From the NCBI GenBank assembly GCA_032433595.1, contig JASWJB010000307.1, forward strand, positions 1 through 54,030: a stretch of DNA of 54,030 nucleotides. Reading direction: 5' to 3'. A program made the position numbers and the translations under genes. Under the pieces are notes generated by a model. It was not told where the DNA came from. It saw nothing but the letters and a program-made list of their open reading frames with translations, and searched no databases. Position 1 is the first letter of the stretch, and each line of letters begins with the position of its first letter. Below are positions 1 to 54,030 of this stretch, piece after piece. The DNA comes from Conoideocrella luteorostrata (lineage: Eukaryota > Ascomycota > Sordariomycetes > Hypocreales > Clavicipitaceae).

Positions 1-376
1 TTATTATATTAATAGCAATATAATTGCACGAGAAATCGCGGTTGGAATGTGGGCTATTTCGCGTTGAAATGACTAGAAAAGGTGGTCGGTTGAGGGGGGT
101 GGTCGGTGGTGGGGTGGGCGACGTTAGTACTCCGTATGTTTATTTCTTTACTCCGCATGTGGGTCTACATGCCCAGATGCTGAGGCTCCACCCCAACTCC
201 TACTCAAACTCCCAGAGTGGCCAGGTCATTAGTTAGTCACTCAACTTTCGAGCTCCACAACCAACAAACTCTTTGGAACCGGACGGCTCACTTCCCTTGT
301 CTTTCCCGCATGTCTCCCAGAGCTCTGGGGCATTCAATGGCTCTGGGATTGACACATAAAGATACACTGACGCGCG
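1..376. other. Intergenic, upstream of GPI13
   Basis: No gene is supported here. The stretch contains pyrimidine-rich and GGT-rich sequence and one TACTCCGTA half-palindrome near 130, a motif that recurs through the window. The GPI13 promoter presumably lies here, but no clear TATA box or operator was identified. Confidence 0.5.
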
Positions 377-3300
377 ATGCCCCAGCGAACTCCCAAATCC
401 AAGGCCAAGGCCGCGTCGCCCGTGTCGCCCGCCGCGCAACAACCGGCTGCTCCACCTGACTACAAGGCGATTGCAGAACAATGGGCCAAGGCAAAGCGTA
501 TTCAGGCCGCCAACGATGCCGAGGCTGAAGCGCTTGGCCAGCCATCGCAACGAGAAGCTGCGCAGGTGCTGGAACAACAGCGACAGAAGCTCAATGAGCT
601 GCGCAAAAAGTCATATGAACGGCGCTGGTGGTGGACTGTCGCGTTTTGGGGATGGCTGCTGTTGGTTCATGCCGTGGGTATTTGGCTGTTCACGAGTGGC
701 TTCCTGCTATCTCGGTTGGTATTGGAAGACAGATCTAACTGCACAATGCCGCCAATTGAGAGCAAACTGGCGCCGTTGAATATTGACCGCGGGTGTTGGC
801 ACCCTAAGACGTTTGATCGCGCTGTGGTCATTGTCATTGATGCATTACGTTACGACTTTACTGTCCCGCAGGACCCGACCAAGCAGAACGAATTCCACAA
901 TGCCTTTCCATTCTTGTACGAGACGGCCACCAAATCACCTCGCAATGCTTTCTTACGACCATTTATTGCCGATCCACCGACTGCTACGCTTCAGCGACTC
1001 AAGGGCTTAACGACTGGTACTCTGCCCACTTTCATCGATTTGGGCAGCAACTTTGCGGGGTCGGCCATCGATGAGGACAATATTCTCATGCAACTCAAGA
1101 ATACCGGCAAGAAGATTGCGCACTTGGGCGACAACACGTGGGTGTCTCTTTTCCCTGGCTACTTCGAACCCAACATCAGCAAGGCATACGACAGCTTCAA
1201 CGTGTGGGATCTGCATACGGTCGACAACGGCGTGATTGATCACATTTTCCCGTTGATGGATGCTGAAAGTAATGGGCAATGGGATCTGCTTATCGGACAT
1301 TGTCTGGGTGTTGATCATGCCGGCCATCGGTATGGACCGGCCCACCCTGCCATGAATGCCAAGCTGAAGCAGATGGACGAATTTATTCGACAACTCACTG
1401 CTACCATTGATGACCGTACGTTGCTGGTGGTTATGGGCGACCATGGCATGGATGGCAAGGGGGATCACGGCGGTGAGAGTGATGATGAGGTCGAGGCTGC
1501 ACTTTGGATGTACTCCAAAATGCCAGTTTTTGGACGAACTTCTCCTGAATTCGCAATCCCTCCGGCTACTGCCAAGATTCGCCCCGTCAATCAGATTGAT
1601 TTGGTTCCTACGCTGTCGCTCTTACTCGGCATCCCCATTCCTTTTAATAGCTTGGGTCTTCCGATTGAGGAGGCTTTCTCGGGCCCCAAGGGTAACGATT
1701 GGACGAACCTCGCTGCTGTCTCACGTATGGCATCGGCCGGCATCGAAAGATACCAAAGGGCGTACTTCAAAACTCGAGGCATGACCCAGAGCAATGAACC
1801 AAACTCCCCCGCTGCACTCTGGAGCGAGGCAAAGAGAGTGCCCATCTCATCCCATCGAGGCATATACAACGCTTTTGTGAAGTTCCAGCAAGAAACACTT
1901 GTGGTGTGCAAAGACTTGTGGGCTCGGTTCGACATCCCTCGCATCATTTCTGGCGTGGTTGTGACTGCTGTCGGAGTCGTGCTCCTCATGATGTATGCAT
2001 CACGAACTGAAGACGACGAGTTTGTTGTCATGAACGACGTGGAACTCGACCACGCTGAGAAGAAACTTGAGGCTCTGGAGTTCAAAGGCGAAGCTGAGCC
2101 CCATGTTGACCAGTACTATCATAGGGACATGCTCCGCGGGCTGTGGGATAGTCGATTCTTGTTCATTGTGGGAACCCTGATTGCCGCTGCCGTCTACAGG
2201 CAGCAGCCCATGGACGGTCTTGCAACCCTCGTCATGCTATTGATGTCAACTGCAGTGGGCGCCTCAATTTATGAGAGCGGCAAAACAGTCAAGAATCTCC
2301 TTCCGCGAACGTTCTGGGGTTGGCTTTCTGTCATCTTCACTCTCAGTCATTCCGTCGGCTTCGCATCCAACTCGTACACTATCTGGGAGGACCAGATTTT
2401 GCTGTTTTTTGTCGCAACGTTTGGCTTCACAACCATGGTCTCATCCTTCCGGCTCGAGTCGAAAGTCGACCGCACCATGGCCATCTACCACTCCATAGTG
2501 TTCATCCTTCTCGGCCGACTGGCATCATATTCCAAGCTGTGCCGTGAGGAGCAAATGCCGTACTGCGTATCCACGTACTACGCTTCAGTCACGTCAAGCG
2601 TATCCGCGCCTTGGCAGCTCGTCATTCCCTTTGCTGTATTTGTTGCTCTCCCCTCTATCATCAAGTCCTTCCTCACACCTACAAGATCCTACGAGGGCCT
2701 GGCGCCCACATGGATAGGACACGTCTTCAGAGCGGGCTTGTTCATGTCCGCCATGTACTGGACCATCGATGCCGCGGACAACGGCGCGTGGTTTGCTGGA
2801 AAACTGCCCAAGGGAACGCTCAAGACCGTTGGCGTTTACTTAGCCCAGATCATTCTGGCACTTGCGTTGGTCGCAGGAACTACCGCCTTCATCTGGGCAC
2901 CTCCCAGCGTTTCCATTGTGTCAACGACCTCAAAAACCGGTCAAGCCCGAGTTGCCATCCTCGGATACAGCAACGTGCTCGGCTCGCGCTACCTTCTCCT
3001 GCCGCTCAACATCCTTGCCGCCTGTGTCTTGCTCACTAAGCCTATGGGTTCCGGAGCACTCGCCCTCATGATGTGGCAGATTCTCTCGCTCACCGAAATT
3101 ATCGACCTCAATAGCCTCAAGACCGAAACGATCGGGTCTGTTATGCTCGCCATCCTTGGTAATTTCTACTACTTTAAAACAGGCCATCAAGCCGTTCTAT
3201 CCAGTATTCAATGGGATAGCGCATTCATCCCCCTCTTCACGATTCGGTACCCATGGACACCGCTTGTCGTTGTGCTCAACACCTTTGGCGGCCAGATTCT

Positions 3301-3604
3301 CGCCGCCGTGTGCGTCCCTCTCCTGGCAATCTGGAAGGTCGGCCCCAAGCAGAAAGGTATCCTGGAGAATGTGACGAGGGGACTGGCCGTGTTTATCGCG
3401 TATTATGCGGTGGAGGCGCTCGCGACTATGAGCTGGGCTGGCTGGCTGCGGAGACATCTGATGCTGTATCGGGTGTTTAGTCCTCGATACATGATGGCTG
3501 TGGTTTTGCTGCTGGTGCTGGACTTGGTGGTTCTGCTGGTGACTTTGACGGGGCTGAGGAGCAATACGCTGTCGGTAAGCGAGGTGTTTGGATGGGCGGA
3601 TTAA
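377..3604 (+). CDS. GPI13: GPI ethanolamine phosphate transferase 3 (Gpi13/PIG-O)
   Basis: Intronless gene for a 1075-residue ER membrane enzyme. The family transfers ethanolamine phosphate from phosphatidylethanolamine to the third mannose of the GPI precursor, the phosphate that later links to the protein. Seen: a basic, Ala/Pro-rich cytosolic N-terminus; one hydrophobic segment at about residues 95-115; then a lumenal alkaline-phosphatase-superfamily domain with VVIVIDALRYDF at about 150 (metal site) and GDHGMDGKGDHGGES at about 353 (second metal site). After about residue 515 there are many membrane segments to the C-terminus. Length matches Gpi13/PIG-O (about 1000-1100). The start is the first ATG that opens the conserved frame. 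The GDHGM..GDHGG motif also occurs in Mcd4 and Gpi7, but overall organisation favours Gpi13. Looks intact and essential. Confidence 0.93.
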   Translation: MPQRTPKSKAKAASPVSPAAQQPAAPPDYKAIAEQWAKAKRIQAANDAEAEALGQPSQREAAQVLEQQRQKLNELRKKSYERRWWWTVAFWGWLLLVHAVGIWLFTSGFLLSRLVLEDRSNCTMPPIESKLAPLNIDRGCWHPKTFDRAVVIVIDALRYDFTVPQDPTKQNEFHNAFPFLYETATKSPRNAFLRPFIADPPTATLQRLKGLTTGTLPTFIDLGSNFAGSAIDEDNILMQLKNTGKKIAHLGDNTWVSLFPGYFEPNISKAYDSFNVWDLHTVDNGVIDHIFPLMDAESNGQWDLLIGHCLGVDHAGHRYGPAHPAMNAKLKQMDEFIRQLTATIDDRTLLVVMGDHGMDGKGDHGGESDDEVEAALWMYSKMPVFGRTSPEFAIPPATAKIRPVNQIDLVPTLSLLLGIPIPFNSLGLPIEEAFSGPKGNDWTNLAAVSRMASAGIERYQRAYFKTRGMTQSNEPNSPAALWSEAKRVPISSHRGIYNAFVKFQQETLVVCKDLWARFDIPRIISGVVVTAVGVVLLMMYASRTEDDEFVVMNDVELDHAEKKLEALEFKGEAEPHVDQYYHRDMLRGLWDSRFLFIVGTLIAAAVYRQQPMDGLATLVMLLMSTAVGASIYESGKTVKNLLPRTFWGWLSVIFTLSHSVGFASNSYTIWEDQILLFFVATFGFTTMVSSFRLESKVDRTMAIYHSIVFILLGRLASYSKLCREEQMPYCVSTYYASVTSSVSAPWQLVIPFAVFVALPSIIKSFLTPTRSYEGLAPTWIGHVFRAGLFMSAMYWTIDAADNGAWFAGKLPKGTLKTVGVYLAQIILALALVAGTTAFIWAPPSVSIVSTTSKTGQARVAILGYSNVLGSRYLLLPLNILAACVLLTKPMGSGALALMMWQILSLTEIIDLNSLKTETIGSVMLAILGNFYYFKTGHQAVLSSIQWDSAFIPLFTIRYPWTPLVVVLNTFGGQILAAVCVPLLAIWKVGPKQKGILENVTRGLAVFIAYYAVEALATMSWAGWLRRHLMLYRVFSPRYMMAVVLLLVLDLVVLLVTLTGLRSNTLSVSEVFGWAD

Positions 3605-3815
3605 ACAGTGCATACCGCCAACTTTTCTTGTATTACTATGCTACAGGTGTATTGTATGCAAAAAATGATGTACAAAGGTGGTAGTTAGATACGACTAGTA
3701 CCGTTGGAACATTGGATATCTAGTCCGCAATGAATCTATCCTGTAAACTCCAAAAATGCCCACCACCCACTGCCCGCTCTGGTTCCTTATTTCCCATCTC
3801 CTTGCATAGAGTGGT

Positions 3816-4270
3816 CTACCTCATCTCTGCCGTGCCCCTAACGGCCATTCCCCCGTCCGGCCCCTCCACCCACACATCCCACGGCCTCGTCTTGTCGTCC
3901 ATCTCGCGCACACACACCGTCAGCTTCTCACCCACATACAGCGGCGCGTAGTTCCTGTACGTGATTCTCGATACTCTGCCCCCCAGCGCATTCAGCATGA
4001 GCGCCAGAGTCAGCGGCCCATGAACGAGCAAGTCCCTGTGGGATTCTGCGCGCGCATACCCACGGTCAATGTGGATGGAGTGCGCGTTGAAGGTCAGCGC
4101 TGAGAAGTGGAAGAGATGGGCTGGCGAGGGAGTTGCGCTTATTGAGTAGGTGGGTTGGTGAGGGACTTGCCCGTTCCTTTGGTTAGCAGCTAGATAGACC
4201 ATGCACTGCGCAATATCACATCAGATGCGACAGAAACTCACATTTAACAACGGGACGCGTGGGCTTTCGC

Positions 4271-4309
<39 letters not shown>

Positions 4310-4947
4310 CTCTCAGTCTCGTCCCTCATGAACACCAGCGTTCTCCGCTCCTCAATGTCCCATAGCCTACCTGCCGCGCCGACCTCATGGCCATGACCGG
4401 AACCGTACCTCCGCCACACATCCACAAAAACCTTCTCGGCGCCGTCTTTCCCGCGGACCACGACATCCCCAATCTCTTCCCTGCAGCAGCACGGCCGTCC
4501 GTCCATGACGAGAGTCTCACCACAGCCCTCGTGGAAAATAACCTCGCCCCCGGCCCACATGCGTCTCGGGAATGCAGGGCCGGGGGAGTGGTCGAGATCG
4601 GCTCCATCGGGGGCGAGCTTCGAGGGGGCTGTCTGGATGGGGAAGTAGACGAGGTGGTGGCCCTGGGGGAGGGCCTCTGGCGGGGACTGGATCTGAGGGG
4701 ATGAGGGGATAGGCGTGGAGAGCAGGTCGGAGAGGGTTGTGGCGAGCAGGTGGGAGGGCATGGGGGTGAGGTAGTCCGGGATGAATTTGGGAGGGCGAGT
4801 GTCGAGCCGCAATGATGAGCTACTTCGGAAGGGGGAGTGTAAGAAGAGCCGTGCTTTATGGCTGGGACGGTGGCATTGAAGACATGATGATGAAATTGGG
4901 AGCTTGGGTGGCCGATTCATTGTTGATGTGTTGTCGTTTCTATTCAA
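3816..4947 (-). CDS. HTD2: 3-hydroxyacyl-thioester dehydratase, mitochondrial FAS II type (HTD2-like)
   Basis: Two exons on the minus strand: 4947-4242 and 4189-3816, with a 52-nt intron (GTGAGT...CTAG) at 4241-4190. The product is 359 residues. The family dehydrates 3-hydroxyacyl-ACP in mitochondrial fatty acid synthesis, which feeds lipoate production; related proteins are annotated mesaconyl-C4-CoA hydratase. Seen: a basic Ser/Arg-rich N-terminus suiting a mitochondrial presequence, a RMWAGG motif in the N-terminal hotdog half, and FSALTFNAHSIHID plus LVHGPLTLALML in the C-terminal hotdog half. An in-frame ATG ten codons in (4920) could be the real start. The in-frame splice restores the linker VVK-SANQRN ahead of the second domain; reading through the intron meets a stop. 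A run of about 13 alanines from an AGC repeat lies just before the intron. Confidence 0.85.
4268..4310 (-). repeat. Trinucleotide (GCT/AGC) repeat coding polyalanine
   Basis: An uninterrupted run of GCA/AGC triplets, about 13 units, inside exon 1 of the HTD2-like gene. It encodes a polyalanine tract in the linker between the two hotdog halves. Runs like this are prone to length change between strains; the location in a linker suggests it is tolerated. Confidence 0.85.
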
Positions 4948-5522
4948 CTTTTGGTTTCATAACAATTGAAAGGTTGTGGTGGTTCTAGAAGTAAACTATT
5001 GAGAGACGGACGGACGGAGTGAGAATGGGATGTTGTGGTTGGAGCTCTGATGGAGCCCCACGTTGGCTGGCGGTGCGTCTGCCCCAGTACACAGCCTAAC
5101 AAATGAATACAGTGTCACAGTGATACAAACCAAAGTCGACCGGTCGGATGTATGCATTATTGAACTTTTGCTTTTAGCCTGCGAGCCTGAAAAGAGGCAG
5201 GAAGCCATAACAAGCAATACTTTTGACTACCCAGGTCACACAACGTGAGAGACTCTGTACGCTGCGCCAGTGATTTCTCCCTCATGCAATCTAAGAATGC
5301 AAATAAAGCTCCGGAAACAATTATATCCAATCCAACTCCGAAATTGACCTCGCGTAAGCATGAACATTCAAGCGATTCATGCGAAGTGCTGTCGGACGTC
5401 CGAACACCGTGGCTGCAAAATGGATCTCCGTCAACACCCAAATCTTTGAACTCTCACCAGATTCAAGCAGAAACTCGGAACACAATGATTGCATGGATTG
5501 AGGGGAGAAGCTTTCTGAAACC
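4948..5522. other. Intergenic, no gene recognised
   Basis: About 0.57 kb between the HTD2-like start and the end of the C9-methyltransferase pseudogene. Short open frames on both strands show no recognisable protein. The HTD2 promoter should lie at the left end. Confidence 0.5.
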
Positions 5523-7480
5523 TTATCCAAGAAAGTCAGTCGATGAAGCGACATTGTTCTTGGCCGCCCAGGCCTTGAGGTCGCCCTTGAAGTTCTTGAG
5601 AGCGCCGGATAGGTTGAACTGAGAGTCAATGCCTTCAACTCGGTGAGTAGAGTTGATATTCAGTAATCTGGTAGCCAGTGGCGCTACCCTGTCGGGAAAC
5701 GATGGTCGAGTAGGCGAGGAAGTACCCACGTCTTTACTTTGTTAAAGAGCTTACCCTGTACCACCGCTTGCCGCACTTGGCCTCCACCTTATCGCAGTTT
5801 CCAATCCATTTGCGATACCATCTCCACAGAGTAGCAGAGTAGTGAACGCCAACAGTGTCCACATGCTTGATTTCAAAGTCAGAACCATCAAGCTTGTCTA
5901 TAACCCAACCCAGGGTAATACCAGTAACATGGGCACCGTAGTTGTCGCTGGCAAAGCGGGCAAGAATGCCCCAGCCGCAGCCAATATCCAGCATTTTCTC
6001 ACCAGCCTGAAGACCAATCTTCTCACAGACAATAGCCAACTTGCTATCCTGGAGCTGCTCAAGAGTTTCTTCCTTTTCAATGTCGGAAATGATACCAGAG
6101 GTGTAGGTCATGCGAGGGCCAAAGAACCAGCCGTAGAAGTCGTCAGATTCACCAACATTAAAGAGAAAGAATAATTCCAAGAAACCAAAACCGGTTGCAA
6201 CTCCGAAATACCATGCCACCTTAAAACCAATCCCAACAGGGAGACCTGCTTTTACTCCCACTATTCCATAACAATCGTATGGAAACCCTTGGAGTTCTTG
6301 ACATTCACCGCTTGCACGTAGCTATAGACCTATCCTTGGCATCCTCCTTTGTTATTTCGTCCTCGGGAAATTCGGAAACGCATTCTGTAGGGAACGCCCT
6401 TGATGTCGCACTCCCAAAGTGACTGGGCAAGTGGGATTGATTCTGATGATTGTAAGGTCGGAAATCGGAATGCCGTCGACATCGCGCTGCACGTACATTG
6501 GCGTCAGTACCGAGCATAACGATAATCCAAGTCGGATTGGAACCCAACGAAAACACAAGAGATGAAGCGAGTCCGAAAAAAGTCGTGAGACCTCAAGCCA
6601 CATGTCTCGGTTGAGGGTCTCGGACCTGTTCCTCATCTATAATATCCAGGTTAGCTGCACAGGCTTACTTACGCCAACAAGTGATGCTATCCCAGGGACT
6701 ATAGATCTTACCCTGAGAGCGAGTATGCATGATGAGTTCAGGAATCATGCCAAGCAGGAAGAATTTGATGAGGCCAATGGTGAAGCGGAAGCTTGCCCAG
6801 TCGTGGCGGTACTCCATGAACTCAAGGCAATCACCCTTGAAGTCTACATCACCGTCAAAGTACATCTCATGGAAAGTTTACATGGAATCATGTTGGATCT
6901 ACGGTATTTGGCGCGATCGGCTTCTTTCTTGAAATCGAGGTAGAATTCAACCGAGCGGCTGGAAGCTTTGTTTTCTCATTTCGGCGAGGGCTGATGGAGG
7001 AAATAACGAGCCACCAAGCGGCCAAGAGAGGAAGATCAATAATCGGGGCGAAGAACAGGAACGTTTTGAATCCACCACCAACTCTCCATTTAAGATGGAA
7101 GGCAACTCTGAGCGAGACGGATAGAAGGATGTAGTTATGAAAGGAATCGGATCCAGGGCCGTCGGCTGGCAGGGGAGCATTCTTGATGGAGAGATACTGA
7201 AAGATGACAAGTGTTAGCTTTTGTTAATTTCCGACCCCAGGGATAGAATTGGAACAAAGATGCTGCTGAATTGTATTGCATCGAGAATGGAAGAGCAGAG
7301 ACGAAGGACAGATATCCTTACACGAGCATGTCGGGGGCTCCGTGGGAAGCAGGAATACGCTAAAATTTACCTTTGGTGGTGCGGACGCGGCAGGTTCCTT
7401 CCTTTTCCAGAACAGGAGGGTTCACTTTGGGAGTTTCGACAAACTCGAACTCGCTTTCGCTGCCGTTTGGACTTGGACAT
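5523..7480 (-). pseudogene. Sphingolipid C9-methyltransferase, disrupted
   Basis: Reads right to left. Pieces match the fungal glucosylceramide C9-methyltransferase (CFA-synthase-like) in order: PPVLEKEGTCRVRTTK near 7400; a probable ancestral intron; LPADGPGSDSF near 7165; membrane-segment remnants; MYFDGDVDFKGDCLEFMEYR near 6850; IMHTRSQ near 6720; DDFYGWFFGPRMTYTSGI near 6140; the SAM motif MLDIGCGWGILARFAS near 5975; VGVHYSATLWRWYRKW near 5835; and INSTHRVEGIDSQFNLSGAL near 5640. Lesions: frame changes near 6960, 6870 and 5670; about 0.45 kb of unmatched sequence between IMHTRSQ and DDFYGWF (6640-6180); and a deletion after GITLG that jumps straight to VIDKLDG, removing about 110 residues that hold the conserved CLEMAEHVG segment. 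The enzyme methylates C9 of the sphingoid base in ER glucosylceramide. This copy cannot be functional; whether another copy exists elsewhere is unknown. Confidence 0.88.
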
Positions 7481-8839
7481 GTTGGCGGATGTAACGGCCA
7501 CCAAAAAAGTCAATTCTGAGTCTCTCTAGGAGTTGCAGGATGATAAAGTTTCGAAAGCTCCGACGGAAGAGTGGAGCCGGATAGCTAAGGGGCCGTTTGT
7601 GCTTAGCTTCTGCTCCTTGTCGTTCGTGTCCGGAAGATGAGGATACGTTTTGGGGACGATTTTAACTCGGCCCAGCGAGTCCACCCGTGCCGCGCCACGC
7701 AATAAATAACCTTGAAATGACTCCGTAGACGAGCCATCTACTGCATCTAAACGGCATAGTACGGAGTAAGTTGTATTCAAAACAAATACTATTTCCTAGT
7801 TAAGTAATTCATCATTTCAGGAAACCTTGCTCCGTTTTCCCTCGCTTCAAGAAATAATGCGATTTCAGCCCAATTGGCGAACGAAGCAACTGCGGAGGAG
7901 ATCTACAGAGAGTACGGAGTAAACAGACCGCCAACTTGGCTATGGATGCTTCTGCATGCCCCTCGAGCTCAAGCCACATCTAAATGAGGAGCTAATAAAT
8001 TCCGCCCCCAAGACCTGAGCGGAGCAGCAGTCTGGCGTCACCGGTTAAACGTGAGGCTTCTCCACCGAGGAACGAAAGCGGGCTGGCAAGAGGGGCTACG
8101 GTACGAGACGCGATAGAATTATGGTTGATGGGGCCAGTAGACTTAATTGCCCAGGCACCATGATCATGCACTGTGGTTCCTGGTCGTCAAATCGCCTTCT
8201 TCCCTTCGTGACCGGGGTTCCGTTGTCTGCATCGATGTGCTTGACAGCGGTGAAAGTACAGATGTACACACTCCGTGCTCTCTTGGCAAAGTATCTGCTC
8301 GAGTGCACTACTTCAAAATAAATGTCGTTGCTCAAACGTCCAAGCTCGGCAACGCCATGCGATGTCCAGCCCCACCCACACTGTCTGTGGGTGTTGGGAC
8401 ACGGGAACAGACCAGCAGTTAGTTTACTCCCTTGTCAGAACCTGGTTGGTATTTGGAGCCCCATGCTGACCGACCTGGAAGGGTTTGGTGACCAGCCAGG
8501 CGGGGGACAAATTACGTGACCTTTTGTGGCGTGGTTTGGTTAGCCTTGAAGGGTGACGTATTTTGACCCCCGCCTGCCAGCCTAGCTAGCCAACTAAGAG
8601 CGGTCGTCCTTGCGAGCCCCGTCTAGCCTGCGCTGCCTGTTCGAATTAGCGGCTGTGCTGTGTAGTGCTGGTTTAGTGCTGTTGACTAATGCTTGGCGAC
8701 CAACAGTAGGATATTCTCGGAACAGTAGTGACGAGGTGATTGTTTTCGATGGATGCATCCACGGCAACACACGGCAACCCGGCGAGTGTTTTGCCACGCA
8801 GGGGAAGCACAATGGCAATGACGCTTGATGCTGCTGTGT

Positions 8840-8901
8840 GATGATGCCGCTTGATGATACCGCTTGATGATGCCGCTTGGCGATGCTGCTTGACGATGCT
8901 G
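8840..8901. repeat. 13-bp minisatellite
   Basis: Just under five imperfect tandem copies of the unit GATGATGCCGCTT, with later copies degenerate (GGCGATGCTGCTT). It lies in intergenic sequence with no open frame of note. Confidence 0.8.
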
Positions 8902-9120
8902 TATCAAGACTTCCCCATGGGCCATACCAACTCAAGCTGCACTGGTGACGCACCAATGAAGGCTTCACCCTGCGGCACGGGTCGACATTCATACGATGAT
9001 GCAGCTTCCACTCCGTACCCGAAACAACAATTGTGTTTCCCCATGTTTCTCATAAGGTGACGCGATCGCGAGTGGCAATGGTATCTCGCATGGAAACTTC
9101 GGATGGACGAGTCGTTCGTG

Positions 9121-9134
9121 GCTCCGTACGGAGT
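9121..9134. repeat. Palindrome CTCCGTACGGAG
   Basis: Perfect inverted repeat CTCCGTACGGAG followed by TATT. The same palindrome recurs at about 9584, with a variant (CTCCGTATACGGAG) at about 12713, and half-sites are scattered through intergenic sequence. Confidence 0.7.
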
Positions 9135-10309
9135 ATTGTTTTATGCTATTTCGGAACCTACTTTCTGAGGCTCCCCGAGTCTGTTATTGCGTGCATGTAG
9201 ATGTATTTCCGACGGAACCGTGGTTGCAAAGTGAAGCGCCTGCGAGGTGCGTGCGTGCGTGTTGCCGACAAACTGCCCATCATTTGATCAATCGGCTCTC
9301 ACTAGGGGTGCACCCGGAAGTACGTTAGTACGTTGTTACTGCTCCGTAGTAGGGCCAGATACGGGGAGCTATTCGGCTACGGATGCCTAAATGGCCATCA
9401 AAACCTTGCCATCTGAGATGCAGCTGGATGCAATAAGACATCGAGGGTGGAAACAATGAAAAGAATCGTGCGCTACTGCCGCACGTCAGTACAAAAAATG
9501 TCCCGTAACCCATGCGTACGTAGATACGCAGCAACTGCCTGACTACTCCAGTACCGGGCTACGGAAAGAAACTAACTTCTGTGTGCTCCGTACGGAGTTT
9601 TAAGTAGTCTAATGTGTGTTCGTTCAATGCTGCCATCCTTACAGCGGGCGGTGGCGCTTTCAAATGCTTCCGAGCAGCGACCGAGTCATCCACCCAAGAG
9701 AGTTAACTAATAACTGGGTAGCAGTCGACGACCGAGTAAGTACCTCAGTTACGGTATGGAATGTGCCCAGTGCCTGGTACTAGTACAGAAAGGCAGAGGC
9801 TGCCATAATCCGTGTACTAGCTACTAGCAAGGGCCGACTTCCGTGCTCCTTTCATTTGGCTGCTCTTTTCACACTAGCCCTTCAAGGCGGCATCTCTGGA
9901 CAGGGTCCTGCCTACTATTCGGGTTTAGTGGTTTTCTTCAATCTTGCCTCGACAGTTAAGTACTTCGCGTACTCCGTTGTTAGTCCATACGTCCCAGCTT
10001 TCTCCGCATTCGCGCTTGACATCCAACTCTCCATCCGACTAGCCGTGTGTTCTGAGTTTTGGTCCGGCTCCTGCTCCGTACAATACTATTTAAAAAGTTC
10101 AAGGCCCCACAGCTTCTACGTTGGCCTTTCAGATCCAGCAGGACTCCGTAATAGTACAGAGTACAGAACACCAGCCAGGCCACTTCGTTTATCAACCCAA
10201 ACCCAACCCAACCCAACGTCGACACTCAGCCTATTATATCTCTCTTTTCTTTACTTCCAAAGACTATGGTGAATCTCCAAGTTGGCGACTTATAGTGCCC
10301 ATTCATAAA

Positions 10310-12104
10310 ATGAAGAAACGAATCTCCAGCTCGTGCGACGCATGTGCGTTCCGCAGGGTCAAGTGTGATGCGGAACGCCCATGTCACGAATGCCGACTTC
10401 GCGGCCTTGAATGCACGTCATTACGTACTAGAGGTAAACGAGGACCCAAGGGCCCTCGACCAGCAACGTGCCGCAAGATCAAAGAAGGTTAGAACTTGCT
10501 CAGCAGTTGGGGAGATTTACCACATCGACTTGTGTGCCGCGAATCCACTGCTAACCCACCTCGATTATCAGGTCTTAGCCGCTGGACGCAGAACCAAGAC
10601 TCGCCATCTTCAGGACTATCAGCAGTGGCGGGATCGAGCCCTGAGTCGGCTTCGAGCAACGAAGTCAGCGTTGCACGCGGCTTCGCCGCTCCTACATGTT
10701 CTCGCCGGCTACCCGTTGAGGCATATTGCAGGTACCTCGGTATGTTCCGTGACCGGCTATATCCCATCTGGCCAGTCGTGGATATGAACGATCTCATCAC
10801 CAAATTGATCGTGGATGTTGATGATCTCGAGTCCTATGCATTGGCTGCTGCGGTTTGCGCGGCGTCAATTGCTCAACTGCGCCTGCCAGAACACACGGAC
10901 TGCCCCGAGGTGCCCATATCATCTCACCAGTTCGCGAAGGACGCTGAGGCAATTCGAGAGTTATATGATTACCGCGAAAGCCACAACCTATCATCTGTTT
11001 TGATACCCTTCTTCCTTCACATTTACTTCGCCAACTCATCAAAATTACGGACCTCGGCCGGTTATTTGAGAGAGTCCATAGCATCCGTGCATTGGCTAGG
11101 CCTGGACCGCGAAGACTCATATGAGGTGCTGGAACTCGACGAGCGGTCACTGAAGCTACGGGTTTTCTGGATATTATTTATATCGGAAAGGTAAGTCCTG
11201 TCCGAATCAATGGGCTCGAGACGCGCCATAGTTAATTATATTCCCTAGAACATTTTGTGCACAGAATTGCTTTCCGGCGGTGCTGGTACCAATTGAAGAA
11301 ATGCCACCTTATGGAGAGACGGACAGCGGGTTTAGTTCCATTACCCACGCTTTCTCGTCGCTCACACGACTATTTTCACACCTGCAAAAAAATATTTTTG
11401 AGCCGTCGTCTTCCCGCAAAGTGATCATGGACCCCGACAAGGTGGCCACTTCCCAGCTCGCCTTGTGTGCCCAAACGCAGTGTTCTTCTTTTACCGAAAT
11501 ACAGCAGGTGGACATATTTGTTACGCGACAATGGATCCGCCTTTTAATTTGGGAATATACAATGAGGCACTACAAGATGTCGCGCGAATCGTCAAATCAA
11601 GCATTTTCTCTTCTCCTCCCCGTATCTATTGCAAGGGAACTTCTTTCATTGTTTCCAACCGTGTCAGCCCAGTCTATACATGCCCACGGCTACGGAATGG
11701 TAAGTGACCTGGCAAAAAAAAAAAAAAATTTGTTCTTATTCATGATGATGACCTAACTATTGGGGGTCCAGGAACTTAAAGTTTATCGAATGGCCGACTC
11801 TCTGTTGGATATCCTGGCCTGTGCCCCAGGGTCCACCCGGCAAGGCGGAATGTGTGTTGGTATGGGCGACATCCTAGGCTCACTAAAGACTGTACTTTTA
11901 GATATAGGAGGCGTCAAGTCGGCTTTTGTGGATAAGCTGCAGACTCGGATGTCGACGTCGGAGCTGGCCAAGACGTCGTGGCCGTATCTTAGCATGCGGC
12001 CTCACCAAGACAGCGCTCAGCCGCAGCAAGAACGCTCTGTATACGAAATCGACGACGCGCTAGGAATAGATGACGGGGGCTTCGACGGTCTTGGACCGCA
12101 GTAG
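10310..12104 (+). CDS. Zn(II)2Cys6 transcription factor, possible maltose/alpha-glucoside regulator
   Basis: Four exons: 10310-10487, 10572-11190, 11249-11699 and 11772-12104, with introns of 84, 58 and 72 nt that all have GT..AG ends and restore one frame. The product is 526 residues. The N-terminal binuclear zinc cluster is CDACAFRRVKCDAERPCHEC plus a further Cys in LEC (residues about 9-36), followed by a basic KRGPKGPR linker resembling that of yeast MAL activators. Around residue 120 the sequence YLGMFRDRLYPIWPVVDMNDL starts the fungal-specific regulatory domain seen in sugar regulators. An upstream in-frame ATG (10121) would add 63 residues that look like leader sequence, so the ATG next to the zinc cluster was chosen. 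The gene lies 0.87 kb upstream of a GH31 glucosidase on the same strand, which suggests that gene is its target; this is inference. Confidence 0.85.
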
Positions 12105-12970
12105 CTTGGCAACTTGTATATTGAATAGAGAGCTATGTGAGAATTGCCTGGCATGCTAGCCTCACTTTTGAGATCGGAAAGCGGCAGGCTGACCTGTCAA
12201 ATTTTTTTGAATGCGCTTGGGGCTGGGCTAGCCAGCTGCATACCAATAAAAAGATGCTAGCTGTTTGCAGGGGGCATCCAAGATTACCCACAATTGACAT
12301 GGCGACGGAAGATCGCCATATGTATCTATCATCATGCAAATAACCGTCACCTGTCGTACAAATAAGGCTGTCTGCGTGAGCCACCAAATCGGGGATGCCG
12401 ACGGAGAAATTACTCGGTTAAAATAAAAGGCCGAACTGGAGACGCGGCCACCAATCGTGACCCACCGCATAGTTGACACTGGAGTGGGTGGTGGCGGGCA
12501 ATGGAGCACACACTGGAACACACACTGGAGCACACACTGGAGCACACACTGGAGCACACACTGGAGCACACACTGGAGCACACTGGAGCACCCCGTACCG
12601 TCATCGGCACTTGGCACTTTTATCTCACCAGATGTTTTTCCCAGACGTTTTACAGCTTCCGTGGGGTCCAGCCTTCTCCAACTTGACGTCCCCTCCCGCC
12701 CCACCATAGCTACTCCGTATACGGAGAGGGAGGTATTTCCATGAATTGAACCATCAACTATCACCCGAGCTTCATCTATCAAAGCTGGACATAAGACATC
12801 GGTGGTTTTTACTTCTTCTTAGGAAGCTCTCTGACAGACCCTGATCTGTCGCACATATTGTCGGACAATCACTCTTGACTGTTAAGTTTAGCCTCGATAC
12901 AATTCTGTTTCACTTCTGCACTGCGCGGCGACCAATCATCATCTTCTTACTGCTTCAACTTGCTGACAGT
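12105..12970. other. Intergenic between regulator and glucosidase
   Basis: Contains a 12-bp minisatellite, a CTCCGTATACGGAG palindrome at about 12713, and the presumed promoter of the GH31 gene. Long open frames here are by-products of the 12-bp repeat, whose length is a multiple of three. Confidence 0.6.
12502..12591. repeat. 12-bp minisatellite ACACTGGAGCAC
   Basis: About seven tandem copies of ACACTGGAGCAC, nearly identical (one copy with GGAACAC), which suggests recent expansion or homogenisation. It lies about 400 bp upstream of the glucosidase start. Because the unit is 12 bp, all frames stay open across it and produce spurious repetitive peptides. Confidence 0.9.
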
Positions 12971-15373
12971 ATGGATAAATACACATTTCCCTGCGATCCA
13001 ACTGCCAAGCCGGCCGCAATTGTGTCTGGGCCAAACTACCGTTTCACCTTGATTAATGACACGGTTCTACGATACGAGTGGTCTGAAGATGGAGTCTATG
13101 AAGACCGTGCCTCTGCATTTGCCATTAATCGCAACTTTACCCCTCCGCACTATTCCGTCAAAGATACTGCCGAACAAATTGAGATAATCACTCGCAATAT
13201 TCATATCACATACGACAAGAAGCGTTTTAGTCGCAGCGGACTTGCTATTGCCTTCACTGCTAAAGTCACTGATTGGGGAGCAGACTGGCGCTATGGCGAG
13301 ACGGCGAGAGACAACCTTGGTGGCACAGCCCGAACTCTTGATGAAGTTGATGGTCGCTGTGACATGGGTCACGGCATTCTCTCTCGCTCTGGATTCTCTT
13401 CCCTCGATGATAGTGAGACCATGGTTTTCGATAGCAGGGGGACTGTGGCACCTCGGAGACCGGGTGATCGCATTGACGGTTACCTGTTTTCCTACGGCCA
13501 CGATTTTAAGGCAGCTATGAAGGCGTTTTATGACATCTCTGGACGTCAGCCCACGTTGCCAAGATGGGCTTTGGGCAATTGGTGGAGCCGCTATCACCCA
13601 TATACCGCAAATGAATATGTGGAACTGATGGACAAGTTTGCTAAGCGGCATGTCCCGCTGTCTGTTGCTGTAATAGACATGGACTGGCATCAAGTCAAAG
13701 GTGATCATATTCCACATGCTGGATGGACGGGGTACACCTGGAATAAAGAGCTGTTTCCTGACCCGGAGGCCTTTGGTAAGGCTCTCCACGACAGGGGATT
13801 GAAAATCACTCTCAATGATCATCCGCATGCCGGAGTGCATCACCATGAAGACTTGTATGAGACCATGGCCAAGGCTCTTGGGCACGACACTTCCGCAAAG
13901 GCCCCAATATTGTTCAATCCTACGGACCCAAAGTTTATGGATATCTACTTGGGCGTCTTACATCGTAGCCTGGAGAAGCATACCTGCGACTTTTGGTGGA
14001 TCGACTGGCAGCAAGGCCCTATTTCACGAATCCCTGGTCTGGATCCGCTATGGTTGTTAAATCATTTCCATTTCCAGGACCATGTTCGTCAAAACGGCGA
14101 GGGAAAAGGCATAATATTTTCACGTTATGCCGGCCCAGGAAGTCATCGCTATCCTGTAGGCTTCTCGGGTGACAGCATCGTAACCTGGGAATCGCTCAAA
14201 TTCCAGCCTGAATTTACGGCTACAGCGTCTAACATTGGCTACGGGTGGTGGAGTCACGATCTTGGCGGCCATATGGGCGGTTTTCGGGATGACGAAATGG
14301 CCACCAGGTGGGTTCAGTACGGCGTGTTCTCTCCCATTTTCAGATTGCATTCTTCGCTTAGTCAATGGACTTCCAAGGAGCCGTGGAACTACCGGAAAGA
14401 GTGCTGCAGTACAATGGAGTATTTCATGCAGTTTCGACATCGACTAGTTCCTTACTTGCACACTATGAATGTTACCGGTGGCGCCGAACCACTCGTGCGT
14501 CCGCTGTACTGGGAGCACCCAACTCGTGAGGAAGCTTACCAAAAGCCGAATGAGTACTTCTTCGGTTCAAGTCTGGTTGTTGCTCCGATCACTGAGCCGC
14601 GAAATCCAGATACTGGAATGGCCAAAGCAGATGTCTGGGTCCCTCCCGGACGACACGTCGACCTCTTCACTGGACTTGTGTACGATGGTGATCGGGAGAT
14701 TCAAATGTTCCGCTCGTTGGAGACTATTCCAGTCCTCGCACCTGAAGGATCTATCATTCCACTAGATGCAGAGGCCGATCCTAAGAATGGGTGCAAGAAC
14801 CCAGCTGAACTTGATGTTGTTATTGTGGTGGGGAAAGATGCAAAATTCACGATTGTAGAGGATCCAAACGATGATGATACGGACGGTACTGCCCACAGGA
14901 AAGACTCCAAAGCACGTGAAATCACCATTGAGTACAATCAATCGGAAGGTCGACTCCGTGTATCCGCGTCCTCCAAATGCTGGAGGTTCATATTTTTGGC
15001 CGTCAGGGCTGTACCATCTAACGTGCAGGTTAAGATCGGAGGTACTGATGTTGATAAATGCGAGGTTTACGTGGAAGACACTGTCAAGCCATTAGGATTG
15101 GTGGTTCGGGGTCCAAAAAACCCTACTGGGGACGTTGATGTTGAGGTCATGCTTGGAGCAGACCCGCAACTTAGTGTTATCGATAGGACTGCCCGCCTGA
15201 CGGCTTGGCTTCTGGCGGCACAGATGAGGTTTGACTTGAAGGATAAAGTGATGGCTGCCGCTACCGAGGGCAATAAGTCACTTGGTAGCAGGGTTGGAAG
15301 CCTGATGAGTTTGGGACTAGATGCCGGTATAGTTGGGCCGGTTTTGGAGCTGTTGACTGCTGATAGCCGTTGA
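12971..15373 (+). CDS. Glycoside hydrolase family 31 alpha-glucosidase
   Basis: Single exon, 800 residues from the chosen ATG. An in-frame ATG 32 codons upstream (12875) adds a hydrophobic stretch, and a secreted form cannot be excluded. Family role: retaining hydrolysis of terminal alpha-glucosidic (or alpha-xylosidic) bonds. Seen: an N-terminal beta-sandwich; LGNWWSRYHPYT and VAVIDMDWH at the start of the barrel; FWWIDWQQG with the likely nucleophile Asp near residue 345; FSRYAGPGSHRYPVGFSGD with the likely acid/base Asp near 401; IGYGWWSHDLGGHMGG; RLHSSLSQW; and RHRLVPYLHTMN before the C-terminal beta-domains. Lacking an obvious signal peptide from this start, it may be intracellular and act on imported maltose or isomaltose. 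The neighbouring zinc-cluster regulator fits this. Exact substrate is not known. Confidence 0.9.
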   Translation: MDKYTFPCDPTAKPAAIVSGPNYRFTLINDTVLRYEWSEDGVYEDRASAFAINRNFTPPHYSVKDTAEQIEIITRNIHITYDKKRFSRSGLAIAFTAKVTDWGADWRYGETARDNLGGTARTLDEVDGRCDMGHGILSRSGFSSLDDSETMVFDSRGTVAPRRPGDRIDGYLFSYGHDFKAAMKAFYDISGRQPTLPRWALGNWWSRYHPYTANEYVELMDKFAKRHVPLSVAVIDMDWHQVKGDHIPHAGWTGYTWNKELFPDPEAFGKALHDRGLKITLNDHPHAGVHHHEDLYETMAKALGHDTSAKAPILFNPTDPKFMDIYLGVLHRSLEKHTCDFWWIDWQQGPISRIPGLDPLWLLNHFHFQDHVRQNGEGKGIIFSRYAGPGSHRYPVGFSGDSIVTWESLKFQPEFTATASNIGYGWWSHDLGGHMGGFRDDEMATRWVQYGVFSPIFRLHSSLSQWTSKEPWNYRKECCSTMEYFMQFRHRLVPYLHTMNVTGGAEPLVRPLYWEHPTREEAYQKPNEYFFGSSLVVAPITEPRNPDTGMAKADVWVPPGRHVDLFTGLVYDGDREIQMFRSLETIPVLAPEGSIIPLDAEADPKNGCKNPAELDVVIVVGKDAKFTIVEDPNDDDTDGTAHRKDSKAREITIEYNQSEGRLRVSASSKCWRFIFLAVRAVPSNVQVKIGGTDVDKCEVYVEDTVKPLGLVVRGPKNPTGDVDVEVMLGADPQLSVIDRTARLTAWLLAAQMRFDLKDKVMAAATEGNKSLGSRVGSLMSLGLDAGIVGPVLELLTADSR

Positions 15374-15939
15374 AAAGCTATTTTGCTTGAAATGAAGTAG
15401 ACGATGTTGAACTTGCTCTAACGAAAATGAATCTTTGAAAGTCGACCCTCATATAATTTTACGTTTCTGAATTGCCTGTCCTGCGTCAGTGTATACCATT
15501 TAACTTCCAGTCCGACCAAGGTAAATGACTAGTTAATCTTAAGCCCAAAAAGTCAACGGTTCGAAGAATTCAAATGAGCAGGCGACATATTCGGACCTGA
15601 GATTTGTGAATCAATAGACTCGTGAGGAAAGATGATTGGCAGAAAGGTAAGAACTAGGCAAGACACGGCGGCGGAGTAGGATATCCTCGACATGGACGAC
15701 AACTACACAATGCTACAATGACGATCCGCATGGAGTGCTTCACTAGCCGCAAAAATTAGCGGGGAAGTTGCTAATATGTATTTCATAAACAGGGTCGTAA
15801 GCCATGTTGAATGACCTGCTCGATACGTTGTATGTGCTAACCCTGATACATTTGAAAGAGAGATGTGCAGAATAATCAAAGGAACCGATAGAGTCGATAT
15901 CGCATACAAAGTCCCTCTTGCATAGTCCTAGATACTTTC
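15374..15939. other. Intergenic between convergent genes
   Basis: Shared 3' flank of the GH31 gene (plus) and the S8 protease gene (minus). No gene or repeat recognised. Confidence 0.5.
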
Positions 15940-17315
<1,376 letters not shown>

Positions 17316-20300
17316 CTTGAAGTGGATATAAGATGCAAGCGTGGATAGAGAAATGCTAGTGCTAATGTTCAAGCTGACGATAAAGACGGCCCTTTCGTAA
17401 GGAGTGACAGAGCTATATATGCAATTTTTTCTATCTACTGGTTTTTTTTTTTAAAAAGTTTGCATAACAGCCTCATAAAATCTGTATTTTCATTGATGAA
17501 AAGGAGAGTGCGTCAGATGCTGCAGAGCGTAGTTGCCGTGAAAGCGTACCAAACTATTAGGAAATCTGGTTGAATCTTGTTGTGAAACTCAGCCCTCTGT
17601 CGTCGCGAGACAAACAGCGCTGCATTAGTAATAATGCTCTTTTCTTGCTGCAGGAAAATGCCGCAGAAAACCCTGTCCAGTTGAAAAGCCCATGGACGTA
17701 TCGGGAAGCTGGTAAGGCACTCGCCCACAATTCTCACACGGGAACGGACGGGACGGTAGTATTACAGGCGATGAGCATAAAAATAGACACATCGGGGAAT
17801 AACTGGTTCATTACTCGGACCGGTAATTAAATGAAGTCTCCACGCCATCGGCTAGGACTCCAGTTATGCGGTGACGAATAGATTTGTTGGACGGGTGCCC
17901 TACTATGAGGAGTTTGCTGTGCTCTCGAGACTCCGCAAAAGCAGCTAGACGGCAGTGCGTATTATACTCGCGACCATCGCCATTGCAGCATTGATGTCTC
18001 TTTTGCTCCGTCTTGCTTATTCGAGCTAACCTCATCCCCAATAGGATTTAGCTGGTCGTGTTAAGTGGCCGTTACTTCGCAGGCTCGATAAGATACCGCG
18101 CATCTGTGACCTTACCACGGCTGATGCAACAGTATATAGTCGCGGAGGGACTATAGTGGGAAACAGGGCGTCAAGAAAAGGAGTTAGCCTCCATAATGTT
18201 CGCATTCAAGTCAGTGAGCCGACCATTGCCGCTGGCAACAGCATCTTGAATTCCCGGTCTGTTCGCCGGTCCGGCAGGACTGCAGTCCACCTCCCACGGG
18301 CTATTTACGGCACTATTGATCGAAAGACCTTAAATGGGAGAAGTTTAGAGGCTCTAATAATTCATGTATGACATTGTTCGAGATTCTCGCTATGATAATT
18401 TTCTTTATCGTGTCAAACTTGTATAGTGACTTCCGAACGTCTAGGGAGAAGTTGCCCGACTATACTATCTAGAGTGGGGAAATTGGTTCTACATCAACCG
18501 GGAAGCTGACCTCGTGCATCGCAAGTTTCAGTATACCTTACATGTCCGTTGCCCATATACGTATGTTAGATATCAAAAGATATCTCTGTAGGGCCCATCA
18601 TGTTTATTAGTGGCCGGCCAATGTTCTAGTTCACGGGATGCTTCGTCGCTGCTAGCATTTGCTGGCTATGGCGCCTCAATTACGGCATGGTTCTGAATCT
18701 GACTAAGCTAAAGTAGTAATAGAAATCGCCCCAGACTGTGATAAAATACCGAGGTCTAGAATTTATGGTTGTGTATTTTGCTGCTTACATGATTTAAGCC
18801 TACTAACTAACATATGTGCGCGTACTGGGCAGCAAAGTTTAGTGGGAATGAAGATGAGACGGGACGATCTCCTATCGGCAGGGGTGCGACGTAACCTTCT
18901 CCCCCACACCAATCAGTCGTCTTCATTCACCCTGTTATTATGCTTCCTGATGAACTTGTGAGCACCTATCACGAGCACAGGAAGAACACCTACTCCATTG
19001 CGACATGGCTTGCTCCAACCGCCAGAGTCGCCGGATTCTCCACCGATATTCTCTCTGCCGGTAATGCTGCAGCGGGGAAGCGAGAATCTCGTACTCGATT
19101 AAAGGGTAAAGCTCGCGCTGAAGCAAAACAGAGTGCGGTATCGTCAATTGTGTCTAAACCGGCTTCCTTCGTGGCTGTGCCTATAATATATAATCGGCAT
19201 CAACAGCGGGGCTGCATTTCAGGTCCGACTGAAATCCAATATTGACGGGAATCTAGAGAGGAGGAAATCCAAGTACAAGAAGCTGTCGAATTCTACGTCA
19301 AATTAGCTGGAAATGAAGGACAAAATTGCACTGCAAGCATGAGATGTGTCGCAGCTGTTCTTAGTGACAGGCAGCATAGATGTCCTTATGTACTTGATAC
19401 TTCACCGCACGTGGCCATAGGGCGGCCAAACTTCAAACAGCAAAGAGCAACATGGATGTCCCAGGCGAGGATCGGTCTAAACACGCGTTTTCAGACAGCA
19501 TGCACCATGAATTTCTTGAAGGTGGGGGTGACAGTTATAGCAAGGCACATTTTACAATAGCCACTTCGTCATGTGAGCTCACGGCAGCACGCTCTGCGGA
19601 AGCAACCCCTGATCGGAGAAAATGAGTGAAGTATCGGCCGGTCGTCAGTTCTGTGGCTTGCTATGGCCAAGATGGGTCCTCAATCCAACCAACGTTGTAA
19701 TTATCGTTTTTGGTCATCAAAATGGGTAGCGGTGGCTCAGACGCGGGAGACGTGGCGGCTGAGAATAAAATAATTGCGCAAGCCTCCCGGCTAAAACCAC
19801 CAGGCGTCATGGGATAAGAAGTGAGGCTGAATCAATAGTTCGGCGGGGTCTGCAGAGTGCGATGAAAAATATATAAAACGCAGGCTCTTCACTAGAGAAA
19901 AAAAGTTCAGTTTGCCGCCCTGCCTAACTTTCCCTCAAATTGAGCCCACTGATACTATACCGCGGCCGCATCGCTGATTCTGGAAACTCGTATGGCCGGT
20001 CATGTTAGGTGTAGAGTAGCAATAAATCATTAAATGCTACTGGTGATAGCATGTCTTTCATGACGCCAAAGAGCTACTCTAGTATTTTTCCGCACATTCA
20101 TAGCAGCGGGTATGGCTGTGCGCACGATCATGGCACGGCGGGGGTCTTCAAGCGCACCCTCGACTGGAAAGGTCGCAGGGTTGTGCACGCTCTGTCGCCA
20201 GCCATGCAACACTCATCTTTTATCTAATATCTAGATACCAAATTCTGACTTTTAATTCAAACCTCCCTCCATCAGTGTTCTCGGATATATATATTACTGC

Positions 20301-20745
20301 TTAGAGCGTTGATTTTGGTGCGCAAATGAAGCTGATTGCCCACAAGTCAATATTGATGTTTCCGCAAACCCTCTGAAGCATAATTAAATAGACGAAAATA
20401 TGCCTATAGACGTAGCAGCGAACCGAGTTTTCGCTGCTCGGTGGTGAAGCCTCGTCTTTCCGGTTTCGGCTCAACTTCTCATCCTAACATAGTGCTACAC
20501 AGCTTGCGTGACATGACGACTCTAGAAGCAAACAAAACACTACATTCAAATGGCACAAAATAGTAATTTTATTGCCAGTAAAAATTACATAGGCGTGGAG
20601 TACTACGGTACCACGCATTGTTCTCAACATATTGGCAACCTGGCTTGATGCTGATGGCCGCAGCGCTAGGTATGCCGAACTCGTCTTCATATGACATGTG
20701 GCATAGTTCGTTGACTTCCAGTCCTGCATTTGCCAAGCCTTATTT
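17316..20745. other. Long intergenic region, no gene recognised
   Basis: About 3.4 kb with only short, unfamiliar open frames (for example plus 18940-19245). A TATA-like ATATATAAAA at about 19870 suggests that some transcription unit may exist, but no protein can be supported. The left end should hold the protease promoter, where T- and A-rich tracts occur at 17420-17460. Confidence 0.45.
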
Positions 20746-22552
20746 TCACGAAGTCCCCTTCACAGCAGGATCATGCATGCCATGGAGTCCAATGGAAATG
20801 GGAAAGTCAGCCTCTGCCCGCCCCAGCTCAATCATCGTCTTGGCATCCAGGCACAGTAGATACGAGGTCTCTGCCGAACCATCCAGGACGAGACTCAGAA
20901 TAATGCCGTCATCTTCATCCGTTGCCCCGGGGCGAGCCACAAAGACCGGCTCACCAGGGGAGTGCCCCTGCGGTCCGCACCAGATCAGCGCATCCCGAGT
21001 GTGAATGTTGGTCTTAACAAGCGAGTCCACAAACGTAGCGAGGCCCCGAACACCTGCGCTGTAGACAAACTGGTACGGCTTGCCTGCATAAGCCGCATTG
21101 ATCACTGGCATTTCACCAGCATGAGGGCCGGGGATGGAAATAACTTCCTCTCCAGTTGCTGCGGCTGCAGCTGCAGCTGCCGCTTTATCGGCTTTCCGAT
21201 TCAGGGGAAGTCTAAATCTCTGGCGTGTAAAGCTGGGGTTAATCGTCTTGTATTTCTCGTCGTCGATCCAATACTTCTTGGTAGCGCCGTTTTGATCCAA
21301 AATCACATCGTAGAAGAAGCCGAACAAAACATCTGTCGATTCGTACTTGATATAATCTAGACAGATGTCAGTTCGCTTGACATCATCCTCGTACACATGC
21401 TCCTCGAATGCATTGACGGAGTGGAAGAAGAAGGCGGCGGGCGTTGAAAAGCGTGCGACAACGCCTTTGCCATGGCGGCGATCAACAACAATCCACTTCA
21501 TCGAATCAGCCTTGTTGAAGGGCTTTATGGCGCTGAGGAGCTGGCGGTCCCATAGAATCTTGATTCCTTTCCAAGCAAAGTGAGAGGTTGGGATGCACAG
21601 GATAACGTAGTTTTCTGTCAAGAACATGCTGTGTATGTACGCTGGACCAATTGCAGGATCCTTCACAGTGGCCAGAATGTCGGTTTTGCCCGTAGACGCA
21701 TTGACACGAAAAAAGCGGTAAGTCGCAACTGGGCCGGGCTGCAGGTTGTAGTTGTATAGGTCGCCAGTCTCAGGATCTCGTTGGGCATGAGCACAGGACA
21801 GGGCGCCTTTGAGATCTGGGTGCAGGCTGCTCTGGTTGGTGAAGCCAAGCGGCTCCAATGTGTCTGGGTTGACTTCTTGAATGCTGGCGGAGTCGGTAGC
21901 GAGATATAAATTCTTGATTTTGCTCTCAGCATTAGAGCGAGCCGGTGTCCTGGAAGTTACACCCGGCAGGTCTCGCTCCAGGAGGACGTTGTTCGTCAGG
22001 CGACGAGGCTCAAAGTAAGACATCACCTTGGCGAAAAGGCCGACACACGGGTCGTTCCGCTGACCAAATGAAGCGTTGCCGCGCCAGCCCGTCTTCTTGA
22101 TGTGCTCGACAAAATCGTCCGACTGGCGACGAGACGAGTAAGTGACGGTAGCTGTGCCGTCCTTTGTGGCAGGCGGGCAGATGTCAAACTTGTGGGTGTG
22201 CGCAAGGCCGTCAAACCAGTGCGAGACGTAGTGAGTTCCCAGTTTTGTGTTTTTGATGGCGCTTACTCCGGGCCCGGTTCTGTATAAAGATCCCGCTGCC
22301 CAGTCTGGGATGGAGCCTTTCACTTGCAGCTCGATTGGCCCCCTATGCTCGTCGAGCCCAACAAACTGCAATTATCGCAAGTTAATAAACCAACGCACCA
22401 GACTCTCGGGGGGGAGGATGTGGTCATCTCACAGCAGCTTTGTTAGGCCAGGATTTCCACGACTGCCCCAGCAAGTTGTCCTCACACAACTTCATGTCGG
22501 CCAGCTCATCTTGAGCGGTACGGAGATGCGTGCGAGTTTCGTTGAGAGCCAT
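20746..22552 (-). CDS. Carotenoid cleavage oxygenase (RPE65/BCO family)
   Basis: Two exons on the minus strand: 22552-22433 (40 codons) and 22365-20746, with a 66-nt intron (GTGAGA...TTGCAG, phase 0). The product is 579 residues. The splice joins QSWKSWPNKAA to FVGLDEHRGPIEL, the usual start of fungal family members. Family role: non-haem iron cleavage of polyene double bonds, for example beta-carotene to retinal or apocarotenals. Seen: the SLYRTGPG motif, and candidate iron-binding histidines in LSCAHAQRD, AYIHSMFLTEN, FFFHSVNAFEE and GLHGMHDPAV near the C-terminus, so the 4-His set appears complete. An alanine run (about nine) lies near residue 430. It is closer in feel to BCO2-like enzymes than to CarX, but the substrate cannot be assigned. 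No carotenoid synthesis genes are adjacent. Confidence 0.88.
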
Positions 22553-23380
22553 TACTACTTATTATTTGCCGGGTTGCGAGGCGCCGCCAGATGCTGATGA
22601 ATGCGGTGGGGTATGTATGTTGTGCTAGAGCAGATGATGAGAGCTGGTTCTTTTGTTGCGCGCCCGCACCCTGTGAGAAAACATTGGATGTAAGTGTGCA
22701 AAGTGGCGGCGAAGCAGTCGCGTTATATATCGTGGCCGGTCTTGGTGTTCTCGTTTGCATGTAAGCAGATGTGCCGTTGTCACGGTCTGCAAAGGCTGGC
22801 GCGGACAAAAGACCCCGGGCCGTGGACTTACAACATGTACTCCGTAATGAAACTAATTTAGATTGCGCGGATTTTGCATTCGAGGTCCGGCGCCAACCGC
22901 TAATAGCTTACCGGCCATTACGCATCGCACCGTTCTTCGAGCGCCGGCCTTCTACTTCAGTATGCTGGGTCCGAACCGGACGGCACCCCAGCACGCTAAT
23001 GCAAGGGTTAGGATGCAGCCATTACGTCCCATCAACCCTATGTATGCCCTATTTAAGGCAACTAAGCGAGTGCGAATGCGATAGCGCATTTCGAGATGTT
23101 TGCCTACGGTTGGCGACATGCGTGCAGGTGGATGACGAAACCGCCTGTTGAAAGCAGCTTGGCGAGCACTCATCCGTGAGGTTCTAGACTCAATTCATGG
23201 TTTTATTGACATGGTCTACGATAATACATCGCTCGACTTGAATCGCGATGTGATGAGCATAATGTCCAAGGCAGCCACGCGACAATCACCTCGCCTCGGC
23301 ACCAGTGGCACAATGCCCCGTCAAAGGGTAACAACTTCCTTTCACGACATCAAGCAACGTGCAGCAACACCTGCATCACC
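22553..23380. other. Intergenic, promoter side of the carotenoid oxygenase
   Basis: No gene supported. Contains one TACTCCGTA half-palindrome near 22840. Confidence 0.5.
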
Positions 23381-23665
23381 ATGGCAAACTCTGTACTAGT
23401 CAGGATTACTGTCTTCGGCCCCGATGCATACGTCGCCCTCGCCCATCTGCCCCCATCGAGCTCGGAGCTACAAGTATAAGCCCTCGCTGGCGGCCAACAG
23501 TGTCCTCCTGATCCTGTTCTTAGTTGCAATGTATATTCATTCTATCTTGGCTTTTGTTGGGCACTTGGTGGTGGTTCACGGGCTGTATGATGGTTGGGTG
23601 CGGCTCCGAGATCACCGGACTCACTGGACGCCGTCTGCTTTACAACTAATATGCAGGTTCGCAGC
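23381..23665 (+). pseudogene. RTA1-like membrane protein, truncated remnant
   Basis: Two short blocks in different frames resemble the start of RTA1-family lipid-translocating/resistance proteins. The first is YKYKPSLAANSVLLILFLV followed by a membrane segment (about 23470-23560). The second is GTWWWFTGCMMVGCGSEI followed by TGLTGRRLLYN (about 23560-23646), ending at an in-frame stop. One frame change near 23560 separates them. The remaining five or so membrane segments expected of the family (about 280-350 residues) are absent. The ATG at 23381 is only a possible start. Assignment is by motif memory and is moderate. Confidence 0.5.
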
Positions 23666-24979
23666 AAATGTGCGTCCCTTTTGGCGGACGTGACGCCGCT
23701 TTTTGGAGGACAAATTTCAGATCGCTGGGCTAACCGCCGGTTGACCTAACCCATCCACACTTCAGGCACTTGGGATCGATGAGCACGGCGCTTGGTCTAT
23801 TTTAAGCTAGCTGGCTGTACTGATTGCTGCTAGGAATTGGTCAAGAGCTTTCGAAATTGCAGTGAAGGTCGGTCGGTCGGTCTCTTGGTGGGGAAGCATC
23901 CCTTGGGAGGAGTTGAAATTGCAGGTCATATGGCAAACGAGAAAATCGGCGCGGGGAGCGCAGGGATGGGTGCCCGCCAGGCTGTCGAAAGTGACAGCTA
24001 ATTTGCGGCGATTAACCTTACAAAATCCATTTTCATACGCCGGGTGTCTTGTCCAGGTCATCTTCCTCACAGACGGACCAGATGTGTGGCCCACACGCTC
24101 TGGACGGTCTCCTGCTGTATTGCGGGCTGTTATGTCCGACACGGAGTTTGCATGAGCCTCCGGGAGTCAGGGCCAGGGTGAATGCTAGCCGCTATGGGTC
24201 GGCTCGGCCTCAATGTGTGTCGCGACTTCAAAATCTACGGCGACAAAAGAAGGATGCGATCTCGGCAATAGGGCATGGGGGAGTCTGGCAGGGTAATATA
24301 ATTGCACGGCACCCTTACGTTGAACAAACTGTGGCACCGTCTTGCACACTACCAGCATGAATCACGAACCAGGCTTTTCCTTTGGGAATTAGCCACAATC
24401 GTCACAATGTGGAGAAAGTTTGGGCTTTCGACCTAGGGTTGAATCGGATCAAACTTGACATGGGTCATCCCTCTTACTACGGAAGCACCTTAGGCTTATG
24501 CATAGAGAAAGTGACGTATAAGGAACAAAAGATGAGGCGAATAGTCTTGGAGCACGAACAAAGATCCGTAATCTTGGTGTTGAATTCGAATTACAGCCCA
24601 TCCGAAATATTGAGTGAATGTGGCAGGAAACAACTTTCAATACAAATTCCAAGCAGAAATAGCCTGAATAAAGTTGTAATAAGCCTTGATAACAACATCC
24701 GACTTGGATACGTAACCTGAACCTCGACTCTTTGGTAAGTTTGACCGCGGCTGTTAGTCCAAATTACTGCTTCTATATTGCGGCCTAGGCGCTGGATCTC
24801 GGCCCCCGGAAAACTTCATAATACTACCACAAATTGCTATGATTAGCAATCTATGGAGACTGATCCGTACGGAACAGAGTGGCAGGCTGTATCTTGATCT
24901 GCAAGTATCCAGCTTGAACCACGGCAGTTGATTCCGGACCAAGTCTTAACAATGCATTTGCTATTAGGTACTATTAGCA
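23666..24979. other. Intergenic, no gene recognised
   Basis: About 1.3 kb. A plus-strand frame at 24382-24720 (112 codons) is the longest; its product is not recognised, has no signal peptide, and is not called. Confidence 0.4.
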
Positions 24980-25261
24980 TTACAGTCTATAGTCTTTTAT
25001 GGCATAATCTAATGATACTGACGTCTTCTCAGGAGCCCGAAGTGATCTTTTATTTTCAGGTACCGGTATGCAGTGGCCAGAACCGTCTTGGATGGCAATA
25101 GTATGCTGATTTCCGTCGCATTTATCGCCAGACCACATGTCAACGATAGCAATACATGATGGCCAATTTTCTAGTTGGGCAGGGCCATTAAGCTGAAATG
25201 CGGACACATTGCCAGTGGCAGCCATGATTGCGAGGAGAGTGGTGAGCTGAGCGAACTGCAT
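24980..25261 (-). CDS. Small secreted protein, effector-like
   Basis: A 93-residue product with a clear signal peptide (MQFAQLTTLLAIMAATGNVSA) and a short mature part holding three cysteines. A Lys-Arg pair in ENKRSLRAPEK could be a kexin-type processing site. No family is recognised. A polypurine/polypyrimidine tract (about 25325-25365) lies just upstream of the start and may sit in the promoter or 5' leader. Size, signal peptide and isolation in a gene-poor stretch fit a candidate effector, but expression evidence is needed to call it real. Confidence 0.55.
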   Translation of the reverse strand: MQFAQLTTLLAIMAATGNVSAFQLNGPAQLENWPSCIAIVDMWSGDKCDGNQHTIAIQDGSGHCIPVPENKRSLRAPEKTSVSLDYAIKDYRL

Positions 25262-26704
25262 GATTGTGTGGGGAAATGCAACGGGAATGACAGAGTGTAA
25301 GGCATCGACTGATGCTGTTCTAGCCCAAAAAAAAAAAAGAAAAAGAAAAGAAAAGAAACGAAAAAAGTAACCGATGAAGAATGTGAGAGCATCAGGAAGC
25401 TATATACGTAGTTTGCTACTCATTGTGGTTATGCAAACTGCCTCAGTTGGGTATCCCCTTGCAATCTTACCCCTGAGTTAGCCAACGCCCGCTCCACTTA
25501 TATATGTCCCACGGATTATTATTCCAACGTTGAAATGCTTACCTCAACTTTCGAGAGACGACTGCACTCGTGTAACAGCGTTGGTTACAAAGGTACTGCC
25601 CGACCTGTCTAGCCCTGCACTTGTTTCGTCTTGGTATCCGAACTCTGCGGCGGATAGGTCTATATGTACAGCAATTGCTAGATAAGTATTGCAATATGTG
25701 CGAAATAGTTCTATGTGATGGATTTGGTTGGGTTACTAATCTTATGCTTCCTATAATCGTCAGAAAAATATTTCAAAGTACGCAAAGTAATATAAGGCAA
25801 CAGAATCAGCTAGGCTATTTGCGGGAAGATGGGCTGTTGCCAAGAGATTGGGGGACATTTCTAGGCTGCGTTTGGGGGCTATTACTAGCAGGAAGCTAGG
25901 GCTGGACTAAGAAATTGGGGGAAGTTTTCGGCATGCGTTTGGGGGCCATATATGTCAGATTTCTGATGCAGAAAATGAGCCCTCCATTGGTCGACCAAAG
26001 AATCAGAATATCCATTTGTTGCGTTAAACTGTCAAACTCATGTATATTGATGATAGATGCTGTGTAATGATGTGAGATGATGAAAAGTACAAGGTTCTCT
26101 GTTTCGAAACAGAGGCGGCAGGAGTTATAAATAATATTCCATGCCATGTCCGAGGAATTCATGATTACGCATACTCCCAGAAGAAAGGAATTCTCCGTGG
26201 ACTCAGGAGGCATCAGAAATGTTCAATTTCATCTTGCACTATGTCAAATTGCTCTACGAGCCTGGCCTCCATAACGCAACAGCATCAAAAGGGGGCCGCG
26301 TGTGCGCTCTCCGTCCGCCATGTTGCACTGCTTGCATACACACGATGAGCCATAGATACAAAATGAGCTAGACGCTGCACCAGCAGATGGAATTCTGCAG
26401 GTCGCTAGAAATGAAATGTGCCATTGGATCGTCAAAAGATTCAGTGCTTGTGATATCAAGACTGAGATGATCAGAATGTGGCCAAGAAGATCAGGCATAT
26501 GTTGCAGGCTCAACTGTCCATGTTGATCGGGGCGAGAAATGTGTTGCCCAAAGGTCCTGTTTTCTGATATTGATGCTGCCGATGCTGCCGCTGTCGATAA
26601 TTCCACTGCTGTTAATTTTACTATTATCTTATGCGACTCTGTTTTTTGGGTTCCCTCGCACTGTTGCTCTGTACAAGTCAGCATGTCTACTTCTATTGTC
26701 CATG
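25262..26704. other. Intergenic, repeat-bearing
   Basis: Contains the CT/GA-rich tract near 25325-25365 and a short direct duplication at 25842-25946. The part next to the solo repeat at 26705 could be internal debris of the same retroelement family, but its open frame (minus 26684-26244) is unrecognised. Confidence 0.4.
25842..25946. repeat. Direct duplication of about 38 bp, 67-bp offset
   Basis: Two imperfect copies at 25842-25879 and 25909-25946, both ending TGCGTTTGGGGGC, separated by about 30 bp. This is either a small tandem duplication or part of a longer G-rich repeat. Confidence 0.65.
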
Positions 26705-26820
26705 TGTATCACAGTGTGGAATCTATGGATTATTTGGCTCGAGCAGTAGAAAGCTGTCCTTATTTTCCCATCTACTTTGACGAGGAATTCGACCTGTCTT
26801 TATGTTTGCATTCTGGCTAA
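26705..26820 (+). repeat. Solo LTR-like repeat, copy 1
   Basis: Diverged member of a dispersed repeat family. Shared blocks are TGTNTCACNNTGTG near its start, GCAGTAGAAAGCTGTCCTT in the middle and TTTGACGAGGAATTCGAC later. It is closest to the copy at 46048. Confidence 0.6.
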
Positions 26821-28286
26821 TAGTTCTGCCAATGTTGTATGCTTGGAACGTGATGTGACGGGATCCGAACATGAGCATTCCGCACTGACAAAAACAGAAC
26901 ATGTGCACCTCCAGTGATTTAGCGCGTAGTGGCTACTTGGTGATTTGCCGTAATAACATCGCTTAACCTTTACGAGGTGGGCCCCGTCCGAAATTAAGCC
27001 ATTATAGCAGTACAAGTATGGAGTAGAGATAACTCAAACACCTGTCCTCGTATAGACCCAACGAACTTGCTCGCTCATCTTTACTAGCAACTGCTGTGTT
27101 AAACACTTATCCTCGCTGGGTTTACACCAGGACACTTCAAAATACTAAATTAAATAACTCAACATAACCTACCCCCCAAGAACTTTTATTTATATAGAAT
27201 AAGTCTATAGTTCTTAAACCCCCTGCCATAAATATCTTTAGATAGCATTATATTTTGCACAAGGTTGCTTCGCTCTGTCTTTCTAGACTATGTAAATATT
27301 CTTAACGCGCATGGAACATGTGAGGTTTTGTGATGCCAGCCAGGAGTTGGCGTCTTGCAAACACACGACATATCCTGGTGTCGCAGGTCCATGTGCTATC
27401 TTTCATTACCTTCTCCTTCGATATACATGTGAACAAAATCAGGCGGATTTATACTGCGCCGTAACCAGTTTCAGGCAGCCATTGCGGGTAATGCAGTGGA
27501 TATATGGAGAGATATGCACGTAGTGTTTGAGTTTTACATAACTTGCATAACTCATGGCTGCTTAGGATCGCTCACTGAGGCTCAGGGGCTAATCAGGTTA
27601 AAGCGGCCACGGCTCAGGAACTCGTTCAAGAAAGGAAGTAGAGCCATTTAGTTTTTCCTGCTTGATATGGCTGCATGAGCAGCTGCGTATTATAAGTTCT
27701 ATCTTTCCGGCCATATGAAGACAATCGTCAGTGTTGTGTTTGTGGAAGGCGAGTTTTGCTTTGTCGACCCAAAGCACACACCCGGAACACACACAAATCT
27801 GGCGTCTGACACACAACGAGCAACGCAACTTCAAGTCAGAAATGGTATCAACTAGGGACCCAAATCAATTTGTAGAGATCTTGTATGAAATAACATCAAG
27901 TGATTCGGCCGCCCAATCCAAGGTCCGCGGATGTAAGCACACTTCAATAAAGCAGTTTAAGCATTATAGGCACAGGAGCAAGGCTCGGAACAAAAGATAC
28001 AATTTTTCTAGTACGAAGGGAGAAACCTGCAGATCTACTTGAATAGCCAGTTGGCTATGACCATTTTTATGGCTAATTCGCTTGACGTGACCAAATTGGT
28101 CAAGTCCAAATCTCACGCGAGGGCAATTTCCCTAACATAGTGGCCCTTTTTCTCCTGAAAAATCCAAAATTTTCCCTTTCATACCTCTCTATATTTAGTA
28201 GGAGACAACCAACTAGTCCATACATTGCTTATTCCTTCCCTCAACCCCCCCTCTCCCTCCTTTAGATACCAAACGAGATGTTGTAT
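26821..28286. other. Intergenic, no gene recognised
   Basis: About 1.5 kb without a supportable gene. The section around 27100-27260 is AT-rich. Short open frames at 27311 and 27731 (plus) are unfamiliar. Confidence 0.45.
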
Positions 28287-30296
28287 CTACGACACCAAAG
28301 GTGAAGACGCTGTCGTCGGACGAGGTTCGGCTGACCATCGTTCCCGCCATCTCGGGCCGTATATGTACACAACAGGGATGAATAGGATAAATACGCCGAG
28401 GACACCGGCGTAAATGGTGAACGTTTTGAGGTATCCCAGCTCGGTGACCCATTCAGACACACGGAAAGAAAGCACAAAGGCGATCAAGCAGCGGAAGGAG
28501 GCGATGTTGACCAGCGATGGACCGCTGAGGTGGGGATGCGACTCGAGCACGTAGACGATGCCAATCGTGTTGGTGGCAAGAAACGAAAAGGCGATGAGGC
28601 CGATTCCGACCAGAAATATCATCCAATGGTACTTGTCCGGATGATCTCCCGTCAGTCCGAAGAGAACGCAGCCAACCAATCCGGCCACGCAAGGAAAAAT
28701 CAGATTTAAGACCTGAAACTCGGGCAAGCGCTGTCCGCGTTTCTTCGCCATATAGTTGGTGAACATGTCCGCCCCTACGCCGGCAATTGCCATGGAGAAG
28801 AGAGAAGCCAGGATAATTGGGAACAAGCAAAAGCCGAGGTGGTAGAACGGCCAGGACCACGGTTCCGTGATCAACTGCGGAGCAACGGTGTAGCCGGCGG
28901 CGAGAGCAACGGCGATGACTGCGGAGTTGAGCATAGTGATGAAGAACAGCTGGGGGTAGAAAAACGTGCGTAAGCTATCCCAGATCGCCATGCGGCCGGC
29001 TCTCCAGTCGGCCGGGCCACGGTAGACCTGAAGATCTGCCTTGCGAGTGCGTGCCGGGTATTTTCTGCGGTCAATATTAGGCCGAGTTTGGCCCGGCAAT
29101 AAAGGCGTTTTGGGAATTCCTCCTAACAAACAGAAAGGATATGGATTAGTACTGCAAGAGTAGCGGCATGCAGAGCGGTTTTGGCGGGCGAGCACTCACT
29201 AAGTTCATCGTCTGTGCGGGCAAACTTGGTTTCGGGGAGAACGAAGAATAGCTGAATCAAAAATACCAACCCGGCGCCGGCAGTGACGAAATAGATAAAC
29301 CGCCAGCTGATACGACCGATGATATACGGGGATGCAATACCCAGCACAACGATGGACAGGCCCTGGATAGTGGGAACTTAGTACACCATGCTGTGAAAAA
29401 AATATCGAGGCGAGACATTGAGTGCCCCATTCTGACATGGTTTCCCTGCTTGCAAGAAGCAAGAGGCACGAGGGGGGCGGGGGGAAGTTGTGTGTGTGTA
29501 TCTTACCTGGGTCAAAAAAACAAAGGCAATGGCGGCACTACGCTGGTGATAAAACACCATGTCCTGAATAATGAAAGGAATCAAGCTCTCTATGGTCCCG
29601 GCACCAAGTGCTTGGATTACACGACACACCAAATGCGTCCCCAGGGAAACGCTAAAGCCAGATCCCACACATCCCGCCAAGGCGATAACACCGGTACCAA
29701 GGAGGACAGTTCGCCGACCGACAGCAATGGCAAGGGGAACAAGGAAGAAATTGGCAATGCCAATGGTAAGTACTGGGGCGGATGCCAGCAGATAGATCTC
29801 CCAGATGGGCGGACCGGGGAGCTGAGCAAGGGCAGCCAGACCGTTTGACCCTGCAGGCAAGTGTATATCGACCAAGAGCTTGGGGTCGAGATCGGCATAC
29901 TCAAAGCTGAAAACGGGCAAGACGGCACCCAGAATAAGCTCTGCGGACGCTGCCATGGCCCCGAACAGGCTGAGGGCTAGAATAGACCATATCTTGCGTG
30001 AGTTTGGCAGGTTGAGGGGATCTGAGGACAGATGAAATTAGCAAGCGTTCAGTCCTGGTCCAAGCTGGGTATTATTTTTCGCCAGCGGCACAGCCATCCA
30101 TACCTCGTGGATCCGCAGTGGGCATAGGAATTAAATAGATTTTGGCTTCCTCGAATACAGCTGTGCCCCCTTTTTCGTTGCCGCGCTTGTCGGTCGCCGA
30201 AGAGTTACTCCATACCGGAAGGTCCATGGCCGAATAATGATCCTCATGATCAGTCACGTCCTGCGGGTGAGGAGTGATGTGATCTCGGAAAGCCAT
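28287..30296 (-). CDS. Major facilitator superfamily transporter
   Basis: Four exons on the minus strand: 30296-30104, 30021-29507, 29362-29200 and 29122-28287, with introns of 82, 144 and 77 nt (GTATGG, GTAAGA and GTGAGT donors). The product is 568 residues. Seen: a hydrophilic N-terminus of about 60 residues ending TADPRDPLNLP, the usual lead-in of fungal MFS drug:H+ antiporter-like proteins. Then come about twelve hydrophobic segments with a loop of about 50 residues (KTPLLPGQTRPNIDRRKYPA) between the halves. A degenerate loop-2 motif, AVGRRTVLLGTGV, sits between segments 2 and 3. The protein is presumably a plasma-membrane exporter or importer; the substrate cannot be inferred. No biosynthetic cluster is adjacent. 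The chosen start is the second ATG of the open frame (first at 30359). Confidence 0.85.
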
Positions 30297-33200
30297 TGAA
30301 AAGGAATATGACGAGCGGAGTCGTCGTAAAAGCGGTTGCCTGTTTGTCTCTCGGGGCAATAGACTCGGGAAGCAGAATGAAAGAATGAGAAAAGGAACGT
30401 GTGATTTTTCTGGACATCAACTCAGAAACGCAGTGAAGCCATGTTAGCCGGACGTTTGCATACAGCATCCGTCACGAGAGTCGATACTAAACAGAGGCAC
30501 GGCAGATATATAACTTGGTGGAAATAGCAGTACACATTAGAGTTTGCTCCCCGCAGAGATCTCAATTGTGGCTGATACGATTCCTGGTGCTAGTGATGTA
30601 ACGCTGCACATGATAGCACCTAATGAAGATCGCTGTCTGGCCGCGCGAGACCATGATTGAGCCCGCATCAGGGAGAGAGAAACCACACAGCCAATGATAT
30701 GCTAGATCGATCAGGATAGACGTGTGTCAACCATGAGATAAGTGGGCGCAGCTTCGAAAGACAATAACGAAGCCGTGAAGACGCTGCCCACACGGAGACA
30801 CGCTAGTCGATTTGGCGTGGGGCGGCGTACCGGACTAGCGTACTTTACTGTTCGATTGACCATCGAATCGGTAGCCCGTTTCGACAAGTACAATCACTAG
30901 AAGCGGAGAACTTTATTCTTCAAGGGGCCACAATGCCAACTGCCCCAACACAATAAACCGCCAGAACAGCGCAGCAGCGCAAGCGATACCCTTGTTGGTC
31001 GAACCCCACGAGCCCGGTCGGCGCCGGTGCCTCGGTAAGCTGAGTGGGCAGACATCTGCCGCCCCAGAGTCGGATTGAGGGCCGTGTCATGGCAGACGAG
31101 CCACTGGGCGGAACAGACATCTGCTCCAATGTTCATAGCTCGCTGCATGAGCGACGCTCAAGGATCCCGATTCCAATTCCAACCGCTGCAGGGCCACTAG
31201 AGGCCAAAGGAATCGGACACCATCTGGCCCCCGTCTGCCGCGAGAAAAAATAGTGCCTATTTAAGCGTCATAAGTACACATGAAAAGGGGCCCATGAAAA
31301 AGGGGCCCCTGCTCCGCTCTGCTCCGAGCCGGGTTACTCCGCACTCGAAGCTGCAGTAGTGGAAACACACGCTACCCATTGGAGCCACGTGCTAGTTACG
31401 GAGTGCGGAGTCAGTGATTTTAGCATGTGGACCTCCTGCGCGGTTTCTCACGAGACGCCTGACTACGCCGCGACGGCCTCTTACGACCGACCAAGAGTGC
31501 GTTCAAGTCCCTTGCTTCGCCTCATGTAGGCAAGCTACAGACAAGCTGTTAGGTCCTCATGTGCAAGGCTAGGAACAGGCGCAAAGTACCAATAGAGATT
31601 TTCAAGGCCGCGATGCAAGCTAAGCGTGAGAGTTGGCATGAGCGTTGAAGCGGGCGCGTGGGCTTTTAATGTCCGCGCCATGGATAAGACGATCGATATT
31701 AATATGAAATACGTTGAGAATTTCGTGAGCGGCTTCCTTTATTGGTTGGATTCGTCTAGTTGGTTGGATACTAGATTGCTGCGATACTATCTCGCTTATA
31801 GCGACACTTATGTCCCTTAACTATCCGATAAGTATATTAGCTTCTTAACTGGTTAAAGGCCAATAAATTAATAAACTAATAGTGAAATCCAAGGCGTAAT
31901 TTAACAAGTAAACTAAATTCTACCTTGGATTCATTTTAATTGGTTCATAGAATGTTGCTATGAACTGAGCTTAAGAGTCAGCTGGAAGAATCCAAGCGCT
32001 ACACACGGTGTTTAAGCGACAGAGGGTTGCTTAAAAAAAGGAATCGAAGGATACGAGGTTAAACATGATCAACTACTTGCTAGAGAAGTTTTGCTCCTCT
32101 TACTGTGTTTGATTTAACTTTTGGTATAGATCCTATATCACGGCTCCCGTGGTTCGCAAGGTCCTCCTAGAAACTGCGATGCCTGGGTGTCTTAGCTAGA
32201 CATGTCTGGACGGTTCCTGTTTCTTTCAAGAGCACGAGACATTAGTCACTAATGAGCTTGGTATTGAGCATTTATAGGAATATACTGTACTATAGGCTGC
32301 AGTATTTTAGTAGAGGATACTTGGCCTCGAAATGGCGGCTTCCCATCGGCCGTACAAATGACGATGATTTGTACAAGAGCCTTTTAGCAAAAGTCATCGG
32401 TTGGTTTCCTAGACCTCACCGCACTAAGGTATTCTGTAGCATAACTCTCCTCACCCCTCCGGCGCCGCATCATTCTATTTGCCACCCGGAGGTTCGCTGT
32501 TTGTATTAATGCCGCACTCTATAGCGTGTGGCAAAAACTGTCATTTTACGTCGCCGCCTTTACTCCGTCCCGCCCAGGCACTGCTCGGGCCGGCTCAGTG
32601 AGTCATACGTTGTTGAACAAGCATGTCTAGAGTTACCCTAACCAGTTCCACCTGCGCCTGAGATTCAGCCGATTCTTGTGCAACTATGCAAAGAACTAAT
32701 AACATATAACGATGTGTGTATAATGAATTCCATTAGAGCCTCACGGATAAGGCGTAGAATTGGATCTCAAAAGAACTATAAAGCCCGCAAGCCTTCCACA
32801 CTAAGCACGCTCCTAAGAATCGTTAGTTGTGTGGGTGGATTAGTTGTGTATATAAGTGAGACCTACATGACCCCTTTCTGTACAGAAGAGTTAGACTAGA
32901 CATCGTCCGTTACTTTAAGTGAGGCCAGAGTCTTAGAGCAATTGTACGCAGTGGAAATGGATGGAAATGGATGAAATTAATAATGTCTGATGCCTATAAG
33001 TCATGAGGTAGGGGAGGTATCCGCAAAGCCTGGCCGCATTGGTAGGACCAACCAGGTCCATCAACTTGGTAGGTTGACACCAGACCTTCAGGTATAGAAA
33101 ACCTGTGGGTTGCACAGGGTTGGTGTGTATGATTGACCTAGGTCAATTGCTTCAAAATGCAAAAAACGATTTATTCAAGTCTGCCTGTCTAAGAAGAAGA

Positions 33201-33505
33201 AAACAAGTCAAGATTAAACGCTCGATATCGCCGTATAAATATCGTAGCTGAAAGGTGACCACGTGACCTGCTCCGTGCTTCCTATTGTGCTTGAAGGCAG
33301 GATTCCAACAAAACCCCTGACTCAGCCCATGTCCACTCTTGTGCGTTTATGTCAAAAGCCGTTGAAAATGAACATTGCGCTTCTGTCGGCGGAAGACTAT
33401 TGAAAGAAAGATAAAACTGCCCGGCTGTCCTAGCTAGAGATTTGAATCGCACAACGTGCGCTTCTTTCACTCGAGGCCTGCGAACTATCCATTCCCCGAC
33501 GCATT
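30297..33505. other. Long intergenic region, AT-rich core with hairpins
   Basis: About 3.2 kb without a supportable gene. It includes a short duplication of AAAAGGGGCCC near 31285-31310, a cluster of CTCCG motifs near 31310-31410, and an AT-rich stretch (31750-31960) with two small inverted repeats: AATCCAAGG/CCTTGGATT at 31887-31927 and TTCATAG/CTATGAA at 31944-31966. It may be an old repeat; nothing coding is recognised. Confidence 0.45.
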
Positions 33506-34564
33506 ATGTCTGGCTCAAAGTACCAGTCCACCCCGTCCTCAGTCAGCTCTCCATCGAAGGAGGCCACGGTCGATGTGGCCTGCATGCTGGCCAATAGTCT
33601 GGTACTGAACAAAACTCAGACCAAGCTGAAGAAGAACCGCACTACAAACGTATCTTCAATCCTAAAGCAGCAAGCAGCATCCTACGATCAACTTGTCGCA
33701 AATCTGGCCACCGCGCGAAACGCAGAGAAACACGGTGAAGATAATGATTACCCAGACCTCTCGAATGAGCTGTGTGGACTCCTGCTTGATGGCTCACCTG
33801 ATATTATCCGTCCTCTCGACGATAGGGTTGTGAAATTGTCCTTGAGGGCTACTGCGACGTGCAATCATGATCCCTCGACTTCGACGAAATCAGTAACTTA
33901 GAGTACCTCCAAAGTGTCTCACTTGGGATTCCTATACCGCTTTGTTTAGGCACCCTGAGATTAGGCCGAAAGATGTACTTGTTCATGTCTCGTGCGTCCG
34001 GCCAATTGCTGGAGATGATGTGACCGCAACTAACGATGGCCCACAAAGCATCCATCCAAAAGCAGTTAACTCAGACGTTTTCTACTCTGCGATCTATTCC
34101 ACCACAAACGTTCAGCGAAAAACGAGAATTGGAAGTTTTGCGTCGGGCATTTGCAAGGATATGAGATGGTCTCGACGACTGAGCGCCAACCCCATTCACA
34201 CCGAGATTGACTTTAATGACTTTCTGTGTCACCAGCATGGGAGGACACACACGGCTTGGATCAAGATGATTCAGTCCTCGATGAGAGTAGATCATAAACC
34301 AGTCGCTACTCATAGAGACCTTCATCCCAGAATATTATGGCTGCTTGGGACGCCGAGGAAGGTGATGACCTGCATATTACCTCAATCATTGACTTGAAAC
34401 TGGCCGGATGGTATCCTGAATATTGGGAATTTGTTAAGGCTCTGAATACTGCTGATACCAAGGGTGCCTTGGCGGATTGGTGCGAATACCTCCCCGCAGC
34501 AATGATTGGGTCCTGGCCTATGGAATTCTCGCTGGATTTGCTTATTGGACGGCGACTTGGGTAG
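33506..34564 (+). pseudogene. APH/choline-kinase-like phosphotransferase, disrupted
   Basis: Pieces of a fungal aminoglycoside-phosphotransferase-fold protein occur in order but in different frames: an N-terminal segment (33506 to about 33840, including DRVVKLSLR), YLQSVSLGIPIPLCLGTLRL (about 33905-33965), GSFASGICKDMRWSRRLS and IHTEIDFNDFLC (about 34130-34230), THRDLHPR (about 34308-34330), and MAAWDAEEGDDLHITSIID with LAGWYPEYWEFVKALN to the stop (34337-34564). At least three frame changes and one in-frame TGA (about 33870) are visible. One is precise: after THRDLHPR the frame slips by one base exactly where the expected Asn-Ile-Met would be, consistent with loss of one A in a short A-run near 34331. 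The catalytic loop reads HRDLHP, and the usual Asp of IIDWE is followed by Leu-Lys instead of Trp-Glu. Not functional as one protein. Confidence 0.8.
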
Positions 34565-35054
34565 GCTTGTTTTCTCCAGAATATGTATCATTCTGAGATC
34601 TCTTTATTCTTCCTACTTCTTCCGAATCGACATGATATTGTGATGGAATGATAACATCCTCCATAGCGTCGATCCCCCTACGATCGCGACCTCCCACGTT
34701 CGTCGCATGATGGCGCTTGATGCCAAAATCACACCTTACCTTGCCCACGCAATACGCGGGAACATAAAAAGTCCTAATGAAACACATATATAGTTCGGAA
34801 GCGGGATTATTGGAATCTTTCACGGACCAGAGTTTCAAAATAGTGAAACCTACGAAGAAAAGGCTATGCGTTTCAAGAGGAGAATTGTAAGGTGCTAGCA
34901 CGAGCACGACAACGTGACGGCGCAGGCCTTATAAATAGATGTAAGGTGCGGTGCAAGCAGCCGCTTACACTAGCGGATCTTTATGGTCCATTGGGATAAT
35001 AGGCACATCTTCTTGATATCTTACAAGAATCGTCGGAAAGCACTGGAGTTCGAA
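34565..35054. other. Intergenic, no gene recognised
   Basis: Flank between the APH-like pseudogene and the first of several LTR-like repeats; nothing further seen. Confidence 0.45.
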
Positions 35055-35215
35055 TGTCACCATGTGAGCAGCCATGGAAGTGGTTCTCCGATGCAGTAGA
35101 ATTGTCCTTGTATTCTAGCTATTCATGCCTAGATTCCAGTTATCTAATCAAGGTTAGCGTCGGTGTGACCGAAGCTATCGTTAGTCCAGTTAAATATCTA
35201 GCTTTAAACTCTGGA
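35055..35215 (+). repeat. LTR-like repeat, copy 2
   Basis: Begins TGTCACCATGTGAGCAGC and continues through GCAGTAGAATTGTCCTTG, TATTCTAGCTATTC and GTGTGACCGAAGCTATCG. It is similar base for base to the copy at 37678 for about 160 bp, after which the two diverge. No flanking target duplication was identified by eye. Confidence 0.75.
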
Positions 35216-35980
35216 TAGGATGTATCAATAGATATTGGATAATACGGTCTTGGGCTAGGTCCTAGAGGTGATCTCCTGGATACATGTCTTCTAGCCTGAG
35301 CCACGGAACAGGCCTCGCAATCAATTTGCAGAGGACCTCGAATCCGACCCGGCCTGACTAGTCTGAATATTATGGTTGAATTCTATAACGGGTTGACTGT
35401 GAGTTCGGATCGTCCCGAAGATGATTTCCTTGCCATTAGTCACGGCGCCAGTGGCTAGATTCTAATTGAATCCCTTCCTGACAAAGGTATATAGGGACGC
35501 AATATTCGTGTGGAACGTAGGGTTTTATAAGCTATATTCTGTACCATGAAGAACCCGTTAGGCAGTTGAAGATGGACTGTGCCGTATCCGTGGATTTAAA
35601 TTTAGCTGTTGCTGGCGAAAATAACGTATTCTGTAGGAAGCACAGGGCTTCCGATGACGAGCGTATCGATACCCGAAGTTGAAGCAAATCGATGTGCAAA
35701 ACAACTCAATTCATTCGTGACTATCTAAAAGAGAAGAAGAAGAAGAGGAGGAATGCCCCCGAGGGCGCCGTATGAAAGAAGCGCGCTAGGGTGGCCACGT
35801 AACCTTGTCTACAATTGCTTGTATGCTTGATGAGGGGTTCCAACATATTCCGTATGGCATAGCTGATATTTTCTAATGCGATTGACATTGTTAGGAGTAT
35901 AAAATTCGTGCCAGAGTCAAGTAGGAAGGAATTCCGCAATGAATAGATTTTGTCACGGGAAAATATGAGCCTATTTAAGG
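35216..35980. other. Repeat-derived or intergenic sequence
   Basis: No coding feature recognised. It is sandwiched between LTR-like copies 2 and 3, so it may be degraded internal sequence of the same element family. Confidence 0.35.
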
Positions 35981-36095
35981 GTCACGATGTGAGCAGCTAT
36001 GGAAGATCTAAGCAGTGGAATTGTCCTTGTATTCTAGCTATTCTGACGAGGAATTCTACGTCTTTTACACTGTAATTCTATCTGTGCATTTATAA
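35981..36095 (+). repeat. LTR-like repeat, copy 3
   Basis: Shares GTCACGATGTGAGCAGC, AGTGGAATTGTCCTTG and TATTCTAGCTATTC with copies 2 and 4, and GACGAGGAATTC with copies 1 and 5. It therefore links the two subgroups of the family. Confidence 0.7.
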
Positions 36096-37059
36096 TCATC
36101 GGATTCATAAGCAGCTTTGAAATCAACTAATTGTCAGCATATTTGCCACTTTCGTCAGCAGCTTCGTAAGCAGCTAATTCTTGACATTGAATATCCTGCC
36201 TTTCTTCGTTTTCCGATTTTTGATCCGGCTTACCGAATCTCTTCGAAATGCGCCCAACCAGTTCCTGAAAAATGGGGGTTCTTCAGCTTCTCATCAATTG
36301 TGGCTTGGACTGGTCCGGTTGCTAATTTCCAGGCCGTTTCTGCTCGTTCAGATATGGGCAATCCGGGCCCTAATGCATCAGACCACATAGGTACTTAGGT
36401 GGCAGCCTGCTGTTCGATTCGGCCGAAGCCGAATTTGACGTATTTGACGTATTTTCTGACTGACTAGGATGCTGACCTTGTTAACTAGCATCCTTACCTT
36501 GGAATGTAGCCGGAAAAGCACTTCCCTTAGATGCTGGGATTTTCTGACTTTGGAAGTGCTGCTCAGAAAAGTCACTAATCGTCCGACCATCGGGAATCCT
36601 ATCCTACCTACCACCTAGGCTTATTGGATAGATTTATCACGGATCCGGTTGTCCCAGTAGTAAAAAAAAAGTAAAGACGCTATGGTTGCCACTGTTGAGA
36701 CGAGAATTGCTTCTGTCAAGAAGATAAGTGCAGTAAATGACTAGGCTTGCGAGGTCTCAGATAGATGAGGTAGTTTCAGGAATGAAGCTTAAATATCAGT
36801 GCCTAAGGCACTGAAGACACTGATATTGATGGATTTACGAGTGCTGAAGAGCACGATAAATAGGTTGATTTGAGGGCATTCAAGGAAGGACAGAGGCATC
36901 ACATATACACATCTTCAATCAGTCATCTCAGTAAATCAATTGGATCCTTCTATTTCTGCCGATTTCCACTGTTGCAAGTGGCTCCCAAATGCTCATGAAG
37001 GCACATAACGCAATAGCCATAGACGCTAGGAAATCTAGCCTTAGCTTAATTCCCTGAAC
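36096..37059. other. Degraded retroelement or intergenic sequence
   Basis: No intact frame. It lies downstream (in element sense) of the gag remnant and is presumably its decayed continuation. A small inverted repeat involving GGATGCT/AGCATCC occurs near 36470-36490. Confidence 0.4.
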
Positions 37060-37591
37060 GTCAGGAAGTCCGATATTCATAGGCTTCCTGCCAGCTTGTG
37101 ACCCAGGTCAGAATCTTGGTACGGTTCGGTGCTTTTAGAGTCTGCTTATATCTGGCCAGAATCTCTCTTTAGCGGTTGAAAATGGTAGGCTTGAATCTAT
37201 TTTGTAGCAATTCTAGCTGCCTAGCAACATCGTTTTCTAGCTCTATAGGGCCATAGAAGCTGCCGGTAGTTGACATAATGTGCCGTTGGATGCTAAGAAT
37301 TGCCTTCTTCTGGCGATAATAGTCCTCTAACTCGAAACGGTACTGTGTGCTGAGGAATTCGATCCGCTTGAATTGCTCGGCATCTAGGTTTAAGATGGTT
37401 GCGGTATCCAGGTCAACCAAGTTGGGAATGGGAGCAACAGGTTTAACGAGTTCGGGCCTGTCAGCTGCTTCAGGATCCAGATAGTGCCAGACGTCCTCAG
37501 CAACAGCGATCATCTTAACGATAGAAATCCACTGATTCCAATTGCTAGTCCCTTGTAGCCTAGCATAGTAAGGAGTCGTATAGGATTCCAT
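37060..37591 (-). pseudogene. Copia-type gag remnant
   Basis: Reads right to left from ATG at 37591 (MESYTTPYYARLQGTSNWNQ). It resembles the N-terminal gag region of Ty1/copia elements: a G-x-S/N-N-W-x-x-W motif, then helical sequence (LSTQYRFELEDYYRQKKAI). The frame meets TAA at about 37171 but gag-like sequence continues in the same frame past it (RYKQTLKAPNRTKILTWVTS) to a second stop near 37085. No protease, integrase or reverse transcriptase motifs were found. With copy 4 of the LTR-like repeat immediately upstream in element sense, this is the broken 5' end of a retroelement. Confidence 0.75.
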
Positions 37592-37677
37592 TATGGCTTG
37601 CTTGAAAAAGATATGATGGAATAGTGCAGTTGTGACAGTGAAATAGTGAAAATGCTTGCGCAAGCCGGGCACACAAC

Positions 37678-37860
37678 TGTCACAATGTGAGCAGCTATGG
37701 AAGTGGTTCTCTAATGCAGTAGAATTGTCCTTGTATTCTAGCTATTCTACTAAGGGATTAGGCTGCTATTTATGCCTGGGTTCCACTTATCTAAATTAAG
37801 GATAGCGTTGGTGTGACCGACGCTATCGTTAGTCTAGTCAAATGCCTAACTGGCTCCAAA
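37678..37860 (-). repeat. LTR-like repeat, copy 4, adjacent to gag remnant
   Basis: On the plus strand it starts TGTCACAATGTGAGCAGC. In element sense (minus) it ends GCTCACATTGTGACA, immediately before the leader and gag start at 37591, as a 5' LTR should. It is similar to copies 2, 3 and 6. The outer boundary is uncertain, since similarity to copy 2 fades near 37855. Confidence 0.75.
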
Positions 37861-38255
37861 CTCCAGGTAGGACTCGGCCACGCCCGACATCCGGCGTGTC
37901 CGGTGACATCGAAAATACCCGTTCCAGAGCCGCCCACCTTGAAGTGTGCGGCCTTGGCAAGTTGCTATATTTGAACAACCTGGTATTTATTGGTTTTGCA
38001 GTAACTACGTGGGGTAAGTTGGGCAAATAATAGGTCTGCATAATAAAACCGTAGAATCAAGTAGTGTAGCACTTACTATTCATTCCCTTTGCCTGTGAAG
38101 CCAAGTGACCAGCAAAGAAGAGCTTGTTTTTCTTGTTCACTGATATCATAGTTCAATAGAAGAGATTGAGACTATTTAAATAAGTATATTATCGTAAAGG
38201 TGATATCGTTAGATGTTTAAAATTTTATTAAACCAAATCTCAGTATCATCTAATC
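37861..38255. other. Intergenic, no gene recognised
   Basis: Nothing identified between the retroelement remnant and the 3' end of the HET-domain gene. Confidence 0.4.
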
Positions 38256-40151
38256 TCAGAACGCCAGCACATCGTCCCAACCGACTTCAGACCACAGCTC
38301 AGAGCCAAACCCAGCTTCATGTTCCAGCACAAGCTGCACTCTCCAGCTCAAACCGTTGTGGTGCTGTACCGGGCTGTCATTATAAGTACATACCACACGG
38401 ATGCGCTTCTTCAACCCATTGAAACCGGAGAGCTCGACAATCTCGCTTCTGCCGGAGCTGAAGCTCACTGTGTTGTTCCGGAGTCTCGCCTGCATGAATC
38501 CGACTGCCGCATCCATATCTTTGTCACCCATCTCATTATGCAAGGCCAAGGCGACCTTTGAGTTACTCTCCTTGACAAGACTGGCTCCGAACAGGCGAGA
38601 TAGCATTGCCGCTGTGGAAGATGAAGCCTGATCTATACCTGAAGCTGGCAATGATCCTACGACGCAAGCTATTGTCAGTTGGTACTGTCTCGGAACACCC
38701 AAAGGATCCAGCAGCTGAATCTGTGGGCAAAATCGACACACGCCCAGGACCGTAGCCGTTGACTTTGACACACGGGAGATCTCGCTGTCGCTGTAAACCC
38801 ACCACGCGGGAACCTCCTCCCATCGATGCACAGGCCACACTATGCAGTCTGTAGCGACTGGATCCAGATCGTCGATACCCAAGCACACTCTCCGCTCTTT
38901 GTTTGCGTCTATCAGCATCGTCATGTGCTGCCCTAGCAGCCGCAGTTCCCGTCCCTTGTACGGAAGACGCTCACCCTGGGTTGGTCCGCAGGGACCGCTT
39001 TCAAACACAAATCCGTCAGACACCTTCTCTACCGGCCGGTAGACGGCGCCTTTGGAAGTTTGCAATTCCAGGTACGTGCCAAAATAAGTACCTAAACGTC
39101 TGTCATCTTTGTGTTCCATGATACAAATGACCCCGCCTTGGAGGACACAACTGGACTGGAAGCTCATCTCTGTCCTAGTAGGCACAGCTACATGAGTCGA
39201 ATCATAGCGAGTGTCCTTGGCGATGACCTTGGAGTAGGCCTCGAGCGTCAGAAACTCCGAAGGCGCCCAAGCAAAGGCGCCGCGGTAGGGCGGTGGCCTC
39301 GTGGCGTGCCTGTACCGGCCAGGACGGTACTGAGGCAGAGGCATTCCTTCAGACGACCACAACAAGATTGACGGGTCACCCTCCTTGCGAGTAATTTCCT
39401 CCTGCAGCCGCTGGAAAGCCTTGTGGCCTTCGCCATATATGAGTGGCATATTGATGTCAAAAATACCCAGCAGGCAGTAGGCAATGTCCTCGGTGCGGGT
39501 TGTTTCGCGAGTGGCTACCCACGACATGCGCTGCCAAACCGACTTGGACAACAGCTGGCTGTTGTCGACGAGAATCTCAGCGTCAATCCGCGTGACAAGA
39601 TGCAGCAAATGACGGAGCGTCGTCTTGTCGCTGATCCTTCGCCATGAGGCGTCGAAAAACACCAGTCGAGACGGGGCAATCAGTTCCTGCAATGTCCATC
39701 CTCGGCTGAACCACCGGCACCTCGCAAACGGCGTGCTCAGCACGGCTTCCTTCCATAATTCATGACCATGTTCATGCAGCAACTCGAACCCATTCGGCAG
39801 CCCCACGAAAGGCTCGTCGTGTAGATCTGAGAGCAGGGCGTAGCATACGTCCGCTATGTGGTACCAGCGGTACATGGAATTGATGGCCTCGGACAACTCA
39901 GCACTGCTCTGCTTGTTTATGCAGCATGTGTCGATCCAGGCATAGCCGTAGCCCTCGGAATATGCGAGCTGGCACGCGCCACTGATTTTGGCAAAGCCGG
40001 CTTTGCGTCTCGCGACATCCAGATCAGCAAAGTCCTGGAACGATACCTCCTCGCTGCCCCATGTGTGCGATAAGATGGCATAGCGGACATTATCTGTCTC
40101 CGGGTCGTCAAACCATTCGAGCCCGAGAGATGCGGTGTTGATGAGCCACAT
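38256..40151 (-). CDS. HET-domain protein (heterokaryon incompatibility type)
   Basis: Single exon, 631 residues. HET domains mediate non-self recognition and cell death when incompatible fungal cells fuse; most family members are of unknown specificity. Seen: the N-terminal short lead MWLINTASLGLEWF, then RYAILSHTWGSEEVSFQDF, GYGYAWIDTCCINKQSSAEL and SRGWTLQELIAP, the three hallmark HET blocks (about residues 20-165). RLSWVATRETTRTEDIAYCLLGIF-type sequence follows, and a C-terminal region of about 400 residues without recognisable repeats. No stop or frameshift interrupts it, so it is probably intact. It is flanked by retroelement debris on one side and the microexon gene on the other. Confidence 0.9.
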   Translation of the reverse strand: MWLINTASLGLEWFDDPETDNVRYAILSHTWGSEEVSFQDFADLDVARRKAGFAKISGACQLAYSEGYGYAWIDTCCINKQSSAELSEAINSMYRWYHIADVCYALLSDLHDEPFVGLPNGFELLHEHGHELWKEAVLSTPFARCRWFSRGWTLQELIAPSRLVFFDASWRRISDKTTLRHLLHLVTRIDAEILVDNSQLLSKSVWQRMSWVATRETTRTEDIAYCLLGIFDINMPLIYGEGHKAFQRLQEEITRKEGDPSILLWSSEGMPLPQYRPGRYRHATRPPPYRGAFAWAPSEFLTLEAYSKVIAKDTRYDSTHVAVPTRTEMSFQSSCVLQGGVICIMEHKDDRRLGTYFGTYLELQTSKGAVYRPVEKVSDGFVFESGPCGPTQGERLPYKGRELRLLGQHMTMLIDANKERRVCLGIDDLDPVATDCIVWPVHRWEEVPAWWVYSDSEISRVSKSTATVLGVCRFCPQIQLLDPLGVPRQYQLTIACVVGSLPASGIDQASSSTAAMLSRLFGASLVKESNSKVALALHNEMGDKDMDAAVGFMQARLRNNTVSFSSGRSEIVELSGFNGLKKRIRVVCTYNDSPVQHHNGLSWRVQLVLEHEAGFGSELWSEVGWDDVLAF

Positions 40152-40874
40152 GGTTGTCTGGTCTTGAACTGTGCCCGACCGGATACAATCACTTTAGCTA
40201 CTTGGCTAGAGTAAGCACCAAGCCTAGGACAGGCTTGGGCATGCGCCGTGACGGCTCGCAACGTCACCGGACCAGCTCCCCTCTTGGTCCCCTGGCGCAG
40301 CAGAACATGCCTTTCACCCCACCATTGAGACAGCGCTAATAGGCCGTTTTTAGTCCTTTCAGAGTGGAGACTACGGAAATTTCATCGCTATTTGTTACTT
40401 GGGTGCGGGGCCACGATTCACTCAAACGTCGGCACCTGCTGGCTACTTACTGTCGTGCTCTTATGAAGAGGGACACTGGACGAAACCCTAAATAAAGACA
40501 CAATCGTAGTACGAAGAGGAGGCTTAGTCTCTTCCATCTACGGCGGGCTAGAACCTTTCCTTCTTATAACTAGTAACGCAGCGTGGCCAACTTGGTCAAG
40601 CTCAAACTCGTACCCGAGCGATCTGACCTCCCGTGGGGAATCACTTCCGCCAACGCATTGCATGTTTGGGATTGTGATACGCATCGCGAGACAAATCAGC
40701 ATATTTGTGCAAGGTTCACTTTGCCAGTATATTATTGACACCCTTGCGGTAGTCCCGCTAACGGTCGGCCGAGCTTAAACTCATGCTGAGAACTCCATAC
40801 AACGACCGCAGCCTCATAGCCAAAACCTATCCAAGCGTTCGAAGCCCGTCGCACGGTACCACCAGATACCGGAA
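40152..40874. other. Intergenic between microexon gene and HET gene
   Basis: Contains the 3' untranslated region of the microexon gene (minus strand) and the HET promoter. No other gene recognised. Confidence 0.45.
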
Positions 40875-42440
40875 TTACTGTAGCCGCAAGTTACATCGCC
40901 ATGCCGGTCAATCACAGGGTAAATACTTACGCACTGGCGTTGCGTTCACGTCAGCTCAGAGTGCAGATTCAAGGTTGGACGCCATTCAGCTGGGAGATAC
41001 TTACATACTGGTATTGTCATATTTATTAGCTTGCTGCGACAGAGTTTGTCGCCGATCACCCAGAGTACTTACACACTGGATTGTTGTTAGTATCATTGCA
41101 CTGCGATGTTTCGGTCCAACCACCATTTAAGTCACTTACACACTAGTTTTCACTGACGTTAGCACGTACAAATCTTTCACGCTCTTGTAACATCTGCGGG
41201 ATAGATACTTACACACTAGGTTTACGATATACATTAGTCTGCCGCCAAAACGCGGAAACGCCCGTATGGGGGTACTTACTCCCTATGTTTGCAGTTACGT
41301 ATAAGCATGATATGAGCTGTCAAGGCTCCCCGGGAATATTAGATACTTACTCCCTGGGTTGGCCCACCAATATTAGCACGTTGTGGCGAGTTCCATCCAT
41401 ATTTGAGATGGATACTTACTGGCTAAAGTTGCAACGGCATTAGCATACGTGAGCCATCGAGTGTCGCTATGGAAAGACACTTACTCCCTTCAACGTACAT
41501 ACGTGTCAGCAAAATGCGAATTATTCGGTACCTGTGGCCAACCGCAGGATAACTTACTTCCTGGAAGTTTGTTTTTTAATTTAGCGAATTGCTGGTTAGA
41601 ATGAATAAAGGGCGGCAAGGGGGAAAACTAACGCACTATAATCACCAAATTGTATTTAGTATGTGGCAAATTATAAGGTCGAGTTATTGCGGGAGGTTAC
41701 TTACTGGCTGCACTTGTCATATCAATAGCCGAGACTTGTCATCGTCAAGCGTTGATACTTACTCCCTGTAGTCGCCACCTGCGTTAACGTCGACACGAAA
41801 AAACTGAAAGACCGTGGAATTTAGAATATATACTCACACACTGTAGTTGTAGTATGTTTGGTTAAATCACAGTCGCCAAACCGCATGGTTGCTGCTCAAT
41901 AAATACTCACACACTAGCAATATTCGACCACGTCAGTATACCCAACAGACTTAAATGTTATCATAGATCGGGGGGTAGATTCTTACCGGCTAGAATTCCC
42001 CCTCCACTTCAGCATATTGCACAGTTAAGTGGATGCAGAATAATAAGATAATCACTCACTGGCTAAACAAGCGAGATATTTGAGCACTCGTACTTCTCTG
42101 TTAGAATCGAGATACTTACCGGCTGGATTTTGTCAGTGATTTTAGCAATTCTTGACCATTGGGATCCAATAGTAATATCCTATCAGAAACTTACGCACTG
42201 GAGTTTGCCAACTGTATTAGCATATCATTGAAGCCAAGAGTTGTGATTGAACGTGAATTCATGCTTACATCCTGAACGGTAGCCACGAACATCAGACAGA
42301 ATGGTCATTTTTTACGCGACAAAAACCAGATGGTAGAGTCTTACGCGTTTGAAAACACCTGCGTCGGACTCTGCCACCAAGACTGGATTGGCAAGTCCAA
42401 GTCCAGCAGCAGCTACGAGAAGCACCATAGTAAACTTCAT
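40875..42440 (-). CDS. Secreted prepropeptide gene with 20 single-codon microexons
   Basis: The first exon, 42440-42345 (32 codons), encodes signal peptide MKFTMVLLVAAAGLGLA, an acidic pro-segment and a final Lys-Arg, a kexin-type site. Then come exons of exactly 3 nt: 42269-42271 Asp; 42195-42197 Cys; 42120-42122 Pro; 42060-42062 Pro; 41987-41989 Pro; 41911-41913 Cys; 41838-41840 Cys; 41763-41765 Gly; 41705-41707 Pro; 41633-41635 Cys; 41558-41560 Glu; 41485-41487 Gly; 41420-41422 Pro; 41351-41353 Gly; 41280-41282 Gly; 41213-41215 Cys; 41140-41142 Cys; 41073-41075 Cys; 41005-41007 Tyr; 40931-40933 Cys. The terminal exon begins with TAA at 40877-40875. The 21 introns are 53-73 nt, all phase 0. 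Donors are mostly GTAAGT, with GTGAGT, GTAAGA, GTAAGC and GTTAGT also used. Acceptors are CAG (12), TAG (8) and AAG (1), usually with a CTAAY or CTGAC branch site 15-30 nt upstream. The predicted product is 52 residues; the mature 20 residues hold 8 Cys, 5 Pro and 4 Gly. Function is unknown; this is a secreted cysteine-rich peptide by inference. A neighbouring minus-strand gene (43444) also encodes a secreted cysteine-rich protein. Confidence 0.85.
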
Positions 42441-43443
42441 TCTGGTTAGACTGTTTGTGTGTGACAATGTTAAACAATGTAAGAGCAAAATTTTGGGAGT
42501 AATTATTTGAGTATTTGCCAGATTAAAGCCCCGTCACATTGCGTGGCAGGCCGAACTGTCTTAAATAGTCTACACTGAAACTAGCAGTTTGGGCACGGAC
42601 AATTTACTGTAGATTTTTCACATCATCTGACGCCTAGCTCGCTCTGAGAACCAATCTGGGTAGAGTCACAAGGCATACTTTCCCAGGCGGGGGGTTGAGC
42701 ACGAATAACTAGTATGTACCCGCCTATATTGTCGTCTAGAAAGCTTGGTTGTCATTCAACCAAAAGTTCGGATATGAATACATGCGCTGGCCCTCCTTGC
42801 TCACTGGTTGGTAGGAGTGACCGAGAATCTTAGTTTCCCAATCCGGTTACTGTCTTGTTGTATGACCCCACTGATACTACCTACCCCTGTTGAAAAGGTT
42901 CAGCTTGCAACCTTACGGCTACGTCGTATATGTGGGATATATACGATGACAGGATTTCTTCAAAGAAAACTTTTCTCGCCGCAACTTTCATCGGCCTGCC
43001 TGCAAAGAGAAGTTATCATGCCAGCGAATGCAGCTGCACTGCCAGGGGGTATATCAGTCATGAATAGAGGGTCATTCGCATGTGCGATTCCAGGCGCCAC
43101 CCGCAGACACTTGAAGCTACACATGACGCGGAACCAAGATAACCTCTAAAACGCGGCAATCAACATGCTCAAGCGCACTAAGTCTGCTATCTCTTGTTTA
43201 TGTGGGACAGTTGTAAGTGCCACCTGGGATAGCACAACAAGCAGAGCTCTGTGAATTAGTACCTAGCGAAAATAATACTGTTCTGTATACTCCTCCACAG
43301 TGAAACATTGCGGGCCGAACTGCCAACGGAGAACCATCCTTCACGCCTCGAAAACGATTCCATTCTGATGGCAAGATTCTTGGGTCTAGGCTTCGATTTT
43401 TAGCGGAGAACCGAATGCCTTTCTGCATGGATATACATACCGA
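42441..43443. other. Promoter region of microexon gene; no other gene called
   Basis: Upstream of the microexon gene start. A plus-strand frame of 113 codons at 42808-43149 has no signal peptide or recognisable motif and is not called. The part 43198-43262 may be a second exon of the next gene (see that entry). Confidence 0.45.
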
Positions 43444-43728
43444 TCAACATGCCCGGTTATCATTGCGGTAATCGCAGTGATGGACTGCAGGCTTGATATG
43501 CTTTAAACTAAACCCTGCTCGATCAACGCACTCGGCTCTGTGTTCGCCGTTGTTGAAGTAAACCATCTTGGTGTGCTCCCAATTTGCCCTGATTCTTTGT
43601 TGGTCGTGGGGACAAACGTTCCAGCAATTCCCGATACAATCGTACCAGTTACCGTCACCGCCGCACTGAATCTGGCATGAAGCGAGGGCTCCGGCAGCAA
43701 ACGCGAGGAAGCTGATAACACGAACCAT
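43444..43728 (-). CDS. Small secreted cysteine-rich protein
   Basis: As read without splicing, 94 residues: signal peptide MVRVISFLAFAAGALA, then a mature part with eight cysteines (SCQIQCGG, YDCIGNCWNVC, AECVDRA, HHCDYR and a final Cys), enough for four disulfides. No known family is recognised. An alternative model is attractive. A donor GTTGAT inside the last Cys codon (43448) and the acceptor CTAG at 43263 would remove 186 nt and keep frame into 43262-43198, adding a tail ending SSACCAIPGGTYNCPT with three more cysteines. That tail looks like genuine secreted-protein sequence, but the donor is weak. Transcript data would decide. The gene lies upstream of, and on the same strand as, the microexon gene. 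Confidence 0.65.
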   Translation of the reverse strand: MVRVISFLAFAAGALASCQIQCGGDGNWYDCIGNCWNVCPHDQQRIRANWEHTKMVYFNNGEHRAECVDRAGFSLKHIKPAVHHCDYRNDNRAC

Positions 43729-44967
43729 GACTGAAAATTGGAAAAGGTCTTTGGGTACTTAAGTTGAAGTGCTTATGAAGGGGCTGGGATTTAATTTGTG
43801 AGTTGGGCAAGAATTTTATAAGAGGGATGGATGACCGGGATCTTTTTGAAGATGGGTTTTAAGGCAACACCGAATATATATACACGAATTCTCCTGGTCC
43901 CAAAATTTCAAGGTAGAAAAGTAAATATGACTTCGGGTTTATATTACAAATTACAAATGAATACTACAAGGTAATGAAGGTCTCTCTGATTGTATTAAAC
44001 AGTCGGGCGTAGGGCGGATCCAACAAACAGCCTCAAATAGGCAATAAGCTTGACCATCTTCTAATAACCTTGCAAGTTGCGCGCGATCCGAAATACGGTA
44101 GTTTTCGGATCCACCCTAAGCGAGCTTTACCGCTCTGCCTCCGCATCTTCCGTCCAATCAAGCAAGACGTGCAGTGCGTAGCTGAATGGAGCCGACTCAA
44201 AGGTACGGTAGGGCTGATTTGACAGATTGCGACTGGACCTTTGGGTAATATAAACTCCCAAGTTAGAATGAACTGACTGCAATCTCTGACACGGCACACG
44301 ATGAATCTGCCTTGACAACTTCAGCCTTCGGATATGCTACCTTCCGAGCCATGAAGAGCCGTCACACTGCAATTCAAGGGTCATGACGAAGCTAGACCTT
44401 TTACGGCAGACCTTGGGAGCCTTGAAATGGTGGTTCAATTCAGCTTCTGAGAAGCAACCACCCGGGATTCCCGCAAGGGTTTCGAGCCCCGTCTATTGTG
44501 GTCAGAGATGAGGCTTTCGCTAGCTCCCAGAATTATAAGAATGTCAGTATTTTAAAGGTTCAAGGCATACAGTTGATTTCCACGGGATTTCACAAGATTT
44601 CATAATATGTCGTGCGACGCCTCCATCTCTGTACGGAGCAGGTGATTCAGGATGTGAAGGTTTGCAGTGCCACCGGATATACTGATGAGTGTCCCGATAG
44701 ATGCACTATGCTAAAAGCGCTGCAAAGTACACGACATGCGAATTTTGCATGCAAATAAAACGGCCTCCTTTCCTGAGGTGAAATGACGACCATGATGCCG
44801 ATCAAGGTCAAGTCAGGCAGCGCTACACAAAACCCCGCTCCGTGTGCAGCATGCATATGCATAAATGGGGCAGCAGTGGCTCGCACAAGACCAAGCCTCA
44901 GCTTTTATCCCTCAATTGCATCGCAACTCATGCCATTGGAGTCGAAACTTTTGCAAATCAGTCCGGG
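43729..44967. other. Intergenic, no gene recognised
   Basis: About 1.2 kb. Includes a tRNA B-box-like GGGTTTCGAGCCCC near 44475 that does not fold into a convincing tRNA. Nothing coding recognised. Confidence 0.45.
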
Positions 44968-45750
44968 ATGACGAGTCGAGAGTACGAAAAAAGCCGATTC
45001 GCTGTGCCGCACCACATCCTGCGGTCTGAAGTCATCTATGGCGAGGGTTTTCAGAGCCCCGGCGGGATAGGTGCCTTCCAGCAAATTGTCTTGCCCCAAC
45101 TATCACCTTCCGCCGGAGAAAGAGTGTTGGAAATTGGCTCTGGCTTGGGTGGTGCCGCATTCCACCTTGTTGCTCAGTATGAAGTCGAGGTGGTGGGAGT
45201 CGACACGGCCGAAACGATGATCTCCATTGCGAGCGACCGTCGCCCTCGCCTAGATCCAAGCGGAAGATCGCGGTTTGTTCACGGCGACGTGTTCCTGGAT
45301 GCGCTGAAGCCGGCATCATTCGACGCCATATTCTGCCAGGACACGCTGATGTATGAGGCTGACAAGCCGACAGTGCTGGCGCGCTGTATGGAACTGCTGA
45401 AGCCTGGAGGTAGGCTGGTCATCAATGACTTCTGCGAAGGCCAGAGTACTCTAGAATTCGTCAAATACGCCGAAGTCTCTGGTATTTACCCGGTTACCAT
45501 TCCGGTCTATGCGAGAATGGCGACAAGTGCTGGGTTCGTGGATGTGGCAGCACGGGACATTAGCACCGAGACAGTTGAGCATCTGCGCCGTGACCTTCAT
45601 ACCTATCTGGAAAGGGCGGAGGAGGATGCAAAAATAGATAGCGCAGATAAGGAACACGTCGTTGACCGCTGGCGTCGTAAAATTGGCTTGCTTGAAGCTG
45701 GCGCTCTAGCACAGGGCCTCATTCGCGCAAGTAAGTCTGATAAAATATAA
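44968..45750 (+). CDS. SAM-dependent class I methyltransferase, phosphoethanolamine N-methyltransferase-like
   Basis: Single exon, 260 residues from the chosen ATG; the frame is open 42 codons upstream but that part (with many His/Cys) looks non-coding. Seen: YGEGFQSPGG ahead of the core, motif I VLEIGSGLGG (residues about 53-62), the acidic VVGVDTAETMI, FVHGDVF, and DAIFCQDTLMY with LLKPGGRLVINDFC, the standard methyltransferase-fold landmarks. The FxSPGG element just before the SAM motif is typical of phosphoethanolamine and related N-methyltransferases, so a small amine-containing substrate is likely but unproven. No partner genes are nearby. The gene appears intact. Confidence 0.8.
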   Translation: MTSREYEKSRFAVPHHILRSEVIYGEGFQSPGGIGAFQQIVLPQLSPSAGERVLEIGSGLGGAAFHLVAQYEVEVVGVDTAETMISIASDRRPRLDPSGRSRFVHGDVFLDALKPASFDAIFCQDTLMYEADKPTVLARCMELLKPGGRLVINDFCEGQSTLEFVKYAEVSGIYPVTIPVYARMATSAGFVDVAARDISTETVEHLRRDLHTYLERAEEDAKIDSADKEHVVDRWRRKIGLLEAGALAQGLIRASKSDKI

Positions 45751-46047
45751 GGACACCACTCGACTAGGCTAGGCTATAAAGTCTCAACTTCGGTGTCCGG
45801 GGTCATGGCTTTGATGTCGTCTTTGGATGGTAATCTGGTGACTGTTCGGATGCGTGTGGCAGCGAATATTGTTAGAGGTGAATCAATCATGGTCGCAATT
45901 GCAGGGAGATGTTGCTCAATTTATGTCGCGCACAAGACCGTTAAATGGCCTTGTTTCTATTTAGCTTAATAACCCTAAGACCTTTTATAATACTTTATTC
46001 TTGCCGAGCAAGATTGTTGGAACAGACCGATCATACTGGTCATATGG
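45751..46047. other. Intergenic, 3' flank of methyltransferase
   Basis: No gene recognised. The stretch ends where an LTR-like repeat copy begins. Confidence 0.4.
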
Positions 46048-46165
46048 TGTCACGAAGTGAGCGGTAATGAAATTCTGATGCGTGCAGTGGAAAGAAGTCC
46101 TTGATTTCCATCTAATTTGACGAGGAATTCGACAGCCTTTTATACCTGAAATCCCTCTCTAGATG
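46048..46165 (+). repeat. LTR-like repeat, copy 5
   Basis: Starts TGTCACGAAGTGAGCGG and shares GCAGTGGAAAG, GTCCTTG, CCATCTA and TTTGACGAGGAATTCGAC with copy 1, and its first block with copies 2-4. Confidence 0.65.
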
Positions 46166-46446
46166 TCGTTAATCTAGGCATTTCCGTTAGACCTAGCTGA
46201 ATTCATTGAATTCAGTAGTTGTCTATTATTCCTATTCAACCTGATGTGGCAAGATTTGGTGGCTTGAGCTAATCTCTTGGCACCTCTTATTGTTGTCCAA
46301 TTGCCGCACAACGTGGCTTGGCGTCGCAGAATATCGTGCATTTCCAAGATGCTGCCGGAAGCGTGCAATATCACCGGAAGCAACAAAATAAATGAACCCG
46401 GAACAAGCATTCTGAAAAGGCATGAATAATCGTCAACTGCCTCGAT
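46166..46446. other. Sequence between two oppositely oriented repeat copies
   Basis: No coding feature recognised; possibly rearranged element debris. Confidence 0.35.
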
Positions 46447-46508
46447 AAATTAGAAGAATGCAAGGACAATTCCACTTATCTGACATCCATAGCTGCTCAC
46501 TTGTGACA
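46447..46508 (-). repeat. LTR-like repeat, copy 6 (inverted fragment)
   Basis: Reverse complement of the repeat start: on the minus strand it reads TGTCACAAGTGAGCAGC, then GTGGAATTGTCCTTG. Only about 60 bp remains. It is oriented opposite to copy 5, 280 bp away. Confidence 0.7.
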
Positions 46509-47319
46509 CTTGGACCGGATTTTCAGCTCTTGCATTGTGAGCCAAAATGAGGCATTTGTTAGCATCCAGAACCATAGAAATACTCTTAATCCAAAGGCCT
46601 AACGGACCGAACTGGTTTCCATAGGATTCCACGCAATTAGACTACCTTTTGTCCTTCAATCTCGGCTAGGAATTAGTCATTAGCTTCGTCACCGGCTTCG
46701 ACCCCGGCCTCGGCGTCGTGTATGATCTCCGACTCCTGCGACATAATCTGCAGCACCTCCTGACGAAAATAAAAATCAAAACGTTAGGCAAAAGAAGAAG
46801 ATTAGAATCCTGTGTAAGAACATGTCAAAGGTCTCCTACAACTTGTTTACGACATTACTGCGACGTGCTCCCTGTGACAATCTTGCATCAGAATTTAGAT
46901 AATGTGGGGGTCGTGGCCGGTAGCGTCGAGGCTGAGAAGCCCCCCGAGGTGCCATAAAATTGCAGTGAATGACCCAACAATGCACTCCGAATGGAGTAGC
47001 GCAGTAGGACGAAGCGGGCTAGCAGGTACTTCTGACTACGCCCGAATCTCGTAATAACAGAAAGTCAATTATTTCCTCCAGTACGTATATACATTGTACA
47101 CCCAGCACTATCACGATTGCAAGCGACCTGAGGATGTCAAGCCACGGCGGGGTCTTGGTAGAGCGGAGGGCCACAAGGTACATTGTACATGCCTGATGCC
47201 CCGGGCTCTTACATGATACGTGTTCTTCGCTCATCTGTTTCATTCCGCAGTCCGCAGGTGCTTTCAACCATCTCTGCCCAACATCGCAATCATTCCAGTA
47301 CCATCTCATTACCTTCACG
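46509..47319. other. Intergenic, promoter of C2H2 gene at right end
   Basis: No gene supported. A minus-strand frame starting MESYGNQFGP near 46632 shares only its first four residues with the gag remnant and is too short to call. Confidence 0.4.
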
Positions 47320-48202
47320 ATGTACGATTGCGACACTTGCCCGCGAGAGTTCTTTAGTGCTCGCGCCTGCGAACAGCATATGAACGACACGGGCCACTTC
47401 GGACTACGACACGAGTGCGACACCTGTACACGCGAGTTCCGCTCCATACATGCAGTTGAGCAGCACATGAATGCCGTAAATCATTGGGCACCAAAGTTTC
47501 CTTGCGAGGTTTGCTCGTCCATGTTTCGCAGTGGGGAAGCTGCCAAGCAACACATGCGAGCCAATGGCCACTATCGAAATTATTGCAAGGCGTGTGATAG
47601 GCATTTCCAAAGTGGTAACAACCTCCAGATGGCAAGCATCTCCAACATCCAAGCCCTGCCATGTTTAGAAGGCCCGCAATCTAAATGATCAATAGCACCT
47701 GAATTCCAAGATTCACCGAGGCACCAACGTTCCTTGCCCATTCTGCCGGAATGGCTTCACCAGCGCGAGCGGCCTCAGTCATCACCTCGAAACAGGTTCC
47801 TGCATTAACGCACCGTCACTAAATCGAGAGCGAATATTGGCGCTGGTCCGCCAACGCGACCCCCACGGTGTCATTACCAACAAGCAGATCGGGTGGCACG
47901 AAGAAGGCAGTGTCGAGTACGAAGCTAACGACCAGGCGTTCAATGGCTACGCCTGGGAATGCTACATCTGTCACAGTGAATTCAACTCCGTGAATGGCTT
48001 GAACATGCATCTCAACTCGCCTAGACATAAGGAAAAGGTATATCATTGCCCAAACAAGCGGGGTGGGTGCGCCAAGCAATTTGTTTCGCTGGCTGCAATG
48101 TTCAACCATTTGGAGAGCGAGACCTGTTCTTTCATGAGGTTCGACAAAGTGCAGCAGCATGTTAGTACGATCCTTGACGGACGGAGGATGATTGCATTCT
48201 AA
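47320..48202 (+). CDS. Seven-finger C2H2 zinc-finger protein with a GC-AG intron
   Basis: Two exons, 47320-47631 and 47696-48202, giving 272 residues. The 64-nt intron uses a GC donor (GCAAGC) and a TAG acceptor. This splice is chosen because it completes finger 4 exactly as C-X2-C-X12-H-X5-H; without it the frame ends in unrelated sequence and a stop. Fingers 1-4 start YDCDTC, HECDTC, FPCEVC and NYCKAC; finger 5 (VPCPFC) ends in Cys in place of the last His; finger 6 starts WECYIC; the last has a wider C-X6-C (YHCPNKRGGC). Fingers are separated by only a few residues except for an acidic spacer (REDPHGV-like to EANDQAFNG) before finger 6. Function is unknown; nucleic acid binding is likely. 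The exon 2 frame runs unbroken from the acceptor to the stop. Confidence 0.82.
47632..47695 (+). other. GC-AG intron in the C2H2 gene
   Basis: Begins GCAAGC and ends AATAG, with TCTAAATGA as a probable branch site near the acceptor. No GT donor at a suitable place preserves the finger. Confidence 0.75.
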
Positions 48203-49432
48203 TGCTGCACCGGAGCGGCAAAATGCCGTAAATATACGAGTACTCCGTACTTGAGGCTCGGAAATGCGCACCAAGCCGCTAGAATGCTTGCACCAGGGCC
48301 GCACTCACGCGAGGCTAACAGCACCATACAACTAAAAACAAAAGATGCACACGAGATACTCTGTATGGTGTGGAGGTTTTCTTCGGACGAACGAAAGTGC
48401 TGGATTATCTCTTAGTAATGTGCTATTGTATTTTAGCACATCGCACAGCCCACCGACGTGGCGCTCAGTGGTGGATCTGCGGCCGCACTACGGTCAGGAC
48501 GAAATCTTATTAGGAGGTGTGATTCTGATTCTTAACGAGACGATCATGTGGCAGGCAATATCTTGATGAGCTTATACTCACGGATAGAGAACAGACTGGA
48601 ACATGGTCTAACATGGAGTGGCAAAACTGCATGCTGATAGCGGCGAATATAAATAGCAAGAATGTGCCACACATCACTGAGATCAACCTCCTACCATAAC
48701 TTTCGCCATCCCGGCAACCGTGCACCAAGCCACCGTTGAATCAGTACTCTGCTCTTGCTGTCCTCTTATTCCATCATCACTATCGCCTTCATTTCATCGT
48801 TCACGGGGACGTCAAGACTGATCGGATAATCTCCAGGCTCGTTTTGCCCCAAATAAGGACAATGTTGGAACCTCTAGAATATAAACTCAAACTCTCAGCT
48901 ATTCCCGGCCGCATAATGAATTGTCCATGTCTTATTTCTCCAGCTCCTCCGCATTCGTTGTCAAAGGCGCGACTCAGAGTCTCTCAAAAGTGACGGGAGA
49001 GGTCTGTACACCTGCACCCCCATTGGGTTGTCCAGATTTTTCATGCTGTCTAGAATGCTGTCTAGAAGCGCGGTGTAATGTGGAGGAAGCGTCTATTGTC
49101 CGAAACCGGTGCGGTTTTATTCAAGCTGAGCGCAAGAATGATATTGCACACTCATACTTGGCTTTCAAGGATAATACCCTTCGTTTTTGATTCACATGTT
49201 ACCTGTAGACTAGCCATTCTCGTTTTCTACAACTATAAGTAAGTCATTTAATTAGGTGTAGCGATGGTAAGAACGCTATTGTCGACATTTTGTATCTGAC
49301 AGGTCGATAAATTGATCATCAAACTTACGCACAGAACATTGCTGGATTTAACGATATTTTATGGTTCACCACAAAACTCGGGGCACCACAGTTGTCGAAA
49401 AGAAGTGTATACATAACCTGACCTCCCTTCGA
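48203..49432. other. Intergenic, no gene recognised
   Basis: About 1.2 kb; one TACTCCGTACT half-palindrome near 48240. Short frames only. Confidence 0.45.
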
Positions 49433-49679
49433 CCCTGTCACCTATCACCTGTACCCCCTATAACCCGTAACCCTGTTTTGCTAACCTGTTACCCCTCTTT
49501 AAAAGAAGTTTATAAGCTGAAGACTAATTTTACATAAGCCTTGAAACAAATTTACATTTAATGTGTCTGCTATTGGTCACCGCCAAGTAAATATTAAGCT
49601 ACTTATATTTTCTATAGAGGTATATAAGAGGGGGTACAGGTAACCTCTGCAGAAGGAGTACAGGTGACAGGTGACAGGG
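49433..49679. mobile_element. MITE-like element with terminal inverted repeats
   Basis: About 247 bp of AT-rich sequence bounded by inverted repeats. The left end CCCTGTCACCTATCACCTGT matches the reverse complement of the right end CCCTGTCACCTGTCACCTGT with one mismatch over 20 bp, and similarity continues for a few more bases. A second inner pair (CCTGTACCCCC-type and its complement) occurs inside. No coding capacity. Flanking target-site duplication is not clear. Confidence 0.7.
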
Positions 49680-50321
49680 ATGAGGGGGGGAGGGGATCAA
49701 GCTATGTGTTGCACTCGTCGAAAAGGGCCTTCATTTCCATAAATCACGGTAGATCGGCTAGTTTATCGATCCGATCCGATCTAAGAATACCCAGACGCAA
49801 GTTGGGGACTCCATCTCCCGTCACACCATAGTTTCGACACGCGGCTAACTGACTAATGAACTCACAACGGCTGAGCCTCAAATACGTGAGGCATATATGT
49901 TTTTCCCACTTAGTCTAAATCGCATACGCCGAGACATGCCCGTTTCCGAATCATTTGGCGCTTGAATGCGCCGTCACTCCCAGCTGCGTTGAGAGCCGAG
50001 GTGAGGGTCTCAATTACGATGAGACGGCGTATTAAGTACGGGAGACATGATGCACGACCAGTAAACTTGGGAAAAAAAAAACTCTTTGCGCGAGTTTTAG
50101 CATTGAATGGTCGTGGTTTTGATTGCATAAAGACTATGGTGTTTTCCGCCAGGGTTGAATAAACTGCGCAGCCATTCATTTGCTGCATTACTTAGTTTCT
50201 ATTTATTTCATGAAAATCCTCATACTTCACATTCTATCAAATTAAATTAAATTGACTTCTTCATTTCATTTGAAAGACAACAAGCCGGCCTCCAGTCGAC
50301 TTTACTTGCACTACTGACGAG
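49680..50321. other. Intergenic, promoter of HsbA-like gene
   Basis: No gene recognised. The section just upstream of 50322 is AT-rich (ATTAAATTAAATT) and probably holds the promoter. Confidence 0.45.
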
Positions 50322-51389
50322 ATGCGTGTCACTACCAGCTTCATAGCCGCCGGTCTTCTCGTTGGCTCCACCCTTGCGGACATCACAACCATCCGAAACT
50401 CCTTATTTGATGTCATGAAAAAAGCAAAAGATCTAGACAAAGCCCTCGTCACATGGTCCGGCAGCCTGACCTCTGGGGGTGACATGCTGTGCAAGACAGT
50501 AGCTCTCCGCAAATCCTTCAAGGCATGCACCCAGGCGTTTCAAACTTCGCAGCCTCTGAAGAACAGCGACCTGACCAACAAAAACGCCCTTCCTCTGGTG
50601 CGGCTAGCCAACGTCATGTTCGATCTGAAGGATCACGCCGTCGAGGCAAGGCCCAAGTTTGATCGCATCGGGGCCACCGCGGCTATGTTTGAGATAATCA
50701 AGGCACAAAAAGAGCCGGCGTCGGAAATGTCCAATGCCATGGCCGCAATCCTTGAGAAGCTGCCTCCGGGCTTCAAGGACTCCAGTCTCCCCTTGCCTGC
50801 GGGCCAGGTGAAGGTCTTGGACTTTGCGCGTACATTTATGAACAAGGAACTTGATGATTTGCTCAAGAAGCTCCAGCCCCGGCCGGAGCAGGTCTCACCT
50901 TTCACCCCGTTTGTCCTAATGGCTGTCAAGTTTAGCGAGTCCATTGATGCGGTACCCTTCTGTCAAGTTGCTCCACAGCTCATGACCTTCCTGGGCAGCC
51001 AGAAAAGCATTCCGCTCGGGGACCTTACCGACAAGGTTCTCAAGATTCTTGATGCGTCTGGGGTTCAGGATCAGGTTCCCATCGACATCATTCGCAAGAA
51101 TGCAGAGGCCATTGGCATTCCCTCTGATACGATCCCGAAACTTCTAGATGCGTTTGGCGTCAGGGCTCAGGGCTTGCCTCTTCGAGCTTTTACCCAAAAA
51201 GCCCCCGGCCTCATCAAGCAGTTCAATCTTCAGGGTCTATCAGTGGATCCGTCAAGGATTACTCGATTTGTCAATCTGTTTGTGGAAAGCACACTGGGTT
51301 CTGCAGCTCGTGGTGTAGCCCTGTCTCGTATAAAGACTCTGAATCAGGGTGGTAAGGTTCTAAGCAGGGTTGGTCGTGCCTACGGCTGA
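50322..51389 (+). CDS. Secreted protein with HsbA-like N-terminal region
   Basis: Single exon, 355 residues. Signal peptide MRVTTSFIAAGLLVGSTLA is followed by DITTIRNSLFDVMKKAKDLD, which resembles the start of HsbA/cell-wall galactomannoprotein domains, all-helical secreted fungal proteins that bind hydrophobic surfaces. The two cysteines at about residues 65-77 and the amphipathic helices fit. The protein is about twice the usual length, with a further 200-residue helical, Pro- and Lys-rich extension that I do not recognise. No GPI signal is evident, since the C-terminus (KVLSRVGRAYG) is not hydrophobic. Likely secreted or wall-associated. Family call is moderate. Confidence 0.7.
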   Translation: MRVTTSFIAAGLLVGSTLADITTIRNSLFDVMKKAKDLDKALVTWSGSLTSGGDMLCKTVALRKSFKACTQAFQTSQPLKNSDLTNKNALPLVRLANVMFDLKDHAVEARPKFDRIGATAAMFEIIKAQKEPASEMSNAMAAILEKLPPGFKDSSLPLPAGQVKVLDFARTFMNKELDDLLKKLQPRPEQVSPFTPFVLMAVKFSESIDAVPFCQVAPQLMTFLGSQKSIPLGDLTDKVLKILDASGVQDQVPIDIIRKNAEAIGIPSDTIPKLLDAFGVRAQGLPLRAFTQKAPGLIKQFNLQGLSVDPSRITRFVNLFVESTLGSAARGVALSRIKTLNQGGKVLSRVGRAYG

Positions 51390-52276
51390 CGTGTCTAATG
51401 CTGCAAATGAGACCTTATCCAAGAGTAGGTGAGGTGACTTAAAACAATGAAAGTCCAAAGCACAATATAGACAATAGAACAAGATTACTTGAAAACAAGA
51501 GGATATGTACACAGTAACGTGACTGAACAGTATTTGTAAATGTATCGACGGTTTAAGGCCATTTTGTGATACTAGAGCAACCATAGCGACCATGCCACGG
51601 CTTGTTTATGTCCTGGTTATCATCTTCGCACGTTTTACCTGCTGGGCAACGACTGGCAATATTACTTAGTTAGAAAGGTATAACTGGATGCAAAATAGCG
51701 CGTCATGGTACAATAACCCTTTCCGCCAGCTGCCCCATTTTAGGCGGACCAGTAGCCTTATCTACGTGTGTGCTGTTTCCATTACAATCTACGACCTAGG
51801 CAGTACATACACAGTCCCATACACGTACTACAATGAAGATTCTCTCAAAAGAAGAGACGATATTTCCACATATACATCTCAGCGCATTTGACATTCAGTA
51901 GACTCGGTCGTACGTTTTTGCGAGGACGGTTCATCCTGCCTGCCCCACTGCAGTTGTATCCGACTCGTTCCCATCGCAATGCTTTGGTGCGGCTCTTGTC
52001 ATTCACTTTGATGCTTTCACCAATCTCTCCAGTTCGAGATGCCTCTCTCGGTGACAAAGAGGAGGAGCGGCGCAGGAAGCTCTGCTAGGAAGAAGGTCAA
52101 ATTCAGGTATATTGATGACGATGATGATAAATGCTGTGTGGTAATGATAGACGAAGAATTTATCCTCCGATAGGCTCCGCCAAATGCCTTCATTTATACC
52201 CTCCCGGCACCGTTAGTGCATGTTCTTCCCTGCCTCATGTATCTTGTCTGCGCACCCGTCTTATCCAACACTTTCA
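51390..52276. other. Intergenic, no gene recognised
   Basis: About 0.9 kb. The segment 52106-52145 (TATATTGATGA... ATGCTGTGT..TAATGAT) resembles 26037-26075, a weak hint of another dispersed repeat. Confidence 0.4.
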
Positions 52277-52720
52277 TTATGCTCCTAATCTCCTGTCGCC
52301 GTCGATGTCCTCCATTGAGTGAAACCGTCGCCAACTTCGCGCACTAAAAGCTGCGAGGCGGCTATGACGCATATACCAGACCCAATACCGAGCCATCCAC
52401 CAACTATAAGCCATCCAGTAAATCAATCGAACTCGTGCAGCCCTGATTAACCAAGCCAGATCAGCAGCAACATCGGCAATATGGGGATGATGAACCAAGG
52501 GAGAATTGCTGCCAATTGTGGGCAAATACGTGGCAATAAAAAGCAACTGAGTACCAGCGAAAAGTAATTTGTACATGTTATTGCAGAGAAACAGTCCCGT
52601 CAGATTGTCGATTATTAAAACCATAAAGAACGCTGCCCATTCTGCCAAGTTAATCTTGTCGATAATAACTGCTTCAGCCCTACAATCCTTGCATGCCAGC
52701 ATTCTGTTGACAAAGAACAT
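52277..52720 (-). CDS. Hypothetical small membrane protein
   Basis: An open frame of 147 codons with two hydrophobic segments (AAFFMVLIIDNLTGLFL and LLFAGTQLLFIATYL), and an Arg/Trp-rich second half. No family recognised and no signal peptide. Composition in the second half is unusual, so this may be a chance frame or a repeat-derived sequence. Reported with low confidence. Confidence 0.28.
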   Translation of the reverse strand: MFFVNRMLACKDCRAEAVIIDKINLAEWAAFFMVLIIDNLTGLFLCNNMYKLLFAGTQLLFIATYLPTIGSNSPLVHHPHIADVAADLAWLIRAARVRLIYWMAYSWWMARYWVWYMRHSRLAAFSARSWRRFHSMEDIDGDRRLGA

Positions 52721-52831
52721 TTCGGCACAGTGAAACAGACAGCAACAACAGACACCAATATTTTAAGTTTACCGCAGGTAGCTGACAAGGTCAGTACGCT
52801 GGTGTAGTTGTGTGGAACAAGAATGAGGAAG

Positions 52832-52897
52832 TATAAATAGGGGGATTTGGACGAGGCCGTCAGAGGAGGAATTCTGTATCCTACATCACCGTAACAC
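52832..52897 (+). repeat. Left arm of inverted promoter-like repeat
   Basis: A 66-bp block starting TATAAATAGGGGGATTTGG and ending GTAACAC. It is an imperfect inverted copy of 53932-53997. It carries a TATA-like box and faces right. Confidence 0.8.
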
Positions 52898-52924
52898 TGC
52901 TCTTCCCATCAATGCACAGAAAAT

Positions 52925-53865
52925 TCAACTAGTCCAATTGATCATCCCTAGGCTCAGCTTCGGCCCCATGCTCGAGAGGCATCTTAACATTGCCTCATGC
53001 TTTATCCCAGCCACGTAAAACAGCGGCGTACGATTATACCTATCCCTAGTCTCAACTTCGGCACCATGCTCAAGAAGCATCTTAACATTGGCCTCATGCC
53101 ACATCCCAGCTACGAACGACAGCGGCGTCTTACCAGACGTATTTTTGGCTTCAACTTTAGCGCTACTTTCTATTAGTAGCTTGACCAAGGTCTCAAATCC
53201 TTCCTTAGCTGCCCAAGATAGCTCTGTTTGATCTTGCTCGTCTTTGGAATCGACACCGGTGCCATTATCAAGCAGCACACTAGCAACAGCAATGAGACCA
53301 AAGTACGACACTACCATCAGGCTCGAAAATTTTGGGGGTGTCCTCCCTCACCGACAGCCTTTCAATAGGCTCCGAACCATGCCAAGTAGCTCTTCGAATT
53401 CGGATCACAAATTTCCAGGGTCGAAGACATGATAGGAGCGTTATCGAAGATACCGGCCACGCGGAAGTGAGTAGCCCAAAAATTGGCTGCATAATCTAAT
53501 AAGGTGTAGGTTTTAGCCGAGTGACCAGCTTTCCATTTCAAATCTTTTGGAATTTGAACGTCAGTATTGAAGAAATTAATATACGCCACGCAGATATCAG
53601 TAAGAATTGTGTGTGCATGGCAAATAGTGATGGAGTGTTGCCAGCGTAGCTCGGATTGGACTAGTATTGGTGATTGCAAGTCTGCGAGAAGGACTTCTCG
53701 AGCGGTTTGATGGAGAAAATAAACTTTCCCATGATGAATTGAGATGAATGAACCACACCAAGATCTAATGCGCGACTTGAAGCCCCCCTCGTGCTCCAAT
53801 TCGAGGTCGCGAAAAGTGTCTGGTGTACGGTCTATATTCGCGGGGATATTCATTTCCAAGAGCAT
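52925..53865 (-). pseudogene. NACHT/ankyrin-type protein, C-terminal part, frameshifted
   Basis: Reads right to left. 53865-53362 encodes the stretch usually found after a NACHT ATPase: SWCGSFISIHHGKVYFLHQTAREVLLAD, a histidine-rich segment, LLDYAANFWATHFR, and ICDPNSKSYLAWFGAY. A frame change near 53350 follows. 53317-52925 then continues in another frame with about three ankyrin repeats (DEQDQTELSWAAKEGFETLVKLLIE, NTSGKTPLSFVAGM, RYNRTPLFYVAGIKHEA). Family proteins are NOD-like receptors of fungal non-self recognition. The NACHT domain itself is absent: upstream sequence is a promoter-like repeat, not coding. This is a fragment rather than a gene running off the window. A short transcribed protein from the 53865 ATG is possible. 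Confidence 0.75.
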
Positions 53866-53931
53866 CAGCGGTCGAGTCTTGTTAGAATTGATAGGAGAGG
53901 TTTAAATTTGTTTGCATTGTTGGGACCAGCT

Positions 53932-53997
53932 GTGTTACTTCGATGATGGATCCAGAATCCCCCGTCTGACGGCCTCGTCCAAATCCCCCTATAAATA
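53932..53997 (-). repeat. Right arm of inverted promoter-like repeat
   Basis: On the minus strand it reads TATTTATAGGGGGATTTGG ... GTAACAC, matching the left arm at most of 66 positions. It lies about 70 bp upstream of the NACHT/ankyrin fragment and could serve as its promoter. Confidence 0.8.
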
Positions 53998-54030
53998 CCC
54001 CTATAATCTGAGACACTTCCGTCCTGAATT

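What the first reader, a model, noticed from the sequence alone, without database searches (positions are those of the whole stretch)
40875..42440. A secreted-peptide gene made of 20 consecutive three-nucleotide exons
On the minus strand, a signal-peptide exon ending in Lys-Arg is followed by 20 sites with the form AG-NNN-GT, each exactly three bases between a good acceptor and a good donor, and then AG-TAA. All 21 introns are 53-73 nt and phase 0. Chance cannot plausibly produce 20 in a row with exactly 3-nt spacing, no stop codon among the 20, and a stop immediately after the last acceptor. The encoded 20 residues are strongly non-random (8 Cys, 5 Pro, 4 Gly). Single 3-nt microexons are known in plants and animals, and microexon genes with longer exons are known in schistosomes and aphids. 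A fungal gene that codes a mature peptide one codon per exon is, to my knowledge, undescribed.
Basis: partly seen in the sequence, partly recalled or inferred. Interest (0 to 1): 0.98.

Follow-up and report, generated by a model that had tools for sequence, protein, structure and literature searches.

The report
A gene with one-codon exons
In a fungus that is very likely an insect pathogen, a gene carries twenty three-base stretches in a row, each framed by its own splice signals, so that each of the last twenty amino acids of a likely secreted peptide would come from its own exon; two more such arrays lie in the same genome, and if splicing works as predicted these would be among the most finely split genes known.

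Summary
On the minus strand (42440-40875) a signal-peptide-like exon ending Lys-Arg is followed by 20 triplets framed by splice sites, then AG-TAA. A splice-signal search with no exon-length or frame preference returns 21 introns and 20 of 20 internal exons of 3 nt; the best of 500 dinucleotide shuffles gives 6 introns and one 3-nt exon. It is not alone: the same genome has an array of about 30 short exons on C15 (homologous signal exon, Lys-Arg, mostly one-codon exons, stop) and one of 45 read, likely about 60, on C5. A conserved 62-bp element lies 3' of all three, though 1 kb away on C5, and also at loci without arrays. C5 and C307 introns appear related. Donors have lost exon-side pairing to U1 and gained intron-side pairing. 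A protein hit on a contig of identical length points to Conoideocrella luteorostrata, a scale-insect pathogen. I infer ordered 5'-to-3' splicing, one codon per step, then Kex2 release of a cysteine-rich peptide. No RNA evidence was available; splicing and secretion are predicted. Ten library searches found no comparable gene.

The parts
42345..42440 (-). Exon 1 (96 nt): signal-peptide-like leader and short pro-region ending Lys-Arg; donor gtaaga follows
   Evidence: similar to the C15 signal exon
42269..42271 (-). one-codon exon 1, GAT (Asp)
42195..42197 (-). one-codon exon 2, TGC (Cys)
42120..42122 (-). one-codon exon 3, CCG (Pro)
42060..42062 (-). one-codon exon 4, CCA (Pro)
41987..41989 (-). 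one-codon exon 5, CCG (Pro)
41911..41913 (-). one-codon exon 6, TGT (Cys)
41838..41840 (-). one-codon exon 7, TGT (Cys)
41763..41765 (-). one-codon exon 8, GGA (Gly)
41705..41707 (-). one-codon exon 9, CCA (Pro)
41633..41635 (-). one-codon exon 10, TGC (Cys)
41558..41560 (-). one-codon exon 11, GAA (Glu)
41485..41487 (-). one-codon exon 12, GGA (Gly)
41420..41422 (-). one-codon exon 13, CCA (Pro)
41351..41353 (-). one-codon exon 14, GGA (Gly)
41280..41282 (-). one-codon exon 15, GGA (Gly)
41213..41215 (-). one-codon exon 16, TGT (Cys)
41140..41142 (-). one-codon exon 17, TGT (Cys)
41073..41075 (-). one-codon exon 18, TGT (Cys)
41005..41007 (-). one-codon exon 19, TAT (Tyr)
40931..40933 (-). 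one-codon exon 20, TGC (Cys)
40878..42344 (-). 21 introns of 53-73 nt, all phase 0, interleaved with the 20 one-codon exons
40875..40877 (-). TAA stop, directly after the last acceptor; start of the terminal exon
40753..40814 (-). Conserved 62-bp element, 60 nt after the stop; six copies found in the genome, one on the 3' side of each of the three arrays

Best explanation
This is a gene in which a signal-peptide-like exon is followed by 20 triplets, each framed by its own acceptor and donor; these are predicted to be exons spliced one after another so that each step would add one codon, and the product would likely be a secreted cysteine-rich peptide of 20 residues. Shown from sequence: the splice signals, the frame, the stop, two further arrays in the same genome, a paralogue (C15) with the same layout and a similar signal exon, a statistical kinship of C307 and C5 introns, and donors whose U1 pairing has shifted to the intron side. 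Inferred: U1 is known to pair with about three exon bases (general knowledge), so on a 3-nt exon U1 and the acceptor machinery just upstream would compete, and introns would have to be removed in 5'-to-3' order: removal of intron k joins the growing message to one codon and puts donor k+1 behind a real exon, a ratchet with a step of one codon. Inferred: Kex2 cuts after Lys-Arg and releases DCPPPCCGPCEGPGGCCCYC with up to four disulfides. Inferred: as every exon is a whole codon in phase 0, skipping any subset keeps the frame, so the array could make many peptide variants. Inferred origin: repeated duplication of an [intron + 3 nt] unit of about 73 nt.
For: Chain search: 20 of 20 internal exons are 3 nt, against at most one in 500 shuffles. 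Paralogous arrays with permissive donors: C5, 41 of 43 internal exons are 3 nt and the other two have a 3-nt alternative acceptor (by eye); C15, 25 of 30 are 3 nt, three 6, one 12, and one 2 with a 3-nt alternative (by eye). Three motif hits continue C5 at 1.04, 7.05 and 15.05 units of 73.3 nt. The C15 signal exon ends EKR-GP at a donor. Signal exons of C307 and C15 align with score 57, against shuffles of mean 22.3, sd 7.3, maximum 56 of 2,000. Protein P0011 from another source is 24 of 31 identical to the C15 signal exon, and the identity ends where the C15 donor begins. The public predicted model QQS21_001433 uses the 12-nt and 6-nt exons that I had noted on C15 before that search. The 3' element is 87% identical over 62 bp between C307 and C15. 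Profile of 20 C5 introns, splice signals kept and the rest shuffled as null: held-out C5 introns 26.1 against 9.1 (22 of 24 scored); C307 15.8 against 7.0, p 4e-5 (20 of 21 scored); 11 ordinary introns -0.3 against 0.5. U1 candidates start ATACTTACCTTG; C307 donors match the exon side in 0.24 of 3 and the intron side in 7.05 of 8 bases, against 1.35 and 5.70 in 20 ordinary donors (p 3e-5, 9e-5). Bases +7+8, which the chain search does not score, are AT in 11 of 21 C307 donors against 1 of 18 ordinary ones (p 0.002).
Against: No transcript, peptide or population data. No protein of suitable length in 5.8 billion shares three 5-residue words with the 52-residue product. C307 and C15 mature peptides are not similar (p 0.80), and BLASTP finds no alignment between the two signal exons. 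Single C307 introns match the C5 model only weakly: five hits, E 0.075 to 0.44, and no hit on C15. C15 introns fit the C5 profile weakly (p 0.07, 25 of 31 scored), and the C15 intron-side donor gain is not significant (p 0.08). Plain pairwise intron alignments exceed shuffles only slightly. 7 of 21 C307 introns lack a CTRAY in the last 42 bases and 7 of 21 have no in-frame stop. The 3' element is not specific to arrays: C224 has it behind an intronless cysteine-rich ORF, and C178 has it with no array in 1.9 kb; on C5 the 200 nt read near it show no clear site. On C15 the search put the last acceptor 11 nt beyond the GCA-TAA exon that I read by eye. Array donors were picked by a search that rewards good donors, which favours the intron-side comparison at +3 to +6.
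Confidence: 0.82

Rival explanations
1. The AG-NNN-GT sites are ratchet points of one long intron: exon 1 is spliced to a distant exon in steps and the 3-nt segments are mostly skipped, so they do not code.
For: Stepwise removal of long introns through adjoining acceptor-donor pairs is known elsewhere (recalled). The 3' element also occurs without an array, so the array is not needed for it.
Against: 20 of 20 C307 triplets are sense codons, with 8 Cys, 5 Pro and 4 Gly, and a stop follows the last acceptor directly. Candidate introns of this genome had a median of 72 nt in a search limited to 45-129 nt, and a 1.5-kb intron would be unusual for such a fungus (general knowledge). Zero-length ratchets leave no 3-nt residue (recalled). 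C15 mixes 3-, 6- and 12-nt exons, multiples of three with one ambiguous exception.
Confidence: 0.08
2. The array is real and spliced but is a decaying or non-coding relic: intron duplication produced it and the peptide has no function.
For: No homologue of the product found; mature peptides of C307 and C15 do not align; intron kinship points to duplication.
Against: No stop in any one-codon exon of C307, and both signal exons stay open. Donors are strong and shifted in pairing. The splice signals survive although the introns have diverged below detection by a tandem repeat finder.
Confidence: 0.07
3. Chance or a simple repeat that mimics splice sites.
For: Only the regular spacing.
Against: Shuffles; no tandem repeat reported in C307 or C5; three loci with the same organisation.
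Confidence: 0.01

Closest known systems
Schistosome micro-exon genes (MEGs)
   Same: Short symmetric exons, a signal peptide, secreted products, and variation by alternative splicing in MEGs that is possible here (PMC5825161, passages).
   Different: MEG exons are 6-36 bp and make about 80% of the coding region (same passages). Here they are 3 nt and 60 of 156 coding nt. Different kingdom; no sequence comparison with MEGs was made.
Aphid bicycle genes (and megacycle)
   Same: Many unusually small internal exons of one phase in effector candidates; a megacycle gene has more than 100 microexons (PMC9168663, passages).
   Different: Bicycle internal exons are almost all phase 2; here phase 0 and one codon each. 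The passages seen give no bicycle exon of one codon.
Single 3-nt microexons (Drosophila homothorax, RPS24)
   Same: A three-base exon can be spliced (PMC7392893, PMC12686416: search listings).
   Different: Reported as single or few microexons in a conventional gene, not 20 to about 60 one-codon exons in a row.
Fungal introner-like elements, sister introns and stwintrons
   Same: Families of related fungal introns that multiply (PMC4457414, PMC8469720: abstract starts and passages).
   Different: Those are described as copies in unrelated genes, or as an intron within an intron; here related introns are strung head to tail 3 nt apart, and DNA of the C5 array found only itself in the genome.
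Trichoderma Xlr2 microexon
   Same: A functional microexon in a hypocrealean fungus (PMC11121469, abstract and passages).
   Different: One 20-nt exon in a transcription factor gene.

Membership tests
Schistosome-type micro-exon gene | short symmetric exons of 6-36 bp | tested here: not met
   20 of 20 are 3 nt, symmetric but below the range (definition)
Schistosome-type micro-exon gene | about 80% of coding region in short exons | tested here: not met
   60 of 156 nt in C307 (from coordinates)
Schistosome-type micro-exon gene | encodes a signal peptide | tested here: met
   by reading the sequence of C307 and C15; no signal-peptide program was run
Schistosome-type micro-exon gene | protein variants by alternative splicing | not testable with these tools
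   no RNA data
Aphid bicycle gene | internal exons almost all phase 2 | tested here: not met
   all phase 0 (definition)
Aphid bicycle gene | many unusually small internal exons | tested here: met
   20 internal exons of 3 nt
Introner-like element array | near-identical intron copies in unrelated genes | tested here: not met
   C5 array DNA finds only itself in the genome; diverged copies would be missed
Introner-like element array | introns share ancestry | tested here: met
   C5 and C307 by profile, single hits weak; C15 inconclusive
Kex2-processed secreted peptide | leader, then dibasic site before the mature peptide | tested here: met
   Lys-Arg ends exon 1 in C307 and lies two residues before its end in C15
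Kex2-processed secreted peptide | cleavage and release | not testable with these tools
   needs mass spectrometry
Granulin domain (C15 only) | cysteine pattern aligns to granulin | tested here: inconclusive
   best PDB match 1g26, E 0.056 over 19 residues; no Pfam match

The most novel reading that the evidence does not exclude
A new class of gene in which exon equals codon: the spliceosome acts as a codon-by-codon assembler, advancing in order along up to about 60 consecutive one-codon exons. Because any subset keeps the frame, one locus can output a large library of secreted peptide variants at the interface between fungus and insect.
Probability: 0.4. Interest if true: 0.98.

Novelty: new variant of a known kind. 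Interest (0 to 1): 0.95.

Why it matters
If spliced as predicted, a whole mature peptide is built one residue per splice, which turns the 3-nt exon from an oddity into a rule of construction. It makes directly testable how two spliceosomal sites 3 nt apart are used in turn, whether the order is enforced, and how an intron array grows. Such genes would be hard for standard gene finders and short-read aligners to see: the public model of the C15 gene leaves out the first five 3-nt exons and then reads into an intron. More may be hidden in sequenced genomes. If skipping occurs, it would be a further case, after schistosomes and aphids, of secreted host-interface proteins made from tiny exons of uniform phase.

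Tried and rejected
Chance: rejected by shuffles and controls. Tandem repeat: none reported by TRF in C307 or in L041 of C5. Pairwise intron alignment against block shuffles gave only a small excess: within C307 0.171 against 0.150, within C15 0.172 against 0.156, within C5 0.220 against 0.181, between arrays 0.154-0.170 against 0.147-0.153; a profile shows the kinship better, while single C307 introns reach only E 0.075-0.44. Known RNA: one weak Rfam match, 18.6 bits against a cut-off of 90, discounted. Fold of the 3' element: z -0.70, no evidence of structure. Homologues of the C307 product: none. Domains: none for the C307, C15 or C5 products. PDB: none for the 20-mer; weak granulin match for C15; one match at E 1.4 for the C5 product, discounted. 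Exon-1 searches found only themselves. Codon-motif searches: Cys 15 hits, 5 in C307, the other 10 read as 3-kb loci, no array. Gly 12 hits, 3 in C307, 3 in C5, 1 in C15, the other 5 read, no array. Pro 11 hits, 2 in C307, the other 9 not read. SYT 26 hits, 6 in C5, 20 elsewhere not read. RAY 15 hits, 1 in C5, 1 in C15, 13 elsewhere not read. Outside the three arrays no two hits lie within 3 kb of each other, but an array with a single hit could hide there: C15 itself was found through one Gly hit. These motifs would also miss arrays with other codons or donors. The sixth 3'-element locus (C23) could not be read. The ordinary-intron set is small and partly false: 61 candidates by open-frame bridging, of which 18, 11 or 20 with a good donor were used. 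Intron counts use the chains, which include the few ambiguous sites on C5 and C15. Papers: 10 searches in a PubMed Central library without preprints and without most subscription journals.

Full report
What is there. The window is the whole of contig C307 (54,030 bases) of a 46.4-Mb genome in 620 contigs. On the minus strand, exon 1 (42440-42345) encodes MKFTMVLLVAAAGLGLANPVLVAESDAGVFKR. Twenty AG-NNN-GT sites follow, then AG-TAA. The triplets give DCPPPCCGPCEGPGGCCCYC. The stated coordinates, intron lengths (53-73 nt), phase and composition are all correct.

Is it more than chance. I wrote a chain search that scores donor, branch site, acceptor and intron length, and has no preference for exon length or frame. 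On the 3.1 kb around the finding it returns 21 introns and 20 internal exons, all 3 nt; with a stricter threshold it keeps 10 introns and 9 exons, all 3 nt. In 500 dinucleotide shuffles of 1,701 bases the maxima were 6 introns and one 3-nt exon. Twenty 10-kb pieces of contig C1 on both strands gave at most 3 introns, with a 3-nt exon in one two-intron chain, and the rest of the window gave at most 2 introns. I set the weights by hand after seeing the array, so the comparison with shuffles and controls is the test.

It is a family. Short motif searches for an acceptor, a codon and a donor found two more arrays. C5, minus strand, 278427-275201: 43 internal exons by the chain search with permissive donors, 41 of them 3 nt and the other two with a 3-nt alternative acceptor by eye. 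With a TTT site before and a GGC site after, 45 sites are read, and three motif hits continue the 73-nt register to about 15 units further, so about 60 exons are likely. C15, minus strand, 53920 to about 51850: signal exon MKVVSVLIVAFAGFAFANPVAMEEQLEKRGP, then 30 short exons (25 are 3 nt, three 6, one 12, and one scored as 2 with a 3-nt alternative), and by eye a last exon GCA-TAA, where the search chose an acceptor 11 nt further on. The signal exons of C307 and C15 are alike beyond shuffles that keep their regional make-up (score 57, maximum of 2,000 shuffles 56), though BLASTP does not align them. The mature peptides are not alike (p 0.80). A conserved leader with a divergent mature peptide is usual for fast-evolving secreted peptides (general knowledge). 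The C5 first exon was not read. Five motif searches show no further cluster, but 42 single hits elsewhere (9 Pro, 20 SYT, 13 RAY) were not read.

A shared 3' element. A 62-bp stretch 60 nt after the C307 stop is 87% identical behind C15, and similar copies lie on the 3' side of C5, at C224, at C178 and at C23. On C5 it lies about 1.1 kb past the last motif hit, and the 200 nt read near it show no clear site. C224 carries it behind an intronless cysteine-rich ORF whose relatives occur in Mariannaea, Verticillium and Trichoderma. C178 has no array in 1.9 kb; C23 was not read. The element links the arrays but is not specific to them, and I have no evidence that it folds.

Intron kinship. A sequence model from 20 C5 introns was run over 161 kb made of the window, part of C5, C15 and 100 kb of C1. 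Apart from 40 matches in C5 itself, the matches at E up to 10 were five in the window, all inside the C307 array; each is weak (E 0.075 to 0.44), and C15 had none. With donor, branch pentamer and acceptor kept and the rest shuffled, held-out C5 introns fall from 26.1 to 9.1 (22 of 24 scored) and C307 introns from 15.8 to 7.0 (20 of 21 scored, p 4e-5); C15 falls from 3.5 to 1.6 (25 of 31 scored, p 0.07), and 11 ordinary introns do not fall (introns outside 55-80 nt were left out). C5 and C307 introns therefore probably share ancestry; C15 is open. Growth by duplication of an [intron + codon] unit is my inference.

How it would be spliced. The two U1 candidates begin ATACTTACCTTG. Ordinary donors here match its complement in 1.35 of 3 exon bases and 5.70 of 8 intron bases (20 donors). 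C307 donors match in 0.24 of 3 and 7.05 of 8 (p 3e-5 and 9e-5); C5 shows the same shift, and C15 shows the exon-side loss but no significant gain (p 0.08). Bases +7+8, which the chain search does not score, are AT in 11 of 21 C307 donors and in 1 of 18 ordinary ones (p 0.002). Recognition seems to have moved into the intron, which leaves the codon free to encode Cys, Pro or Gly. U1 is known to pair with about three exon bases (general knowledge), so neighbouring sites would compete. I infer ordered removal from the 5' end, one codon per step. In-frame skipping of any subset is possible by design; whether it happens is unknown.

Who it is. A protein search with the C15 product returned QQS21_001433 of Conoideocrella luteorostrata on a contig of 275,379 bases, exactly the length of C15. 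The species belongs to the Clavicipitaceae and is a pathogen of scale insects (PMC12352038, first of two parts of the text read: 47.39 Mb, 864 scaffolds, annotation by funannotate with protein evidence, no RNA mentioned in the part read). The genome held here is 46.4 Mb in 620 contigs, so the two are not the same set of contigs in full. That public model contains the 12-nt and 6-nt exons that I had already noted, omits the first five 3-nt ones, and runs from the CCT exon into its intron. A second protein, P0011, from another source is 24 of 31 identical to the C15 signal exon and departs where the C15 donor begins; its DNA could not be read. No protein matched the C307 product.

What it is like and what it is not. 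It works like schistosome MEGs and aphid bicycle genes: proteins with many tiny exons of uniform phase, secreted or effector-like. It fails defining tests of MEGs (exon size, coding share) and of bicycle genes (phase). 3-nt exons are known (listings), and a functional fungal microexon is on record (PMC11121469). Ten searches of the held library found no gene made of consecutive one-codon exons; preprints and most subscription journals are not held. I rate it as a new variant, at the extreme limit, of the microexon-gene kind. It becomes a class of its own if ordered one-codon splicing or combinatorial output is shown.

What is missing. There is no RNA, no peptide and no second species in which an array could be read. 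These would decide it.

Noticed in passing
G000:C224:36190-38090 (L053), minus strand: An intronless cysteine-rich secreted-type ORF of 80 codons lies just upstream of the conserved 3' element; 9 relatives found, among them Mariannaea, Verticillium and Trichoderma.
   Followed up: partly
G000:C15:53920-51850, minus (L044, L052): The product of the C15 array resembles granulin weakly (CPDNYNCC...WGC; PDB E 0.056), although most residues there come from separate exons.
   Followed up: partly
G000:C23:67446-67496, minus: Sixth copy of the 3' element; upstream sequence not read and may hold another family member.
   Followed up: no
window 38256-40151, minus: A HET-domain ORF (PF06985, E 2e-14) lies downstream of the array on the same strand.
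   Followed up: no
window 50322-51389, plus: HsbA-domain (hydrophobic surface binding protein) ORF.
   Followed up: no
window 20746-22371, minus, and 12875-15373, plus: RPE65-family and glycosyl hydrolase family 31 ORFs.
   Followed up: no
L002 and L003 at 1501: Two diverged U1 snRNA candidates with the same first 12 bases; both score below the Rfam cut-off.
   Followed up: partly
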